Assembly (NCBI RefSeq): GCF_030145145.1
Contig: NZ_JAQYWD010000041.1
Location: forward strand, 1-61,383
Origin: Desulfobacula sp.
Lineage (GTDB): Bacteria; Desulfobacterota; Desulfobacteria; Desulfobacterales; Desulfobacteraceae
Direction: 5' to 3'
DNA: 61,383 nucleotides
Below, one piece after another: positions 1 to 61,383 of this stretch. How positions within the stretch are numbered: position 1 is the first letter of the stretch; the number at the start of each line of letters is the position of its first letter. The position numbers and the translations under genes were made by a program. Below the pieces are notes generated by a model that saw nothing but the letters and a program-made list of their open reading frames with translations, was not told the DNA's origin and did not search any database.

Positions 1-90
1 GAGTCTTTGGGGGAGCTTTGTGACATAGTAAATAAGGAAAAATTTTTATACCCCGGGACAGAACTGAAACTGGTATTTAAGGCTGCATAA
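1..90 (+). CDS. C-terminal end of an unidentified protein (truncated by window edge)
   Basis: The first 30 codons are open from base 1 and end in TAA. The encoded tail ends in YPGTELKLVFKAA. The short motif YPGT-L-LVF recalls the C-termini of some transposases, but this is memory of a pattern, not a firm match. No start is visible, so function cannot be assigned; it may also be a chance open frame. Confidence 0.4.
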   Translation, partial: ESLGELCDIVNKEKFLYPGTELKLVFKAA

Positions 91-701
91 GCTGCATTTA
101 AATTTGGCTAATGTCAGGAGCTCTGAATTTAGGAATAGTGTAACGCTATTTACCTAAAGGGCGTTTAATTTTTTTGGTAGTAGGGACCGCAATAAAAATC
201 AATCTGGTGACATATAGTATTCAAAGTCTGGGTTTTGAAAAGGGTATGAGCAACACCACATGTTGGTATTCCGAGAAATTAAAACCCTCGCAACATAACA
301 CGTTATAAGGCGCTTCCAGAACTCTGGCCAGGACCAACAACATTACTTCTTCCCGTCCTGCCTGTTTTATAATTGGAACCGATTAACTTTCATGCCGTTA
401 GCGGTGATGTATGTCTTTTTTCCACGAACAGATGTATCAGCCACCTGCGGCAAGTATATTATCATTTTTTTTGCTGAATTTTATACACATCATAACTTTT
501 TTTTAAAATAATCCTGAACCGGCCCTATTTTTCTGGTGACGGTATCACCCTTGAAAAGCCTGGTAGTACTACTGATTCAAATAGTTAAAATCATTCATGT
601 AAAAAGGCATATAAATTAATCTTATGACATCATGATAAAAGGTTATTTGCAAACGGCTTAAGGCTATGTGATTAATTTCGACACAACAGGAGGAAAAATC
701 T
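91..701. other. Intergenic stretch upstream of the catabolic cluster
   Basis: About 610 bases with no convincing gene on either strand. AT-rich runs lie at about 440-620. It should contain the promoter of the ligase gene, but I cannot pick out a confident -35/-10 pair or a clear LysR-type site. No terminal inverted repeats of an insertion sequence are evident. Confidence 0.5.
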
Positions 702-2291
702 ATGACTTTTAAAAACATTGAAATTCAACCTTGGCAATCCCACTTCACTCTGCCTGACCAGTTTAACATGGAGACCCTGCTCCTTGAGCGCCATATAGAT
801 AATGGTCGAGGGAACAACATCGCAATATATTGTGGTGATGAAGAAATCACATATCATCAACTTGGGGAACTCACCAACAAAGCTGGAAACGGCATGACTA
901 AATTGGGACTCAAGCCGCACCAAAGAGTTATATTATTACTACATGACAGCCCAACGTTTTTTTCCACCTTTTTGGGAGTTATGAAAGTGGGTGCCGTACC
1001 GGTGCCCATCAACGTCATGGCAACATCTGAAGATTTAGCCTATTTCATCAATGACAGCAAAGCAGCATTTGTTGTAGTGGAGCAGGAACTTCTGAACAAA
1101 CTCGAACCTATTCTTGAAGACTGCCCTGAACTTCAGAAAGTAGTGGTCAAAGGTTCGACTGCAGGTCATACCTCATTTGAGGAAATGATTCAAATCGCCT
1201 CATCAAAATTGTCCGTCTATCCAACCAAACAAAACGATCAGTCCTACTGGCTTTACACTTCAGGCACAACCGGTCAACCCAAAGGAGTGGTCCATTTGCA
1301 CAGGGACCTTGCATACGCTGTAGAGCCCTGGGGTCACAATGTCGTTGGATTTACGCCTGAAGATACCGTGTACTGCATCTCTAGATTATTCTTTTCATAT
1401 GGGTTAAACAATGGATTATATCTTCCGCTCTACTACGGTGGATCAGTCATCCTTACCGAGGATCGTCCTCTCCCCGAAAACATAACAAAAATATTAAAGC
1501 GCTACCGGCCGACACTGTTTTTCTCAGTGCCCACCTCATACGGTCAGCTCTTGAATTATCTGGAAGAAAAAAAAATCGACCTGGACTTAAATTCCCTGCG
1601 TCATTGCATGTCCGCTGGAGAAGCCTTACCTGCTCCTTTGTATGAGAGGTGGTTAAACCGCTTCGGCATAGAAATTCTTGATGGTATAGGGTCCTCAGAG
1701 GTGGGTTGGGTATACATTGCCAATCGTCCCGGCAAGGTCAAGAAAAAAAGCTGTGGTACCCCTCTTCCAGGCTACAAGGTGGAGGTACGAGACGAAGATG
1801 GCAATAAGCTTTCAAATGGTGAGGAAGGAGAACTTTGGGTATCAAGCAACACTTTAGCTAGCTGCTATTGGAATAAACCCGACAAAACAGCGGATACGTT
1901 TCAAGATGGATGGATGAAGACTGGGGATCGGATACGTGTCGATAAGAAGGGTTACGTTTATTACGCCGGCAGAAGCGACGATGCACTCAAGGTAGGCGGT
2001 ATTTGGGTATCTCCCCTGGAGGTAGAAGAAGCTCTTCTGGAACATACGGCTGTGGCGGAATGCGCCGTGGTACCTCAAAAAGACGAAATGGGCCTGATTA
2101 AACCCAAGGCTTTTGTAAACCTTAAAAATGGATATGAACAGAATGAAGCGTTTATTGCCGAACTGAAGGCCTTTGTTAAGCAAAGACTGGCGCCATACAA
2201 ATACCCTCGCTGGGTAGAAATTGTTGAAGAAATACCCAAAACGTCAACTGGGAAGATCCAGCGTTACATGTTGCGGAAGAGGGTAGATTAA
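702..2291 (+). CDS. Acyl-CoA ligase, benzoate-CoA ligase-like
   Basis: 529-residue AMP-forming ligase that would activate a carboxylic acid to its CoA thioester with ATP. Visible motifs are the P-loop YTSGTTGQPKG (residues 185-195), the A5-type motif GIGSSEVGW, the A7 motif GWMKTGDR, the hinge GRSDDALKVGG and the catalytic Lys518 in TGKIQR. Length and the GG-W-SP-EVE start of the lid fit the benzoate-CoA ligase subfamily; the actual acid is unknown. Start chosen at ATG with AGGAGG at 689-694. It is the first gene of a cluster of FAD, Fe-S and tungsten oxidoreductases, so it probably activates the acid they produce. Its C-terminal lid is the closest relative in the window of the lid fused to the Tm-1-like protein at 16119. 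Confidence 0.88.
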   Translation: MTFKNIEIQPWQSHFTLPDQFNMETLLLERHIDNGRGNNIAIYCGDEEITYHQLGELTNKAGNGMTKLGLKPHQRVILLLHDSPTFFSTFLGVMKVGAVPVPINVMATSEDLAYFINDSKAAFVVVEQELLNKLEPILEDCPELQKVVVKGSTAGHTSFEEMIQIASSKLSVYPTKQNDQSYWLYTSGTTGQPKGVVHLHRDLAYAVEPWGHNVVGFTPEDTVYCISRLFFSYGLNNGLYLPLYYGGSVILTEDRPLPENITKILKRYRPTLFFSVPTSYGQLLNYLEEKKIDLDLNSLRHCMSAGEALPAPLYERWLNRFGIEILDGIGSSEVGWVYIANRPGKVKKKSCGTPLPGYKVEVRDEDGNKLSNGEEGELWVSSNTLASCYWNKPDKTADTFQDGWMKTGDRIRVDKKGYVYYAGRSDDALKVGGIWVSPLEVEEALLEHTAVAECAVVPQKDEMGLIKPKAFVNLKNGYEQNEAFIAELKAFVKQRLAPYKYPRWVEIVEEIPKTSTGKIQRYMLRKRVD

Positions 2292-2538
2292 TAAAACTTA
2301 AGCCCTACTGATTGGTTATGGAAAGGCGAAAATAGTGTGAGGAGGTGATACAGCGTCGGTAAAATGGTTGATGGAATTATTTTCCTACAAAAGACCATGG
2401 TTACTGCTCTTAAAAATAGATTCTCCGATTCATACACCCAATACCACTAAATTATTTTTAATAAGTAAGGACTAAATATTTTTATCAACCGGTCCTGAAA
2501 AAATGTACCACTTTTAAGCGAAAGGAAGAGAGGAAGAG

Positions 2539-4002
2539 ATGACTCTAGAACAAGAACTTAAAGCCATTGTAGGAAAAGAAAATGTCTTTGAGGTTGCTGA
2601 AGTGCTCGAAAGCTACGCTCAAGACAATAGTTTTTCTTCAGTCAAAACGCCACGGTGTGTGGTAAAACCACATAGTACGGAGGATGTTCAGAAAATTGTC
2701 AAGCTGGCAAGCGCCAACAAGACACCTCTTGTGCCGGTTAGCTCAGGAGCGCCTCATTTCAATGGTGATACTTTGCCGGAGGTGGAAGGTGCGGTTATCT
2801 TGGATATGAGCGGGATGAAGAAAATTCTCAGGATAGACCGTCGAAATCGTGTGGCCATGATCGAGCCTGGAGTCACTTTTGATGAACTGATTCCGGAGTT
2901 AAAGAAAGAGCAATTGGCTCCCTTTATGCCCTTGACGCCACGAAACACAAAATCAGTCCTCACTACGTGGCTTGAGAGGAATCCCATAACAATGCCGAAG
3001 CATCATTGGGATGGTCAAGACCCTTTGCTGTGTCTTGAGGTTGTATACGGAAATGGAGATCTTTTCCGGACCGGCTCAGCCGCAGGTCCGGGCTCAATAG
3101 AAGAACAATTAGAAGTCGGTCGCGCCCAGGTGAGACCCGGCGGTCCTTCCCAGGTAGATTATGCCAAATTAGCTCAAGGGGCTCAGGGCACTATGGGTTT
3201 GGTGACCTGGATATCGATGAAATGCAAAGTACTTCCCGATGAGAAACGCTCATTTCTGGTTGGATCAGATGATATTGTCAGACTTTATGACCTTGCGCGG
3301 AAAAGCATATACAATCGGCATGATGCTCAGTGCTTGATATTGAACCGCCTGAACTTAGCTTCCCTGATGAAAGGAACAAAAGAAGAAATAACGGCCCTTT
3401 CTCAAGAACTACCTTCGTGGATACTGGTAATTGTTCTGGAAGGCGGAGGGTTGTTCCCGGAGGATCGGGTAGCGTATCAGGAAAAGGAATTCCTGGAAGA
3501 AGCCGAAAGGTTCGACCTCAAACCGGAAGAATCTATTGCAGGTGTCACCGCCGAAGATGTTGAAAATGTATTGGGAAAATCATCCGGACAAGACTACTGG
3601 AAACTTAGATACAAAGGGGGATGTCAGGATATATTCTTCATAACGACACTAAAACAAACTGCTGGTTTCGTTGAAAAAGTGAAAGAGCTGGCAGGGGCTT
3701 ACCAATATTCAAACGAGGATATTGGTGTATACATTCAGCCGGCCTTTCAAGGCGTCAACTGCCATTGTGAATTTAACCTTAACTACGATCCGGGCAATGT
3801 TGAAGAAACGGACAAGGTAAAGGCATTTTTTAAGGAGAGCAGCCGAGCCATTGCCGATATGGGGGGGTTCTTTTCCCGTCCTTATGGGCCTTGGGCGGAC
3901 ATCGCTTATGGTGCCGCTCCGGATAGTGTGGATGCCATAAAGAGACTTAAAAATATTTTTGATCCCGATGGTATTCTGAATCCAGGAAAACTGTGCGTAT
4001 AA
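2539..4002 (+). CDS. FAD-binding oxidoreductase (GlcD/VAO-type flavoprotein)
   Basis: 487 residues. The N-terminal half has the PCMH-type FAD-binding fold (PRCVVKPHSTEDVQKIVKLA, then a VPVSSGAPHFNGDT segment at the pyrophosphate-binding position), and the protein ends in the typical DPDGILNPGKL. The family oxidises hydroxy acids, alcohols or alkylphenols and passes electrons to a partner. A purine-rich RBS (GGAAGAGAGGAAGAG) precedes the ATG. It is followed after 10 bases by a CCG-domain Fe-S gene and then by a second FAD gene, giving a FAD - Fe-S - FAD order reminiscent of GlcD-GlcF-GlcE, though sequences and sizes differ. The substrate is unknown; the two FAD proteins may form one complex or act on successive steps. 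Confidence 0.85.
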   Translation: MTLEQELKAIVGKENVFEVAEVLESYAQDNSFSSVKTPRCVVKPHSTEDVQKIVKLASANKTPLVPVSSGAPHFNGDTLPEVEGAVILDMSGMKKILRIDRRNRVAMIEPGVTFDELIPELKKEQLAPFMPLTPRNTKSVLTTWLERNPITMPKHHWDGQDPLLCLEVVYGNGDLFRTGSAAGPGSIEEQLEVGRAQVRPGGPSQVDYAKLAQGAQGTMGLVTWISMKCKVLPDEKRSFLVGSDDIVRLYDLARKSIYNRHDAQCLILNRLNLASLMKGTKEEITALSQELPSWILVIVLEGGGLFPEDRVAYQEKEFLEEAERFDLKPEESIAGVTAEDVENVLGKSSGQDYWKLRYKGGCQDIFFITTLKQTAGFVEKVKELAGAYQYSNEDIGVYIQPAFQGVNCHCEFNLNYDPGNVEETDKVKAFFKESSRAIADMGGFFSRPYGPWADIAYGAAPDSVDAIKRLKNIFDPDGILNPGKLCV

Positions 4003-4012
4003 GGAGAATGAA

Positions 4013-5290
4013 ATGAGCTTAGAAGTATATGAACGTGATATGACTCGCTGCAGCAGGTGTTCCTATTGCAAATTTGTGCCCCATGTAAAATGGAAAAATT
4101 ATGAAACTGCTGCGGTTTGTCCAAGTATCAGCCGATATCACTTTCACAGTTGGTCGGCCGGGGGGAAAATGATTACCGGTCTGGCGCTTCTTAGGGGTCG
4201 GATTGAGTATTCGGATACTTTGATGGACATTGTTTATCAATGCTGTATGGACGGTGCCTGTGATGTTTCCTGCAAAAACCAGCGGGATCTGGAGCCTCTG
4301 GAAATGATGCTTTCGTTGCGGGCAAAAATGGTCGAGGATGGTCAGCTTCATCCTGCTCATATGTTTGCAATTGACGGTCTGAAAAAAGAAGACAATATGT
4401 TGCAGCAGAAAAAGGCGGATCGTGGCAGATGGGCTGAAGGACTGGACGTCAAGGACCTGACAAAAGAAAAGGCCGACGTTTTATTTCACGCCGGATGCCG
4501 GCTTAGTTTCGACGAAGCGCTTTGGGATATTTCCCGAGGGGCCATCAAGATTCTCAAAAAAGCGGGTGTTGATGTGGGCATAATGGGAAAAGACGAGGCT
4601 TGTTGCGGCGGCCGGGCCTATGAAATGGGTTATCAGGGAGAACTCACCAAATATGCTGAGCATAACCTGGACGTCTGGAAAAACGCAGGAGTCAAAACTG
4701 TTGTAACCTCCTGCGCTGAATGTTACCAGGCGTTTAAGGTTCTTTACGATAAGATCGGCAAAAAGCCTACCGTAAAAATTCTTCACATCACCGAATTTAT
4801 CGAACAATTGATCGAAGAAGGCAAGTTGAAGCTTGACAATGAGGTTCCAATGACAGTGACCTATCATGATCCCTGTCATCTTGGCAGGTTGGCTGAACCT
4901 TGGATCCACTGGGAAGGTGAAGAGAAAAAGGTTATGGGTCAGATGATTGTTCATGATCCACCTAAGACATATAGACGAGGCGCCAATGGCGTGTATGACG
5001 CACCCAGGAACGTTCTGAAAAGCATTCCGGGTCTTAAATTGGTAGAGATGGATAGAATCAGGGAATACGCATGGTGTTGCGGAGCTGGCGGCGGAGTGAT
5101 AGACGCTTACCCTGATTTCGCACAATGGACAGCGGCAGAAAGATTGAAGGAAGCTGAAAACACAGGAGCGGATGCTATCGTAACTGCGTGCTCATGGTGC
5201 GAGAGGAATTTTCTCGACACCGTTAAAGAAAACGGAAATTCCATCCAGGTCTTAGACATTATCCAGCTTGTTCAAAAAGCAATGGTATAA
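4013..5290 (+). CDS. Fe-S oxidoreductase with two CCG domains
   Basis: 425 residues. An N-terminal cluster-binding motif CSRCSYC (residues 13-19) with a following CP, then CMDGACDVSC, fit [4Fe-4S] ferredoxin-type ligation. Two CCG-type cysteine-rich domains follow: HAGCRLS with EACCGGRAYEMG and SCAECY, then YHDPCHLGR with WCCGAGGG and ACSWCERN. This layout is shared by GlcF, HdrD and related electron-transfer subunits. RBS AAGGAG; AUG 10 bases after the preceding stop and 9 bases before the next gene, so one transcript is likely. Inferred role: accept electrons from the flanking flavoproteins and pass them to ETF or a membrane quinone pool. Confidence 0.87.
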   Translation: MSLEVYERDMTRCSRCSYCKFVPHVKWKNYETAAVCPSISRYHFHSWSAGGKMITGLALLRGRIEYSDTLMDIVYQCCMDGACDVSCKNQRDLEPLEMMLSLRAKMVEDGQLHPAHMFAIDGLKKEDNMLQQKKADRGRWAEGLDVKDLTKEKADVLFHAGCRLSFDEALWDISRGAIKILKKAGVDVGIMGKDEACCGGRAYEMGYQGELTKYAEHNLDVWKNAGVKTVVTSCAECYQAFKVLYDKIGKKPTVKILHITEFIEQLIEEGKLKLDNEVPMTVTYHDPCHLGRLAEPWIHWEGEEKKVMGQMIVHDPPKTYRRGANGVYDAPRNVLKSIPGLKLVEMDRIREYAWCCGAGGGVIDAYPDFAQWTAAERLKEAENTGADAIVTACSWCERNFLDTVKENGNSIQVLDIIQLVQKAMV

Positions 5291-5299
5291 GGAGAGAAT

Positions 5300-6865
5300 A
5301 TGAGTATTTCAAAAGAAGCTTACCGTGCACTGGAAGGTATTGTTGGGCCTGAATATATTTCCCAGGATCCTGTCATCATGGACAGTTATTGTTTTGTGTG
5401 GGGAAATGAAGTCATGTTCGGGGACAAATTTGCTGCAAGACCCATTGCAGTTATCATCCCAGGATCTGCCGAGGAGGTTCAAGAGGTTGTAAAGGTCTGC
5501 AATCAATATAATGTTAAATTCAGACCGCATGCAACGGGCTGGGAGGCGACTGCTTTGTCGGCGGCCGAAGGATTTCTTCCCATAGATTTGAGAAGATTAA
5601 ACAAGATCATAGAAATTAATGAAGATAGCATGTACGGCGTTGTTGAGCCTTATGTTTCGATAGGCGCGCTAACCATCGAGGCAACAAAAAAAGGAATGCG
5701 ATGCTACTCCCTGGGCGCTGGCCCCAGTGCATCCGTGGTTGCCAGCTCAACGTCTCATTGCGGAATTGGAAACGCATCCATCTTTACAGGGGTCGGCGGC
5801 CGTTCCGTTTTAGGCGTCGAATGGATCTTGCCGGATGGGAAATTATTAAGGCTGGGTTCTCTCGGTGCCGGCTGCGGGTGGTTCTCTGGAGACGGACCCG
5901 GTCCAAGCCTTCGTGGCGCCATGAGGGGCGTTGTCGGAGCCAATGGGGGCTTGGGTGTCATCACCAAGGTGGCTGTAAAGCTTACCCCATGGTATGGGCC
6001 GAAAGTATTGGAAACATCCAATAATCCTCCCTCATATAGCAATGATCTACCGGAAAACTTTAAGGTATTTACAATGACATTCCCCACTCGGGAGGATGTT
6101 GTGGATGCCCTTTATTTAATCAGTGAGGAAGAAATATCACATGTTTGCAGCAGGCGGGGACCCTTTGCCGTCGCGTCCGGTCTGGTGGGTTCAAATGAAG
6201 AAATGTGGGAGTTATGGAAAAAAGGGATTTACCAGAAAAAATGCGCTAATTCAATCGTTCTGATCATGGACTCTACCTCCCCTGAATGCTTAGAGTACAG
6301 AGTAAAGGTGTTAAACAAGATTGTGGAAAAAACCAATGGCGCCTACTTTACCGAAGATTCTCACAGAGATGGGGGCAAATACGCTCATGGCTTGTTGGGG
6401 ATCGGCGGAAACAAAGGTGCTTTCCGGGCAGGCGGTACTTTCAATGAAGGACCGGGAGCAGAAGAGACCATGGACTCTCTCCTGAATTTGCAAGTGATGG
6501 CCAATGAGTTAAAGGAAGAATTCGTAAAGACCGGTAAATTGCTTGACGACGGAGACCCCATTTGGTTACAGCCCTTCGAACAAGGCCAGATCGGCGGACA
6601 TGGAGAAATTCCCGTACGGTTTGACCCCTGTGACAAAGAGGCGGTTAAAGTTGCCAGGGAACATTACGAAGAAGCCTGTAAAAGAGAACTTGCTTCTAAA
6701 CTCGGTATCGGACCGCTTGAAGGTGGAATTGGGTTTAATGACGAAATTAACGATACCGCAGGACCGGAAACAATGAATTATCACCTTTGGATGAAAAAAA
6801 TAAAAAAGGCGCTGGATCCCAATCTGGTATCAGAAGCCTCTTTTTATACAAATCCCAAGGAATAA
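5300..6865 (+). CDS. FAD-linked oxidase of the vanillyl-alcohol oxidase/4-cresol dehydrogenase type
   Basis: 521 residues. The FAD_binding_4 region includes ARPIAVIIPGSAEEVQEVVK and an RPHATGWEATA loop; a GGRSVLGVEWILPDGKLLRLG segment and the sequence RGVVGANGGLGVITKVAVKL are typical of VAO-superfamily flavoproteins. The length (about 520) matches 4-cresol dehydrogenase and vanillyl-alcohol oxidase better than GlcD, but I cannot see an FAD-linking His/Tyr with certainty. RBS AAGGAG just before ATG, 9 bases after the CCG gene. In context it could oxidise a benzylic or similar alcohol/methyl group to the aldehyde handled by the aldehyde oxidoreductase downstream. Substrate assignment is inference. 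Confidence 0.82.
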   Translation: MSISKEAYRALEGIVGPEYISQDPVIMDSYCFVWGNEVMFGDKFAARPIAVIIPGSAEEVQEVVKVCNQYNVKFRPHATGWEATALSAAEGFLPIDLRRLNKIIEINEDSMYGVVEPYVSIGALTIEATKKGMRCYSLGAGPSASVVASSTSHCGIGNASIFTGVGGRSVLGVEWILPDGKLLRLGSLGAGCGWFSGDGPGPSLRGAMRGVVGANGGLGVITKVAVKLTPWYGPKVLETSNNPPSYSNDLPENFKVFTMTFPTREDVVDALYLISEEEISHVCSRRGPFAVASGLVGSNEEMWELWKKGIYQKKCANSIVLIMDSTSPECLEYRVKVLNKIVEKTNGAYFTEDSHRDGGKYAHGLLGIGGNKGAFRAGGTFNEGPGAEETMDSLLNLQVMANELKEEFVKTGKLLDDGDPIWLQPFEQGQIGGHGEIPVRFDPCDKEAVKVAREHYEEACKRELASKLGIGPLEGGIGFNDEINDTAGPETMNYHLWMKKIKKALDPNLVSEASFYTNPKE

Positions 6866-6947
6866 TAGCACTAGCCGAAAAACGAGACGGTTTACAGCAC
6901 AATAAATGTAATGTGAGAAAGAGTAGCCTTAAACGTGGGAGAAACAC

Positions 6948-7012
6948 TGTTTTGTCCCTGCCGATTCCGATTCAAAAAAAATCGTTTTTAGAGATCGGCA
7001 GGGAACAAAACA
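6948..7012 (+). repeat. Long hairpin, 18/19-bp arms
   Basis: Left arm 6948-6965 (TGTTTTGTCCCTGCCGAT) pairs with 6994-7012 with a single bulged base; a small inner stem (CGATT/AATCG) lies in the loop. It sits between the VAO-like gene and the small Gly-Gly protein. It could be a transcription attenuator or processing site, or the relic of a miniature mobile element. No U-run follows on the + strand, so a simple intrinsic terminator is less likely. Confidence 0.7.
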
Positions 7013-7042
7013 CGATCAATTTAATAACGTCAAAAGGGTAAT

Positions 7043-7249
7043 ATGGAGAGAATAGTAACGGTCAAATTACTATCCAGTGGCGAAACCATAGAAGTATCTC
7101 GAGAGAAAGCACAAAAAATTTTGCAAAATACTTACAAAGATCCTATTGGCGGACTCGTCATCGATGGAAAAACCAATAAAGTCATTCATCATTTAAGTTC
7201 GGATGTGGAATGTATATGTGTTCTGGAGAAATTTCTTGATGGTGGTTAG
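7043..7249 (+). CDS. Small protein ending in Gly-Gly, possible ThiS/MoaD-like sulfur carrier
   Basis: 68 residues, start at ATG with AAAAGGG just upstream. The size, the ending EKFLDGG and the pattern of a GLVIDGK strand followed by a C-terminal strand before Gly-Gly resemble ThiS/MoaD beta-grasp sulfur carriers, which are thiocarboxylated on the last Gly. Tungsten aldehyde oxidoreductases need a molybdopterin-type cofactor and one is encoded 2 kb downstream. The match is by eye only, and the middle of the protein does not align clearly, so it may simply be an unrelated small protein. Confidence 0.55.
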   Translation: MERIVTVKLLSSGETIEVSREKAQKILQNTYKDPIGGLVIDGKTNKVIHHLSSDVECICVLEKFLDGG

Positions 7250-7301
7250 AGCCATTCGCCATTTGGGCTTGATCATCGTTTCGGCCAATACCCAGAAGGA
7301 G

Positions 7302-7408
7302 TCAGGCTTGCGTTATTGACGCTTTTGCTGAATTTATTTGCTATTACAGTCTGTTATCAAAAGCATGGAGCCTGATAAAAGATTCAGCCTCCAATAACAC
7401 AAGCCTGA
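7302..7408 (+). repeat. Large nested hairpin (about 107 bases)
   Basis: TCAGGCTTGCGTTATTG (7302-7318) pairs with 7392-7408 with one mismatch, and inside it GCTGAAT pairs with ATTCAGC. The element fills most of the gap between the small Gly-Gly protein gene and the HD gene. It looks like a miniature palindromic element or a structured RNA; no protein is encoded. Confidence 0.65.
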
Positions 7409-7497
7409 GCCCGTTGAACCATCAATTACGACAAGTGGGCGAAGTTAGGATCAAGCCCCGCCATTTAACTGATTTGCTTTTATATGAGGCGTGAAAA

Positions 7498-8091
7498 ATG
7501 ATTGAAATGAATACGATTGAAAAAACACTTTTTAACGAAGCAAAACCATATTTATCAATAAGAAGAAACGAAATACACACACAAAACGTAATCGACTTTG
7601 CATTTAAGCTGTTACAGGAAGAAAAAGGCGACAGGGACATTGTGATACCTGCAGCCATTTTGCACGACGTTGGTTGGATTAAAATCTCCGAGGACAACAT
7701 AAGAAAAGCAATGGGCCCCAACGGTGATGAGAGCATCGTTAGGGTCCATGAAGAGGAAGGCGTCAAAATAGCAGAGGGCATACTTGAAAAACATTTAAAC
7801 TCTCATCGAAAAATATCAGAAATCCTCGAAATTATATCCGGTCACGACACTAGAGAAGATGCACTATCCATGAATGATAAAATCGTTAAAGATGCCGACA
7901 AACTTTCACGGTACGATGTGTCTTTTTTAAATTTAGTGGATTGGTGTGATTTTACAACCCAGGAACTGTTTCACCAACTTGAATCAAATATATCGAAATG
8001 GTTTTTTCTACCTTTGTCTAAAAAAATAGCGAACGAAGAATTGATCAAAAGGAGGAAAGAAACACTTAAATACTGTGAAGTGAGCGGTTAA
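7498..8091 (+). CDS. HD-domain phosphohydrolase-like protein
   Basis: 197 residues. Metal-binding residues of an HD domain are visible: His27, His56-Asp57 in AAILHDVGW, His84, His116 and the Asp pair in KDADKLSRYD near 132-134. Such proteins hydrolyse phosphate esters of nucleotides or small metabolites; this sequence gives no substrate. RBS is weak (GAGGCG). It lies inside the catabolic cluster, bracketed by hairpin elements, and may be an insertion into it or a housekeeping repair enzyme. Confidence 0.78.
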   Translation: MIEMNTIEKTLFNEAKPYLSIRRNEIHTQNVIDFAFKLLQEEKGDRDIVIPAAILHDVGWIKISEDNIRKAMGPNGDESIVRVHEEEGVKIAEGILEKHLNSHRKISEILEIISGHDTREDALSMNDKIVKDADKLSRYDVSFLNLVDWCDFTTQELFHQLESNISKWFFLPLSKKIANEELIKRRKETLKYCEVSG

Positions 8092-8141
8092 CACATTCCC
8101 GGTCTCCACGATTCCATGTCCATGACTTCCAAACAACACTC

Positions 8142-8160
8142 TTTTACCATGATGGTAAAA
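8142..8160. promoter_or_regulatory. 19-bp hyphenated palindrome
   Basis: TTTTACCAT-G-ATGGTAAAA, perfect 9-base arms around one base, lies 95 bases upstream of the outer-membrane protein gene and 51 bases after the HD gene. Its size and symmetry fit a repressor or activator site; it could instead end the HD transcript. No regulator can be assigned. Confidence 0.45.
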
Positions 8161-8254
8161 TTAGGGCCGACAAGGAAGAAAAATTTGTGGCATATGGTCT
8201 TTGTTTAGGGGGTTGGGCGATTCATCAACGGATTAAAGAAAGGATTAGGATCTC

Positions 8255-9190
8255 ATGGAAAAATGCTTAAAATGGATGTTGGTTGTTCTGGGTTGTTTTT
8301 TATTTTCGTTGGGTGGTGCCCTTTCAATTGAGGCTGCTACATCAGGCTCTCACTACCCGCTCGGCTGCGAGGGTGTCATGGCGGCCACGTTACCGCCACC
8401 GGGAGTTTACTACCGTGCTTACACCTCCTGGTATAACCCCACGACGCTGAAAAATGACAATGGAGATGAAATGAATGTTGGTTTTAATACAGACGCCTTT
8501 GCAATAGCGCATCGATTCGTATGGGTTACAAAGAAAAAAATCCTGGGGGCTGACTACGCATTCGATATGATCGTGCCGGTGGTTGATATTAATGTCAACA
8601 TAAAAGCCTTGGGCGTATCCGACAGCCAATCGTTATCGCTGGGCGACATTTGTATCCAACCTCTTGGCCTGGGTTGGCATGGGTCCCGCTGGGATGCGTC
8701 GTTGGCCCTGGCAGTCCTCGCACCCACCGGAGAGTACGATTCGAACAAACCGGCTTCGCCGGGCCTTGGCTATTGGACGGGCTTATTTACCCTGGGGGGA
8801 ACCTTATACCTTGACCAGGAAAAATCATGGTCAATCAGCGCATTGACACGAACGCTGGTTCATACTGAGCAAGAGGACACAAATGTCACTCCCGGTTCAG
8901 AATTTCTTGTGGAGTATGGTTTGGGTAAACAAATTCCAGTCAATAAGAAATTGCTTGTGCGTCCCGGGATTGCCGGCTATGCGTATTGGCAGATTGACGA
9001 TGATAGCGATGACGGTCCGGGTACAATTGCCGACGAGCGCAAAAAAAGTTTTGCCCTGGGGGCGGAAATAAACTTCCTCTGGTTACCGCCGACGAATTTT
9101 CAGCTGAACTTGAGGGTATTACGCGAATTTGGCGCTGAAAATACCACTGAAGGGTCAAAGATTGTGTTTACACTGACTAAAGGATGGTAG
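8255..9190 (+). CDS. Outer-membrane beta-barrel transporter, phenol MetA-pathway type
   Basis: 311 residues with an N-terminal signal peptide (hydrophobic stretch ending near SIEAAT) and no other membrane helix. Alternating hydrophobic/polar segments and the C-terminal aromatic residue (ends LTKGW) indicate a barrel. The start GSHYPLGCEGVMAATLPPPG and the following YRAYTSWY are typical of proteins annotated as 'MetA-pathway of phenol degradation' transporters, thought to help hydrophobic substrates cross the outer membrane. Its place between the FAD/Fe-S genes and the aldehyde oxidoreductase supports uptake of the pathway substrate. Specific substrate unknown. Confidence 0.82.
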   Translation: MEKCLKWMLVVLGCFLFSLGGALSIEAATSGSHYPLGCEGVMAATLPPPGVYYRAYTSWYNPTTLKNDNGDEMNVGFNTDAFAIAHRFVWVTKKKILGADYAFDMIVPVVDINVNIKALGVSDSQSLSLGDICIQPLGLGWHGSRWDASLALAVLAPTGEYDSNKPASPGLGYWTGLFTLGGTLYLDQEKSWSISALTRTLVHTEQEDTNVTPGSEFLVEYGLGKQIPVNKKLLVRPGIAGYAYWQIDDDSDDGPGTIADERKKSFALGAEINFLWLPPTNFQLNLRVLREFGAENTTEGSKIVFTLTKGW

Positions 9191-9233
9191 CCGCTGTTGT
9201 CGTATGATCGAACATCTTTAAGGGGGAGCGAAT

Positions 9234-11069
9234 ATGGGTTTATGTGGTTGGAAGGGAAAAATTTTAAGAGTCGACCTGACCCGGGGAAAAATCGGTGAAG
9301 AGGATCTTTCCGATGATTTGATGCTAAACTATATCGGAGGCCGAATTGCCGGAAATAAGATACTGCTTGACGAGATGGACCCCATGGTCGACCCTTTGGG
9401 CCCTGATAATAAACTCATTTTTGCAACAGGACCGCTCACGGGCACGGGAGTGCCCGCGGGGGGAAGATTTATCGCAGTTTCCAAATCCCCCCTGACAGGA
9501 GGAATCGCTAACCCTTGCTGCGGAGGATATTTCGGCGCAAATCTAAAGTATGCAGGCTACGACTTCCTGATCATCGAGGGCAAATCCCCTGAACCGGCAT
9601 ATTTGAGTATCGTCAACGATCAGGTAACCATCAAACCTGCGGAGCATCTTTGGGGAAAATGGGCCACCGAGACGGAAAACGCTATTCGGGCTGAATTAAG
9701 CGATTCAAAGGATGCCTGGGGAAGAAATACGCCGAGCGTGCTCCTGATCGGACCGGCAGGGGAAAATCTCGTGAGCTTCGCCTCTATCATGTCCGATGGG
9801 GGCAGAGCGCTGGGCCGTTCGGGGCTGGGGGCAGTCATGGGATCCAAAAATTTGAAAGCAATTGGGGTAAAAGGAACCGGAGAAGTTCGAATTGCCGATG
9901 TAAAGGGATTTCAAAAAGCAATAATTGATTTTATCGGCGAGGCCAGGGAGACGGGTCAGCTTGAAAACCGGTCTAAATGGGGCACATGGGATCTGATCGG
10001 GCGTGCCCAGAAAACAGGAACCTTATGTTCCCTGAACTTTAAGGAGGGGGATTTTGATGGATTCAAACCCTACGAGGATCCGGCTACAATTCGAGACAAA
10101 ATTCGTGTCAGGGACGAAGCGTGCTTCGGGTGTCCATTTCGATGCGGGAAGCGTAGTACGATATTCGATCCTGCCTACCCTGGAACGGCAAAGGGACCGG
10201 AGCATGAAACCTTGGGGCTTTTCGGTTCCAATTGCGGCGTTGCCGATCTGGATGAAATATGGAAAGCCAATTATTTGTGCAATGAGTTAGGAATGGACAC
10301 CATTACCGGGGGGGCCACAATATCCTGCGCCATGGAACTTTATGAACTTGGATATTTAACCGGAAAAACAATCGGTTATCCATTAAACTTCGGTAATGGA
10401 ACAGCGATACTGGAACTTCTAAAAAAAACCGCTTTCAGGAAGGATTTCGGGGACCAGCTGGCGGATGGGGGGTACGCTGTGGCGGAACGGGCCGGGCATC
10501 CCGAGCTTTTTATGGGGGTGAAAAAACAAGGTTTCCCTGCCTGGCACCCCCAGGGACGTTTTCCAGGTCTTGAGGTCATCGGCCTTCAGTATGCAACCAG
10601 CCCAGTCGGTGCCAGTCATACAAAATCGGTGATGACATTTCACTCCCAGTCCGACGATCTTACTCCTCTGGTCGCTTGGACCAAACATTATCAGGACTAT
10701 GTGTCCATCGTGGACGCCGGGGTATTGTGCTGGATTATCTATCACGGCCCCATGTGGGAAGACAAGGCCTCCTCATGGCTTGAGCTGGTGACCGGGGTCT
10801 CCTACTCCCAGGACAAGCTTATGATGATTGGCGAAAAAAACTGGAACATGGAACGGCTGTTTAACCTTGCCGCCGGATTAAGCTCAGAGGATGACGGGCT
10901 GCCACAGAGGATGCTGACCGAAGCTCCCCCCAGGGGAGGACGCGTCGTGGATCTACCTCCCTTGCTGGAAGAATATCACAGAATTCGGGGTTGGGATAAT
11001 AAAGGCGTTCCTAAACCGGAAAAGCTTGAAGAACTAGGGTTAAGCGAATGGAAGGTAAAGGTGCAATGA
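9234..11069 (+). CDS. Tungsten-containing aldehyde ferredoxin oxidoreductase family protein
   Basis: 611 residues, the usual size of the family. The N-terminus (GLCGWKGKILRVDLT), the GPLTGTGVPAGGRF loop, the cluster-binding motif CFGCPFRC near residue 297 and the DAGVLC cysteine near residue 495 identify it. The enzyme oxidises aldehydes to acids with a tungstopterin and a [4Fe-4S] cluster. RBS AAGGGGGAG. The stop overlaps the start of its ferredoxin partner (ATGA). Class II benzoyl-CoA reductase BamB is in the same superfamily, but no other bam gene is present, so aldehyde oxidation is the better reading. In this cluster it would make the acid for the ligase at 702. Confidence 0.9.
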   Translation: MGLCGWKGKILRVDLTRGKIGEEDLSDDLMLNYIGGRIAGNKILLDEMDPMVDPLGPDNKLIFATGPLTGTGVPAGGRFIAVSKSPLTGGIANPCCGGYFGANLKYAGYDFLIIEGKSPEPAYLSIVNDQVTIKPAEHLWGKWATETENAIRAELSDSKDAWGRNTPSVLLIGPAGENLVSFASIMSDGGRALGRSGLGAVMGSKNLKAIGVKGTGEVRIADVKGFQKAIIDFIGEARETGQLENRSKWGTWDLIGRAQKTGTLCSLNFKEGDFDGFKPYEDPATIRDKIRVRDEACFGCPFRCGKRSTIFDPAYPGTAKGPEHETLGLFGSNCGVADLDEIWKANYLCNELGMDTITGGATISCAMELYELGYLTGKTIGYPLNFGNGTAILELLKKTAFRKDFGDQLADGGYAVAERAGHPELFMGVKKQGFPAWHPQGRFPGLEVIGLQYATSPVGASHTKSVMTFHSQSDDLTPLVAWTKHYQDYVSIVDAGVLCWIIYHGPMWEDKASSWLELVTGVSYSQDKLMMIGEKNWNMERLFNLAAGLSSEDDGLPQRMLTEAPPRGGRVVDLPPLLEEYHRIRGWDNKGVPKPEKLEELGLSEWKVKVQ

Positions 11070-11431
11070 AAATCAATATAGATCATACCAAATGCAGTGG
11101 GTGCAAGCTCTGTGAGGTTGCGTGTTCCTTAAACCATACTGGCGCCGTGAATGTTCAGAGATCTAGAATCAGGGTGTTCATCGGCGAGGAGTTCTGTCTG
11201 CCGGTCATTGCCAGGAATTATAAGGCCGTATGCGATTCAAAAGGAGATATGGTCATGTACAACGGTCATGAGGTGGACGAGTGCGTTGTGTGCAGGGCTT
11301 CCTGCCCGGTTAAATCGGTATTCAAGGAACTGGATGGGAAGACGCCGTTAAAGTGTGATTTTTGTCGTGGCGATCCACAATGTGTAAGGTGGTGCCCCAC
11401 CGGAGCGCTAACGCTGGTCGGTGGGAGATAA
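11066..11431 (+). CDS. Polyferredoxin-type Fe-S partner of the aldehyde oxidoreductase
   Basis: 121 residues with about 13 cysteines in the groups CSGCKLCEVAC, CVVCRASCP, CDFC and CVRWCP, enough for about three [4Fe-4S] clusters (HycB/AorA-like). It would carry electrons from the tungsten subunit. Start at 11066 was chosen because ATGA overlaps the upstream stop; an in-frame ATG at 11048 is an alternative adding six residues. Tight coupling to the AOR gene makes the partnership likely. Confidence 0.88.
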   Translation: MKINIDHTKCSGCKLCEVACSLNHTGAVNVQRSRIRVFIGEEFCLPVIARNYKAVCDSKGDMVMYNGHEVDECVVCRASCPVKSVFKELDGKTPLKCDFCRGDPQCVRWCPTGALTLVGGR

Positions 11432-11446
11432 CTCACTTCTGACCAT

Positions 11447-11587
11447 ATGACGATTCAGAATAAATACTATAAAAAGAAGGCAGGTTGTGTTACATGGAAT
11501 ATGTTAGACGGTTTTAAAAAAATATCAGGAGATGCGACCATTTGCATTGACAGTGCGGACGAAAAAGGATTTACCCTAAAGGAGTAG
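11447..11587 (+). CDS. Possible 46-residue protein between ferredoxin and LysR genes
   Basis: An open frame starting at ATG 11447 and ending TAG 11587 encodes a Lys-rich N-terminal half and an acidic second half (IDSADEKGFTLKE). There is no good RBS and I recognise no family. It nearly fills the 163-base gap, but a chance frame is quite possible. Confidence 0.2.
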   Translation: MTIQNKYYKKKAGCVTWNMLDGFKKISGDATICIDSADEKGFTLKE

Positions 11588-11594
11588 ATATTTA

Positions 11595-12536
11595 ATGATT
11601 AATTACAATTATCTTAGATCCTTTTATCACGTAGCAAAGAATCTCAGCTTTACCTTAGCAGCCGAAGATCTTTTTGTTACTCAACCCGCTATAACAAGGC
11701 AGGTAAAGGTTCTTGAGAATCTTTGGGAGATGAAACTTTTTGAAAATTCCCGGGGGAAGATTTACCTTACCGAGGAAGGAAAATACCTTTTTGATTATGT
11801 AAAAAAGGTGTTTGATTATGAAAAAGAGATCGAAATGGCGGTAGAAGATATTAGAGGATTAAAACAAGGTGTCCTTCGCTTATCCACTACAACATATGTG
11901 CCGAACTTTATGGCATTTCTAACAAATAAGTTTAAAAAAAAATATCCCCATATAAAAGTCCAGTTAAATCACATTGGATCAGAGGACAGCATCAATATGC
12001 TGCGTATGGGGCATAGTGAAATTGCAATAATGCCAATGGTTAAGGAGTACACTGATGTCGATTTTATTCATCTGGATAATCCGGAAGTCATACTTGTAGT
12101 GAATCCTGATCATCCGTTGGCCTTAAAAGGTGTCGCTTCATTGGAGGATCTATCCAGGGAGCCACTTATCTTGAAGGAACCGGGCTCTGGAACGGCGAAA
12201 GTTGTTGCTGACTTCTTCAAGCAACATCACATCACTCCTAATATTTTTTTTGAACTTGGTGATACCGAATCCATCAAACGGATGGTTCAGAGAGGGCATG
12301 GCGTTTCCCTTTTAGTGGAATATACAGTATCCCGAGAGATTTCAGAAGGAAAATTGGTTTCAATCCCCATAGAGGAACATAAGATTTTTTTACCTATCCA
12401 TATCGTATATTTAAAAGATCGTCACTTCTCTCTTCCTGCAATTGCCTTCCTCAATATTTTGTCAAAAGTGGCTCCAGGATCACCCCACTTTCCTCATTTG
12501 GCTTCGTCTTGGCCTAAAGATTGTCCTTTCATGTGA
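11595..12536 (+). CDS. LysR-family transcriptional regulator
   Basis: 313 residues. Residues 1-60 form the winged HTH (NYLRSFYHVAKNLSFTLAAE, then FVTQPAITRQVKVLE), and residues about 90-295 the periplasmic-binding-like inducer domain (LRLSTTTYVPNFMAFL, GSGTAKVVADFF). LysR proteins usually activate neighbouring catabolic genes when the substrate or an intermediate binds. It is co-directional with the cluster, rather than divergent, so its target promoter is not obvious. AAGGAG precedes the ATG by about 11 bases. Confidence 0.9.
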   Translation: MINYNYLRSFYHVAKNLSFTLAAEDLFVTQPAITRQVKVLENLWEMKLFENSRGKIYLTEEGKYLFDYVKKVFDYEKEIEMAVEDIRGLKQGVLRLSTTTYVPNFMAFLTNKFKKKYPHIKVQLNHIGSEDSINMLRMGHSEIAIMPMVKEYTDVDFIHLDNPEVILVVNPDHPLALKGVASLEDLSREPLILKEPGSGTAKVVADFFKQHHITPNIFFELGDTESIKRMVQRGHGVSLLVEYTVSREISEGKLVSIPIEEHKIFLPIHIVYLKDRHFSLPAIAFLNILSKVAPGSPHFPHLASSWPKDCPFM

Positions 12537-12857
12537 TTGGCAAAACCAACTAATTATTTCAGATTTTGAAGCCTTACCCAAGATTGCAATTTCCCCGGAT
12601 CTATCTATATGGTGTTGCTTTTCCTACTCCTGACCTTTTTAAACTCCTTATTTAATTTTTTCGTAATGCTACAAATAATAGTCAAACCTTTTCATTTTTA
12701 AGCATTTTTTTTTACCTATAACCCTGCCTTATTACGTCATTAAAAAAAGTCATTTGCCTAGTTTTTAATTATCTGAAATTATTCACATATTCAAATTTAA
12801 AAATATTCAAGCGATTAGGCGTTTAAATAATTGGTTCACGGATATAAGGAAAAACAA
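12537..12857. other. Intergenic stretch before the Tm-1/ETF genes
   Basis: About 320 bases, very AT-rich from 12640. It probably carries the promoter of the Tm-1-like/ETF operon. I see no clear palindrome or terminator. Confidence 0.4.
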
Positions 12858-14117
12858 ATGAAAAAAACCATTGTTATTGTTGGGACTCTGGATACTAAAG
12901 GGGATGAAGTGGATCTCCTGAGATCATTAATTAAAAAAAGAGGGCATCATGTCATCGTTATAGATACCGGCATTCTTCACGAGCCACAAATCCAAGCCGA
13001 TGTCAGCAAAAATAAAATTGCTTTGGCTGGTGGTGGGGATATCCAGAGCCTTATAGAAAAAGGTGATGAGTCCTATGCCCAAAAAATTATGGCAGCAGGT
13101 TTAAAAAAGACGATAAGTTCCATGTTAAAAGGAAAAAAGATACAAGGGATATTGGCCATCGGCGGTGGTCAAGGCTCGACAATAGCCGCACCAACACTTA
13201 AATCCTTACCTTTGGGCTTACCCAAAATGCTGATTTCTACCAAGATTTCCCAGGCTGGCGTATGGCCTTACATCGGCGCCAAAGATGTAATGATCGTTCC
13301 GCCTGTGGCAGATCTGGCAGGAATCAATCGGCTAACACGACAGGTTCTCAACAACGCGGCTGGGGCCATGGTTGGCATGGTAGAAACTCCTCCAGTCAAG
13401 GATCTGAACAGACCGCTTGTTGTTTTAAGTATGAATGGGACTGTAACCACATGCGGATTGACGATTAAAAACATTCTTGAATCTGAGGGTTATGCGGTAT
13501 TGGTTTTTCACAGCATCGGAACCGGTGGGTTTGCTCTTGAGGAATATGTAAAATCATATGACGTGCAGGGGGTCATTGAACTGGCAGTGAATGAAATTGT
13601 CAACGACCTTACCGGTGGTCTTGCCTCTGCGGGTCCTGATCGTCTCACAGCGGCTGGAAAACGTGGCATTCCACAGGTTATTGTCCCGGGGAGCGCAGAC
13701 TTCATTAATTTTTTGGGTCCTGAAACCATACCTCCCAGATATAGCGGCAGAAGGATTCATAGCCATAACCCCCAGGCCTTTTTGGTCAGAACCAATGAGA
13801 AGGAAAATACACTGCTCGGCAAAACAATAGCAGACAAGTTAAATCAATCTCAGGGCCCGGTCGTGCTTCTCTGGCCTGAGAAAGGCCTTTCCACTCTTGA
13901 CAGTCAGGGAAAGCCCTTCCGGGATACAAAGGCGGATGAAGCACTTCTGGAAGCCCTAAAAACGCATCTTAATGGACGTACAGATATAATAGAATACGAC
14001 GTCCATATAAATGACAATGACTTTGCTCAGGCAGTGGTTGCCGAGTTCAAAAATTTAGTGGCAGATAACAATGTACCAAGGACAGTGAGTATAAAAACCG
14101 ATCATTGCGTTGTTTAA
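12858..14117 (+). CDS. Tm-1-like ATP-binding protein (UPF0261)
   Basis: 419 residues, the normal length of the UPF0261 family. Family hallmarks are the start IVIVGTLDTKGDEVDLL, the glycine-rich ILAIGGGQGSTIAAPTLKSLP and PKMLISTKIS segments, and LSMNGTVTTCG. The N-terminal part is the ATP-binding domain also found in plant Tm-1 proteins; enzymatic activity of the bacterial family is not established. ATG at 12858 follows AAGGA; the more distal start at 12831 lacks an RBS. It lies upstream of etfA-etfB, with a second, highly diverged relative downstream of them. The TIM-barrel partner often found with this family is absent from the window. Confidence 0.82.
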   Translation: MKKTIVIVGTLDTKGDEVDLLRSLIKKRGHHVIVIDTGILHEPQIQADVSKNKIALAGGGDIQSLIEKGDESYAQKIMAAGLKKTISSMLKGKKIQGILAIGGGQGSTIAAPTLKSLPLGLPKMLISTKISQAGVWPYIGAKDVMIVPPVADLAGINRLTRQVLNNAAGAMVGMVETPPVKDLNRPLVVLSMNGTVTTCGLTIKNILESEGYAVLVFHSIGTGGFALEEYVKSYDVQGVIELAVNEIVNDLTGGLASAGPDRLTAAGKRGIPQVIVPGSADFINFLGPETIPPRYSGRRIHSHNPQAFLVRTNEKENTLLGKTIADKLNQSQGPVVLLWPEKGLSTLDSQGKPFRDTKADEALLEALKTHLNGRTDIIEYDVHINDNDFAQAVVAEFKNLVADNNVPRTVSIKTDHCVV

Positions 14118-14215
14118 TTTGTCTGTCTCTTAAATAATAGGGGCAATATAAAAAAGCAATGAGCGCAAATGATCACGCCGAAAACGTTTTTATTACCAAG
14201 TATAGGAGGAAGCGT

Positions 14216-15217
14216 ATGAGCAAAAAATCCAATAAGGATGTATGGATTTATGGGGAAGTAACCGATGGAGAGTTAGATGTAAAGACTCTTGAATTATTGA
14301 CCATGGGAAAAAAACTGGCCATAGACTTGGATGAAGAGCTTGCAATCGTCTTAATGGGCGACAACCTTGATCCCGTCGCCCAGGATCTTGCCGGTTTTGG
14401 CCCTGATAAAATTTATAAGGTCGAGAGTCCTTTATTAAATCGGTTTAATGGCGAGATATGGGTCGATGTTCTTGAAAAACTCTTCAAGGAACTAAAGCCA
14501 AGGGTTTTTCTGGCGTCCCAGTCTTTTGTAGGAATAGAGGTTGCACCAAGATTGGCATTTCGTTTGGATTGTGAAATCATAACCGATTGTATCGATCTGA
14601 AGATAGATCCGGATGACGGCAGCCTCATTAAAACCAAAGCGATATACGGTGGCAACGTCGTTGCTACCTTCAAACAAAAAGGCGCGACGCAGATGGCGAC
14701 GGTCAGGGAAAAAGCGAACAAGCTGGCCGAGAGAGGGGCAGAACTGGGTAAAATTATAGACATCAAACCGGATATCGATGAATCCATTGTTAAAATTCAA
14801 TCCCTGGAGGTCGTTCGGGAAGACGTCGTAGCACTCAATAAAGCGGATGTCATCATCTCCGGCGGCAGAGGCATAGGGGGTATTGAAGGATTCGAAGAGT
14901 TAGCAACTTTGGTGCCTCTATTTAAAGAATCTTTTGCAAACGTTATTATAGGTGCGAGCAGGCCTGCCATAGATTCCGGATGGATTTCATCCAACCGCCA
15001 GATCGGCTTGACCGGTGAGATGGTTGCACCGGATTTCTATATCGCCGTCGGTATTTCCGGCGCCATCCAACACATCGCCGGAATGTCCAAGAGCAAGACT
15101 GTCGTTGCCATCAATAAAGACGAAGATAGCAACATCTTTAATTTAGCCGATTACGGTGTAGTTGGTGATTACAGGGAAATTCTACCAGCCTTTAAAAAGA
15201 AATGGGGGGGAGTATAA
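14216..15217 (+). CDS. etfA: Electron transfer flavoprotein, alpha subunit
   Basis: 333 residues. The C-terminal FAD domain is canonical: GGRGIGGIEGF, IIGASRPAIDSGWI, RQIGLTGEMVAP, VGISGAIQHIAGM and INKDEDSNIFNLADYGVVGD. With EtfB it forms a soluble flavoprotein dimer moving electrons between dehydrogenases and a quinone or Fe-S acceptor. ATG at 14216 follows AGGAGG; an upstream in-frame ATG at 14159 would add 19 residues without an RBS. Its stop overlaps the etfB start (TAATG). The alpha gene coming first is the reverse of the common beta-alpha order. Likely acceptor for the FAD/CCG dehydrogenases of this cluster. Confidence 0.93.
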   Translation: MSKKSNKDVWIYGEVTDGELDVKTLELLTMGKKLAIDLDEELAIVLMGDNLDPVAQDLAGFGPDKIYKVESPLLNRFNGEIWVDVLEKLFKELKPRVFLASQSFVGIEVAPRLAFRLDCEIITDCIDLKIDPDDGSLIKTKAIYGGNVVATFKQKGATQMATVREKANKLAERGAELGKIIDIKPDIDESIVKIQSLEVVREDVVALNKADVIISGGRGIGGIEGFEELATLVPLFKESFANVIIGASRPAIDSGWISSNRQIGLTGEMVAPDFYIAVGISGAIQHIAGMSKSKTVVAINKDEDSNIFNLADYGVVGDYREILPAFKKKWGGV

Positions 15218-16020
15218 TGAATCCAATAAAAATTATCGTTTGCGCAAAACAGGTCCCAGATCCTGAAGCCCCTGCTAATTTGGTTGAAATTGATTCTGAT
15301 ACAAAAATGGTTAAAATAAAGGGTCTTCCTCCTGGAATCAACAGCTATGACCAGAACGCCATTGAGGCGGCCCTGAAAATTAAAGAAAAAACGGGGGCAA
15401 AGGTTACGGTCGTAAGTGTGGGATCAAAACTTTCCCAGAGCATTTTACGAAAAGCCCTGGCTGTAGGCGTTGACGACCTTGTTCTTGTGGATGATTCCGA
15501 TTTCAAAGATCTCGACAGCCGTTCCACTGCCGATGTTCTTTCCAAGGCCATAGAAAAAATCGGAGAATACGATCTGGTCTTTACCGGAAGGCAAGCCAGT
15601 GACTGGGATTCAGGGCAGACGGGCTTAATCCTTGGAGAAATGTTGGGGATTCCCATCGTTAATCTGGTCGGCGGTGTGACGATTGAAGACAGAAGCGTTT
15701 CTGTCAAAAGAATGATACCTGGCGGATATGAGCGGGTTAAAGGCGACATGCCGGTATTGCTTACAATCAGTAACGAGGTTGGAGAGATGCGCGTTCCGTC
15801 GTTAAGAACGGTTCTTGAGTCTCGTAAGCGCCCCATAGAAGTCTGGCAGTCTGACGACCTTAAAATTGATACCCAGGAATTAAACCCTTTTGAAATTCTG
15901 GCTCTGACTTCACCGCCAAACATGGAAAGGGAGTGCAGTTTCATAGAAGGAGACTCACCTGAGGAAAGAGGCGAAAATTTGGCAATGACTTTAAAAAAAG
16001 CATTCTTAAAAAATAATTGA
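15217..16020 (+). CDS. etfB: Electron transfer flavoprotein, beta subunit
   Basis: 267 residues. The N-terminus IIVCAKQVPDPEAP, the central SYDQNAIEAALKIKE and VFTGRQASDWDSGQTG are EtfB signatures. The start overlaps the EtfA stop by one base (TAATG), indicating translational coupling. Whether this ETF bifurcates electrons cannot be decided from sequence by eye. It is followed by a hairpin and then the Tm-1/ligase-lid fusion gene. Confidence 0.93.
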   Translation: MNPIKIIVCAKQVPDPEAPANLVEIDSDTKMVKIKGLPPGINSYDQNAIEAALKIKEKTGAKVTVVSVGSKLSQSILRKALAVGVDDLVLVDDSDFKDLDSRSTADVLSKAIEKIGEYDLVFTGRQASDWDSGQTGLILGEMLGIPIVNLVGGVTIEDRSVSVKRMIPGGYERVKGDMPVLLTISNEVGEMRVPSLRTVLESRKRPIEVWQSDDLKIDTQELNPFEILALTSPPNMERECSFIEGDSPEERGENLAMTLKKAFLKNN

Positions 16021-16046
16021 GATAATGAAAAGGAGATAATAAAATC

Positions 16047-16075
16047 GAAAACGATTCCTTTAAGTGATCGTTTTC
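16047..16075. promoter_or_regulatory. Inverted repeat between etfB and the fusion gene
   Basis: GAAAACGAT (16047-16055) and ATCGTTTTC (16067-16075) are perfect 9-base arms with an 11-base loop. It may be an operator or a weak transcript-processing or termination hairpin; there is no following U-run on the + strand. Confidence 0.45.
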
Positions 16076-16118
16076 TTCATGATAATAGTTTACTTATAAG
16101 AAAAACAGGAGGCGTACA

Positions 16119-17579
16119 ATGGGTGATTTTATCGTTATGGGGGCGTGGAATACAAAAAAGCAGGAACTTGATTACATCTGCAAGGAACTTAAAAAAAGAT
16201 CACATAAAGCCATTAAACTTGACCTAGGCACGAACATACAATCTCATGATAGAGGGAAAGTCATTGATGAAACGATTGTAAAATGCAGGGAACAGCTAAA
16301 AGAAATTGTCACAAATAGACCGATCTCAGGAGCGATCTCAATCGGCGGCGGAACAGGTCTCTATATGGGGCTGAGTCTGATGGGGGATCTCCCCTTGTTT
16401 CTGCCCAAGGTTATGATATCAACAATGATCGCCAATAGTCTCCACGTATTTGAATCCTATAAAGACATCGTGTACCTTCAAACCCCCTTTGACTTTGCTG
16501 GCGCCTTGAACCCGGCCGTAAAGGGAGTCCTTGAGGTGGGCACCGGCATTTTGGCTGCAATGCACTACAAAATGCCGGAATTTGATCGACCCGCTATTGC
16601 GATAACGAGCGTCGGCGCTTGTTTTGGTTATGTTGAAGCAGCAGATGAATTCTGGACAGATAAAGACTTCTATCTCGTGCCTTTCCATGGTACCGGAGAG
16701 GGCACGATGGCAATGGCGGAAATGATCCGTGAGGGCTACTTCGCAGGTGTCCTGGATGTGAGTCCCCACGATATTATGGATCATATCGGAGGTGGCGATT
16801 ATGGAAACATCACCGAAGACAGGGTTGCGTCATATTTTTCCATGGACGTTCCAACGATCATCTGTCCCGGCGGATTCGAGTCCATTACCGGGACTAATAA
16901 ACGTTATGACCCGGACGCTCCTTTTTTTAAAGGAAGAAAGCACGTCAATCATGACTTTAGATGGGGCGCCATGTCCAAAAAAGAGGAAGTCATAAAAGCA
17001 ACGGAATGGATTGGCAATATTTACAAAAAGACAAATCCAAAAAACACAAAGTTTTTAATTCCTTTAGATGCATGGTCTTATTTTGGCAAAAAAGGTGGAG
17101 ATTACTATGATCCCGAAATGAACCCGGCATTCATAAACTGTCTAAAGACATTTGTAAAAGAAGACTCAATTGTCGAAGTTGATATGGACATTAATGACCC
17201 CGCCTTTGGGACGCTGGCTTCTGAACATTTATATGAATTAATTAAAAATCAACCCGGTGGGTTGTGGCTGTCCCCATTGGTGATGGAAAATGTTTTGCTG
17301 GAGCATTCACATGTTAGTGAGGCAGTAGTCGTTACAGAGGGGAACGAGTCTGGTCTGGATAAACCGGTCGCTTTTGTTGTACTTAAAGATGGCCATAAGC
17401 CCACACCAGATTTGGAAAAAGAAGTATCAGACTTTGTACGGAGTAGAACAAATCACGCCAAATACCCTCAAAGAATCAATTTTGTAGATGAATTGCCGAG
17501 AACAGTCACCGGTAAGGTTCAGCGCTATAAGTTGCGGGATAAACTGACGCATGAAACGGAAAGCCAGGCAGTGAAATAA
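16119..17579 (+). CDS. Tm-1-like (UPF0261) domain fused to an acyl-CoA ligase C-terminal lid domain
   Basis: 486 residues. Residues 1 to about 375 are Tm-1-like: IVMGAWNTKKQELDYICKEL at the start, AISIGGGTGLYMGLSLMGDL and LPKVMISTMIA. From residue 378 the protein becomes an AMP-ligase lid domain: GGLWLSPLVMENVLLEH, AFVVLKDG, KYP and the catalytic-lysine motif TGKVQRYKLR (Lys466). Hand alignment to the lid of the ligase at 702 gives 45 identities in 96 ungapped positions. The ligase N-domain, including the P-loop, is absent, and the junction falls at the hinge. No frameshift or stop is visible, and the RBS is good (ACAGGAGGCG). Compared with the paralogue at 12858 the Tm-1 part is shortened near the N-terminus. 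Function unknown; possibly it uses its own ATP site in an acyl- or aminoacyl-type activation. Confidence 0.85.
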   Translation: MGDFIVMGAWNTKKQELDYICKELKKRSHKAIKLDLGTNIQSHDRGKVIDETIVKCREQLKEIVTNRPISGAISIGGGTGLYMGLSLMGDLPLFLPKVMISTMIANSLHVFESYKDIVYLQTPFDFAGALNPAVKGVLEVGTGILAAMHYKMPEFDRPAIAITSVGACFGYVEAADEFWTDKDFYLVPFHGTGEGTMAMAEMIREGYFAGVLDVSPHDIMDHIGGGDYGNITEDRVASYFSMDVPTIICPGGFESITGTNKRYDPDAPFFKGRKHVNHDFRWGAMSKKEEVIKATEWIGNIYKKTNPKNTKFLIPLDAWSYFGKKGGDYYDPEMNPAFINCLKTFVKEDSIVEVDMDINDPAFGTLASEHLYELIKNQPGGLWLSPLVMENVLLEHSHVSEAVVVTEGNESGLDKPVAFVVLKDGHKPTPDLEKEVSDFVRSRTNHAKYPQRINFVDELPRTVTGKVQRYKLRDKLTHETESQAVK

Positions 17580-17628
17580 TCTTGCAACTGACATAAAAGC
17601 GCAGATTACTACGATCCGGATTGGGTCT

Positions 17629-17656
17629 AATACCCCGCTGATTGAAGCGGGGTATT
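17629..17656. terminator. Strong hairpin after the fusion gene
   Basis: AATACCCCGCT (17629-17639) pairs perfectly with 17646-17656 across a 6-base loop. It lies 50 bases after the fusion gene stop and likely ends or attenuates the operon, though the run after it is AATTC rather than U-rich. Confidence 0.6.
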
Positions 17657-17858
17657 AATTCTGCATCAGAAAAAAATAATGGTTAGCATTTTCAAAAATA
17701 ACCGAATAAAAAAAATTTGAACGTACTTCACAACCGGTTTTCAAATTTGTTTCTATCCTTATTTTTTAAGCGCAACCATTGAAATGGTCTTATTTATAAT
17801 AAATTTTATACGTGTTGATATAAAAACAACAGGTTCCAATAGAGTAGGAGGAAAGGTT

Positions 17859-18206
17859 ATGAAAAAAGATTGTGAAATGTCACTTCAGGGATTACCAGTG
17901 GCAGGGGGAATTGCAGAGGGATTTGCCGCCGTCATTCAAAGACCTGCGGATCTCGGGATAGTCGACCGGAATACCATTCTGGTTTGCCCCTACCTATCCC
18001 CTGTTTATTTAACTGTATTTTCACTGATCCAGGGCATCGTTACTGAGAAAGGTGGTGTCATGTCCATCGCAGCTTCTATTGCAAGAGAGAATAACCTGCC
18101 TGCTGTGGCAGGGATTCTACATGGCGTGAATATTATTAATGAAGGGGACCTCCTCCGGATAAATGGAGCAGACGGGATAGTTCAAATCATTTCAAGGGCA
18201 GCCTAA
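17859..18206 (+). CDS. Stand-alone PEP-utilising mobile (swivelling) domain lacking the catalytic His
   Basis: 115 residues, essentially just the phosphohistidine swivelling domain of PEP synthase, PPDK and phenylphosphate synthase. Visible are GLPVAGGIAEGFAAVI, GIVTEKGG, IARENNLPAVAG and GDLLRINGADGIVQI. In active members the core reads GG-x-x-SH-AA; here it reads GGVMSIAASIARE, so the phosphorylated His is Ile. It therefore should not carry phosphate by the known mechanism. ATG at 17859 follows GTAGGAGG. It is separated from the fusion gene by 279 bases and a hairpin, so it may have its own promoter. A binding or regulatory role is possible; function is unknown. Confidence 0.78.
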   Translation: MKKDCEMSLQGLPVAGGIAEGFAAVIQRPADLGIVDRNTILVCPYLSPVYLTVFSLIQGIVTEKGGVMSIAASIARENNLPAVAGILHGVNIINEGDLLRINGADGIVQIISRAA

Positions 18207-19051
18207 GTATTTATCTAAACCAATAACAAAAATTTTCCATTAGGCAACTGCTCTGCCCTATTGCCTGCTAGACTATGGATGTATATTTCAAGAATGGAAC
18301 ATCCATTCAAATGCTTTATGGAGACGATAAAACTGCAGAAAACTACTCTCTTGAGAAACGACCTGTATTCATAGTCCTGGGTCATATATTGTAATCTGAT
18401 TGTTCAAGACTTAACCCTTTTCCAGCAAAAGATATTGAATCAGGTTTTCTATGAAAAATTATGAAAATAAGCTCTTGACCCATGAGGAGATCAAAAGTAG
18501 TCATGACTGATCAAGAAGCATTAAATTTACTTTTAGATGCACTTCGAGATGCTGGCATCCCTGAATAAAAAGCATTAAGATCACAGTGGCTGAAAGGCTT
18601 TCTTCCGGCATGAAGCAAGGCTGGCGTTTCACACTCATACTTTAGGGCGAGCCTTAGAAAAACCAGTCCTGTTTTTATGACTCCAAAAATTACAAATAAC
18701 ATGAATCTGGATTCTTCAAATATTCAAAAGGTATCCTTAAAATTTTTAGCAAGTAATTTTTTGAGTGCAATCCAGAAGAAGGCGATAACGTGTTAGATTC
18801 ACAGATAGTCCGGAGAAAGGTTCGTTTTTGTAATGTCTATACTATAATTAAAGACTGGGTAGCCCAAATCATATTTTAAAAATTCAGGGGTTTACCTAAT
18901 TGACAAACTACTTCAGCTTTACTAAGTGATTGTAAGAAATCAAAAATCCATGACAAAACCAGACCTTATAGAAGTGGGGATGGAAAGCCACGGGTCTGAA
19001 TGACAACCGGGTTACAGAATAGGTGATCCATTTTTTTATTGAGGAGGTTCT
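18207..19051. other. Long non-coding stretch
   Basis: About 845 bases without a convincing gene. A 21-codon frame at 18503-18568, preceded by GAGGAG, begins MTDQEALNLLLDALRDAG and stops; in-frame sequence beyond the stop still looks weakly protein-like, so this may be a decayed gene. Nothing else recognisable. Confidence 0.4.
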
Positions 19052-20122
19052 ATGAAAAAAGTCGTATTGATGATGATTTTCATTGTCGGGATAATCGTCT
19101 CTGTATCTGTCGTCTGGGCAGAAGCTGTTGGGGATGTGAACGGTGATGGTGTTGTTGGAATGCCAGAGGCCATTAGTGCGCTGCAAGTTTCGACCGGAAC
19201 CAGGAGTGCGTTATCAACAAACATCCCCACGTATAATTTCAGTGAATATTTTAATATTGATGGCGCTGAATACCTTTACCATGAAGTCTGGACCTCCAAA
19301 AGTAATGATGGAACATACAATAGTTCAGAATCTGATTATTTCGTGAAGACCACAACAGAATCGACAGGCGAACAGATAACCTATGTTCAGGACTGGGGAG
19401 ATTGGGTATACTATTTTTCCGTTATTAACTCAGTGATCGTTAAGATAAAAGAGGAAAATTTTTACCAAAACCCACCGACCATAACAACATACTCCCCACC
19501 ATATGCAATAGGCAGCACCCAAATGAAAGTGGGAGATGCCTTTACGACTGCTTTCGCCACAAATAATAGCAACCCTCCCGTTATCCGGGAATATACGTTT
19601 TTAGGTCTTGAAGACGTCGCTACGCCAGCTGGAACCTTTCAAGGTTGTTTAAAAATACGCAGGGTCCGTAGCGATCGATCCGGGATTTCATTGTACTATT
19701 ATGCAAAAAATGTTGGAGTGGTAAAAGAAATCTATTGCTATGAAGATAACGGTGGTATTTACGAATTGACAGCTGCAAATATTGACGGGACAACTTATGG
19801 TGGAGAACTCACAAGCTGCACAGGGACCTTTACCGATTCCAGTACCCAGGCGACAGGACACTTCCGTCTTGGGTATGTATATGCCGGTACCAAATATGAA
19901 GGCCACCTTACTGTATTTTCTTCCCCCTACTCCGAGCAGTATGATATAACATCGCAGGATGGGATTACATTTACCTGTCCCTACCCAGATCCAAATTTTC
20001 CCGGAAGCTTTGGTAGCCTTACGATACAAAACGGCATCATCAGCGGAACAGTTGACGGGTGGGATCAGGGAGTACAATATATTTTAAATGGTACTTGCGG
20101 CACCGATAAACAAAACAAATAA
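19052..20122 (+). CDS. Exported protein with a dockerin-like calcium-binding loop
   Basis: 356 residues. An N-terminal signal peptide (about 1-23, ending VVWAEA) is followed at once by GDVNGDGVVGMPEAISALQ, a D-x-N-x-D-G loop plus helix like half a dockerin or EF-hand. The rest is beta-rich and repetitive in Gly, Thr, Ser and Tyr, with no family I recognise. Proteins with this arrangement recur in deltaproteobacteria as secreted or surface proteins. GAGGAGG precedes the ATG. Single gene with large gaps on both sides; role unknown. Confidence 0.75.
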   Translation: MKKVVLMMIFIVGIIVSVSVVWAEAVGDVNGDGVVGMPEAISALQVSTGTRSALSTNIPTYNFSEYFNIDGAEYLYHEVWTSKSNDGTYNSSESDYFVKTTTESTGEQITYVQDWGDWVYYFSVINSVIVKIKEENFYQNPPTITTYSPPYAIGSTQMKVGDAFTTAFATNNSNPPVIREYTFLGLEDVATPAGTFQGCLKIRRVRSDRSGISLYYYAKNVGVVKEIYCYEDNGGIYELTAANIDGTTYGGELTSCTGTFTDSSTQATGHFRLGYVYAGTKYEGHLTVFSSPYSEQYDITSQDGITFTCPYPDPNFPGSFGSLTIQNGIISGTVDGWDQGVQYILNGTCGTDKQNK

Positions 20123-20603
20123 AACCGATCACGAATTCCTACCAGCTTCATTCTTTTTGTTGGGCCGCCCTTTTTATATTTCAATTTGTTGGAGCTGTTG
20201 TCTTAATGCTGATGATGAAATTACTTTCCCGGCCGAATAGGCTTCTGCTTTATCAGGGTAAATGTCCCATTTCATGACTTGAAGTACCAGGATAATTCTC
20301 CTTTCTTTTTTTAAAATCAAAAAAAGGCGCCCCTACAAAGAAGTATACAGATCTGAACATTATCAAAAAGAGTATAGTATCAGTACGAAATGATTTGAAA
20401 TTCTGATAACCGAATTAATCATCAGAGTTTCGAATTAGCGTAAAGAAATATTCAATTATATTTAACCAAACATAATAAATTAAACCACGCCCCCCCCTTA
20501 TTGGCGATATCGTTGAATCGGAAAAATTCTGCCACATGATATAAAAAGTGGCTTAACTGGTGCCCAAAATATCGGGAAGGATCAAATTCCAAATTTCATT
20601 TAC
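20123..20603. other. Convergent intergenic region
   Basis: About 480 bases between the exported-protein gene and the - strand TRAP operon. AT-rich; a CTTTTTTT-type imperfect hairpin occurs near 20300-20325 and a C8 run near 20490. No gene seen. Terminators for both flanking transcripts are expected here. Confidence 0.4.
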
Positions 20604-21902
20604 TTAATTAATCCCCAGGATAAGCCGTGGCAGCCACAAAGAGACAGAAGGAAAGTAGGTTGTCAAGATCAATGTGGGGATCCAGCCAAAAGTGATCATG
20701 GCCATTGCCGGCCTCATCATTTTGTTGATAGGCGCATCGTTGATACTGCTGCTGATATATAGAAGCGGGGCACAGGGAGGGGTGATATTTCCCATACCCA
20801 GGTTAACGCCCATGATGGCTGCCAATTGAACAGGACTTACGCCTATTTTTATAGCGATGGGTATGAGGATAGGGGTGCAGAGCAAAATGGCACTGATGTC
20901 GTCCATTACCATTCCCATGACCACCAGGAAACAATTTATCATTAAAAGCATCACAAGCTTGTCTGACGAGACTGCCTGCATGAGTCTCAAAAGCTGTCCT
21001 GGTAAATCCTCCATGGTAAAAAAACGGCTGATAATGGCCACGGACAGCATCATGATGATAATTGCACCCGTGGTCATGGCAGATTCGGCAAAACCTTCGA
21101 ATAGACCTTTAAGAGTGAGTCCTTTATATATGAAAAACCCTACCGGAATCGCGTAAAGAATCGAAACTGCTGCAGCCTCGGTGGGAGTAAAAGCACCGCT
21201 GTAAATACCCCCGAGAACTAATACAGGCAGAAGAAGAGCCGGTATGGCTCTAAAAAAATTAGGCACGAAATCTTTCCTGGCCTTTACCGCTTCTTCTTTG
21301 CTTATAACTTTGATGTTTTTATCATTTCGGAGTAAAAAAATATTAATAACAGAAAGCAGAATCGTCAGTATTATTCCCGGGATTATTGTCGCTAAAAAGC
21401 AGGCCAGAACAGACTGACCGCCAACCCAGGAGTAAATGATCATGATCCCACTGGGTGGGATTAGCAACCCAAGAACAGATGCGTTAGCCATCAAAGAGGC
21501 TGAATACGCTTTGGAAAAACCATTTTGCGCCAGCTTTGGAAACATTATGGAGCCAATACAGGAAAGCGTTGCCGCTGCGCTCCCGGTAATAGAACCAAAT
21601 ACGGCGCAAGACAAGATTGTCACAACACCCATTCCTCCTCTTATCCTTCCGACTAGTGAACTTATCAAATCGGTCAGCTTATCACCGATATTACCACGTT
21701 CGATGAGGCTACCCGCCATTATAAATAGTGGCACGGCGAAGATAACAACGGCGCTGACCTTGCTCACACCGTAAGGCAGCATAAAATCGGGTGTATAGAC
21801 TCCGTCAATCAGAAAAACACTACACGCGGCAAGAAAGGCGAACCCTGTGGGAACGCCGCTGAGCATGGTAATGAAAAGAATTGCAAGAGAAAGATAAATC
21901 AT
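20604..21902 (-). CDS. TRAP transporter large permease (DctM)
   Basis: 432 residues, the standard size, with about 12 hydrophobic segments. Typical family segments include LSGVPTGFAF, FVPLF-type AVPLFIMAGSLIERG, TGSAAATLSCIGSIM and TPTEAAAVSILYAIPVG. It forms the sodium-driven channel subunit that takes substrate from the DctP protein. The gene starts 2 bases after the small-permease stop and ends the operon. Substrate is probably an organic acid, as in most TRAP systems, but cannot be read from this subunit. Confidence 0.92.
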   Translation of the reverse strand: MIYLSLAILFITMLSGVPTGFAFLAACSVFLIDGVYTPDFMLPYGVSKVSAVVIFAVPLFIMAGSLIERGNIGDKLTDLISSLVGRIRGGMGVVTILSCAVFGSITGSAAATLSCIGSIMFPKLAQNGFSKAYSASLMANASVLGLLIPPSGIMIIYSWVGGQSVLACFLATIIPGIILTILLSVINIFLLRNDKNIKVISKEEAVKARKDFVPNFFRAIPALLLPVLVLGGIYSGAFTPTEAAAVSILYAIPVGFFIYKGLTLKGLFEGFAESAMTTGAIIIMMLSVAIISRFFTMEDLPGQLLRLMQAVSSDKLVMLLMINCFLVVMGMVMDDISAILLCTPILIPIAIKIGVSPVQLAAIMGVNLGMGNITPPCAPLLYISSSINDAPINKMMRPAMAMITFGWIPTLILTTYFPSVSLWLPRLILGIN

Positions 21903-21904
21903 TT

Positions 21905-22411
21905 TTATGCTCCTGTTTTGGTAGTGATCAAAGTTACTACCCGTCCTTGAATTGCTTCAACCAGATCTCTGACACAATAAAGTGTCATTAGGAGAAAACC
22001 CACTACCACTGCCGCGTAATTAATGAGCGTGGGAATTTTCCAGACACTTGATTTTGGTGAATTTTCCAGGGCAAAACCGATCATATCAAAACTCCACCAG
22101 GCATAAAAAGTGCAAACCGCCATGGTGATAAATGCACTCGTAATCTTAAGTGCTTTTTTAATTGTCAGACTTTTTATCATTACATCCAAAAAATTAACGG
22201 TTACCTGTTTCCGGGTGGCGCTTGCATAGGCAGTTCCGATAAAATAAAGCCAAAAAGCTAAAACCAGTTCCAACTCTTCGATACCATAGAGATCTGTTTC
22301 AAGAAAATATCTTAGGAAAACTGTAATATTTATAAGTGCTGCTATTGTCAGTCCGCACAGGACAACAGTAGCTCGTTCAAAGATCAGTAAAGCGGAAAAT
22401 ATTTTTTTCAT
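21905..22411 (-). CDS. TRAP transporter small permease (DctQ)
   Basis: 168 residues with four hydrophobic segments, as expected for DctQ. The stretch YGIEELELVLAFWLYFIGTA followed by ASATRKQVTVNFLDV is characteristic. It bridges DctM and the binding protein in the inner membrane. It lies between dctP (82-base gap) and dctM (2-base gap). Confidence 0.88.
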   Translation of the reverse strand: MKKIFSALLIFERATVVLCGLTIAALINITVFLRYFLETDLYGIEELELVLAFWLYFIGTAYASATRKQVTVNFLDVMIKSLTIKKALKITSAFITMAVCTFYAWWSFDMIGFALENSPKSSVWKIPTLINYAAVVVGFLLMTLYCVRDLVEAIQGRVVTLITTKTGA

Positions 22412-22493
22412 ATTTTAACACCTAAATCATACTTTAGAGTAAAGATAGAGGAGGGGGTATTCTCCCCTATCTGCGTTACCTTACCCTTATCAA

Positions 22494-23501
22494 TTACTTG
22501 ATCCCTAAGTTTTCTTTAAGCTCTTCAAAAAGGTCCTCACCAATCATTTTGGCCAATTTCGGCCAAGTGTTTTTACGGATATAGTCCGCCATCGGCGCCA
22601 GATCCTCAGCAGTATATGTGAATACCTGAACTCCGCCCTCGTCAGTCATTTTTTTCAAATATTCTGCATCGGCAGCTTCACAGGTTTCGAAAGCCTCCTT
22701 TTGAGCCGCTGCAACAGCAACTTCAAAAATTTTTTTCTGTTCGTCTGTCAACTTATTCCAAAATTTATTGCTCATGGCATACAGATGGGCTTCATTATAA
22801 ATATTGAGCTGGTAGTAGTATTTGATTGCATCCCGAAAAGCCAGGTAGTTGATAGTGGGTGTACCTCCGTACCAACCATCTGCTACCCCTGTCTGTAGCG
22901 CAGAATAAAGATCAGCCCATGGAACAGAAACTGTGTTGTAGCCCATACCCTCCATGATGGTTTTAGCTATTTCCATACCGGGAACCCTGATGAGGATGTT
23001 CTGTTTTGCTGTTGGGTCAAGGACTTTGGCCGGTTGCTTAGCCAATCCTAAACCACCTAATCCGTCGGTATCAAACCCTAACACCTTGATACCCTTGACA
23101 TTATTGATTTGTTCAAACTTAGTAAAGAGCCAGTTGCCTTTTGCATAGAAATCGATATTTTGTTTGTAATCGGTTGTCATAAAGGGGACATATAATATCT
23201 GCAGCTTCGGATCCAAGTGGCTGGGAACGCTGATGCACGCCATTTCAATAGAGCCCCTGATAAGTTCATCATAGACGGTTACATAGTCGCCAAGCTGATT
23301 AGAAAGGAAAACCCTGACATTTATCTCACCATTCGTCTTGTCGTTGATATATTTGGCAATATTTTGAATCCGAAGTGTCTCTGGATGATCCGGAGGTGTC
23401 ATGGCCGAAAATTTAACCGTCATTTTCGCAGAGGCAAGAGATATTGCGAATAGTGTGACCATAATTGTAAGAGAGATTACTTTTAAAAATTTTTTCCCCA
23501 T
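22494..23501 (-). CDS. TRAP transporter substrate-binding protein (DctP)
   Basis: 335 residues with a signal peptide (about 1-25, ending ISLASAKM). The periplasmic binding fold is shown by MTPPDHPETLRIQNIAKYI, ELIRGSIEMACISVPS, and the IRVPGMEIAK segment with the Arg that in this family salt-bridges a substrate carboxylate. WADLYSALQTGVADG is also typical. It therefore probably captures an organic acid and delivers it to DctQM. Lies 98 bases after the opine-dehydrogenase-like gene. Confidence 0.92.
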   Translation of the reverse strand: MGKKFLKVISLTIMVTLFAISLASAKMTVKFSAMTPPDHPETLRIQNIAKYINDKTNGEINVRVFLSNQLGDYVTVYDELIRGSIEMACISVPSHLDPKLQILYVPFMTTDYKQNIDFYAKGNWLFTKFEQINNVKGIKVLGFDTDGLGGLGLAKQPAKVLDPTAKQNILIRVPGMEIAKTIMEGMGYNTVSVPWADLYSALQTGVADGWYGGTPTINYLAFRDAIKYYYQLNIYNEAHLYAMSNKFWNKLTDEQKKIFEVAVAAAQKEAFETCEAADAEYLKKMTDEGGVQVFTYTAEDLAPMADYIRKNTWPKLAKMIGEDLFEELKENLGIK

Positions 23502-23599
23502 TTTACTTCTCCTCTTTAAGATGTTAAAAAAGCTTAAAAATTAATGATAATAATCTGGATAGTTGATCCTCTACCTGGAGATTAATAAAAAACTTAATT

Positions 23600-24706
23600 T
23601 TACTTCTCACCTGTTTCCAGATATTCCTTTATCTGATCTATGCTCATTCCATTAAAACCCAATTTTTCCATGGTCATTCCCTGTGTCCAGAAATCAGTGT
23701 CACAAACAGCACACTGGAGGTTAACGATGGATTTCATCATGGTACAGTCAACACCGAGCTTCTCTCCTATAGAAATGAGGGGAATGAATCCATAAGGAAC
23801 ATCTTCTTTGGCCAGACCAAAAACAAAACTTGCCGGATCGAAATTGAATGAATGATCCGCTTTGTTGCCTTTTATGGCTTCGTATATGGTATCGCCCACT
23901 GCTCCCATGTGGCCGTACATTTCAGTTTGGACTTCCAGTATCGACTTGGTTTCAACCTTTGCCGCCTCTGCCACGGCCAGTCGTTCTTTGTCTATCGCTT
24001 CTGCAACCTTACATACCCTTGGGGTAGCCCCGTCTCGATAAAAATAATACGGTTTTTCATTCAGGTTTTCAATCTGACCGGTGTTGAGCAGAGCAATCGG
24101 CCCATGAACCATGTGGTTAAAATTATTGAAATGAATTTCAAAAAATTGTTTTGCGGCCACGAACTGAGGATAAATTGGCTTAAGTTTGGCCAGAACCGCT
24201 TCTGTCTTGTTTGACGGCATCGCACAGAAAAGCATCTTTTGCTTTACAGCATCCACGGTTGCTTCTGCAGGACCGGTTTTCCGGCATAAATAAACATGAA
24301 GGCTGGTTTCTGCTAAAGTCACCTTCTTTTTATGCTTTTTAAGCAATTGTTGAAAGCGAATGGAAGCCCAATAGCCTGTGTTGAAAACCATTATCTGTCC
24401 ATCTTCAAGATGAGGTGTAATAACTTCCATAAACGCCTCGTGCCCAAAGCACGGCAGGGCGAACATGATAAGTTCCACTCCTTTAAAAGCAATCGATGGA
24501 TCACTTGTCACTTCGGCAAGCGCGGCAAAACCATTTTTGCCACTTTGGGATGGCCCATTTAGGATAATACCCCCTTGTTCTTTTATAGGAATAAGATTTG
24601 CCTCAAACTTGGATAATTCAAACATATTGACCTCATGTCCCATAAAGGCCATATCTGCAGCCATTCCCATTGCGCTATTGCCTGCTCCGCATACTGTTAT
24701 TTTCAT
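23600..24706 (-). CDS. NAD(P)-dependent opine/octopine dehydrogenase-like protein
   Basis: 368 residues. N-terminal Rossmann motif GAGNSAMGMAADMAFMGHEV; C-terminal NAD/NADP octopine-nopaline dehydrogenase domain with NNFNHMVHGPIALLN, where the His is a catalytic candidate. Family members interconvert opines (N-carboxyalkyl amino acids) with a 2-oxo acid and an amine, reductively or oxidatively. Being first in the operon with a DctPQM importer suggests catabolism of an imported carboxylate or opine. Palindromes in its upstream region suggest control by the neighbouring GntR regulator. Confidence 0.8.
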   Translation of the reverse strand: MKITVCGAGNSAMGMAADMAFMGHEVNMFELSKFEANLIPIKEQGGIILNGPSQSGKNGFAALAEVTSDPSIAFKGVELIMFALPCFGHEAFMEVITPHLEDGQIMVFNTGYWASIRFQQLLKKHKKKVTLAETSLHVYLCRKTGPAEATVDAVKQKMLFCAMPSNKTEAVLAKLKPIYPQFVAAKQFFEIHFNNFNHMVHGPIALLNTGQIENLNEKPYYFYRDGATPRVCKVAEAIDKERLAVAEAAKVETKSILEVQTEMYGHMGAVGDTIYEAIKGNKADHSFNFDPASFVFGLAKEDVPYGFIPLISIGEKLGVDCTMMKSIVNLQCAVCDTDFWTQGMTMEKLGFNGMSIDQIKEYLETGEK

Positions 24707-24798
24707 GCATATACCTCATCATTATTTAATTGACCCAACCAAGTTCTTTTTTGCCTGGTTTGGGTCTTAACCAAACTATATTTAAAGAAACCATTTAA

Positions 24799-24817
24799 TG
24801 GTTCATCCAATGAACCA
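24799..24817. promoter_or_regulatory. Perfect 8+3+8 palindrome, likely GntR operator
   Basis: TGGTTCAT-CCA-ATGAACCA lies 92-110 bases upstream of the opine-dehydrogenase start. Size and TGGT..ACCA ends fit sites of FCD-type GntR regulators, one of which is encoded next door. Confidence 0.6.
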
Positions 24818-24946
24818 GGATTAAATCAAATCAAAATGCAAGTCAAGCAAAAAAATAAAAGTGATAGCGAAGAATAAGATTTTCGAATTCAAATTTTAGA
24901 ATTAATATGGGTGCTGCCTCATCTTAGTCAGTGAAGCAGATTGATT

Positions 24947-24957
24947 TTGGTAACCAA
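24947..24957. promoter_or_regulatory. Short palindrome, possible second GntR site
   Basis: TTGGT-A-ACCAA is a perfect 11-base palindrome between the gntR stop and the opine-dehydrogenase promoter region. It shares TGGT/ACCA ends with the site at 24799. Confidence 0.4.
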
Positions 24958-24998
24958 TAGACCATATACAAACCTATCTCAGGGGATATTTGGTCCAA

Positions 24999-25718
24999 TT
25001 ATGGCTGATAAGAGCCTTTTTTATAGCTTTCAACCCATTTGAGGATATGAGCCTGGATATTTTTCTCAGCCTCGGTTGAGTTATTATTTTTAAGGCAGTC
25101 AATGATTTCTTTCCAATCTTTGATCACTTCTTCCATCACGGCTTGGTTCCTGCCCATAAAAGCCGGAAAATGTTTAACACTCTGCATGATGGTAGCGGAC
25201 AGGGCTTCATAAAGAGGATTTTTTGTCATCTTTCCAAGGAGGATGTGCATCTCCTGTTCTTGGGAATCAAAGGCAGGCCAATCTGCATTTTTCTGGCCAT
25301 ATAGGCGGATTAGCCCTTCAAGCATAGCCTTTAATTCCTGTACATCCTTTTGGTCGGCATTTTGGGCTGCCAAATTAGCTATCAAACTGCCTTCTATGCC
25401 CTCACGAAATTTTGCAATGTGATCAGGAGTGACAAAATTGAACCGGATTAGTAGAGCAATGCTTTTGGAGATTTCATCCGGAGTTATCTCTCGAACAAAT
25501 GCGCCACCCTGAGCTCCGGTCCTGATTTCTATTATGCCCTTTTGCTCCAAAATGCGAAATGACTGCCTGATGGTTCCCCGACTGGCACCAAATATCTCTT
25601 CTAAATCCCTTTCAGAAGGCAATTTATCCCCTGGTTTGAATTCACCTGAGATAATTTCCTCTTCAATTTGATTAGCAATGTCTTCGTACAGTTTTACTTG
25701 GCGAACTTTTTTTAACAT
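24999..25718 (-). CDS. GntR-family regulator with FCD domain (FadR-like)
   Basis: 239 residues. N-terminal winged HTH with IISGEFKPGDKLPSERDLEE, GASRGTIRQSFRILE and KGIIEIRTGAQGGAFV; C-terminal all-helical FCD ligand domain (about 85-230) with candidate metal-binding His in MHILLGKM. FCD regulators sense organic acids and usually repress transport and catabolic genes. It lies just upstream of the TRAP/opine-dehydrogenase operon in the same direction; palindromes on both sides suggest it controls the operon and itself. Confidence 0.9.
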   Translation of the reverse strand: MLKKVRQVKLYEDIANQIEEEIISGEFKPGDKLPSERDLEEIFGASRGTIRQSFRILEQKGIIEIRTGAQGGAFVREITPDEISKSIALLIRFNFVTPDHIAKFREGIEGSLIANLAAQNADQKDVQELKAMLEGLIRLYGQKNADWPAFDSQEQEMHILLGKMTKNPLYEALSATIMQSVKHFPAFMGRNQAVMEEVIKDWKEIIDCLKNNNSTEAEKNIQAHILKWVESYKKGSYQP

Positions 25719-26076
25719 TTTTTATGCCTCTTCTACCTAATAATGCTCTTATCCACAAACGGAGTTTGTAACCGGTTACCTTTGGTATTATTTATATAAG
25801 ATACCAGGACATTGTCAATGAATAAACCAATTATTGGTTTATTCATTATATAATTCGGTGGGCTTATTTTTATTTGTACTGATGAGTATTGGTCATAAGA
25901 ACAGACATGATACAAAATCCAATCCAGTTTTTTGAATGTGCGTTAAGCATTTATCCGGATTATATTCCTGAATGGCCTCGTTGACTTTATCGATAAAGGA
26001 ATTAATAAATTGGCCCAGTCGATGTAAGATTGTTTTGGAATGATTGTAATTGCTGTTCTGCTTATGGTTTTCATTT
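25719..26076. other. Promoter region upstream of gntR
   Basis: About 360 bases with no gene, containing several symmetric sites: GTAACCGGTTAC (25768-25779), TGGTAT/ATACCA (25783-25806) and the long palindrome at 25817-25847. It also has one perfect TTATCCACA at 25749-25757, probably by chance. AT-rich throughout. Confidence 0.5.
25817..25847. promoter_or_regulatory. 31-bp perfect palindrome upstream of gntR
   Basis: The left arm AATGAATAAACCAAT is matched exactly by its reverse complement around a single T, giving 15-base arms. It lies about 100 bases upstream of the gntR start and contains TGGTTTAT, close to TGGTTCAT in the site at 24799. Probably an autoregulatory operator. Confidence 0.6.
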
Positions 26077-27048
26077 TTATATCTCTCCCCGCTCTTTCTG
26101 ACTTGCTTCTGAATGGGGCATGCTCAGTGGCTTATCTGGAAATCCTGCAAGCATTATCATATCAGCTTGATAATTCACAAAACCTTCAAAAATATATTCA
26201 TTCCAAAAATGTTTATTTTTCCCATATCTCATAAAGAATTCATACGCTTTGGTTTTGTCTTTTCCCCCTGTTGCTTTTAACTGCCGATCAAAGAATGCTT
26301 CCCAATCACCCCTTTTTGCTGAAGATCCTATATTGCCATTTAGGTCTATCAGAATATAAGGGGTTGTGAAAACAACAGAGTATCCATAGTTCAGTTCTGG
26401 AAATGGTTCTGGCATCACCCGGGCATACCATATTTCATCTTTTTTCCCCTGATAACCGCTTGGAACAATCACTTTAGATTCTTTGCCTGTAACCATTTCC
26501 TCTAAAATTATATATCTATCCAAGTGCCCCTTATGGACAAAGATTCCCATTCTGGAATTTTGCATACATTCGATAATTTTGATCAATCCAGGATCGCTTT
26601 TTAAATGTTTCAACAGATCAAGAATGACTGTTCCAAAAGATTCTTTTTTAATTCCAACACATAGGTCGAAAAATCCCCAGCATGAAAAATAAGACTGAGT
26701 ATGTGGGCTTTTTGGAGGGAAGGATGGTAAATAAATATCATCTGCCTGTTCAAGAGTATTTGTCAATTTTGATAAAGCAGGCAAATCTGATAATTGTTCG
26801 ACAAGGACTGAAACCTTGTTTTGTGCATAAATATAAACTGCGTGGAGAGGATCATACTTTGATAGATCATCTTCAGAAATGACTGTTTTATCCAGTTCTT
26901 GTGCATATGCTTTTGCTTCTTTAAGCTCTTTAAAGTCTATAATTTTTTGATTCTTAGCTTTTTTTAATCCATCTATCACTTTTTTTGCTATCGGTCCCAT
27001 TATCAATTCCTGTTGTTTATCTGGTAAGTCCCATCCAGTCTCTTCCAC
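26077..27048 (-). CDS. Hypothetical protein, 323 residues
   Basis: No family recognised. The protein is soluble in appearance, with no signal peptide or membrane helix. A charged helical N-terminal third is followed by a mixed alpha/beta part with SCWGFFDLCVGIKKES and several aromatic-rich stretches (IWYARVMPEPFPELNYGYSV, HFWNEYIFEGFVNY). The C-terminus is polar. It stands alone just downstream of tRNA-Leu and its terminator, with poor RBS context. Composition and isolation hint at acquired DNA, but there is no mobile-element gene nearby. Confidence 0.6.
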   Translation of the reverse strand: MEETGWDLPDKQQELIMGPIAKKVIDGLKKAKNQKIIDFKELKEAKAYAQELDKTVISEDDLSKYDPLHAVYIYAQNKVSVLVEQLSDLPALSKLTNTLEQADDIYLPSFPPKSPHTQSYFSCWGFFDLCVGIKKESFGTVILDLLKHLKSDPGLIKIIECMQNSRMGIFVHKGHLDRYIILEEMVTGKESKVIVPSGYQGKKDEIWYARVMPEPFPELNYGYSVVFTTPYILIDLNGNIGSSAKRGDWEAFFDRQLKATGGKDKTKAYEFFMRYGKNKHFWNEYIFEGFVNYQADMIMLAGFPDKPLSMPHSEASQKERGEI

Positions 27049-27075
27049 AGTTAAACAGACGACTCTAAATGAATA

Positions 27076-27105
27076 AAAAAAGGGTCAGCTAATTCAGCTA
27101 ACCCC
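27076..27105 (-). terminator. Intrinsic terminator after tRNA-Leu
   Basis: On the - strand, GGGTTAGCT-GAATT-AGCTGACCC (one G-U-type position) is followed by a run of seven T. This is a classic intrinsic terminator and ends the tRNA transcript 12 bases after its CCA. Confidence 0.85.
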
Positions 27106-27116
27106 TTGATTTTTAC

Positions 27117-27204
27117 TGGTACCTGGGACGAGAATTGAACTCGTACAGAGATTATCTCCGAGGGATTTTAAGTCCCTTGCGTCTACCAGTTCCGCCACCC
27201 AGGC
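27117..27204 (-). tRNA. tRNA-Leu, anticodon UAA
   Basis: On the - strand GCCTGGG pairs with CCCAGGT, followed by A and an encoded CCA. The anticodon stem AGGGA/TCCCT encloses CTTAAAA, giving anticodon TAA. The T arm is GAGTTCAATTCTC and a long variable arm (class II) is present, as expected for Leu. Total 88 bases with CCA. Confidence 0.96.
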
Positions 27205-27298
27205 GTAATTGATGATTTTTTTATATCATTTTTTAAAATTTAGCAAGCCTAAAACCATAAGATTGTCACTTTGAACAATTTCTGATAAAAACAAGACC

Positions 27299-27898
27299 AT
27301 GAAATTTATCAATACTGAAAAAATAATCCTGGCCTCCCAATCTCCAAGAAGAAAAGAGCTGCTCGAACAGATCGGGGTCAACATTAAAGTGTTTCCTTCA
27401 ACAATTAATGAAGCAACTGTGTCTCTCAAGAACCCGGAAGCCTATGTCAAAGAACTCTCTTTTCTAAAAGCAACCGACATATCCGTCGCATATCCTGAGT
27501 CCTGGATCCTGGGAGCGGATACGATAGTGGTCGTTGGCGATCAACTCCTTGGCAAACCGGAATCTAAAGCAGATGCCGTTGAGATGCTCACCAAATTAAA
27601 CAATTGTGAACACAGTGTCTATACTGGATTTTGTGTGATCAATCAGAAAAAAAACGCCATTGTTAAACAATCGGTTGAAACAAAAGTCTATTTTAAACGG
27701 TTAAGCCATGAGGAGATACACTGGTATGTCAATACCGGGGAACCGTTTGACAAGGCCGGTGCTTATGCGATACAGGGAGTGGGGGCATTTCTTGTCAAAC
27801 AAATTTCAGGTTCCTATTCGAATGTTGTGGGTCTGCCTGTTTGTGAGGTTGTTGAAACATTGAAGCATCTTAATATCATTCAATTTAAGGATTTATAA
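27299..27898 (+). CDS. maf: Maf-like nucleotide pyrophosphatase
   Basis: 199 residues. Starts with the Maf signature IILASQSPRRKELLEQIG and contains ESWILGADTIVVVGDQLLGKP, HSVYTGFCVI and a GAYAIQGVGAFLVKQISGSYSNVVGLP tail segment. Maf proteins hydrolyse non-canonical or selected nucleoside triphosphates (dTTP/UTP type or modified bases) to monophosphates and are linked to division arrest. Followed by yggS with a 6-base gap and queH, forming a small operon. RBS is weak. Confidence 0.92.
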   Translation: MKFINTEKIILASQSPRRKELLEQIGVNIKVFPSTINEATVSLKNPEAYVKELSFLKATDISVAYPESWILGADTIVVVGDQLLGKPESKADAVEMLTKLNNCEHSVYTGFCVINQKKNAIVKQSVETKVYFKRLSHEEIHWYVNTGEPFDKAGAYAIQGVGAFLVKQISGSYSNVVGLPVCEVVETLKHLNIIQFKDL

Positions 27899-27904
27899 CT
27901 CATC

Positions 27905-28597
27905 ATGTCATCCATTAAAGATAATATCGATAGAATAAACAAAGAAATTATGGATACGGCAGTGTCCTGCGGCCGCAAGCCTGATTCCGTTCAATTGATT
28001 GCCGTGAGCAAAAAAAAATCGATCGAAACTGTGCTGGAAGGGATTAAGTCCGGTGCCGGCCATCTGGGAGAAAATTATATTCAGGAGGCCATTGAAAAAA
28101 TTGATGCCATTGGAAAAGACCGCGCCTGCTGGCATTTTATCGGGCATCTTCAATCCAACAAAGCAAAATTTGCCGTGCAGTATTTTGATTATATTCATAC
28201 GGTTGACACATTAAAACTGGCAAAGGAAATCCATCGACAGGCAAAGAAAATCAATAAAATTCAAAACATCCTTATGCAAATCAATATTGGGCAAGAAGAT
28301 ACGAAGTCCGGAACCGGTATCAAAGAGGCGGTGGAGCTGGCCGAGCAGATCAGTACATTTGAAAATGTATCCTTACACGGATTGATGTGCCTGCCGCCCT
28401 ATTTTTCAGAACCGGAACAGGCCAGGATCTATTTTAAACAAATGGTACAGATAAAAGGCCAAATCATGGCGCTTCAATTGGAGAATGTATCCATGGAATG
28501 CCTGTCCATGGGAATGAGCAATGATTTTCAAGTGGCCATAGAAGAAGGGTCCACCATGGTGCGGATCGGCACATCCATATTCGGGGCAAGAGAGTGA
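27905..28597 (+). CDS. PLP homeostasis protein, YggS/PLPBP family
   Basis: 230 residues. LIAVSKKKSIETVLEGIKSG carries the PLP-binding Lys; GENYIQEAIEKI, WHFIGHLQSNK and SMGMSNDFQVAIEEGSTMVR are family signatures. It binds pyridoxal phosphate without catalysis and maintains vitamin B6 balance. It overlaps the next gene by 4 bases (GTGA). Confidence 0.93.
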   Translation: MSSIKDNIDRINKEIMDTAVSCGRKPDSVQLIAVSKKKSIETVLEGIKSGAGHLGENYIQEAIEKIDAIGKDRACWHFIGHLQSNKAKFAVQYFDYIHTVDTLKLAKEIHRQAKKINKIQNILMQINIGQEDTKSGTGIKEAVELAEQISTFENVSLHGLMCLPPYFSEPEQARIYFKQMVQIKGQIMALQLENVSMECLSMGMSNDFQVAIEEGSTMVRIGTSIFGARE

Positions 28598-29130
28598 AAC
28601 TGCTACTCCATACCTGCTGTGCCCCCTGCTCTATTTATCCTGTAAAAATTTTACGGCAGATGGATATGGATGTCATGGGATTTTTTTATCGGCATAATAT
28701 CCATCCCTTTCAAGAGTGTCAAAAAAGGGAAGAGACATTAAAACAATATGCACAATCCATTGAGCTAAAGGTGATTTACCAACAGGATTACAAAATGGAA
28801 GAATTTCTTCAATCCGTTGTTTTCCGGGAAAAGGATCGTTGCCGGTACTGCTATTACGACAGACTTAAAGCAACGGCACAGGTCGCCAGAAAAGGGAAAT
28901 TCGATGCCTTTTCCACCACGCTGTTATACAGTAAATTCCAGAACCATGATCGCATTATAAAAACCGGGGAAGCCATTGCCCGGAAATACGATATAAAATT
29001 TTTCTACCATGATTTCAGAGAAGGTTGGAAATCGGGGATTGAAACATCCAGGCAGCTTGGCCTTTACCGTCAACAGTATTGTGGCTGCATCTACAGTGAA
29101 AAAGAGCGGTATTTTAAAAAACAAAGGTGA
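28594..29130 (+). CDS. queH: Epoxyqueuosine reductase QueH
   Basis: 178 residues, GTG start overlapping the yggS stop. The start LLLHTCCAPCSIYPVKIL and the later CRYCYYDRL and CGCIYSEKERYF give the cysteine set of QueH (DUF208), which ligates an Fe-S cluster and a second iron. It completes queuosine synthesis in tRNA without cobalamin. The gene converges with the ATPase gene downstream. Confidence 0.9.
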   Translation: MKLLLHTCCAPCSIYPVKILRQMDMDVMGFFYRHNIHPFQECQKREETLKQYAQSIELKVIYQQDYKMEEFLQSVVFREKDRCRYCYYDRLKATAQVARKGKFDAFSTTLLYSKFQNHDRIIKTGEAIARKYDIKFFYHDFREGWKSGIETSRQLGLYRQQYCGCIYSEKERYFKKQR

Positions 29131-29151
29131 CACAACCACACCCCCACAACA

Positions 29152-31356
29152 CTATTTGGGTTGGGTTCTTTTAATCTGCTTGAGCATTTTCACGAAGTGC
29201 TTGTTGGTAGTGTCCAGTCTTGCAGCAAGAATCCCAAACAAGTGTTTTGACACCTCAGGATATTTTTCAATGACCTCAAACAATTTGTCTCCTGGAAACC
29301 GTTTAACCATTGAGCGTCCTTTGGATATGATGGAGGCCGATCGCGGTTCACCGGTAATGGCAGACATTTCACCAAAATAATCGCCCGGCTGTACGATTTC
29401 AGCAATTTTCTTTCCGCCTTTCACAACATATAACCCGCCTTGAACCAGCTTAAAAAAATCAATGTCGGTATTGCCTTCCCGGATAATGACGTCTTTGTCC
29501 TCATAGCGTTCAACATCCGGATTAATCAGATAGGCTGGCAACGACTCTTTGGTAATGGTCGTCTTTTTTAGCACTTCGTCAAGAGAGGTTTCTCCGGTTC
29601 TGATTTTTTCAAGGCCCGCGTCTCTAAGGGTTACCATCCCCTCCTGCACAGCAACTTTTCTGAGCTGATCTTCCGCAACCTTCGCACTGATGGCTTTTCC
29701 CACATCATCCGTCACTTCCATTAATTCATAGAGTCCGACCCGCCCCTTGTAACCGGTCCCATTGCAATGGGTACACCCTTTGGGGCCATATATTTTCAAG
29801 TCCGGAATTTCATCTTTTAAAAACCCATGAAATTCCAGATCTTTGGGATTATAACCGGTAACCACCTGTTTACATTCAGGACAAAGCCTTCGGGCAAGGC
29901 GTTGGGATAAGACCAGGGTAACAGCCGATGCCAGCATATAGGGGGGAATCCCGATATCAACAAGTCGTCCGATGGTTGAAGGACAGTCATTGGTATGAAG
30001 GGTTGCAAAGACGAGGTGACCTGTCATCGCAGCCTTAATGGCAATTTCAGCCGTATCCATATCCCGGATTTCACCCACCATGATGATATCCGGGTCCTGT
30101 CTTAAAAATGCTTTCAGTGCTGCGGCATAGGTCATGCCAATGCCCTCTTTGACCGGCACCTGGTTGATCCCTTTAAAGTTGAATTCAACCGGGTCTTCTG
30201 CGGTTAATATCTTGATATCATCTTTATTCAACCGGTTCAGTACGGAATACAGTGTGGTTGTTTTTCCGCTGCCGGTGGGACCTGTTACCAATAACAGACC
30301 ATAGGGTCTGGAAATACACCGTTTCAGGCTGTCAAAGGTGGACGCTTCAAACCCCAGCTTGGTCAAATCAATGCTCAGGGCACTTTGATCAAGGATCCGC
30401 ATGACAATACTTTCACCAAACAAAGTGGGCAAGGTGGACACCCGGAAATCAATGGATTTTTTTTTCCCCAATCGAAGTTTTATTCTGCCGTCCTGGGGAA
30501 CTCTTCTTTCTGCAATATCAAGTTCCGCCAGAATTTTGATTCTTGAAATCACAGCATTTTTTATGGTGATGGGAAGATTCATGGCTTTATACATGCTGCC
30601 GTCCAACCGGTATCGCACCTGGAAGGTCTTCTCAAAGGGTTCAATATGAATATCACTGACACCATCATTAATGGCCTTGGTAAGAATACCATTTACAAGC
30701 TTGATGATCGGTGCGTCAGAGGCCATGAATTCGTCCTGGTAGTCATCCTCGGCATCAGATCCGATTTCAATTTCTCCTGCCGCTTCCGAGACCAGGGAAC
30801 CAAAATCTTCAACCGACGTAACCGGTTCCTCATCTTCAACATCCTCGTCAAAATGAAGAAAGGTTTTATACTCCTGGTCACTGATTTTATAAAAATCACG
30901 AAAGGCTTGAATCACATCATTTTCAGTTGATACAAAAACCTGAAGCGTTTTTCCGATTTTCTTTTGAAGATCCTCAACAATAGTGGTATCTGTTGGCTCA
31001 ACCATGGCAATGGATAAATTTTCTCCCTTTAATGCAAGGGGAATCACCATTGCGGGCTTGGCCATTTCATAGGGCAGGAGCGCCAGCACTTTAGGGTCAG
31101 GTTTGATGTCGGAAAATTTGATCACATTGTAATTATAGATTCGCCCCAGGACGTTGACGATGGTATCGGGATCAATATACCCCTTATTTAAGAGGATGCT
31201 GCTCAGTCGTTCATGGGTTTTCTTATGAATACTTAATGCCTCATCCAGCTGCATACTGGTAATTTGCCCTTCTTTTGAAAGAATTTCACCGATTCTTGTC
31301 TTTCCTGCGCCGGATTGATCCTTTATGGTTGATTTCAGGCTGGATGATTTTTGCAT
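29152..31356 (-). CDS. PilB/GspE-type secretion or pilus ATPase with N-terminal MshEN and C-terminal cNMP-binding-like domain
   Basis: 734 residues. Residues about 20-80 follow the MshEN c-di-GMP-binding pattern (RIGEILSKEGQITSMQLDEA, then LSSILLNKGYID). The central ATPase (about 200-590) has Walker A GPTGSGKTTTLYSVL, an Asp box, DPDIIMVGEIRD and the zinc-type set CPECK..CTHCNGTGYKGR. The last 110 residues are cNMP-domain-like: VIIREGNTDIDFFKLVQGGL and VQPGDYFGEMSAITGEPRSA, with the phosphate-cassette-like GEMSAITGEPRSAS. No pilin, platform or secretin gene is nearby, so the machine it drives is unknown. Possibly controlled by two nucleotide messengers. Confidence 0.88.
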   Translation of the reverse strand: MQKSSSLKSTIKDQSGAGKTRIGEILSKEGQITSMQLDEALSIHKKTHERLSSILLNKGYIDPDTIVNVLGRIYNYNVIKFSDIKPDPKVLALLPYEMAKPAMVIPLALKGENLSIAMVEPTDTTIVEDLQKKIGKTLQVFVSTENDVIQAFRDFYKISDQEYKTFLHFDEDVEDEEPVTSVEDFGSLVSEAAGEIEIGSDAEDDYQDEFMASDAPIIKLVNGILTKAINDGVSDIHIEPFEKTFQVRYRLDGSMYKAMNLPITIKNAVISRIKILAELDIAERRVPQDGRIKLRLGKKKSIDFRVSTLPTLFGESIVMRILDQSALSIDLTKLGFEASTFDSLKRCISRPYGLLLVTGPTGSGKTTTLYSVLNRLNKDDIKILTAEDPVEFNFKGINQVPVKEGIGMTYAAALKAFLRQDPDIIMVGEIRDMDTAEIAIKAAMTGHLVFATLHTNDCPSTIGRLVDIGIPPYMLASAVTLVLSQRLARRLCPECKQVVTGYNPKDLEFHGFLKDEIPDLKIYGPKGCTHCNGTGYKGRVGLYELMEVTDDVGKAISAKVAEDQLRKVAVQEGMVTLRDAGLEKIRTGETSLDEVLKKTTITKESLPAYLINPDVERYEDKDVIIREGNTDIDFFKLVQGGLYVVKGGKKIAEIVQPGDYFGEMSAITGEPRSASIISKGRSMVKRFPGDKLFEVIEKYPEVSKHLFGILAARLDTTNKHFVKMLKQIKRTQPK

Positions 31357-31371
31357 GTGTAAACCCTTAAC

Positions 31372-31584
31372 TTATTTATAGTTCCTATAGATTCTAATGC
31401 CACCGGCTAAAATTAAAAGTCCACCTAGAACATAAAAACTTAGCCTGACAAGAAACAGTTTTTGTCGAAAAAATTCAATGGTTTCTACTTGCAGCAGGAC
31501 TTCGGGAATACGGTAAAAAACACCCAAGCCCACCGCCACCAGAAGGATACCATAATAAAATCCAAAATTCTTTTTTTTCTCCAT
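31372..31584 (-). CDS. Small membrane protein, 70 residues
   Basis: Two hydrophobic segments (FYYGILLVAVGLGVFY and LSFYVLGGLLILAGGI) with charged ends. Sits 9 bases after the ABC-F gene and 15 bases before the ATPase gene on the same strand, so it is probably co-transcribed. No family recognised. Confidence 0.65.
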   Translation of the reverse strand: MEKKKNFGFYYGILLVAVGLGVFYRIPEVLLQVETIEFFRQKLFLVRLSFYVLGGLLILAGGIRIYRNYK

Positions 31585-31593
31585 CTTATACGA

Positions 31594-33432
31594 TTACCTT
31601 TCCACTTCTTCCAACTGGTTATTAAACAGGGTCTCTATTTTCTCAAACAATTCCATCTGGGTCTCAAGATCTTCAAACAACCGGTCATTTAAATTTTCAA
31701 GGTCTGAAAGTTCTTTTGCCAACGCCGGAATTTTCTGACCCTCCTTATTTTGAGAGGCTTCCAGCAAGAGATCATTGATTTTTGCAGTCAAGTGTTCATT
31801 TTTTTCAATATCATTTTCCAATTGTTCAATTTTTTTCTTTACCGGGCTAAGTTGCTTGGATTTTTGCGTAATAATTTCTGATTTTTTTTGACGAAGCTCT
31901 TTTTTTGACAAAACCGATGGTTTGGATTTTTTCTCCACCACCTCCTCTTCATCCTCCCACCCTTCTTTATCCAAAAAATCCTGGTAGGTTCCTTCAAAGA
32001 CCTGGACGGTATTATTTTTAAAAATAATAAGCCTGTTGGCAAGGGAATGAAGAAACATTTCATTATGCGTCACCAGGACCACAGCCCCTTCGAAATTGTC
32101 CAGTGCGCAGATAAAGGAATCGCAGGCTTCAATATCCAGATGATTGCTGGGTTCATCAAGCAGCAATAAATTCAAGGGGGACATGAGCAGTTTACCTAAC
32201 ATGACCCGTGATTTTTCTCCACCGGACAATACGGATATTTTTTTTAAGGCGGCATCCTGCTCAAACATCATGGCCCCGCAGATATTCCGGGCAATCTGTC
32301 GGTCAGAATCGGGTGAAGAATACATCAACTCATCTTCTATGGTAAAATTATCATTCAAGGATTGCACATTTGTCTGTTCAAAGTAGCCCGGTATTACGCC
32401 CGGATTGATATGGATACGACCTGAAACTGGGGTAAGGGCTCCACTTATCAGTTTGAGCAGGGTTGTTTTTCCTTTACCATTTTTACCGATAACGGCAATA
32501 CGATCATCCGGATAAACGGTAACAGAAAAGTTTTTTATCAAGGGCATATCCGTTTTCCAGCCAAAGGATACATTTTCTATGGATAATACCTGCTTACCGG
32601 AAAAAGGAAGGCTGTTAAAAGAAAATTCAAGCTGTTTCAATTGTTGGAGCTTGTCTTTTGTTTTCGATTTTTCCAGGGTTTTTATCCGAGATTGGACCAT
32701 GTTTGCCAATCGGGCTTTGGCACGGAATTTTGAGATAAACAACTCGATTTCTTTTTTTCGTTTTTCTTCATTCTGCCGCGTTTTTTCATAGACTTCCTCA
32801 TCCTGGGCAACCTGTAAATAGTACTTAGCGGTATCCCCCTTGATTTTTTTTATTTTACGCCTGTGAATCCCCGCAATATGTGTCACAACACTGTCCATGA
32901 ATCCCCGGTCATGCGTAACCAGTAGAACTTCTCTGGGCCATGAGACCAGAAACCGTGAAATCCATCGAATGGAGGTAATATCAAGATAATTTGTCGGTTC
33001 ATCCAGTATCAACAGATCCGGCTCAGAAACCAATACTTTGGCAAGATTGAGCCTGACCTGGAAGCCACCGGAAAATGCCATGGGGTCTTTTGTCAGATCA
33101 TCCAGGGAAAATCCAAGCCCGGCCAGAATTTTTTCAGCCTTCCAGGAATGATCTTTTTCATGTTCTAAAAGTCCCAGCATGGCCTCGTCAATGACCCGGG
33201 ATTTGGAGAAGACTATTTTTTGGGATAAAAAACCAATCCGGTATCCTGACGGACAAGAAATACTTCCTTCATCCGGATGATCTTTGCCTGAAATCATGTT
33301 TAACAGGGTGGTTTTACCATGGCCATTTCTACCGACAAGTCCGACCCGTTCACCAGAATTGATCTGAAAACCAGTATGGTCTAACAAGACATGGTTTCCA
33401 AATCCTTTTGAGATATCCTCTATATTCAGCAT
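31594..33432 (-). CDS. ABC-F family ATPase (Uup/YheS-like)
   Basis: 612 residues with two ABC cassettes and no membrane helices. Walker A motifs GRNGHGKTTLL and GKNGKGKTTLL, signatures FSGGFQVRLNLAK and LSGGEKSRVMLGK, Walker B LLILDEPTNYLD and LLLLDEPSNHLD, and the linker between them. A charged coiled-coil tail (about 520-612) resembles the Uup C-terminal domain. ABC-F proteins act on ribosomes or rRNA or in DNA maintenance rather than transport. The first signature reads FSGGF rather than LSGG. Confidence 0.92.
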   Translation of the reverse strand: MLNIEDISKGFGNHVLLDHTGFQINSGERVGLVGRNGHGKTTLLNMISGKDHPDEGSISCPSGYRIGFLSQKIVFSKSRVIDEAMLGLLEHEKDHSWKAEKILAGLGFSLDDLTKDPMAFSGGFQVRLNLAKVLVSEPDLLILDEPTNYLDITSIRWISRFLVSWPREVLLVTHDRGFMDSVVTHIAGIHRRKIKKIKGDTAKYYLQVAQDEEVYEKTRQNEEKRKKEIELFISKFRAKARLANMVQSRIKTLEKSKTKDKLQQLKQLEFSFNSLPFSGKQVLSIENVSFGWKTDMPLIKNFSVTVYPDDRIAVIGKNGKGKTTLLKLISGALTPVSGRIHINPGVIPGYFEQTNVQSLNDNFTIEDELMYSSPDSDRQIARNICGAMMFEQDAALKKISVLSGGEKSRVMLGKLLMSPLNLLLLDEPSNHLDIEACDSFICALDNFEGAVVLVTHNEMFLHSLANRLIIFKNNTVQVFEGTYQDFLDKEGWEDEEEVVEKKSKPSVLSKKELRQKKSEIITQKSKQLSPVKKKIEQLENDIEKNEHLTAKINDLLLEASQNKEGQKIPALAKELSDLENLNDRLFEDLETQMELFEKIETLFNNQLEEVER

Positions 33433-33748
33433 AATATTCGTTTATCTGTTAATTGTTCAGTTTCCTTTTTTATGTCTAACCACGATACCATACCATTGTG
33501 TCAATAAATTATAAACCATAAGAATACCCCCGGCTGTTTTTTCTATTTTTATCGTATCAAAGTATCCGCATGGGCGCATCAAGACCATAGCCGGTGAGCC
33601 TGATAGTTTATATTTTATTTTCAGGAAGATTTCAATCTATGAATGATGGGTTACAAACATCCAACCTGTATTGAGACCCATTACTTCTTTTTTTGTAAGG
33701 ATAAAAAAGTCACCAAAACCTCAAGGACTTTAAAAATCAGTACTTTTC
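33433..33748. other. Intergenic stretch, nothing recognised
   Basis: About 316 bases upstream of the ABC-F gene on the - strand. AT-rich with a GC-richer island near 33575-33605. I looked for a riboswitch-like fold there and could not make one convincingly. Confidence 0.35.
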
Positions 33749-34300
33749 TTAGAGCCATATGGGATGAATTTCATCCAGGGTATCTTTTGTGCACTGGACA
33801 ACAGCGGACAGTCTGAAATACCGCAATGCCATTCCGATATTCAAGGTGAGCAGTCTTAAATAAGACAACTCAAGTTCTGACACTTCCCAGGGCTCTGAAT
33901 GATAAATTCGCATGGCACCGATAATTTTTCCCCGGAGATTAACCGGCAGGGATACAATGGATCGTATACCTTCCTTTGCCGCTTTTTCAGGATATTGCAG
34001 GCGATCACTACCCTTTGTATCGGCAATGATAACCGGCTTTAGATTTGACTGCAGTTTAAGACTTTTATCAACCAGGATGGGTCCCTTGTTACGGTATGCG
34101 ATACTCAATCCTTCTGTGGCAAGGATCTCTAGAGATTCCGTTCCCGGGTTGACCACAAAAATGCTCGCACCCTTCACCCCCATGGTAGAGACCAGTAGAT
34201 GGGTCACCTGGGACCCGAGTATGGTGGGATTGGTCGCATCAAATACGGTTTCTATTATCAATTTATAGCGTTCAAGGTCTATCTTATCATTATTTGACAT
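33749..34300 (-). CDS. GAF-domain protein
   Basis: 183 residues, almost entirely one GAF domain: LVSTMGVKGASIFVVNPGTESLEILATEGLS at the front, SIVSLPVNLRGKIIGAMRIY in the middle and a C-terminal helix. GAF domains bind small ligands or cyclic nucleotides; no output domain is attached, so it may act on partner proteins. AGGAGGAG lies just before the start. Next to a UspA-like gene in the same direction, suggesting a stress or signalling role. Confidence 0.8.
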   Translation of the reverse strand: MSNNDKIDLERYKLIIETVFDATNPTILGSQVTHLLVSTMGVKGASIFVVNPGTESLEILATEGLSIAYRNKGPILVDKSLKLQSNLKPVIIADTKGSDRLQYPEKAAKEGIRSIVSLPVNLRGKIIGAMRIYHSEPWEVSELELSYLRLLTLNIGMALRYFRLSAVVQCTKDTLDEIHPIWL

Positions 34301-34373
34301 AAACTCCTCCTTTGGCTGATGGATGGCATACGACCTGTCCTGATCGTATCATGCCATGATCGCTGCGTTGGTT

Positions 34374-34838
34374 TTAATTAACGATATGGACCCCTATTCC
34401 TCCATGTACCTGCTGAGCAACTCTTTTTGAAATACTTCTTGTAAAATAATTGATAATATTGCCTGGATTTCGATTGAGTACCACCGCGTCAAATGCCTCG
34501 GTTTTCCAGAGCCGAATGATGTCATCAGCAACATCCTTTTTGACCGGCAGGTAACGGCATTTTATGTCATTGCCGTCAAACCCATAATTTATCAATTTTT
34601 GCCTGGCAACTTCCAGGGCATTTTTTTGTTCATCCTGCTGGCGATGAAGGTAGGTGGTGTTGTGAACGACTTTATCCATGATGGGATTATTGCGATTATC
34701 GATCTCGGGGACAGGCGTAAAGGCGTGAAACAGAGTAATTTCAACGTGTTTTCGTTTGCCATATCGCCGACCGACAAATTCAATGGCCTTTTCATCATTT
34801 GGGGTAAAATTATAGGGTATCAGTATTTTAACTGTCAT
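34374..34838 (-). CDS. Universal stress protein (UspA-like)
   Basis: 154 residues. Start VKILIPYNFTPNDEKAIEFV and the ending FTRSISKRVAQQVHGGIGVHIV fit the Usp fold. The glycine-rich ATP motif (G-x2-G-x9-G-S/T) is degraded: NRNPGNIINYFTRSIS keeps only one Gly, so ATP binding is doubtful. RBS AAAGGAGGAG. Upstream of the GAF gene in the same direction. Confidence 0.78.
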   Translation of the reverse strand: MTVKILIPYNFTPNDEKAIEFVGRRYGKRKHVEITLFHAFTPVPEIDNRNNPIMDKVVHNTTYLHRQQDEQKNALEVARQKLINYGFDGNDIKCRYLPVKKDVADDIIRLWKTEAFDAVVLNRNPGNIINYFTRSISKRVAQQVHGGIGVHIVN

Positions 34839-35073
34839 AATCTCCTCCTTTCATCTCATAAAAACTTAATTTTCAGACAATGGAAAAAAGAATTACGAAT
34901 AAAACCAGCAGAATATAAAAAAATAAGTGAAATCAGAAAAAAATGAACCCAGACGAGTTAGCAATGATTAAATATACCAAAGCCAGGGGGTATTGTAAAT
35001 CGATTTATCGCATAAACAGCAGTTCGTATTATGCCGATATCCGAAAATAATAAGCAAGATGAAAGGCCATTGA

Positions 35074-35514
35074 TTACTGAACATCTATCCAGTATTGAGT
35101 CCATTTACATCTTTCTTTGTAGGGGAATTTGAAAAGTTCGGTGGCCAGAATGGAAAAATCTTTATCCCGGATGACATAATATGCCACCTGCTCCTTGTCC
35201 AGAATGGTTTTAATACCAACAGCCGCATAAAGGGTCAAAAATTTATCTCCGGCAAAGCATCCAACGGCACCGGTAATAATTTTCAGGTCAGATTCATTTT
35301 GAACATCAAACATATCAATCATGGTAATTTTCAAAGGCTGACCGTTAAAATGATCCGTTGCTTCCAGTCGGGTCAATTCACAGGTTAAAAAATTTTTAAA
35401 ACTCATTTCCAGTCGGTTAAAGTCACCCTCATCGGCCATCACCCCGTCAGATAAAAAAACAATCAAAAAGAGGATCACCCATGGCGGGATAATCTTGATC
35501 ACAGGCCTAAGCAT
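35074..35514 (-). CDS. Exported hypothetical protein
   Basis: 146 residues with a signal peptide (IIPPWVILFLIVFLSDGVMA). The mature part is small, mixed alpha/beta, with cysteines in FLTCELTRLEA, GAVGCFAG and KERCKW. Start taken at 35514, overlapping the upstream gene by 8 bases; an in-frame start at 35535 is possible. Probably translationally coupled to the exported pseudo-receiver gene. Function unknown. Confidence 0.65.
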   Translation of the reverse strand: MLRPVIKIIPPWVILFLIVFLSDGVMADEGDFNRLEMSFKNFLTCELTRLEATDHFNGQPLKITMIDMFDVQNESDLKIITGAVGCFAGDKFLTLYAAVGIKTILDKEQVAYYVIRDKDFSILATELFKFPYKERCKWTQYWIDVQ

Positions 35515-36277
35515 TCTTTTTAATGATGGTCTCAATGGTTTTTTGTAACTCTCTTAATATCACCGGTTGAAGATGCACGGATCTGACATCTGAAAACTTC
35601 AATAAAAAGTCGTTTTTAATGAGGTTATTTCTATAACCGGTATCAACGACAATCGGAATCATGGGGTTAATGGTTAATACCTGTTGAACAAACTGATCAG
35701 ATGGCATTCCCTGAACAGAATACTGGGCAATGACCATTTTAAATTTATCAGGCTGTAATGTAAAAAAATCCAGGGCCTGTTCTTCTGTTTTGAAAATGGT
35801 GGCACGATATCCCATTTCTTTGATGATCGTTTCAATCAGATGCGTTCTTTTTTCATTTAAATCAACGATTAAAATATGGTTATTCCCTTGAAGGGTAATT
35901 TTTTCAGCAACCTTTGAATGATTTGTTTTCCATTTTTCTCCATTAAAGGGGTGGAGTGATGTCACGTCAATCTCATAGGCTTTTGCGGAAATAAATTCAT
36001 CTGACTGCGCATCGGGAATTTTTGTGATAAATTTTTTATCTTGGGCAATATAATGTCGCAACCATTTGCGATAGGTGTAATCCGTCCCTGTCAGGATTAA
36101 TAGTTTCGGACCCGCACTGGAATTGACCTGGATGGAGTGATAAATCAACGGCTGATATGAATATGGTACCTGGGTTTCCTTGTAATTTTCTTCAACAAAT
36201 TCAACAATAAAATCCCTGGCCAAAACCGGCGTGGCCAAACCCGTCAATACCAAACAGATGACAAACAACTTTTTCAT
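35507..36277 (-). CDS. Exported protein with a degenerate response-regulator receiver domain
   Basis: 256 residues from ATG 36277. A signal peptide (KLFVICLVLTGLATPVLA) comes first, then about 110 residues of unknown fold, then a receiver-like domain from about residue 134: ILIVDLNEKRTHLIETIIKE, a KFKMVIAQYSVQGMPSD loop and a TINPMIPIVVDTGYRN strand. The phosphate-accepting Asp is replaced by Gln (AQYSVQGM, about residue 185) and the conserved Lys before Pro by Gln (HLQPVILREL). It thus looks like a non-phosphorylatable pseudo-receiver sent to the periplasm. A G9 run abuts the start codon. Coupled to the exported protein gene downstream. Confidence 0.7.
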   Translation of the reverse strand: MKKLFVICLVLTGLATPVLARDFIVEFVEENYKETQVPYSYQPLIYHSIQVNSSAGPKLLILTGTDYTYRKWLRHYIAQDKKFITKIPDAQSDEFISAKAYEIDVTSLHPFNGEKWKTNHSKVAEKITLQGNNHILIVDLNEKRTHLIETIIKEMGYRATIFKTEEQALDFFTLQPDKFKMVIAQYSVQGMPSDQFVQQVLTINPMIPIVVDTGYRNNLIKNDFLLKFSDVRSVHLQPVILRELQKTIETIIKKNA

Positions 36278-36348
36278 CCCCCCCCCATATGTAAAGGATT
36301 GTTTCATATAAAAGAGATATCGACAACTCCCGAAACAATCTTGACCTT

Positions 36349-36690
36349 TTAACGCACAATGATTGAAACCCCCAGCAATATCAAGGAAATAATCCCGGTT
36401 ATTATTAATGCCTTTTTAGGATCATCTTCTCTTCTGCCCCGATAAGCGCCTAATAACAGCCCGCTCAGACTGATACAGATTCCCAGTATCACCAGACAAA
36501 TGAGATAATACAAATATTGCATATCCCACTGCGTCCTTAATTTCAAATGGTAGAATCGATCAAACAGGGTTTCAAATTCAGGTTGGGCAAAATGAAATGC
36601 AAGCAACATAAAAACCACTATAATCCCTGCCAGGATATTCAGGAAAAACAACCCCCTGGCCCACAAATCAATTTTTTTTCGTCTATCCAA
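36349..36690 (-). CDS. Small integral membrane protein
   Basis: 113 residues with three hydrophobic helices (FFLNILAGIIVVFMLLAF; YYLICLVILGICISLSGLLL; ALIITGIISLILLGVSIIV) and a positively charged N-terminus (MDRRKK), implying an inside start. Same direction as the two exported-protein genes after it. Family not recognised. Confidence 0.65.
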   Translation of the reverse strand: MDRRKKIDLWARGLFFLNILAGIIVVFMLLAFHFAQPEFETLFDRFYHLKLRTQWDMQYLYYLICLVILGICISLSGLLLGAYRGRREDDPKKALIITGIISLILLGVSIIVR

Positions 36691-36822
36691 ATAATCGTCC
36701 TTAATGTTGATTTCACCGAAAAATCACCAGGCAATGATATAAATATGCTTTATTATGGTGCAAAATTCGTTTATATATTACAGATATAGTAACCGATAAC
36801 AAGAGTCAAACAGGATGGTATT

Positions 36823-37254
36823 ATGGGACATGAGGACAAAGGACATTTTGCAGCAAAGCATACGGGAAAAAAAATAAATAAAGGCATTGCTGAAAAGATA
36901 CGCGCCCAGGCCGTTAATCAGGGTATAACCTGTGCGTCAGCCCACCGGATCGGGAAATTATTTGAGGTATCCCCTTCTGAAATCGGTATCCAGATTGATC
37001 TATTGGAATATCAAATCATAGAATGTCAGATGGGGTTGTACGGGTTCAGCGATGGGAAAAAAAGGATTGACCCGGATATTGAACTGACACCGGACTTAAA
37101 TGAACACCTGGACAAAACAAGCAAGGACGGCAGGATATCGTGTTTGGAATGCTGGAATATTGCAAAGAATTTAAAATGCAAACGGATAGATGTCAGCTCT
37201 GCATGTGAGAAAAAAAACCTTAAAATAAAACCCTGTCAATTGGGTGCATTTTAA
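36823..37254 (+). CDS. Conserved protein with two related HTH-like repeats
   Basis: 143 residues. Two halves share a pattern: GITCASAHRIGKLFEVSPSE...IECQMGLYG and GRISCLECWNIAKNLKCKRI...KPCQLGAF, that is I-x-C-x-x-A/W-x-I-A/G-K about 40 residues before a CQ-G motif. This suggests an internal duplication of a small HTH-like unit, each with a Cys pair. Similar proteins occur in deltaproteobacteria, but I know no function. Followed after 20 bases by a DUF503 gene. Confidence 0.65.
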   Translation: MGHEDKGHFAAKHTGKKINKGIAEKIRAQAVNQGITCASAHRIGKLFEVSPSEIGIQIDLLEYQIIECQMGLYGFSDGKKRIDPDIELTPDLNEHLDKTSKDGRISCLECWNIAKNLKCKRIDVSSACEKKNLKIKPCQLGAF

Positions 37255-37274
37255 ACAGCCAAAGCGTCTTGAAC

Positions 37275-37562
37275 ATGATAGTTGGTGCTGGCAAAATCAA
37301 ATTTCGATTATACGATATCCATTCTTTGAAAGCAAAACGTAAAATTGTTAAATCAATGGTTCATCGAATACAGAATAAATTTAATATTTCGATTGCTGAA
37401 ACTGATTTGAATGACAGCCATGACTGGGCGGAAATCGGTTTCTCAATTACGGGAAATGATGCCCGGCTTGTGAACTCAAAATTGGATAAAGTTATCAATA
37501 TGGCCGATGATTTGGGACTTGCCATGATAGCAGACACCCAGATTGAAATTATTCATGTGTAG
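37275..37562 (+). CDS. DUF503 (YlxP-like) protein
   Basis: 95 residues. The IHSLKAKRKIVKSMVHRI segment and NISIAETDLNDSHDWAEIGF are the family signature. YlxP-type proteins are often linked to ribosome assembly genes; exact function is not established. ATG at 37275 preferred over TTG 37269. Its 3' end overlaps the convergent release-factor-like gene by 14 bases. Confidence 0.85.
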   Translation: MIVGAGKIKFRLYDIHSLKAKRKIVKSMVHRIQNKFNISIAETDLNDSHDWAEIGFSITGNDARLVNSKLDKVINMADDLGLAMIADTQIEIIHV

Positions 37563-37905
37563 TCAGCTTCTTTTGGGCTTTTCGCTTTCTTCTTTGTTTT
37601 TGCTTTCTTATTTTTTCTATTTTTTCATGTGCTTTATCCGCTGTTCCGGTCATGTGGACTTCAATTTTTTCAATGAGCATTCTAAGGGCAAGGAAGCGGT
37701 TTAAATGCTGGGACCTTGCTTTTCCGCACTTTACCCACAAATTTGTTCGCTTATGTCGAAGGAATACAGCAGAGTTGGATTTATTCACCTTTTGCCCTCC
37801 CCTGCCCGAGGACTTGATAAATTTTTCTTCAATATCCTCTTTTCTGATTCCCAAGGTTGTCATCCGCTTTTCAAGGTTTAATATTTTTTCTCTGCCTGGC
37901 CCCAT
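37549..37905 (-). CDS. Small release-factor-like peptidyl-tRNA hydrolase (GGQ protein)
   Basis: 118 residues. The catalytic motif SSGRGGQKVNKSNSAVFLRH is the class I release-factor GGQ domain; the tail is extremely basic (KIRKQKQRRKRKAQKK), as in ribosome-rescue proteins such as ArfB/YaeJ and C12orf65. There is no codon-recognition domain, so it probably releases peptides from stalled ribosomes. Convergent overlap with the DUF503 gene. Confidence 0.85.
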   Translation of the reverse strand: MGPGREKILNLEKRMTTLGIRKEDIEEKFIKSSGRGGQKVNKSNSAVFLRHKRTNLWVKCGKARSQHLNRFLALRMLIEKIEVHMTGTADKAHEKIEKIRKQKQRRKRKAQKKLTTHE

Positions 37906-38300
37906 TTTTCTCCAGTCTGGCGGTTATCAAATTTTTTTTACAGTTGTATTTGTATAAATTAATAAAACTTCTCGCCAATAACAAGACTTTAATAACGGCG
38001 TTGAACGAATTGTGAAAAAAATGATCCCAGGGTAAAAAAAATTTAACGTAGACCGATTTCTCAAATTTGTGTATTCTTTTATTCTATATTTTTAAACAGG
38101 TGTGCACAACAACGGCAATTTAATGCCTGAACGGAAACCCGTGTTTGGACGAAAAGTTGCCCATATGCAAGGCGCAAAAAACGCTGAAACCGGAGTGTAC
38201 TAATGTACATGAGGATTTCAGCATTTTGCAGCAACGCAGCAGATGGGTGAGTTTTCGTTCAAACACTATTTAATCGTCAAACCCGATAAAGGAGACCCCA
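37906..38300. other. Intergenic region containing a palindromic repeat element
   Basis: About 395 bases without genes. The right third is the palindromic element at 38141-38266; the rest is AT-rich with no recognised signals. Confidence 0.5.
38141..38266. repeat. 126-bp imperfect palindromic element
   Basis: The ends mirror each other: GTGTTTGGACGAAAAGTTGC against the reverse complement of the last 24 bases, with CCCAT/ATGGG inside. The centre is GCTGAAA..TGTAC-TAAT-GTACA..TTTCAGC. It looks like a REP/MITE-type dispersed palindrome found between genes in several deltaproteobacteria (from memory). No open frame inside. Confidence 0.65.
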
Positions 38301-38642
38301 ATGCATTTGTATACTCAACTCTATGAATTTGCCGCATCCGTAGGTGCCCTTGAAGGGTATGTGTATCACAAAAAAAGTGTGGATGAAATGGACATGAAAG
38401 CCCTTAATGTCTGGACCGGCAATCTGGTTGATGCCTATGAGAATCTGCCATCCGACATATTAGAAAAGGTTCAGCCCTCCCTTGATCTGACCTTAAATCG
38501 GGCGATCAGTTCTTTGACGGCAATCCTGGAAAAAGACCATGAATTCCTGGAAAGGATCAACGCAATGATCAGCAGTAAAAAAGACTGTTCCCCGGATGAT
38601 TTTCAAAAAAAGAAATGGTTTCAAAAACATGAAGCCGAATAA
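38301..38642 (+). CDS. Small helical hypothetical protein
   Basis: 113 residues, mostly helical and charged, without Cys clusters or membrane segments: HLYTQLYEFAASVGALEGYV, then ALNVWTGNLVDAYENLP. AAAGGAG precedes the ATG. Overlaps the DUF120-HAD gene by 14 bases, so the two are likely coupled. No family recognised. Confidence 0.65.
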   Translation: MHLYTQLYEFAASVGALEGYVYHKKSVDEMDMKALNVWTGNLVDAYENLPSDILEKVQPSLDLTLNRAISSLTAILEKDHEFLERINAMISSKKDCSPDDFQKKKWFQKHEAE

Positions 38643-39723
38643 CCCGTCAAAAATAACCGGAAAAATGATTCAAGGGGCTCAGAAAGCCGCTTTTTTCACA
38701 GGACTGGATTGGGTAAAACTTCAGTGCCATGAAAAACTCGGATTTGTCCCTTTCCCTGGAACCCTTAACCTTGAAATAACCCCTTCAGGGCTTCAATTCC
38801 TGGAAAGCATGGGTGATGGAAAATGGGAAGAGCTGGTCCCGCCGGATAAAACTTTCTGCTCATCAAAAGTCTTGCCCGTCTCCATCGGGCATATCAAAGG
38901 GGCACTGATTCTGCCCGGGTCAGACGTAAATATACATGGCAAACAGGTGATCGAAATCCTGGCACCGGTAAAACTGAGAAATGCATTGGGCTTAGCCGAC
39001 GGGGATATGGTAACGGTTACTATGGGTGAGCCCATGGCCGCCCGGGCGCAGAAACTGCTTGTGGATGCCGTTCTGTTTGATCTTGACGGCACACTGATCG
39101 ATTCCATTGACTCCTATTACCGCATTGTGGAAACCACCCTTGATAAAATGAGCTTACCAAAGGTTCCACGGCAGACCATCTTAGCCGCAGCCAAAAATGA
39201 TGAGTTTAACTGGGACATGATCCTGCCGGATCTCCCGGACCGATCCAGGGAAGAACTTATCAGGGAAGCCTGGCAGATAATAGAAAATATATATCCGGAG
39301 ATGTTCCTGAAAAATGTCACCCCCTTCCCGGATACAGAGGCAGTGCTCCGCCTGCTCCATGCACACGATATCAGGATCGGGATTGTGACATCAACGCCAA
39401 AAAAAAGCATCCACGACAAGCTAAAAATCCTGGATCGAACAGGGCTGTTAGATCTCATTGATGTGGTGATTTCGGCCGGAGACGGGGAACGGAAAAAACC
39501 GTTTCCAGATCCGTTGATCCGTTGCAGGCAACGAATGGGGCTTCAATCCGATCAATGTGTCTACGTGGGCGACATGGGAATTGATATTGCAGCGGGCAGG
39601 GCTGCCGGAATGAAAACCATCGGTGTTTTGACAGGATTTGAAACGCGTCAGGATCTGCTGACAAAAAATCCGGATGCCATCATTGATTCGATTTCTGATC
39701 TGCCCGAATTATTGGATCTTTAA
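38629..39723 (+). CDS. Archaeal-type riboflavin kinase domain (DUF120) fused to HAD phosphatase
   Basis: 364 residues from ATG 38629. Residues about 5-130 match DUF120, the CTP-dependent riboflavin kinase of archaea: LGFVPFPGTLNLEI, then VNIHGKQVIEILAPVKLR and LADGDMVTVTMG. From about 140 a HAD hydrolase follows with motifs VLFDLDGTLIDS, GIVTSTPKKS, RKKPFPDP and VYVGDMGIDIAAGRAAGM, closest to phosphoglycolate/beta-phosphoglucomutase-type phosphatases. The two domains together suggest flavin phosphate metabolism, but the pairing could also be regulatory. Start chosen by overlap with the preceding gene. Confidence 0.82.
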   Translation: MKPNNPSKITGKMIQGAQKAAFFTGLDWVKLQCHEKLGFVPFPGTLNLEITPSGLQFLESMGDGKWEELVPPDKTFCSSKVLPVSIGHIKGALILPGSDVNIHGKQVIEILAPVKLRNALGLADGDMVTVTMGEPMAARAQKLLVDAVLFDLDGTLIDSIDSYYRIVETTLDKMSLPKVPRQTILAAAKNDEFNWDMILPDLPDRSREELIREAWQIIENIYPEMFLKNVTPFPDTEAVLRLLHAHDIRIGIVTSTPKKSIHDKLKILDRTGLLDLIDVVISAGDGERKKPFPDPLIRCRQRMGLQSDQCVYVGDMGIDIAAGRAAGMKTIGVLTGFETRQDLLTKNPDAIIDSISDLPELLDL

Positions 39724-39733
39724 CTAGCAAACG

Positions 39734-39756
39734 TCCCCCGGCCGTCCCCGGGGGGA
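39734..39756 (+). terminator. GC-rich hairpin after the DUF120-HAD gene
   Basis: TCCCCCGG pairs with CCGGGGGGA across a 6-base loop about 10 bases after the stop. There is no U-tract, but position and strength suggest it ends the transcript before the rpsF operon. Confidence 0.55.
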
Positions 39757-39930
39757 TATCGTTCCGTCCAAGACAGCAGCCCTGCCAATTGAGCAAGATT
39801 AATATTGACCCAAATAGATTTAAATGATATACACAATGGTTTTGTACAATGCTTGAAAGGCAGGTGTTGTACTTAGAAATAATCCTTGCTCTGATTTATT
39901 ATCAGGGCTTTATATCCGTAAGGAGAACCT

Positions 39931-40467
39931 ATGAGGAAGTATGAAACAATTTTTATTTCTGACCCTGACCTTCAGGATCAAACACGAAAAGATCTGTTTG
40001 AGAAAGTCAGAAATATCATTGCCAAAGAAGGGGGAATTCTTTTAAATTTTGATGAATGGGGCAACAAAAAACTGGCCTATGAAATCAAAAAAAAATTGCG
40101 AGGTCATTATGTATGCGCCACCTACGGTGGAACAGGCGATCTTGTCAAAGAACTTGAAAGAAATTTCCGACTGAGTGATGCTGTGATGAAATTCATGACA
40201 ATCCTTCTTTCTGATGATGTGACGGCGGAACAACTTGAAAAAGAAGTCCAGGAAGCAGAAGAGCTGGCCAAACAGATCGCTGCGGCAAAAGAAGCGCCTG
40301 CAGAGGAAGCGCCCGTAGAAGAAGCGCCCGTAGAAGAAGCGCCCGTAGAAGAAGCGCCTGCTGAAGAAACGCCTGTTGAGGAATCACCTGCTGAAGAATC
40401 AATAGTTGAGGAAGAGACTTCCGGGGAAGATAAAAAAGTTGAGGAAACCGAAGAAAAAACAGAATAA
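39931..40467 (+). CDS. rpsF: Ribosomal protein bS6 with long acidic repeat tail
   Basis: 178 residues. The first 100 are normal bS6 (MRKYETIFISDPDLQDQTRK; KLAYEIKKKLRGHYVCATYG; RLSDAVMKFMTILL). The remaining 75 form an extension rich in Glu, Ala and Pro, made of EEAPVEEAPVE-type pentapeptides encoded by 15-base tandem repeats. bS6 binds bS18 and 16S rRNA in the small-subunit platform. RBS AAGGAG. First gene of rpsF-rpsR-DUF2232-rplI, a conserved ribosomal/replication operon. Confidence 0.95.
   Translation: MRKYETIFISDPDLQDQTRKDLFEKVRNIIAKEGGILLNFDEWGNKKLAYEIKKKLRGHYVCATYGGTGDLVKELERNFRLSDAVMKFMTILLSDDVTAEQLEKEVQEAEELAKQIAAAKEAPAEEAPVEEAPVEEAPVEEAPAEETPVEESPAEESIVEEETSGEDKKVEETEEKTE
40291..40395 (+). 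repeat. 15-bp tandem repeats in the rpsF tail
   Basis: Seven units in register. Copies at 40306, 40321 and 40336 are identical (GAAGCGCCCGTAGAA); flanking units differ by a few bases. They encode E-A-P-V/A-E pentapeptides. The identity of the central three suggests recent slippage. Confidence 0.9.
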
Positions 40468-40489
40468 TTAAGATGGAAGGATAATAACC

Positions 40490-40753
40490 ATGTATGACCG
40501 TAAAAATCAAAGAGGTGGCGGTAAAAATAAATTTTATCAACGCCGTAAAGTATGCAGATTCTGTGTGGACAAAGATCTTGAAATAGACTATAAAACTCCG
40601 AAAGCACTCAGACAATTCATTACAGAACGCGGTAAAATAATTCCCAGAAGAATCACAGGCACCTGTGCCAAACATCAGCGTCAACTTACGGTTGCCATCA
40701 AACAATCTCGCCAGCTTGCGTTATTACCGTTTGTTGGCAGACCCATGTATTAA
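40490..40753 (+). CDS. rpsR: Ribosomal protein bS18
   Basis: 87 residues. [34 protein letters not shown] and [17 protein letters not shown] are diagnostic; C-x-x-C with a later C-x-x-H makes a zinc-binding (C+) version. Partner of bS6, 22 bases downstream of it. Confidence 0.96.
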
Positions 40754-40780
40754 AACCGTTTTTCAGGAGTAACGCAGGTG

Positions 40781-41728
40781 ATGGGTACACTCATACAACC
40801 GAGGGCGATAAAGGATATTCTAACCGGTATCCTTTTATGTGTGCTGATCATTGCCATCATATATATCATACCATTGATCGGTATCTTTGCCTGGATGTTC
40901 CTTCCGTTGCCGGTTCTGTTTTACAGACTGAAGACAGGAAGAAACGGCGGTGGTATTATCATGGTTGCCAGTTTGTTTCTGCTGGTTGTATTGACCCGTA
41001 ACGTTGCGTTTAATACGCTTTACTTTGGTTCCTTATTGATGACAGGTTTTTTCCTTGGTGAATTTATCGAACAACACTTAAGCATTGAAAGAATTATGCT
41101 ATACACAATCGTTGCCGTTTTTGGAACAGGTGTCGTTGTTTTGTTTGTTTATACTGCCACGCAAGACCAGGGCATTGAATATATAATTTCAAATTATGTT
41201 TCCAGGTATCAGGCCTTGTCATCCCAACTTTTTTCAGAATCTGCCCAATTGTATCCGGAAATGAAAATGGACCCGCAAATGCTTGAAAGGGCCAGTTCAT
41301 TGTTTGTCGGTGTTTTCCCGGGAATATTTATCAACTCATACCTGACCATGGTATGGTTGAACATTTTATTAATTAAAAAGTTGTTGTTGAAAAAAGGGAT
41401 CCTCATTAAAAGTATTGAAAATTTAAATCAATGGAAAGCACCCGATTATCTCGTATTTGGTGTAATTGCAGCATCTATTGTCATTTTCTTACCCCTTGGC
41501 GTGTTAAAATTACTTGCTGTAAACTGCCTGATCATTTTAATGTTTGTATATTTTTTCCAGGGAATTGCAGTGGTATCATTTTTTTTTCAAAAAAAGAGCG
41601 CTCCTTTTGCATTAAGATTTTTTCTTTACGTCTTAATTGCAGTCCAACCGCTTTTTATGTTCCTTGTCATCGGATTTGGATTGTTTGATACCTGGATCAA
41701 TTTTAGGAAACTTGATACGGCTACGTGA
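40781..41728 (+). CDS. DUF2232 (YybS-like) membrane protein
   Basis: 315 residues with about eight hydrophobic helices, starting ILLCVLIIAIIYIIPLIGIF and PLPVLFYRLKTGRNGG. Proteins of this family occur between rpsR and rplI in many bacteria; function unknown. Start at ATG 40781 (CAGGAGT upstream); GTG 40778 is an alternative. Confidence 0.85.
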   Translation: MGTLIQPRAIKDILTGILLCVLIIAIIYIIPLIGIFAWMFLPLPVLFYRLKTGRNGGGIIMVASLFLLVVLTRNVAFNTLYFGSLLMTGFFLGEFIEQHLSIERIMLYTIVAVFGTGVVVLFVYTATQDQGIEYIISNYVSRYQALSSQLFSESAQLYPEMKMDPQMLERASSLFVGVFPGIFINSYLTMVWLNILLIKKLLLKKGILIKSIENLNQWKAPDYLVFGVIAASIVIFLPLGVLKLLAVNCLIILMFVYFFQGIAVVSFFFQKKSAPFALRFFLYVLIAVQPLFMFLVIGFGLFDTWINFRKLDTAT

Positions 41729-41790
41729 TAAAAAATAAACTAAAAGTCGGCTGCATTGAAAAAAGTGGCTGAACCTTTTTGGAGGTTTAA

Positions 41791-42246
41791 ATGAGAGTTA
41801 TATTAAAAGAAACCATTGACACGCTCGGCATCGCTGGAACAGAATGTGATGTGGCAGCCGGTTATGGCCGCAATTATCTTTTGTCCCAGGGGAAAGCCAT
41901 TCTTGCGACACCCCAGAACAGAAAAATCATGGAACAGGCAAAAGCGAAGCTTGAACTTCAGATTGCCAAAGAGAGAAAAATCGCTCAGGAAATGGCTGAA
42001 AAAATCAAAAATGTTGTATGTACAATTAAAGCAAAAGTTCACGAAGATATCCGCCTGTATGGATCCGTAACGACCCATGACATCAAAGATTCTTTAAACA
42101 ATCAGAACATCACACTGGAACGACGTTCCATCCTTCTTGCCGAGCCCATAAAAGAAATCGGTGAGTACAAAGTGCCCATTCGGCTGTACAAGGATGTTGA
42201 ACCTGAAATTACAGTAAACGTTGTTCCTGAAGAAAAAGAAAAATAA
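41791..42246 (+). CDS. rplI: Ribosomal protein bL9
   Basis: 151 residues. VILKETIDTLGIAGTECDVAAGYGRNYLL is slightly modified from the usual V-L--D---LG--GD-V-V--GYARNYL, a long connecting helix follows, then the C-terminal rRNA-binding domain (LYGSVTTHDIKDSL; EYKVPIRLYKDVEPEITVNV). Binds 23S rRNA at the base of the L1 stalk. RBS TTGGAGG. Confidence 0.95.
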   Translation: MRVILKETIDTLGIAGTECDVAAGYGRNYLLSQGKAILATPQNRKIMEQAKAKLELQIAKERKIAQEMAEKIKNVVCTIKAKVHEDIRLYGSVTTHDIKDSLNNQNITLERRSILLAEPIKEIGEYKVPIRLYKDVEPEITVNVVPEEKEK

Positions 42247-42251
42247 TAGTT

Positions 42252-42293
42252 ACCCATCATCCGGGAAGGATTTAATTTTCCCGGATGATGGGT
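42252..42293 (+). terminator. Strong hairpin between rplI and dnaB
   Basis: ACCCATCATCCGGGAA (42252-42267) pairs perfectly, 16 bases, with 42278-42293 around a 10-base loop. It has no U-tract, starts 5 bases after the rplI stop and ends 11 bases before the dnaB start. It could end or attenuate the ribosomal transcript or act as an RNA processing site. Confidence 0.75.
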
Positions 42294-42304
42294 TATAAAA
42301 TCCC

Positions 42305-43687
42305 ATGGTGCCCATTAAAACAAAAATAGCCACAGACCCCCTTCTTAACAAAACGCCTCCCCATGACATTGATGCGGAAGAATCCATCATCAGTGCCATA
42401 TTTATAAACAATGACAGCCTTCTTGATATTATCGATATTCTATCGCCGGATGACTTCTACAAAGGAGCCCATAAAAAAATATTCCAGGTCATTATCGAAC
42501 TTGCCCTTAAAGACGAACCCGCTGACCTTATTACGGTGGCCAATCGGCTTAAAGAGAAAGAAGAACTTGAAAGTATCGGTGGGGTGGCCTATCTTGCGGC
42601 TATTTCAGATGCAGCCCCAATTGCTGTAAATGCTGTTCATTATGCCAACATCATCAAAGGTAAGGCGTCTTTAAGACAATTGATAACCGCCTCTTCCAGC
42701 ATTATTGAAAGATGCCTGAAAGACAAAGGTGACTTTGAAGATATTATTGATTTTGCCGAAAGCTCTATTTTTAATATTTCAGAAAAAAAATCACAAAAAG
42801 CCTTTCAAAGTTTAGGGGAATTGATCAATTTAAATATTGATAAACTTGAAGAACAACAGGGAAAAGACGGCGGGCTTTCAGGTCTCTCCACCGGGTATAC
42901 CAAATTAAACAATATTATATCGGGATTGCAAAAGTCTGATTTAATTATCCTGGCGGCAAGACCCAGCATGGGAAAAACCGCCTTTGCGCTGAATATGGCC
43001 AGGAATGTAGCCATTGAAGAGCGCAAACCCGTTGCCGTATTCTCCCTTGAAATGTCCAATGAACAGCTTTCCATGAGGCTTTTGACCTCTGAGGCCCGCA
43101 TTGACTCAAACCGGCTTCGCACCGGTTTTATCAGCCAGGAAGATTGGCAAAATGCAACGGATGCCGCCGGTGTTTTAAATGAACTGCCCATTTTCATTGA
43201 TGACACACCCAATATTACTGCAATGGAAGTCAGGGCAAAAGCAAGAAAATTGTATCAACAGCACAATGACATCGGCCTGATTATCGTGGATTATCTCCAG
43301 TTGATGCGGCCCCCGTTCAGGACCGATCGAAGAGACCTGGAAATTGCTGAAATCTCCAGGTCATTAAAAGCGCTTGCCAAGGAACTTGAGGTGCCGGTCA
43401 TTGCGTTATCCCAGCTGAACCGAATGCTGGAACAACGTGCTGATAAACGTCCCATGCTGTCTGACTTGCGTGAGTCCGGTGCCCTGGAGCAGGATGCAGA
43501 TATTGTTGCCTTCATCTACAGGGATGAGGTTTATAATAAAGAACCTGACAATCCCAAGAAAGGCACGGCGGAAATCATTGTCGCCAAAAACAGAAATGGT
43601 GCAACCGGTACGGCTTTTATGCATTTTATGGGTCAATATACCCGGTTTGAAGAGCTGGCACCGGAGTCATACCAGGAATTTGAATGA
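42305..43687 (+). CDS. dnaB: Replicative DNA helicase DnaB
   Basis: 460 residues. The N-terminal domain opens with PPHDIDAEESIISAIFIN; the RecA-like domain has Walker A AARPSMGKTAFALNMA, SLEMSNEQLSMRLL, DYLQLMRPP, and SDLRESGALEQDADIV. Unwinds DNA at the replication fork after loading. No good RBS is visible, and the upstream hairpin may influence its expression. Overlaps hflX by 4 bases (ATGA). Confidence 0.96.
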   Translation: MVPIKTKIATDPLLNKTPPHDIDAEESIISAIFINNDSLLDIIDILSPDDFYKGAHKKIFQVIIELALKDEPADLITVANRLKEKEELESIGGVAYLAAISDAAPIAVNAVHYANIIKGKASLRQLITASSSIIERCLKDKGDFEDIIDFAESSIFNISEKKSQKAFQSLGELINLNIDKLEEQQGKDGGLSGLSTGYTKLNNIISGLQKSDLIILAARPSMGKTAFALNMARNVAIEERKPVAVFSLEMSNEQLSMRLLTSEARIDSNRLRTGFISQEDWQNATDAAGVLNELPIFIDDTPNITAMEVRAKARKLYQQHNDIGLIIVDYLQLMRPPFRTDRRDLEIAEISRSLKALAKELEVPVIALSQLNRMLEQRADKRPMLSDLRESGALEQDADIVAFIYRDEVYNKEPDNPKKGTAEIIVAKNRNGATGTAFMHFMGQYTRFEELAPESYQEFE

Positions 43688-45306
43688 AGAAAAAATTGCA
43701 CGGCAACACCGCTGGCCTGAGAAACACTCAGATCAAACGAATCGAAACACTTTACAACCACAGCACACCGCCCGAATATATTACCGACCCTGAACTGGCA
43801 AGCCTTTTGGTCGACCTCTCCCATGAGATCAGGCGACAGATCGGTCTGCTCATCGACCGGAGCGGAAAGATCATCTATGTCATTGTCGGTGAACCCCAAA
43901 AGATTGTCATCCCGGTAACCCCTGAATATATGGCCATTCCCGGCAAACTAAAGGGGCTTCGCCTGGTGCATACCCATTTAAAAGACGAACCCTTGACAAG
44001 GGATGATCTAACTGACCTTGCGCTGTTACGCCTGGACTATATCACGGCCATCTGCATCACAACCGATGGACAGCCGGGAACCGTTTATTCCGGCCATATC
44101 CTGCCGGATGAAGATGCCTTCCCATACCAGGTTCTTGATCCAACTACCCTGGATGAAACGGATGTGGACTGCCTGTCCCAGATCCTGGCCCTGGAATCGG
44201 AACTGACCCGGAAAAATTCTTTGTACAAACCTGAAACCGGCAGAGAAAACGCGTTTTTAATCAATGCAACGACCGCAGACCCCAAAGACGCCTATGCCTC
44301 TATTGAAGAACTCAAAGAACTGTGTAAAACCAGTCTGATCAATGTGATTGGGACGGCCGTCCAAAGAAGAAAAACCATTGATCCAAAATTTGTCGTGGGT
44401 AAGGGCAAACTCTCCGACCTGATTATCCAGGCAATTCAAAAATATGCCACCCTGCTGGTGTTTGACCGGGAATTGTCATCATCCCAGATTCGTTCAATTA
44501 CTGATTTTGTTGAAATAAAAGTCATTGACCGCACCCAGTTGATCCTTGATATTTTCGCCAAGCAGGCAAAATCAAGGGAAGGCAAGTATCAGGTTGAACT
44601 GGCGCAGATGGAATATCTTCTGCCGCGATTGATCACTAAAAACACCGCCATGTCTCGGTTGACAGGGGGAATTGGCGGCAGGGGACCGGGGGAGACAAAA
44701 CTTGAACTCAACCGAAGACGGGTCAGGGAAAAGATAACCCGATTGAAAAAAGAGATCTCTAAAATCCGCAAACAGCGCCTACAGCAAAAATCCAAACGTA
44801 AACGAAAGGCGTTGCCGATTGTTTCCATCGTCGGATATACAAATGCCGGGAAATCAACCCTTTTGAATACCTTGACCCAGAGCAATATAGTGGCAGCCAA
44901 CCGGCTGTTTGCCACCCTGGACCCCTCCAGCAGACGATTACGATTTCCCCGGGATACGGAGGTCATCATCACGGATACCGTAGGGTTTATACAGGACCTT
45001 CCCAAAGAACTAATGGAAGCATTCCATGCCACTTTGGAAGAACTGACCGAGGCCGATATCATCCTTCATGTGGTCGACATCAGCAACCCCCGTTACCAGC
45101 AGCAAAAAGAATCGGTTGAAAAAATTCTGAAACGCTTGGAATTGGACCATATCCCGACCCTCTATATATTTAACAAAATGGATCGGGTTGATCTGGATTC
45201 CTTTGAGGACAAATGGTTGTTAAACCAGGGCGTTCTCGTTTCTGCAACCCAGAAACAAAGCCTGGCGCCCCTGGTTGAAAAACTGGAATCCATGGTTACT
45301 TTATAA
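43684..45306 (+). CDS. hflX: GTPase HflX with long N-terminal JAMM/RadC-like extension
   Basis: 540 residues, against about 430 in E. coli. From about 185 it is normal HflX: FVVGKGKLSDL, IGGRGPGETKLELNRRR, G1 GYTNAGKSTLLNTL, DPSSRR, DTVGFIQDLP and NKMD. The first 180 residues are extra: QIGLLIDRSGKIIYVIVG, then GLRLVHTHLKDEPLTRDDL with His96, His98, Thr105 and Asp108, resembling the H-x-H..S/T-x-x-D metal site of RadC/JAMM proteins. HflX binds the 50S subunit and rescues stalled or heat-damaged ribosomes. Start overlaps the dnaB stop. Confidence 0.9.
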   Translation: MKKKLHGNTAGLRNTQIKRIETLYNHSTPPEYITDPELASLLVDLSHEIRRQIGLLIDRSGKIIYVIVGEPQKIVIPVTPEYMAIPGKLKGLRLVHTHLKDEPLTRDDLTDLALLRLDYITAICITTDGQPGTVYSGHILPDEDAFPYQVLDPTTLDETDVDCLSQILALESELTRKNSLYKPETGRENAFLINATTADPKDAYASIEELKELCKTSLINVIGTAVQRRKTIDPKFVVGKGKLSDLIIQAIQKYATLLVFDRELSSSQIRSITDFVEIKVIDRTQLILDIFAKQAKSREGKYQVELAQMEYLLPRLITKNTAMSRLTGGIGGRGPGETKLELNRRRVREKITRLKKEISKIRKQRLQQKSKRKRKALPIVSIVGYTNAGKSTLLNTLTQSNIVAANRLFATLDPSSRRLRFPRDTEVIITDTVGFIQDLPKELMEAFHATLEELTEADIILHVVDISNPRYQQQKESVEKILKRLELDHIPTLYIFNKMDRVDLDSFEDKWLLNQGVLVSATQKQSLAPLVEKLESMVTL

Positions 45307-45388
45307 AAAATTAGATATTGACCAATCGGTTTTTTTGCACTAAATAAAACAAAAAATAAGTTATCTATGGAATGGATATGGAATAATT

Positions 45389-45610
45389 ATGGAAATAAAA
45401 CAGCTGGACCAGATACTGATCAATGATTCGATTAAAAAGGACTCCATCGACATACCCGATTGTTTTGGAGAATACAATAAAAAAAACAAACTTTGCTTAA
45501 ACTATTGTTCCGTCTGTATCCGATGCTGCGTTCTGCACAATAAAAATCCAAAGATTGATATATTGGAAAAACTATTAATCCATAACCATTATGCCACAAA
45601 ACCCCATTAA
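45389..45610 (+). CDS. Small Cys-rich hypothetical protein
   Basis: 73 residues with six Cys, five of them in LCLNYCSVCIRCC. The cluster could bind zinc or an Fe-S centre. RBS weak; 82 bases after hflX. Not recognised; could be spurious, though the Cys pattern is not random-looking. Confidence 0.45.
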   Translation: MEIKQLDQILINDSIKKDSIDIPDCFGEYNKKNKLCLNYCSVCIRCCVLHNKNPKIDILEKLLIHNHYATKPH

Positions 45611-45664
45611 ATTTGTGTTTAAACTATGCGAACTTGAAACGTCAGGCGATACTTTTTTTAACCT

Positions 45665-47044
45665 TCAGTGAAAAATCTTACCCGGGTTTAATATATTCTG
45701 GGGATCAAATACCCGTTTAATCCCTTTCATCAACTCAATTTGTGTGCCACCGATCTCCTGGGGCAGGTATTTTACTTTGGTCATACCGACGCCATGTTCA
45801 CCGGTAATCGTTCCCCCGAGCTTCAGCGTAGCTGCGAAAAGATCATCTACAGCCTTTTCTGCCCTTTCAAACTCATCTTTATCTGCTTTGTGATACATGA
45901 TATTACAATGAATATTTCCATCCCCTGCATGGCCAAAACTGACCACCTTTAACCCGGATGTCTTCTGTATTTCCTGGGTTACCCGGACCATGTCAGGAAT
46001 TTTATCAATGGGCACGACAATATCTTCATTCATCTTATTGGTGGCGATTTTATACATCACCGGAGACAACGCTTTTCTGGCATTCCATAATTTTTGCGCC
46101 TCTGCTTGATCTTTTGCAATCATCACCTCTAACGCATCATGGGAAAAACACAGATTTTGTATATTTTTTGCATCTTTTTCAACTTTATCACCATCGCCAT
46201 CCAGTTCGATGATCAACAGGGCTTTCACACCTTCGGGCAACGCAAAGCTGAGGGACGATTCTACCAGATGAAGACTGGCGTCATCCAAATATTCAATACA
46301 TCTTGGTACAACGGCCTGTCGCATCGTGTGGGAGACGGTTTCGGCGGCCTTCTGCATGCTGTCAAAAAAAACAGCCATTGTTTTAACGGTTTGAGGCTTT
46401 GGCAAAAGCTTTAGTGTAATTTCCGTGACCACTGCCAATGTCCCTTCAGAGCCCACAATCAAACGCGTCAGATCATATCCGGCAACCCCTTTTGCAGTGC
46501 GAACACCTGTTTGAATCACTTTACCGGACGGCAGTACCGCTCGTAATCCCAAGACATAATCCCGGGTTACGCCATACTTTACAGCCCTGGGCCCGCCTGC
46601 ACATTCCCCAATATTCCCGCCGATGGTACAAACCGAGGAACTTGAAGGATCCGGCGGGTAAAACAAGTCTTTTTCCTCAACGCGGTTGTGGATATCAGAG
46701 ACAATAACACCGGGTTGAACCCTTGCGATAAAATTATTTTCATCAATATCCAGGATTTGATTCATACGGGTTGTCACCAGCACCAACCCGCCGTTAACCG
46801 GCACAGAGCCGCCGGTCATTCCGGAACCTGCCCCCCGGGGAACCACGATGAAGTTTTCTGTTGATGCCAGTTTCAAAATCAGGGAAACTTCTTTTTCCGA
46901 ACCGGGGAAAATAACGGCATCCGGAAGGAAACACGTTCCCGTAGCATCATAGGCATAACACAGGCATTCTTCTCGTTCCCTGGTCAGGTTTTGTTTTCCT
47001 GATATCTGTTGCAGCTGCCTGTAAATAGAACCGGAAAATCCCAT
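45665..47044 (-). CDS. FAD-binding oxidase, GlcD type (glycolate/D-lactate dehydrogenase-like)
   Basis: 459 residues. FAD domain with VPRGAGSGMTGGSVPVNGGL and YPPDPSSSSVCTIGGNIGE; C-terminal FAD-oxidase domain with HAGDGNIHCNIMY, GTITGEHGVGMTK and FDPQNILNPGKIF. The two His motifs bind metal and substrate in D-2-hydroxy-acid dehydrogenases. Starts directly after the dnaA stop with no gap. Not closely similar to the two flavoproteins of the catabolic cluster. Likely oxidises D-lactate or glycolate. Confidence 0.9.
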   Translation of the reverse strand: MGFSGSIYRQLQQISGKQNLTREREECLCYAYDATGTCFLPDAVIFPGSEKEVSLILKLASTENFIVVPRGAGSGMTGGSVPVNGGLVLVTTRMNQILDIDENNFIARVQPGVIVSDIHNRVEEKDLFYPPDPSSSSVCTIGGNIGECAGGPRAVKYGVTRDYVLGLRAVLPSGKVIQTGVRTAKGVAGYDLTRLIVGSEGTLAVVTEITLKLLPKPQTVKTMAVFFDSMQKAAETVSHTMRQAVVPRCIEYLDDASLHLVESSLSFALPEGVKALLIIELDGDGDKVEKDAKNIQNLCFSHDALEVMIAKDQAEAQKLWNARKALSPVMYKIATNKMNEDIVVPIDKIPDMVRVTQEIQKTSGLKVVSFGHAGDGNIHCNIMYHKADKDEFERAEKAVDDLFAATLKLGGTITGEHGVGMTKVKYLPQEIGGTQIELMKGIKRVFDPQNILNPGKIFH

Positions 47045-48457
47045 TTAGAGTTTTCCTGTTTCAATTTTTCGGGAAAGATAAGTCATTTGTTCAAAAAGAA
47101 CCCCTTTTTGCTTCAACTCCCGTTCCACTGCGTTGATGGAATATATGGCCGTTGCATGGTATCGATTAAAACTGGACCCAATCTTTTTTATGGGTTGATC
47201 CGTATATTTTCTGGAAAGAAAAATGGCCATTTGCCGTGGTTTAACAATTCTTTTTTTCCTGGAAGGCGATACAATATCTTTTTCAGAAATTGAAAACTCT
47301 TTGCAAATCAATTTTTTAATCGATTCAACGGTAATTCTTTTCTTTATATTTGTAATGTTGGCCAAAACACTTTTTGCCAGCTCAATATCAATGTTATACC
47401 CCAATAACTGCCCTTTTGCCGCCACACCAAACAGCCCACTTTCAAGCTGTCGAACATCGTCACACAATTCCTGAGCAATATACTCGGTGACGGGATCGGG
47501 AATTTTATAGCCAAACGCTTTTGATTTCTTTTTTAAAATCCTGACCCGTGTTGCATAATCCGGCGCATCAATTTCAGTGACAAGTCCAAGGGTTAACCGA
47601 GATCTTAACTGATCATTGAGTTTGGGGATATCATCGGGAAGCGCACACCCTGAAAAAATAATTTTTTTATCGGCGTCAAGCAGATAATCCAATGTCAGAG
47701 CAAGTTCTTTTTGTGTGGCTTCCTTTCCGGATAAAAAATGAATATCTTCTAAAATCAAAACATCACATTTTTTCCTGTATCGTTCTTTGAACTTATCTAT
47801 AGTATTGTTTTTCAAGGAAAAAATCATTTCATTGGTAAAGTCTTCAGCCGTTACATAATAGACCCTTTGGGAAAGGTTATTGTTGATGATATGGTATCCA
47901 ACGGCCTGGGACAAATGTGTTTTCCCAAGACCGGTTTTAGCCAGGAGATAGAGAATGCTTGAGCCATTATTCTTTCCCTGGGCAAGGGACAGGGATGCAG
48001 AATAGGCAAAATTCGAATTGTCTCCCACGACAAAATCATCAAAGGTATATCCTTTTTTGAACATTCGTCCATTGTTGAATCTTACGTCCAGTCCGGGAAG
48101 ATTCATTTGCTTTGACGGCTTTGAAGTTAAAGGAATACCCGGATATGCGCCGGCTGGTTTGTCTTTTTCCCCTGAATCGGATGTGGTTTTGGATGATACT
48201 TTGAATTCAATACGGATATCATTATGGCCTAATTTTGAAAATTCCTGTTTAAATACAGGAAGGTAATTCTCTTTTAATCGTTTGAGAAAATAATCATTCG
48301 GGCTGGACAGTTTAATATAATCATGATCCACCTCAAGAAGCTCGACCGGGTCTATCCACATCCGATAGCTGTGATCGGGTAGTGTCCTTTTGATTTGGTG
48401 TTTTACTTCTTTCCAGAATGATTCGATGTTTTTCAATAAAGGTCCTCTTTCTTCCAA
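47045..48457 (-). CDS. dnaA: Chromosomal replication initiator DnaA, divergent
   Basis: 470 residues. Domain I FWKEVKHQIKRTLPDHSYRMW; linker; AAA+ domain with YTFDDFVVGDNSNFAYSAS, Walker A AKTGLGKTHLSQAVG, Walker B-like LILEDIHFLSGKEATQKE, box VII QLRSRLTLGL; domain IV with PRQMAIFLSRKYTDQPIKKIG. The DnaA-box recognition signature, normally GGRDHTTV, reads FNRYHATAI: one Gly is lost, Asp is Tyr and the first Thr is Ala. The Walker B first Asp is Glu. Origin binding is therefore probably altered, or this is a second DnaA-like protein. Transcribed away from a 484-base AT-rich gap. Confidence 0.88.
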   Translation of the reverse strand: MEERGPLLKNIESFWKEVKHQIKRTLPDHSYRMWIDPVELLEVDHDYIKLSSPNDYFLKRLKENYLPVFKQEFSKLGHNDIRIEFKVSSKTTSDSGEKDKPAGAYPGIPLTSKPSKQMNLPGLDVRFNNGRMFKKGYTFDDFVVGDNSNFAYSASLSLAQGKNNGSSILYLLAKTGLGKTHLSQAVGYHIINNNLSQRVYYVTAEDFTNEMIFSLKNNTIDKFKERYRKKCDVLILEDIHFLSGKEATQKELALTLDYLLDADKKIIFSGCALPDDIPKLNDQLRSRLTLGLVTEIDAPDYATRVRILKKKSKAFGYKIPDPVTEYIAQELCDDVRQLESGLFGVAAKGQLLGYNIDIELAKSVLANITNIKKRITVESIKKLICKEFSISEKDIVSPSRKKRIVKPRQMAIFLSRKYTDQPIKKIGSSFNRYHATAIYSINAVERELKQKGVLFEQMTYLSRKIETGKL

Positions 48458-48941
48458 TGGCGAGTTGAAATACAGGTTTATAGCACAAATTCAATAATTG
48501 ATGACGGATAAAATTGATATCAAAAAATAATATGCTTTTTTTATGGGAATCTCTTTTATTGGTCAAATCGAATGAGAAGTGTTAGCTCAATATTATTTTT
48601 TTGTTTGGCATAATTTTTTAATTATCTGATTTTATTATTTTTTTTTTGTGGAACAGAATTTTTTCCAAACATTACAATCAGTTCGACAACCAACTCTTTT
48701 TTCAAGAGATTCTACCCTTTTAAGCCATATTTTTAACTCCCTTAAAAAAAAATTTACTCTTATTTATTCATTTTTACGCTTCATTACTCTGAATTTAACA
48801 TAAATTTTTGCTTTTTTTGTAAACCTGACATTTACAGTAGTTTCACAATACCATGACACAAATTATATTTACACTTTCATTTTCCAATAGTATATTGCAC
48901 TTTATTTTATATCCATTAACCTTAATGTTATAGATATTCAC
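48458..48941. other. AT-rich gap next to dnaA, candidate origin region
   Basis: 484 bases between divergent dnaA and pdxA, very AT-rich, with long T runs. No perfect TTATCCACA is present; one close copy, ATATTCACA, lies at about 48933. It must carry both promoters. The location next to dnaA and composition fit oriC, but box evidence is missing. Confidence 0.35.
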
Positions 48942-49970
48942 ATGAAACAATCAAACGAGCTTCCAATTGTCGGCATTACCATGGGAGATCCTGTGGGGAT
49001 CGGCCCGGAAGTACTGGTAAAAGCATTAACCGATCCCCAGCTTTATGACGTATGCAAGCCCCTGATCATTGGGGATGCACACATTATCAAGCAGGCATTA
49101 TCCCTGTTACCTGTCACCCCTCCTATCCATATAATAGAGGACCCGGCACAGGGTCATTACCAGTTCCGTACACTGGATATCATGGATATCTCCCATCTGG
49201 ATATAAATGCCGCCGCTCTTTCAGGGCCAACCATTGAAACCGGTACTGCCATGCAGGACTATATCATTACCGGAATTGATCTTGCCCTAACGAACCGTAT
49301 TTCCGGTCTTGTCACCTGCCCCATCACAAAAACGGCCATGAAACTTGCGGGATCTCAATTTCATGGTCATACAGAATTGCTGGCACACCGGACAAATGCC
49401 AAAGAGTATGCCATGATGCTGACGGGCGACAGGCTCAAGGTTATCCTGGTAACGATTCATATTCCATTATCCCAGGTATCTGCCCATCTTACCCGGGAAG
49501 GAATTCTTAAAAAAATACGACTGGCCCATACCGCTTTAAAAGAACGGTTCAATATTAAGACCCCCGGGATAGCCGTTGCAGGACTCAATCCCCATTCCGG
49601 CGAGGACGCCATGTTTGGGAACGAAGAACAAGACATCATCGCACCGGCTGTCAGGATGGCAAAAATGGAAGGCATAATGGTAGACGGCCCCCGGCCACCG
49701 GATACTGTTTTTTACCAGGCTGTCAAGGGAAAGTATGATGCTGTTATTTGCATGTATCATGATCAGGGTCTGATTCCGTTTAAGCTCATCCATTTTAAGG
49801 ATGGGGTAAACACCACTCTGGGCCTTCCCATTATCAGAACCTCTGTGGATCACGGCACTGCCTATGATATTGCCTGGAAGGGAATTGCAGATCCTTCAAG
49901 CCTGATAGAAGCCATTCGCATGGCCGCATTCCAGGCCCATAATAAAAAAGACCTTAAAAAACAAATTTGA
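48942..49970 (+). CDS. pdxA: 4-hydroxythreonine-4-phosphate dehydrogenase
   Basis: 342 residues. [19 protein letters not shown] starts the protein; metal-binding His are in [26 protein letters not shown] and [24 protein letters not shown] ends the fold. Oxidises 4-phosphooxy-threonine in vitamin B6 synthesis. Ends 3 bases before uvrA, so the two are co-transcribed. No clear RBS. Confidence 0.94.
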
Positions 49971-49973
49971 TCC

Positions 49974-52808
49974 ATGGATATCGATAAAATCATCATTGAA
50001 GGTGCCCGGGAACATAACCTGAAAAATATCAATGTTGAAATCCCCAGAAACAGTTTAACGGTCATTACAGGGCTTTCGGGTTCAGGGAAATCCACCCTGG
50101 CCTTTGACACCCTCTATGCCGAAGGTCAGCGACGCTATGTTGAGTCCCTTTCCACCTATGCCAGGCAATTTTTAGGCCAGATGGACAAGCCGGATGTGGA
50201 TGCCATCATCGGGCTGAGTCCTGCCATTGCCATTGAACAGAAGACCGCCAGCCATAATCCCAGATCAACGGTGGGTACGGTCACGGAAATTTATGATTAT
50301 CTTCGGTTATTATTTGCAAGAATTGGCAAACCCTATTGTTATAAATGCGGGTTACCGATTTCCTCCATGTCCATTGATCAAATTACGGACCGGGTGATGG
50401 CGCTGAAGGACCAGTCTAAAATAATGATTCTGGCCCCTTTGATAACCGGTCAGAAAGGCGCCCACGAAAACCTGTTTGCAAGAATAAAAAAGGAAGGGTT
50501 TGCCAGGATCAGGGTCGATGGGAAGATCCACTTAATGGACGATCTTCCCAAATTGGAAAAAAACAAAAAACACACCATTGCTGCAGTCGTTGATCGCCTG
50601 ATCATTAAAGACGGCATTGAAAAACGCCTGGCAGACTCATTGGAACTTGCGCTCTCTTTATCCGAGGGACTTGTCACCCTGATGGACCTCACTGAAAATC
50701 AGGAAACCCTGTTCAGTGAAAAAGCCTCCTGTGTTAACTGTGGTATCAGCTACCCGGAATTTACCCCGGCGTCTTTCTCATTTAACTCGCCCCAGGGGGC
50801 CTGCCCTAAATGTGACGGATTAGGATCCATCACCCAGTTTGACCCGGACCTGATTGTCCCGGATAAAACGCTTTCGTTAAGACAGGGTGCCATCGTTCCC
50901 TGGCAAAACAGGGATTCGGTCCAATTTATGGAATTTCTTGATGCACTGGTGACCCATTATAAAGCCGATATTTATACGCCTTTCAAAAACCTTACGCCTA
51001 AATTTCAACAGGTGTTACTGTTTGGATCCAACAAAGAAGAGATCCCCTTTTATATTGAAAAAATGGAAAAAAAAATCGTTTATAAAAAACCATTTGAAGG
51101 CGTGATTCCAAACCTGAAACGACGGTACCATGAAACCGACTCCACTTACGTGAGAGACGACATAAAAAAATTCATGAATTATAAAACCTGCCTGGCATGC
51201 AATGGTACCCGGCTGAATAAAGCGTCCGGTTCTGTGCGGGTAGGCGATAAAACCATTTGGGAGATCACCTGTCTTTCCGTGCTGCACTCAAGTCAATATA
51301 TTGCTTCGTTAACCCTTAAAGATAAAGACAAATTGATTGCCGCAGCAATTACCAAAGAATTAACGGAACGGTTGGGATTTTTACAAAATGTCGGCCTTGA
51401 ATACCTTACCCTCCACCGGTCCGCGGCAACCCTGTCCGGAGGAGAGAGCCAGAGGATCAGGTTGGCCACCCAGATCGGATCTAAACTGACCGGGGTTCTT
51501 TATGTCCTGGATGAGCCCAGCATCGGGCTTCATCAAAGAGATAACGCCAGGTTGTTGACCACGTTAATGAAGCTGAGAAATCTTGGCAATACCGTATTGC
51601 TGGTCGAGCATGATGAAGAAACCATCCTTGCCTCCGATCATGTCATTGATATTGGACCCGGAGCCGGGGTGAACGGGGGTCAAGTGATTTTTTCCGGCCC
51701 ACCCGAAGACCTGATCAAAAATGACACGTCATTAACCGGTCTTTATCTGTCCGGAAAAAAAAGGATTCCCCTCCCTGAAAAGAGAAGAAAAGGAATGGGA
51801 AATACATTAACGATTTTCCAGGCCAGCTCAAATAACCTTAAAAACATTGATGTCTCTTTCCCCCTGGGCTGTTTTACATGTGTAACCGGTGTGTCGGGAT
51901 CTGGAAAATCAACCCTTGTATTAAATACCCTGTATCAGATTCTTGCAAACCATATCAACCGGTCCAGGAAAACGGCCGGCAGCCACAAATCCATCAAAGG
52001 TCTTGAACACCTGGATAAAGTGGTTCACATTGATCAATCCCCCATTGGAAAAACGCCCCGAAGCAATCCGGGAACGTATACCCAGGTCTTTAACCCGATC
52101 CGGGAATTATTTTCCAAAACCCGGGAATCAAAAGCAAGGGGCTACAAGCCCGGGCGGTTCAGTTTCAATGTTAAAGGCGGCAGGTGTGAAGCCTGCTCGG
52201 GTGACGGGATCATTAAAATTGAGATGCATTTTCTGCCCGATGTCTATGTGGCCTGTGATGTGTGCAAAGGGAAACGATATAACCGGGAAACTTTGGATAT
52301 CAAATATAAAGGTAAAAATATTGCCCAGATTCTGGATATGACCATCAATCAATCCATGCGGTTTTTTGAAAACATTTCATCCATCCGAACCAAACTGGCA
52401 ACCCTCGTGGATGTGGGACTTGGGTATATAAAGCTGGGGCAAGCGGCCACAACCTTATCAGGGGGAGAGGCCCAGCGAATAAAACTGGCCAAGGAATTGT
52501 CAAAAAAAGGCACCGGAAAAACCATTTATATATTGGATGAGCCCACCACAGGACTCCATTCAGATGATATCAAAAAATTATTATTTGTTTTGAATCGGCT
52601 GGTGGATGCCGAAAATACCGTCGTTGTCATAGAGCACAATCTGGATGTTATAAAATGCGCAGATTATATTATTGATCTTGGACCGGAAGGCGGAGATAAA
52701 GGCGGTGAAATTGTTGCGTTGGGTACGCCTGAACAAATCGCTGAAAACAAACGATCCTACACCGGCTTTTATCTGGACAAGCTGCTGAACAAACCCCATC
52801 CTGAATAA
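49974..52808 (+). CDS. uvrA: Excinuclease ABC subunit A
   Basis: 944 residues, normal length. Two ABC cassettes: Walker [21 protein letters not shown] and [15 protein letters not shown]; signatures [14 protein letters not shown] and [15 protein letters not shown]; Walker [12 protein letters not shown] and [11 protein letters not shown]; zinc modules with CVNCG..CPKCDG and [14 protein letters not shown]. Finds bulky DNA damage with UvrB. It is the last core gene before the mobile element. Confidence 0.97.
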
Positions 52809-52932
52809 GGGTACCCTTCCCCAGATCCCTCACCTTCATTCCTTAATGATACAAATATCCGAATCACAGGGACACGTGTCATCCACCTCACTATAAATTA
52901 CATTATGTATAACCATTGACGCTTTTTGTTTT

Positions 52933-52972
52933 CCGTGTTATTCAAAAGCCTCAACATATTTGAATAACACGG
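52933..52972 (+). promoter_or_regulatory. 14-bp perfect inverted repeat overlapping the recombinase RBS
   Basis: CCGTGTTATTCAAA (52933-52946) pairs perfectly with 52959-52972 across 12 bases. The right arm ends inside the ribosome-binding site (ACGGAGG, 52969-52975), 11 bases before the recombinase ATG. It could hide the RBS in an mRNA hairpin or be a binding site for the recombinase itself. Confidence 0.75.
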
Positions 52973-52983
52973 AGGTCGATACC

Positions 52984-54840
52984 ATGAAAAAGCTTTGCAT
53001 CTCATACTCCCGGTTCAGTTCAGCAAAACAGGCAAAGGGCGATTCTCTTAGACGGCAAACAAATGTAGCCAGAAAATTTGCTGATAAGCATGGCCTTGAA
53101 TTTGATGAAACAATAATTGATAGAGGTTTTTCCGGCTTTAAGGGCGATCATGTTAAAAAGGGTGCTTTAGGCCGCTTACTTGCTCGTATAGAGAATGGTG
53201 ATATACCGGTGGGTAGTGTCATTGTTGTAGAAAATATTGACCGATTATCAAGACAGAAAGTCACTGATGCGACAAGCCAATTTTTAGATATTATTAGATC
53301 TGGTATTAACATTCACGTAACGTCTCAGGACTTCACATTTTCAAAAAAAAATATTGATGACAACATGGGAACTTTTTATGTATTTACCGGTGAAATATCC
53401 AGGGCCAATCAAGAAAGTAAACGGAAAACTGAATTGGCCAATGCCGCCTGGCATAATAAAAGAGAAAGAGCTAAGGATGGTAAATTAATGACAAGTCTCG
53501 TTCCAATGTGGCTTAAAGTTGAAAATGATATCATTGAACCAATTCCTGAAAGGATGAAAGTGGTTCAACAAATATTCCAGCTTTCAGAGGATGGCTATGG
53601 AGAAACTGCCATAGTAAGACACCTTAATATAAATAAAATTAAACCATGGGGTAAAGGCGATTGGTACAGAGGTTATATTACAAAATTATTTAAAAACAAG
53701 TCTGTTTATGGCGAATACACTCCATCAAAATTGATTAACGGTAAAAGAGTTCCACAAAAGGAAACAATACCGAATTATTATCCTGTCGTTATTTCAAAAG
53801 AACAATTTGACCGGGTTCAAAGAATTAGGTCTATGCGTGCCAAATCAACGGCAAAACCTGGAAGCAAAAACAGAAACCTTTTTACCGGTTTGGTAAAATG
53901 CCCATACTGCGGTGGCTCATTGGTTATCAATACTACCGGAAAGAAAACCGGAACATATAGAAGTCTGGTTTGCACTAATTTATATTTTAAAACAGGAAAA
54001 TGTAATCAGCCATACGCGTCCTTTAATTTAAAAGAACTTGAACATGCCTTCCTTGCATATTGCAAAGAATTAGATCTCTTTGCAATTATCAATCCTGATA
54101 GTGACACAAACGCCTTGATTGAAGGGAAAAGAGCAGAAAAACAGGTCATAACGGCTCAAATTGATAAAAAGGAAATCTTCTTTAATACCCTGTATGATCA
54201 AATGGGAAAAACCCCTGCCCTGGCTGATAGATTCACGGAAAAAATGGCGCAGACAGACGTTGAAATTACAGGGTTGAATAAAGAGCTTGCCCAGATTGAA
54301 AGCGAACTTTTCAAACTGGAAACCCAGGGTGCCGATACTCGGCAGCACATTTCAGATATAAAAGGGCTCTATGAGATGCTACTTGACGGCGACAAAGAGC
54401 ATATTCGACATAAGCTGAGACATAAAATTCAATTGCTTGTGGAAAGTATAGACGTTTATCCCCTTGGCATAAATGGAGAAGGTAAGGATAGTCGAGCATT
54501 TTGTATCAATTTCCATAGTGGGGTTTTTAAGGAAATAGGGTACTCTCCCTTTTTTGGATATTATATTTTATCAGATTCAACCGGCACCGATCCGGAAGCA
54601 GATAAGTTTGATGAAATGATTTCTGGCACTGGATTGGATATGGTAAGAACTCCATTATATCACCCATACCCAGAAAAAGCCGTCAAAATTCTTATGGTTG
54701 CAAGAATGGAAAATATGCGTGCTGAAAAGATGACCTTTCCCCAAATTGCCGAAATATTAAAAAATGATGGCGTGGTTAATGCGAAAGGCAAACCATACAG
54801 CGCCGCAATGTTAGCCCAGACATTGCGGCGATATTCTTAA
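52984..54840 (+). CDS. Large serine recombinase
   Basis: 618 residues from ATG 52984 (CGGAGG upstream). N-terminal catalytic domain with ISYSRFSSAKQAKGDSLRRQ (active-site Ser in SRFSS), DRGFSGFKG and ENIDRLSRQ; then a recombinase domain (VVQQIFQLSEDGYGETAIVR, GKRVPQKETIPNYYPVVIS), a zinc ribbon CPYCGG..CTNLYFKTGKC, and a coiled-coil segment (about 400-470) as in phage integrases. It would integrate or excise the element next to uvrA. The codon-rich AT use is more like the following genes than uvrA. Confidence 0.92.
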   Translation: MKKLCISYSRFSSAKQAKGDSLRRQTNVARKFADKHGLEFDETIIDRGFSGFKGDHVKKGALGRLLARIENGDIPVGSVIVVENIDRLSRQKVTDATSQFLDIIRSGINIHVTSQDFTFSKKNIDDNMGTFYVFTGEISRANQESKRKTELANAAWHNKRERAKDGKLMTSLVPMWLKVENDIIEPIPERMKVVQQIFQLSEDGYGETAIVRHLNINKIKPWGKGDWYRGYITKLFKNKSVYGEYTPSKLINGKRVPQKETIPNYYPVVISKEQFDRVQRIRSMRAKSTAKPGSKNRNLFTGLVKCPYCGGSLVINTTGKKTGTYRSLVCTNLYFKTGKCNQPYASFNLKELEHAFLAYCKELDLFAIINPDSDTNALIEGKRAEKQVITAQIDKKEIFFNTLYDQMGKTPALADRFTEKMAQTDVEITGLNKELAQIESELFKLETQGADTRQHISDIKGLYEMLLDGDKEHIRHKLRHKIQLLVESIDVYPLGINGEGKDSRAFCINFHSGVFKEIGYSPFFGYYILSDSTGTDPEADKFDEMISGTGLDMVRTPLYHPYPEKAVKILMVARMENMRAEKMTFPQIAEILKNDGVVNAKGKPYSAAMLAQTLRRYS

Positions 54841-54852
54841 ACACCCTGCCCT

Positions 54853-54886
54853 ACTCGGCCACTTACTTTCCAACCTGTGGCCGAGT
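54853..54886 (+). terminator. Hairpin after the serine recombinase
   Basis: ACTCGGCCAC pairs perfectly with GTGGCCGAGT across 14 bases, starting 12 bases after the stop. Likely ends the recombinase transcript; the following run ATTCCC is only weakly U-rich. Confidence 0.65.
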
Positions 54887-55287
54887 ATTCCCTTCTCAAT
54901 TCAGAATCACACCTCAAATTGGAAAAATTCTTGGGAACAGTTCCGCCAAAAGCTTCGCCAAAAACTCCGCCGATTTAATAAAAAAAAGGAACATTTCCCA
55001 AAACCCTCCACGCAAATAGCATGCATCCAATTTAAGACACTTTTTAGCCTGTTTAAGAGCTATAAGCCTTTCTTTGATATGGTTGTATATGTATCGGGCT
55101 AAAACGGCGCCTTTAATACTCAAAATCTAACGTTATGATAAGTAATGAAAGTCTGTAAGTAATAGAAGCGTGGGTGGTTTTGGCCAAAAAATATTTATTG
55201 TTGCAATTTTAATAAGGCAGGCATAAACAATTCAGTATTCAGTTTATTTTCTACTCCAATTTGCACACTTTTTCCAAGGAGGTTCTA
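54887..55287. other. Gap without a recognised gene
   Basis: About 400 bases inside the mobile element. A purine/pyrimidine-rich area near 54940-54990 has CGCCAAAA repeats (GTTCCGCCAAAAGC, TTCGCCAAAAAC). No gene seen. It may hold the recombinase attachment region, but no core can be identified. Confidence 0.35.
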
Positions 55288-55623
55288 ATGTTTTCGTTTT
55301 TCAAAAACCGCAAGAAAAAGAAAGTTGCCGTGATGGAAAAAATCGCCTTAATGCTCGATAAGGCCCAGAAAGACTTTACTATGGATTTAATCAAAAGACT
55401 GTCTGATCCTGACATTTGTGAACGTAAGGCTTGTGCTGAATATATAAATGAACATATTGTCCCAGCCATAGAAGATCTTCCAAATCCAGAGACAAGAAAA
55501 CTAATACGAAGATCAATAGAACAATTCACCTCAGAACTTCGTCCACCAAAAACACCGGATGAAATTTGTAATTTTGATGAAGCTATGTTCTTTTATTCTA
55601 AACGAAAAGTGCTACATAAATAA
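55288..55623 (+). CDS. Hypothetical protein of the mobile element, 111 residues
   Basis: Start at ATG 55288 with a strong AAGGAGG. The N-terminus is basic (FFKNRKKKKVAVMEK) and the rest helical, with EDLPNPETRKLIRRSIEQF. No family recognised. Lies between the two recombinases; could be a small accessory protein. Confidence 0.6.
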   Translation: MFSFFKNRKKKKVAVMEKIALMLDKAQKDFTMDLIKRLSDPDICERKACAEYINEHIVPAIEDLPNPETRKLIRRSIEQFTSELRPPKTPDEICNFDEAMFFYSKRKVLHK

Positions 55624-55627
55624 TCCA

Positions 55628-55768
55628 ATGACTGGCGTTGGCCGTAGGACGACTTTCACTGCCCGTAAAATTGCGGACAGTGAAAGCCAGGCAGGCACCG
55701 TTCCTTATTTTCGATATTTGGATGTTCCGGCACAAAGGGAAATCAAATCTATATTAAGCGATATATGA
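55628..55768 (+). CDS. Possible 46-residue protein
   Basis: ATG 55628, four bases after the preceding stop; ends TGA 55768. The start TGVGRRTTFTARKIADSES and the end AQREIKSILSDI look protein-like, but the first part coincides with an inverted repeat (55653-55686), and no RBS is visible. Real or spurious cannot be settled. Confidence 0.3.
   Translation: MTGVGRRTTFTARKIADSESQAGTVPYFRYLDVPAQREIKSILSDI
55653..55686. repeat. Inverted repeat inside the mobile element
   Basis: CTTTCACTG (55653-55661) and CAGTGAAAG (55678-55686) are perfect 9-base arms, with CCG/CGG pairing inside. Could be a hairpin or the binding site of one of the flanking recombinases. Confidence 0.5.
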
Positions 55769-55793
55769 TAAATGCTAATATTATTAACCACCA

Positions 55794-56399
55794 TTATAAT
55801 TCATTCTCATAAACGCTTTTAATCTCTTCCGGCTGGATGCATAAATAATCCAATGTCTGCCGCTGAGAAGAATGATTAAAACATACCATGAGTTCAGGCA
55901 AGCCCACGCCAAACGTCACCCGCTGATGATAACCCCAGGTCTTTCTTAAGCTATGAGATGCAAAATTCCCTTTTAAGTTTGCATCCTGGCACCACTTCTT
56001 TACCAACCGGGACAATGACGGCACAGACAAAGTATTACCTCTTTGCCCCCTGAATAGTGGCCCATCCAGTTCAAGGGTGCCATTGTCCCGCATGTGTTTT
56101 AAAAGGGGTTGTATGGCATCAATAACGGCTTTATTTAAGTTGATACGCCTTGGCTTCTTTGTCTTGATCTCATTCAGGGTCAGTTCATCGCCTGGTTTAG
56201 CTCCATGCACCTGATGGACTTTGATATTCAAGATATCACTGGCCCTCAAGTTGGTATTGACCCCGGTAATAAACAAAGCGTAATCCCTGGGCTTATCTTT
56301 CAGCATGGTCTTAATCAAATTCACATCTTTTATTTTCCGTATCGGTTCGACTGAAATGGTGGTGCCCTTCTCTGGGTGGTTTGGGTTCTGGCCTGCCAT
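55794..56399 (-). CDS. Tyrosine recombinase, catalytic domain only
   Basis: 201 residues. The catalytic set is complete: Arg in TNLRASDIL, Lys in the KTKKPRRI hairpin, His-x-x-Arg in SHSLRKTWG, His in FNHSSQRQ and Tyr in TLDYLCI. The N-terminal SAM-like core-binding domain of ordinary phage integrases is missing, and the protein starts with a short basic segment. A similar size is known for some resolvases and integron-like or phage proteins. It could recombine a local site or resolve circles. Faces the serine recombinase convergently. Confidence 0.88.
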   Translation of the reverse strand: MAGQNPNHPEKGTTISVEPIRKIKDVNLIKTMLKDKPRDYALFITGVNTNLRASDILNIKVHQVHGAKPGDELTLNEIKTKKPRRINLNKAVIDAIQPLLKHMRDNGTLELDGPLFRGQRGNTLSVPSLSRLVKKWCQDANLKGNFASHSLRKTWGYHQRVTFGVGLPELMVCFNHSSQRQTLDYLCIQPEEIKSVYENEL

Positions 56400-56542
56400 G
56401 TGGTTCCTCCCTGGATCTTGTTAAGTTTTAATGGTATGAAATTAAAACTTAGCATGATATTTTGTGCAAATCAAGAGCTTATTTTTCTGTAATGCTGGAA
56501 ACCATTGTGAATAAAGGCTTTAGATGTATTTTATTGGATATA

Positions 56543-56578
56543 AAACTCGCTAACTATTATGTATAAGTTAGCGAGTTT
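56543..56578. terminator. 13-bp perfect inverted repeat
   Basis: AAACTCGCTAACT (56543-56555) pairs with AGTTAGCGAGTTT (56566-56578) across 10 bases. Upstream of the integrase start; could be a terminator for read-through from the toxin-antitoxin operon or a recombination site. Confidence 0.5.
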
Positions 56579-56690
56579 GTGTTTTGGTGGGGTTTTGAAA
56601 GGGCTTTTCCCATGGGCATGGGCAAGGCAAAAGTGGGAATGGTCCAAAGTGAAATTAGTCTAAAATGTTAATTGAATATAAGGATATTAA

Positions 56691-56711
56691 GTAGGGGAGT
56701 TTCTCCCCTAC
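56691..56711 (-). terminator. Hairpin after the MqsRA/DUF3467 operon
   Basis: GTAGGGGAG-AAA-CTCCCCTAC on the - strand begins about 18 bases after the last stop. The short 3-base loop and 9-bp stem fit an intrinsic terminator, although the following TTAATAT is only partly U-rich. Confidence 0.65.
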
Positions 56712-56729
56712 TATAAAAAGTTCGATATG

Positions 56730-57014
56730 TTATTTCTTAGAAAGTTTTTTAATCGTTTTTCCTTTTGGCTTTTTGGGATAATGATCCAATGCGAAACAGA
56801 TGTTATCAACAAATTCTTTAAGTACATCTTCATTCGTTATTATTCTGGCTTGCTCTATTGTTCCTTCTGGTAATGTGGTTGCAAATCGAATAAGGCTAAT
56901 CCCATCAGTCCTAATAGATGGGTCAATAAGGTCTATCCATATGGGTGGTAGTTTTGGATTAATTATTAATTCTTGTACTTCTTCTTTTTGATCATTTTCT
57001 TTTTTTTCAGCCAT
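56730..57014 (-). CDS. DUF3467-like protein downstream of mqsA
   Basis: 94 residues from ATG 57014, which overlaps the mqsA-like stop by 8 bases (GGAGATAGAA upstream). An acidic start (AEKKENDQKEEVQEL) precedes LPPIWIDLID, SLIRFATTLPEG, EQARIITNEDVLKEFVDNI, which follow the DUF3467 pattern. Family function unknown. Translational overlap implies it works with the toxin-antitoxin pair. Confidence 0.6.
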   Translation of the reverse strand: MAEKKENDQKEEVQELIINPKLPPIWIDLIDPSIRTDGISLIRFATTLPEGTIEQARIITNEDVLKEFVDNICFALDHYPKKPKGKTIKKLSKK

Positions 57015-57576
57015 TTCTATCTCCATAAATTCGTAAAGTTCTCTTGATTTTTTTTGTTTTAACAGAAGGAAGAATATTGGAAAACCTATCATAGGATTTG
57101 TCTCGATGGATATCCCAGAGCAGGTCTTTATGTGGCCCTTTCTGAACAAAAAGATATTTCACTTCTTTTTTTGTTGTTTGTTTGTGTAACTGAAAACGGC
57201 CATCTCCATTTTCTTTAAACAGTTTTACCGATTTTATATTATATAAAATTTTTCCTTCAAGTTTTACATAATATATAAAGCCTCTTCTTATTCGACGGTG
57301 CTTGTGCATTGCCTGTCGGGATATGTTAAGAATTTTTGCTGCCGCAGTTGCACCAATAAAATCAGATATCGGTAAATTTCCTATTAATTTTCTTTCTATT
57401 TTCTTCTTAGTTTCTTCAATTAGTTTTGCCGCTTTAGCTGAAAAACGAAGTTTATTACATTGGTTACATTTTTTATATTCAATGCCATGAACACTAAATC
57501 CACCAATAATTGTATTGTCTAACAAAAGAGAACCTTTATTTTCTTTAAATTCTCCACCACAACTTAAACAACGCAT
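57007..57576 (-). CDS. MqsA-like antitoxin
   Basis: 189 residues, longer than E. coli MqsA (131). N-terminal zinc site MRCLSCGGEF..CNQCNKLRFS (two C-x-x-C pairs), then an HTH (FIGATAAAKILNISRQAMHK). The C-terminal 70 residues are an extra basic part (VKTKKIKRTLR). MqsA neutralises MqsR and binds its own promoter. Starts 3 bases after the mqsR-like stop with GGAGAT as RBS. A general YgiT-type antitoxin is an alternative name. Confidence 0.75.
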   Translation of the reverse strand: MRCLSCGGEFKENKGSLLLDNTIIGGFSVHGIEYKKCNQCNKLRFSAKAAKLIEETKKKIERKLIGNLPISDFIGATAAAKILNISRQAMHKHRRIRRGFIYYVKLEGKILYNIKSVKLFKENGDGRFQLHKQTTKKEVKYLFVQKGPHKDLLWDIHRDKSYDRFSNILPSVKTKKIKRTLRIYGDRNG

Positions 57577-57579
57577 GGC

Positions 57580-57894
57580 TTATCTCCTTTTAAGGCTTTC
57601 AATTATTAAAACCGCTCCATCAAAATGAAAATGTGTGTAAACGTTTTCTCCCATAAGTCCATTTGCTCGATAGTGGTCAACCCATAAGTCTGGATTGGTG
57701 AAATGTCTTTTAGATGACGTAAAGTGTTTATGCTTTAGCCCTTGCAAAGCCTTTTCAATATCAACTGTCGACCAACCGAAATGATCATCAGCATTTTTTA
57801 GTGCAGTCTCGTTAATTTCATATTCTCCATTTTTAATGGCTTCCTTCACCTTACCGAGGGGATGATAAGGTTTGTTTCGTATATTTCTATTCAT
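57580..57894 (-). CDS. MqsR-like mRNA interferase toxin
   Basis: 104 residues from ATG 57894 (GGTGAT upstream). It follows the MqsR pattern: PYHPLGKVKEAIKNGEYEI, ETALKNADDHFGW, WVDHYRA and a C-terminal AVLIIESLK strand. MqsR cuts mRNA at GC-containing sites (GCU in E. coli) until bound by MqsA. Toxin first, antitoxin second, is also the E. coli order. A 16-base palindrome lies just upstream of the start. Confidence 0.75.
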   Translation of the reverse strand: MNRNIRNKPYHPLGKVKEAIKNGEYEINETALKNADDHFGWSTVDIEKALQGLKHKHFTSSKRHFTNPDLWVDHYRANGLMGENVYTHFHFDGAVLIIESLKRR

Positions 57895-57908
57895 TAGTAT
57901 CACCATGA

Positions 57909-57924
57909 GTTGACATGTGTCAAC
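57909..57924. promoter_or_regulatory. Palindrome upstream of mqsR, likely antitoxin operator
   Basis: GTTGACA-TG-TGTCAAC has perfect 7-base arms and lies 14 bases before the mqsR-like start. Its position over the expected promoter/leader fits autoregulation by the MqsA-like protein; the sequence differs from the E. coli AACCT..AGGTT site. Confidence 0.6.
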
Positions 57925-58054
57925 CCTAAATTCAATCTAAAAACTCAACAATTATGTACTATTTTATATACTTTAGAAGACATTCAGAGTATCACTAACA
58001 AGGAAAAAGTAAAGCAATTAATACAAATAGTGCCAATAAAATTACAAAAAAGAG

Positions 58055-59128
58055 TTACATGGTTTTCTTGAGATTTTTTATTCTTCCATCTGTCACCATG
58101 GCTTTTAGATTTAACTTGCCCTTGGAGAATAATTCAAACCGTTTCGGCCCCAGGATATCTTTCACAAAGGCAGGATCTGTTTTCAATTGTTCTTTCAACC
58201 ATGCCTGATATGACCCGGTGAAGCCGATATGGTGGGATACTTTATCCGGGGTAAACTTCCGGCTTCTTGTTCCATCACGGTGCTGTACCCATCTTTCAGA
58301 ATGCTTTCCCGTTGGCCTTTGTCCGGTTGCAATGGAATTTTCAACAACGGGAACATAGGTGCATCTGCAATTGAAGTGCTGCGGCAATACCGGCTTATAT
58401 TCATTCAGTTTAAAAAGGCTGTGGTCATCGGCACCGCACACAAGGCATGTCCTGCCATCCAGGGTGGCCAAATACCGCCATTGCTTTACCACATCTGAAT
58501 AATTCTCTGTTATGAGTTCATCCTTGGCATAATTACTGGCAGACAATAGCAGTGTTCTGCTTAATCCCTCTATGCCCCTGTAAGTACCTTCTATGCCCTG
58601 CTTCTTCAACATACGGGCCATTGAGAGTGTGCCCTTTCCCTGGATTAAAGCTTGGCGTGATACTGAAATAATTTTATCCCTGGTGCTGGCTTCCAGTTTG
58701 TTTATCAATTCATTTGGTAGTAGACCGGCAATGGTTGTTGTTTCAAACCATTTTTTGGCCACTGGCAGGTGTAGTTTTGTGAAATCAACGTTAATGGTCG
58801 GGGCTGCTTTGGATATAATCCCATGGGTGGCCTGTGCGGTGCCAAACAGGGTATCCTGTGCCGCATCCTCAATTATGACATTAATCTCTTTGAAAATATC
58901 GGTGATGATGTTTTCAATGGCCTGGGCCTGCATGGTCAAAACCTTCTTTCGTCGGGCATAGCTGGCCTTGAGAAACGGTTTATTGAGTACATCGGCCTGA
59001 ATGGTGGCCAGTTTACCGGTAATGGAGCTGTGGGCCTTGTTCAGTTCAATAAGCATGTCACGGCTTAACTGGTTCGCCCTTTTATCCACAAAATGGGCGT
59101 GTTTTAAAAATTCATCTGCTATATTCAT
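58055..59128 (-). CDS. Phage head morphogenesis protein, MuF/SPP1 gp7-like
   Basis: 357 residues. Helical N-terminal two-thirds, then the minor-head motif YLATLDGRTCLVCGADDHSLF and VLPQHFNCRCTYVPV, diagnostic of the Mu gpF-like family, which sits in the capsid near the portal. Some members carry a toxin at the C-terminus; this one has about 100 further residues (RFTPDK, GFTGSYQAWLKEQL) with no recognised toxin. Overlaps the HTH protein gene upstream by 4 bases. Confidence 0.85.
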   Translation of the reverse strand: MNIADEFLKHAHFVDKRANQLSRDMLIELNKAHSSITGKLATIQADVLNKPFLKASYARRKKVLTMQAQAIENIITDIFKEINVIIEDAAQDTLFGTAQATHGIISKAAPTINVDFTKLHLPVAKKWFETTTIAGLLPNELINKLEASTRDKIISVSRQALIQGKGTLSMARMLKKQGIEGTYRGIEGLSRTLLLSASNYAKDELITENYSDVVKQWRYLATLDGRTCLVCGADDHSLFKLNEYKPVLPQHFNCRCTYVPVVENSIATGQRPTGKHSERWVQHRDGTRSRKFTPDKVSHHIGFTGSYQAWLKEQLKTDPAFVKDILGPKRFELFSKGKLNLKAMVTDGRIKNLKKTM

Positions 59129-59847
59129 GCTGTTTTCCAGTGCAGGGAATTTGCCACTGCCTTAGCCTGCCATTGGCCGGGCTTAACAAGGTCGTCAAAA
59201 GTATATTTACCGGAATCAAGGTATTTTTTAACCCGGTAAATGCCACTTCTCACAGTTCCAAATTTACGGCCGGTGATCTCACAAATGGTTTCAACATCCA
59301 GATTAAAAACGGCATACAATAGGTATTCTTTTTGGGCAGGGTTTAACTGCCGGGCTGCCGGGCTGTTTTTAAGGCTGGTGAGTGCATTTTGCCGGGTGAG
59401 TGTCCTTTCATCAATCACCTCAAGACCTTCTTTTAATCGGGATATGGCCCTAAAATAGATACTTTTGGCGGCATCTTTATCTTTCAGGTCAAATTTTTCG
59501 GCAATATCGCTGAAAGACCATTTTTCAAAAAATCGTAACAAGAATACCTGTGTTATTTGGTGGTCGGGGTTAAATTCTGAAAAGGGGTTATTCTCTGGAT
59601 CATCGGTAAAGGTTGTCTCAAGATGATTGGCTTGATATACGCCGCCATCTTGGTTATCGCTATTGGCGGTGCTGGCCTGTTTTTCATTCCATAAAGGAAA
59701 TACCTTTATTTCGTCCTCATCTTGCAATTCATAAACTTTGCCATCCTGATTAACGTAATTAAGGGCCTGCTGGCATAGCTTTTTACAGATATCCCTTTTT
59801 TTGCAGGCTGTGCATAAGTTTTTCAAATCTGGATATTTATCTGGCAT
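59125..59847 (-). CDS. Double-HTH protein (sigma-70 region 4-like) of the phage module
   Basis: 240 residues from ATG 59847 (GGGAGAAAGG upstream). A Cys cluster at the start (CTACKKRDICKKLC) is followed by an acidic part, then two sigma-70-like HTH units: RFFEKWSFSDIAEKFDLKD and LNPAQKEYLLYAVFNLDVETI with GRKFGTVRSGIYRVKK. Such proteins in phage clusters can be transcription factors or small-terminase-like packaging proteins; which applies is not clear. Stop overlaps the MuF gene start. Confidence 0.65.
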   Translation of the reverse strand: MPDKYPDLKNLCTACKKRDICKKLCQQALNYVNQDGKVYELQDEDEIKVFPLWNEKQASTANSDNQDGGVYQANHLETTFTDDPENNPFSEFNPDHQITQVFLLRFFEKWSFSDIAEKFDLKDKDAAKSIYFRAISRLKEGLEVIDERTLTRQNALTSLKNSPAARQLNPAQKEYLLYAVFNLDVETICEITGRKFGTVRSGIYRVKKYLDSGKYTFDDLVKPGQWQAKAVANSLHWKTA

Positions 59848-60007
59848 ATTTCCTTTCTCCCTGGGAATGTGTGAATTTGGCGGGGTTTTAAAACCCCGCC
59901 AAAAGCTTAGACACAAAGCCACCATTTTATTTTCTGCCGCATGATGGCACACGGCATTCCATATTCAACGTGCAACACATGGCTGCTGGACATATGCATG
60001 AAAGGTA

Positions 60008-60913
60008 CTATACCTTTTTGATGCCTCTCAAACGGGCGGCGGCTTTGGGCTGATTAATAATAAAACTAACATACCAATCAAAAACAATCTGCCGGGAATT
60101 GCCAATGATGCCCTGATCATCAACGATAATGGAACTGTGCTGAATGCCATGCAGCGCATCGGCACCATATTTTACAGCATAGATGCTGGTACATAATGCG
60201 GCTTCATCGGTGTTGTCGTCTTCATCAAAGGCCATAATTTCACTGAAAGTGTTATCCACGCCTACCAAGGCAACGGGTATGCCGCCGTAGTATGGAATAA
60301 GTTTCCCAAAATCGTTTTTGACGTATTCAAAGGCCTGGCCGCTTGCTCTCATCAATTGGTTGATTTTCCGCCGGGTCCATGTGTTCATAATCAACTGTGA
60401 GGGGCTGCCCACGGTGTCAATGAGTTCGTCAAGGGCATTCAGGGTCAATGCATCGCCGCCTACTGTGTCGCCCATATCAAGCACCTGGGCGCCGGTAAGC
60501 CGGTTTTCAAGGCCGTCAAAGCTTTCAGTATCGGCTGTTCCATCGCCTTTGATGAATGTCTTATTGAAGAACATGGAAGCGGCTTTTACTTTGCTTTCAA
60601 CCTCTTCTGCAACCGGGTTGCTGTCTGGGCCTGCCGTTTTAATAATGAAACGGTCAACCAAGGCTTTGCCACCCATGATTTTCAGATCTTCACTGATACG
60701 TTCCTGGGTGCCGGTGGAATCTGCATACTCTTCATTCACGGATCTGTGGCCCACACCGGAAAGGGTCTTCTCCCTTTTTTTGGTGTAGGCATTGCCGCCA
60801 ATGGATTTGAAGGGAAGGCCGGTAAGAATGTCGGAATGTTCCGCGTAAAGTCGGATAATCCCTTTTTCAAGTGGGTCGTTGGCACGAATCGCCATTTCTG
60901 CAAGTGTTAACAT
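60008..60913 (-). CDS. Phage major capsid protein
   Basis: 301 residues. The pattern TLAEMAIRANDPLEKGIIRL, FKSIGGNAYTKKREKTLSGV, a GDGTADTESFDGLENRL loop, NAYTWTRRK-like NTWTRRKINQLMRA and the ending FDWYVSF are typical of HK97-fold coat proteins of tailed phages. Follows the scaffold-like gene by about 30 bases. No prohead protease gene is seen in the window. Confidence 0.78.
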   Translation of the reverse strand: MLTLAEMAIRANDPLEKGIIRLYAEHSDILTGLPFKSIGGNAYTKKREKTLSGVGHRSVNEEYADSTGTQERISEDLKIMGGKALVDRFIIKTAGPDSNPVAEEVESKVKAASMFFNKTFIKGDGTADTESFDGLENRLTGAQVLDMGDTVGGDALTLNALDELIDTVGSPSQLIMNTWTRRKINQLMRASGQAFEYVKNDFGKLIPYYGGIPVALVGVDNTFSEIMAFDEDDNTDEAALCTSIYAVKYGADALHGIQHSSIIVDDQGIIGNSRQIVFDWYVSFIINQPKAAARLRGIKKV

Positions 60914-60944
60914 AATTTACTACTCCTTTAAAAATTAAATAAAT

Positions 60945-61286
60945 TTATTTAAGCCCGGCTTCCAAAAGTTCGCTTGAACTCATGGTGTTATAATCGGGTG
61001 TTTGTTTTTTGCCCGGTGTCTGGCTGCCTGGGCCATCCTGGGTTGTATTTTCTTTCTGGGTTGATGTTTTGATAAGGCCCCTGGCAAGCTTTATCTTTTC
61101 AACGTCTGAAAGGCTGGCGGAAATAAGTGCCTGCATGTCTTCCGGCAGTTCAGAAACAAATTCACTTACAAGCTCGGAAAGGCTTTCCGTTTTCTCGGCT
61201 GCCTTCTCTTCTGCGGTTTTATCCATGGTGCTTTGTTCCTTTTTTTTGTCTTCGATCTCTTCTTTTTCTTCTTTGGTTTCAGCCAT
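60945..61286 (-). CDS. Acidic scaffold-like protein upstream of the capsid gene
   Basis: 113 residues, extremely rich in Glu and Lys at the start (AETKEEKEEIEDKKKEQSTM), then a helical segment (LPEDMQALISASLSDVEKIKLARGL) and a Gln/Thr-rich tail. Composition and place directly before the capsid gene fit a capsid scaffold or its fragment. AAGGAGG before the ATG. Short for a full scaffold. Confidence 0.6.
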   Translation of the reverse strand: MAETKEEKEEIEDKKKEQSTMDKTAEEKAAEKTESLSELVSEFVSELPEDMQALISASLSDVEKIKLARGLIKTSTQKENTTQDGPGSQTPGKKQTPDYNTMSSSELLEAGLK

Positions 61287-61314
61287 TGGCGTAAACCTCC
61301 TTCGGTTTTAAATT

Positions 61315-61383
61315 TCAACGGTTTAATGTGATGCCTGCCGCCACAAGATATGGGGCAAGCAGGGCATTTATTTTGTGGTATTT
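61315..61383 (-). CDS. C-terminal end of a phage gene (truncated by window edge)
   Basis: 22 codons open to the edge of the window on the - strand, ending ALLAPYLVAAGITLNR and TGA. It is 28 bases upstream of the scaffold-like gene. Probably the previous head gene of the same phage module; product not identifiable. Confidence 0.4.
   Translation of the reverse strand, partial: KYHKINALLAPYLVAAGITLNR

Follow-up and report, generated by a model that had tools for sequence, protein, structure and literature searches.

A UPF0261 (Tm-1-like) protein joined to the lid of a benzoate-CoA-ligase-type enzyme in Desulfobacula sp.

What does the lid of an acyl-CoA ligase do on a protein that has no ligase core? 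The question is raised by a gene in the stretch of DNA analysed here (61,383 nucleotides from Desulfobacula sp., referred to below as the window), which consists of a single open frame on the forward strand (16119–17579, 486 codons, no internal stop). Three Pfam domains were found in its product: UPF0261 (residues 40–149, 70.8 bits, cut-off 27), UPF0261_C (residues 157–374, 131.6 bits, cut-off 27) and AMP-binding_C (residues 389–466, 63.7 bits, cut-off 24.5). The protein lies above both Pfam gathering scores of the UPF0261 family (PF06792 and PF23189), and no AMP-binding core (PF00501) was detected in it at E ≤ 0.001. The first-pass annotation had described an uninterrupted 486-residue gene joining a UPF0261/Tm-1 domain to the lid of a benzoate-CoA-type ligase whose N-domain is absent, and this description is borne out. 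The same holds for its hand count of 45 identities in 96 positions with the lid of the ligase at 702; the computed value is 46.4% over 97 positions, that is, 45 identities. The latter ligase (702–2291, forward strand) is a complete enzyme of the benzoate-CoA-ligase family (TIGR02262, 556 bits, cut-off 375; Pfam).

The join was located by comparison with the sister ligase on contig C72 of the same genome. From base 1133 of the fusion gene onward (window 17251, halfway through motif A8), the two genes abruptly become similar in DNA, and the similarity extends almost to the end of the C72 ligase. The UPF0261/Tm-1-like part, of a subtype with a short N-domain, was accordingly assigned to 16119–17252 (forward strand, residues 1–378; from Pfam, the orthologue ends and the AF2 model), and the AMP-binding_C lid of the benzoate-CoA-ligase type to 17253–17579 (forward strand, residues 379–486 plus stop). 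The join site coincides with the natural end of a UPF0261 protein, both unfused orthologues terminating where the lid begins. The lid had been said to start at the hinge; a C-terminal ligase lid it is, but it starts just past the hinge, and the GRDDDMLK stretch with the hinge Asp (in GRDDD) is missing, as is the first half of A8, so that the protein has neither the hinge Asp nor the whole A8 of acyl-CoA ligases. The A10 lysine is kept (K466 in TVTGKVQR), in agreement with the retained TGK motif reported before. Because both unfused orthologues end at the join, the fusion reads, on sequence comparison, as a full-length UPF0261 protein followed by a ligase stump that begins in the middle of motif A8.

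The UPF0261 half has unfused orthologues in two genomes (G350 and G466, 50% and 47% identity, 376 and 374 amino acids). A search of genome contigs with the UPF0261 part, which needs exact short peptide patterns and may omit records near the genome of the window, returned the same two contigs, from the Syntrophaceae MAGs UBA2188 and L.E.D.11_1, both unfused. The fusion's UPF0261 half and these two orthologues are without approximately 25 residues of the N-domain that are present in the other aligned UPF0261 proteins. Against the NCBIfam model PRK02399.1-2 (cut-off 335 bits), the fusion scored 184.1 and the unfused orthologue in L050 219.1; both being under the cut-off, they are placed in a divergent UPF0261 branch. 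In plasmids, 797 matching records were found, all below 60% identity. Among the best 10 of the 797, six were annotated, each with a Tm-1-like gene (the Tm-1 family is named ATP-binding in this annotation) and four of them also touching a gene of the phosphoenolpyruvate hydrolase family; the matches of the best 10 extend to query residues 398–414, a short way into the lid, which is taken as chance extension. No fusion to a ligase domain is mentioned in the titles and abstract openings of the papers found with the term UPF0261, the term "Tm-1-like ATP-binding" was not found in the literature searched, and the term Tm-1 was not found in the Desulfatiglans papers searched for it.

Further copies of the fusion were sought in 97 relatives, 86 genomes of the family, 395 of the phylum, 389 of the order and 389 of the class, and no second one was found; each count includes the genome of the window, the sets overlap, the order and class sets gave identical matches, and in the phylum, order and class searches the best four candidates per genome were scored among the matches listed. 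Likewise, none was found in 17 genomes of the order of G350 or in five of its genus. This lack of a second fusion in the genome sets searched speaks against a conserved architecture. Absence from all close relatives had been named beforehand as an observation that would refute the first-pass proposal, and the fusion is indeed missing from 25 other genomes of the genus and 85 others of the family, a pattern more in keeping with an accident confined to one lineage than with an enzyme design that has been conserved.

With a single assembly (89 contigs) as its source and no counterpart in the relatives searched, the gene could also be an assembly or sequencing artefact that joins two genes. This is highly improbable. 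The join is in frame and lies at a natural protein end, no other lid copy in the genome exceeds 73.6% DNA identity, no orphan core occurs among the 29 ligase frames described below, and the changes in the lid are specific to the fusion copy. An assembly error is judged unlikely from the sequence because of the position of the join, the distance of the nearest lid copy (73.6% at the DNA level) and the absence of an orphan core among those 29 frames. The fusion is real, rare and largely explained.

The origin of the lid was traced within the genome (5.66 Mb, 89 contigs). Its closest counterpart belongs to the complete benzoate-CoA-ligase-type enzyme on contig C72 (69% protein and 73.6% DNA identity). 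This DNA identity and the GC3 values (0.42 vs 0.53) rule out that the lid is a recent copy of the C72 ligase. For the C72 enzyme itself, a search of 193 genomes (own genome included) gave a single close relative, in G044 (79%), followed by matches at 46%. With TIGR02262 (cut-off 375.25), the fusion gave 88 bits, below the cut-off and from the lid only. When the genome was searched with the sister ligase, 39 stretches were obtained, one of them the fusion's own lid (frame of 496 codons); the other ligase stretches all lie in open frames of at least 503 codons, with four matches in fragmented frames and two that read through one stop. A profile built from 27 ligase lids found a lid in all 29 of the own-genome ligase frames that were checked, and no orphan core; the 29 leave out five weaker or partial matches on C89, C28, C23, C15 and C66.

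These counts bear on the two functions proposed by the first-pass annotation, namely a lid that completes another ligase in trans and a new ATP-dependent acyl-activating arrangement, in which K466 would serve the nucleotide site of the UPF0261 domain. The A10 motif is intact with K466, the UPF0261 part is related to Tm-1 (annotated as ATP-binding) and the lid to ATP-using ligases, all of which would suit such an enzyme. Against a trans-acting lid stands the finding that every one of the 29 checked ligase frames already has a lid of its own, five further frames being outside this check. Against the acyl-activating arrangement stand the missing hinge Asp and half-motif A8, the replacement of the A8 Glu (E388V) and of the Tyr of the CoA pocket (Y447A), and the concentration of the fusion's own changes at these places. 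Taken together, the two proposals are improbable.

The changes in the lid were counted against the 27 ligases. The fusion departs at 11 of the 42 columns in which at least 85% of these agree, two of the 11 being at the join, four common to both sisters (C72 and G044) and five found in the fusion only (E388V at the A8 Glu, A403V, A445N, Y447A and R451Q). The number of departures alone is not unusual: among the full ligases, three divergent ones show 10, 10 and 14 departures in the same columns, which in two of these ligases include E388 and in one Y447. As to distribution, nine of the 14 changes unique to the fusion fall in 15 sites (386–390 and 445–454, the A8 Glu and the CoA loop) as against 0/10 and 0/12 in the sisters (Fisher P 2e-5, an optimistic value, the 15 sites having been picked after the changes were seen). 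Counted from the majority state, 9/22 changes fall in these sites vs 0/7 and 0/19 in the sisters; this count takes the C72 codon where all three sequences differ, a choice of which the count of unique changes is free. Position 447, which from a spacing of 19 residues to the A10 Lys we take to be that of Tyr525 of MacsMa, carries Ala (Y447A), and on this spacing the aromatic residue of the CoA pocket (Phe473 in CBAL, Tyr525 in MacsMa) is missing from the fusion. In a study of MacsMa, the residue of greatest importance for the CoA step is reported to be Tyr525, which takes the place of Phe473 in CBAL (PMC10455477).

At the same time, the lid is not plainly decaying, as judged from the pairwise dN/dS values, the ratio of replacement to silent changes and the hydrophobic core. 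Between the lid of the fusion and that of the sister ligase, dN/dS is 0.16–0.31. Unique changes (N:S) amount to 14:11 in the fusion and to 10:9 and 12:13 in the sisters, with no difference among the three lineages. Of 26 hydrophobic core columns, 24 are still hydrophobic and the other two are common to one sister ligase (neutral simulation, P = 0.085). Conservation at the sites unique to the fusion is higher than at those unique to the sisters (P = 0.009), but does not exceed that of random sites (P = 0.31). Much of the lid branch may be older than the fusion, so that these measures need not reflect selection on the lid at present. In the AF2 model, the lid superimposes on the lids of benzoate-CoA ligases (6m2o, 4eat, 4rm3) at 1.4–1.8 Å over 94–97 columns, with 42–44% identity, and the join region (residues 371–390) has a mean pLDDT of 70–78; this, the better of two models, came from an alignment in which the ends of the UPF0261 rows were misplaced against the lids, and the second came from an alignment without lid rows and has a lid of low confidence. 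Lacking both a core on which to close and the hinge Asp, and with losses in A8 and the CoA pocket, the lid would still fold and probably no longer works as a ligase lid.

A preserved fold could mean that the lid has been kept for a new use in the UPF0261 protein, such as dimer contacts, docking to a ligase or to ETF, or shielding of the phenol/ATP site. This is a possible reading, though a doubtful one. The kept lid fold and hydrophobic core, the match of the modelled lid to benzoate-CoA ligase lids at 1.4–1.8 Å and the low dN/dS speak for it, and the gathering of changes on the old functional face would be expected from repurposing too. The fusion occurs only once, however, both orthologues manage without the lid, and nothing at the join, which is less certain in the model (pLDDT 70–78), points to a fixed arrangement.

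The reading that we prefer, and hold to be somewhat more probable than its competitors together, is a UPF0261 protein of the phenol-kinase type that gained a ligase stump by in-frame deletion and whose lid has no ligase function. The deletion would have removed the stop codon of the UPF0261 gene and the first four fifths of the neighbouring ligase gene, and the last 100 codons or so of this gene, of the benzoate-CoA-ligase type, would thereby have become the tail of the UPF0261 protein. The donor gene would have lain directly downstream of UPF0261. The working part would be the UPF0261 domain, which would take up ATP together with a phenolic compound and phosphorylate the latter, acting as an aryl-phosphate-forming kinase; the aryl-phosphate would feed an anaerobic aromatic pathway, and the lid would persist as a folded tail unable to serve thioester formation.

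Gene neighbourhoods were compared at 40 UPF0261 loci (20 from the search of relatives and 20 from the phylum search, taken from among the better matches and not at random), neighbouring genes being matched by BLAST at E ≤ 1e-10 and ligases at E ≤ 1e-20. In the fetched stretches, PPDK_N was found at 26 loci, a PpsA-like gene at 25, UbiD at 19, an acyl-CoA ligase at 16, CBS at nine and HD at seven; within 3 kb of the UPF0261 gene, the numbers were 10, 15, 15, 10, nine and six, respectively. Nine of the 40 loci had none of the twelve gene types sought and no ligase. UPF0261 genes in Desulfobacterota often stand in operons of the phenylphosphate-synthase type, some of them directly beside acyl-CoA ligase genes. 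At nine of the 40 loci, a co-oriented ligase gene lies upstream of UPF0261, the matched stretches being 29–96 bases apart. In one case the frames of the ligase are broken, and eight of these loci come from the family of the window and represent one operon type, which means that they do not count as independent. At the loci L127, L129 and L131–L137, UPF0261 adjoins ligase genes and UbiD, PPDK_N, CBS or HD is close by, apparently as parts of the anaerobic phenol operon of Desulfobacterota.

Within the genome itself, contig C71 carries a ligase gene followed on the same strand, after 98 bases, by a UPF0261 gene that is cut by the contig end, with a PpsA-like gene further upstream. At a paralogous locus on contig C6, the order is PPDK_N, UPF0261, ligase, PpsA-like, UbiD, the ligase lying 166 bases downstream of UPF0261. 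The neighbourhood needed for the deletion therefore exists, although the C6 ligase belongs to another subfamily, far from the donor type of the lid (26%). The order UPF0261, lid and swivel domain in the window is collinear with UPF0261, ligase and PpsA-like gene on C6, which is suggestive only. It counts against the deletion that the supposed ancestral gene pair, a UPF0261 gene of the short subtype with a ligase of the donor type, was not found in the genome sets searched.

In the window, the fusion stands at the end of a run of co-oriented genes that is preceded by the gene of a LysR-type regulator (11595–12536, forward strand; Pfam). The run begins with a UPF0261 paralogue (12858–14117, forward strand; 428 amino acids from an upstream TTG at 12831), which, as noted in the first-pass annotation, has no lid by Pfam. 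It continues, after a gap of 41 bases, with the alpha subunit of an electron transfer flavoprotein (etfA, 14159–15217, forward strand; Pfam) and, in overlap with it, the beta subunit (etfB, electron transfer flavoprotein domain, 15202–16020, forward strand; Pfam), which ends 98 bases before the fusion. Downstream follows a solo PEP-utilizers (swivel) domain (17784–18206, forward strand; Pfam) in which, by sequence comparison, Ile stands in place of the phospho-His (SIAA for SHAA). In 97 genomes (own genome included), its next best matches reach at most 70 bits (self 289) and lie in longer frames, the exception being a 155-codon frame at a contig start in G094. The two-part kinase HpeHI is reported to lose its activity when the conserved His is replaced (PMC12167813). 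One PpsA-like protein on C6 is likewise without the phospho-His, and the loss of the His alone is therefore no proof of decay. With the lid and the swivel domain, two stumps from the same type of operon lie side by side, which fits a reductive change of the locus. Against the preferred reading, window ORFs of at least 90 codons gave no match (E ≤ 1e-12) to the PPDK_N or UbiD genes found at the loci used for comparison.

Other genes of the window were compared as well. An HD-domain gene (7498–8091, forward strand) has homologues (43% and 41%) in the HD genes that accompany the two unfused UPF0261 orthologues. Such genes stand by both short UPF0261 genes of the Syntrophaceae (L050:10723–11322 and L051:9082–9711) and in the wider cluster of the fusion, and the HD gene and the short UPF0261 gene are possibly a two-gene module. 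Three genes at 2539–6865 encode, by Pfam, FAD_binding_4 with FAD-oxidase_C, a CCG iron-sulphur protein and FAD_binding_4 only. In subunit make-up they are like BzS1_12970/80/90, the abundant "Magic" flavoprotein described from anaerobic degraders of benzene (PMC13416013), of which syntenic homologues of lower identity exist in non-benzene degraders (PMC13416013). At 9234–11431, an aldehyde ferredoxin oxidoreductase gene is followed by that of a 4Fe-4S protein; a similar pair, with 29% and 40% identity to it, lies near the sister ligase in G044.

The kinase part of the preferred reading was approached through the fold. When the model of the fusion was submitted to Foldseek, the best fold match was the N-terminal region of tomato Tm-1 (PDB 3wrw and 3wry; E 8.8e-28 for 3wrw), and 9mpy, a UPF0261 protein with acetovanillone bound, was matched with E 5.6e-25 and a TM-score of 0.51–0.59. 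A profile of UPF0261 proteins recognised the protein of 9mpy, Saro_1862, with E 1.4e-83. The predicted structure thus has its fold in common with a phenol-binding UPF0261 protein, as a phenol kinase of this family should. MarK of N. aromaticivorans is reported to be a single-component kinase that starts acetovanillone catabolism (PMC13101465). Saro_1862 is probably MarK, and by analogy with Saro_1862/MarK we infer a kinase role for the UPF0261 domain.

Alternatively, the UPF0261 part might be no kinase but a phenol-binding or regulatory partner of a phenylphosphate-synthase-type kinase, the lid still being a relic. The genes of two-part kinases near UPF0261 (PPDK_N at 26/40 and PpsA-like at 25/40 loci) would make a second kinase redundant, and tomato Tm-1 binds viral replication proteins (PMC5028733). 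The report of MarK as a single-component acetovanillone kinase (PMC13101465) and the binding of acetovanillone by 9mpy speak against a mere partner if both are the same protein, and we consider this alternative very unlikely.

The fusion is probably of minor interest as an enzyme design, being lineage-specific and carrying a lid without much of its old active site, and more is to be gained from the gene context of UPF0261 than from the lid. Pfam still labels UPF0261 as uncharacterised; its frequent company, in Desulfobacterota, of phenylphosphate-synthase-type kinases, UbiD and acyl-CoA ligases, together with an acetovanillone-bound member, leads to a testable role in phenol activation in anaerobic phenol degraders. 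The fusion further provides a clear example from nature on which to ask if a catalytic lid, once stranded, can persist as a fold after losing its job. There is a slim chance that a protein of the phenol-kinase type has recruited the lid as a moving cap or docking arm, coupling aryl-phosphate formation to an aryl-CoA ligase or handing the product over to it. Were this so, it would be, to our knowledge, the first demonstrated case of a ligase lid acting on a protein that is not a ligase.

Among known systems, Saro_1862 (PDB 9mpy, Novosphingobium aromaticivorans) belongs to the same two-domain UPF0261 family and to a setting of aromatic degradation; it differs from the fusion in having no lid and is approximately 20% identical. 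Tomato Tm-1 shares the UPF0261 fold, but it is a plant protein joined to a TIM-barrel (TBST) domain (PMC5028733) and has no ligase lid. With the benzoate-CoA ligase family (TIGR02262; 6m2o, 4eat, 4rm3), the fusion has the lid fold and the A10 motif in common, and differs in lacking the AMP-binding core, the hinge Asp, half of A8 and the CoA-pocket Tyr. The Syntrophaceae orthologues (UBA2188 and L.E.D.11_1) are alike over the whole UPF0261 part (50% and 47%) and have an adjoining HD-domain gene; they stop before the lid and have a PpsA/PpsB-like pair nearby (in UBA2188 by NCBIfam), in contrast to the solo swivel domain at the fusion. In the genus of the window, the locus in G008 has the order PPDK_N, UbiD, ligase, UPF0261, HD, CBS, and it resembles the phenol cluster of Desulfatiglans anilini, which is described as comprising genes for phenylphosphate synthase, carboxylase and 4-hydroxybenzoyl-CoA ligase (PMC6114531).
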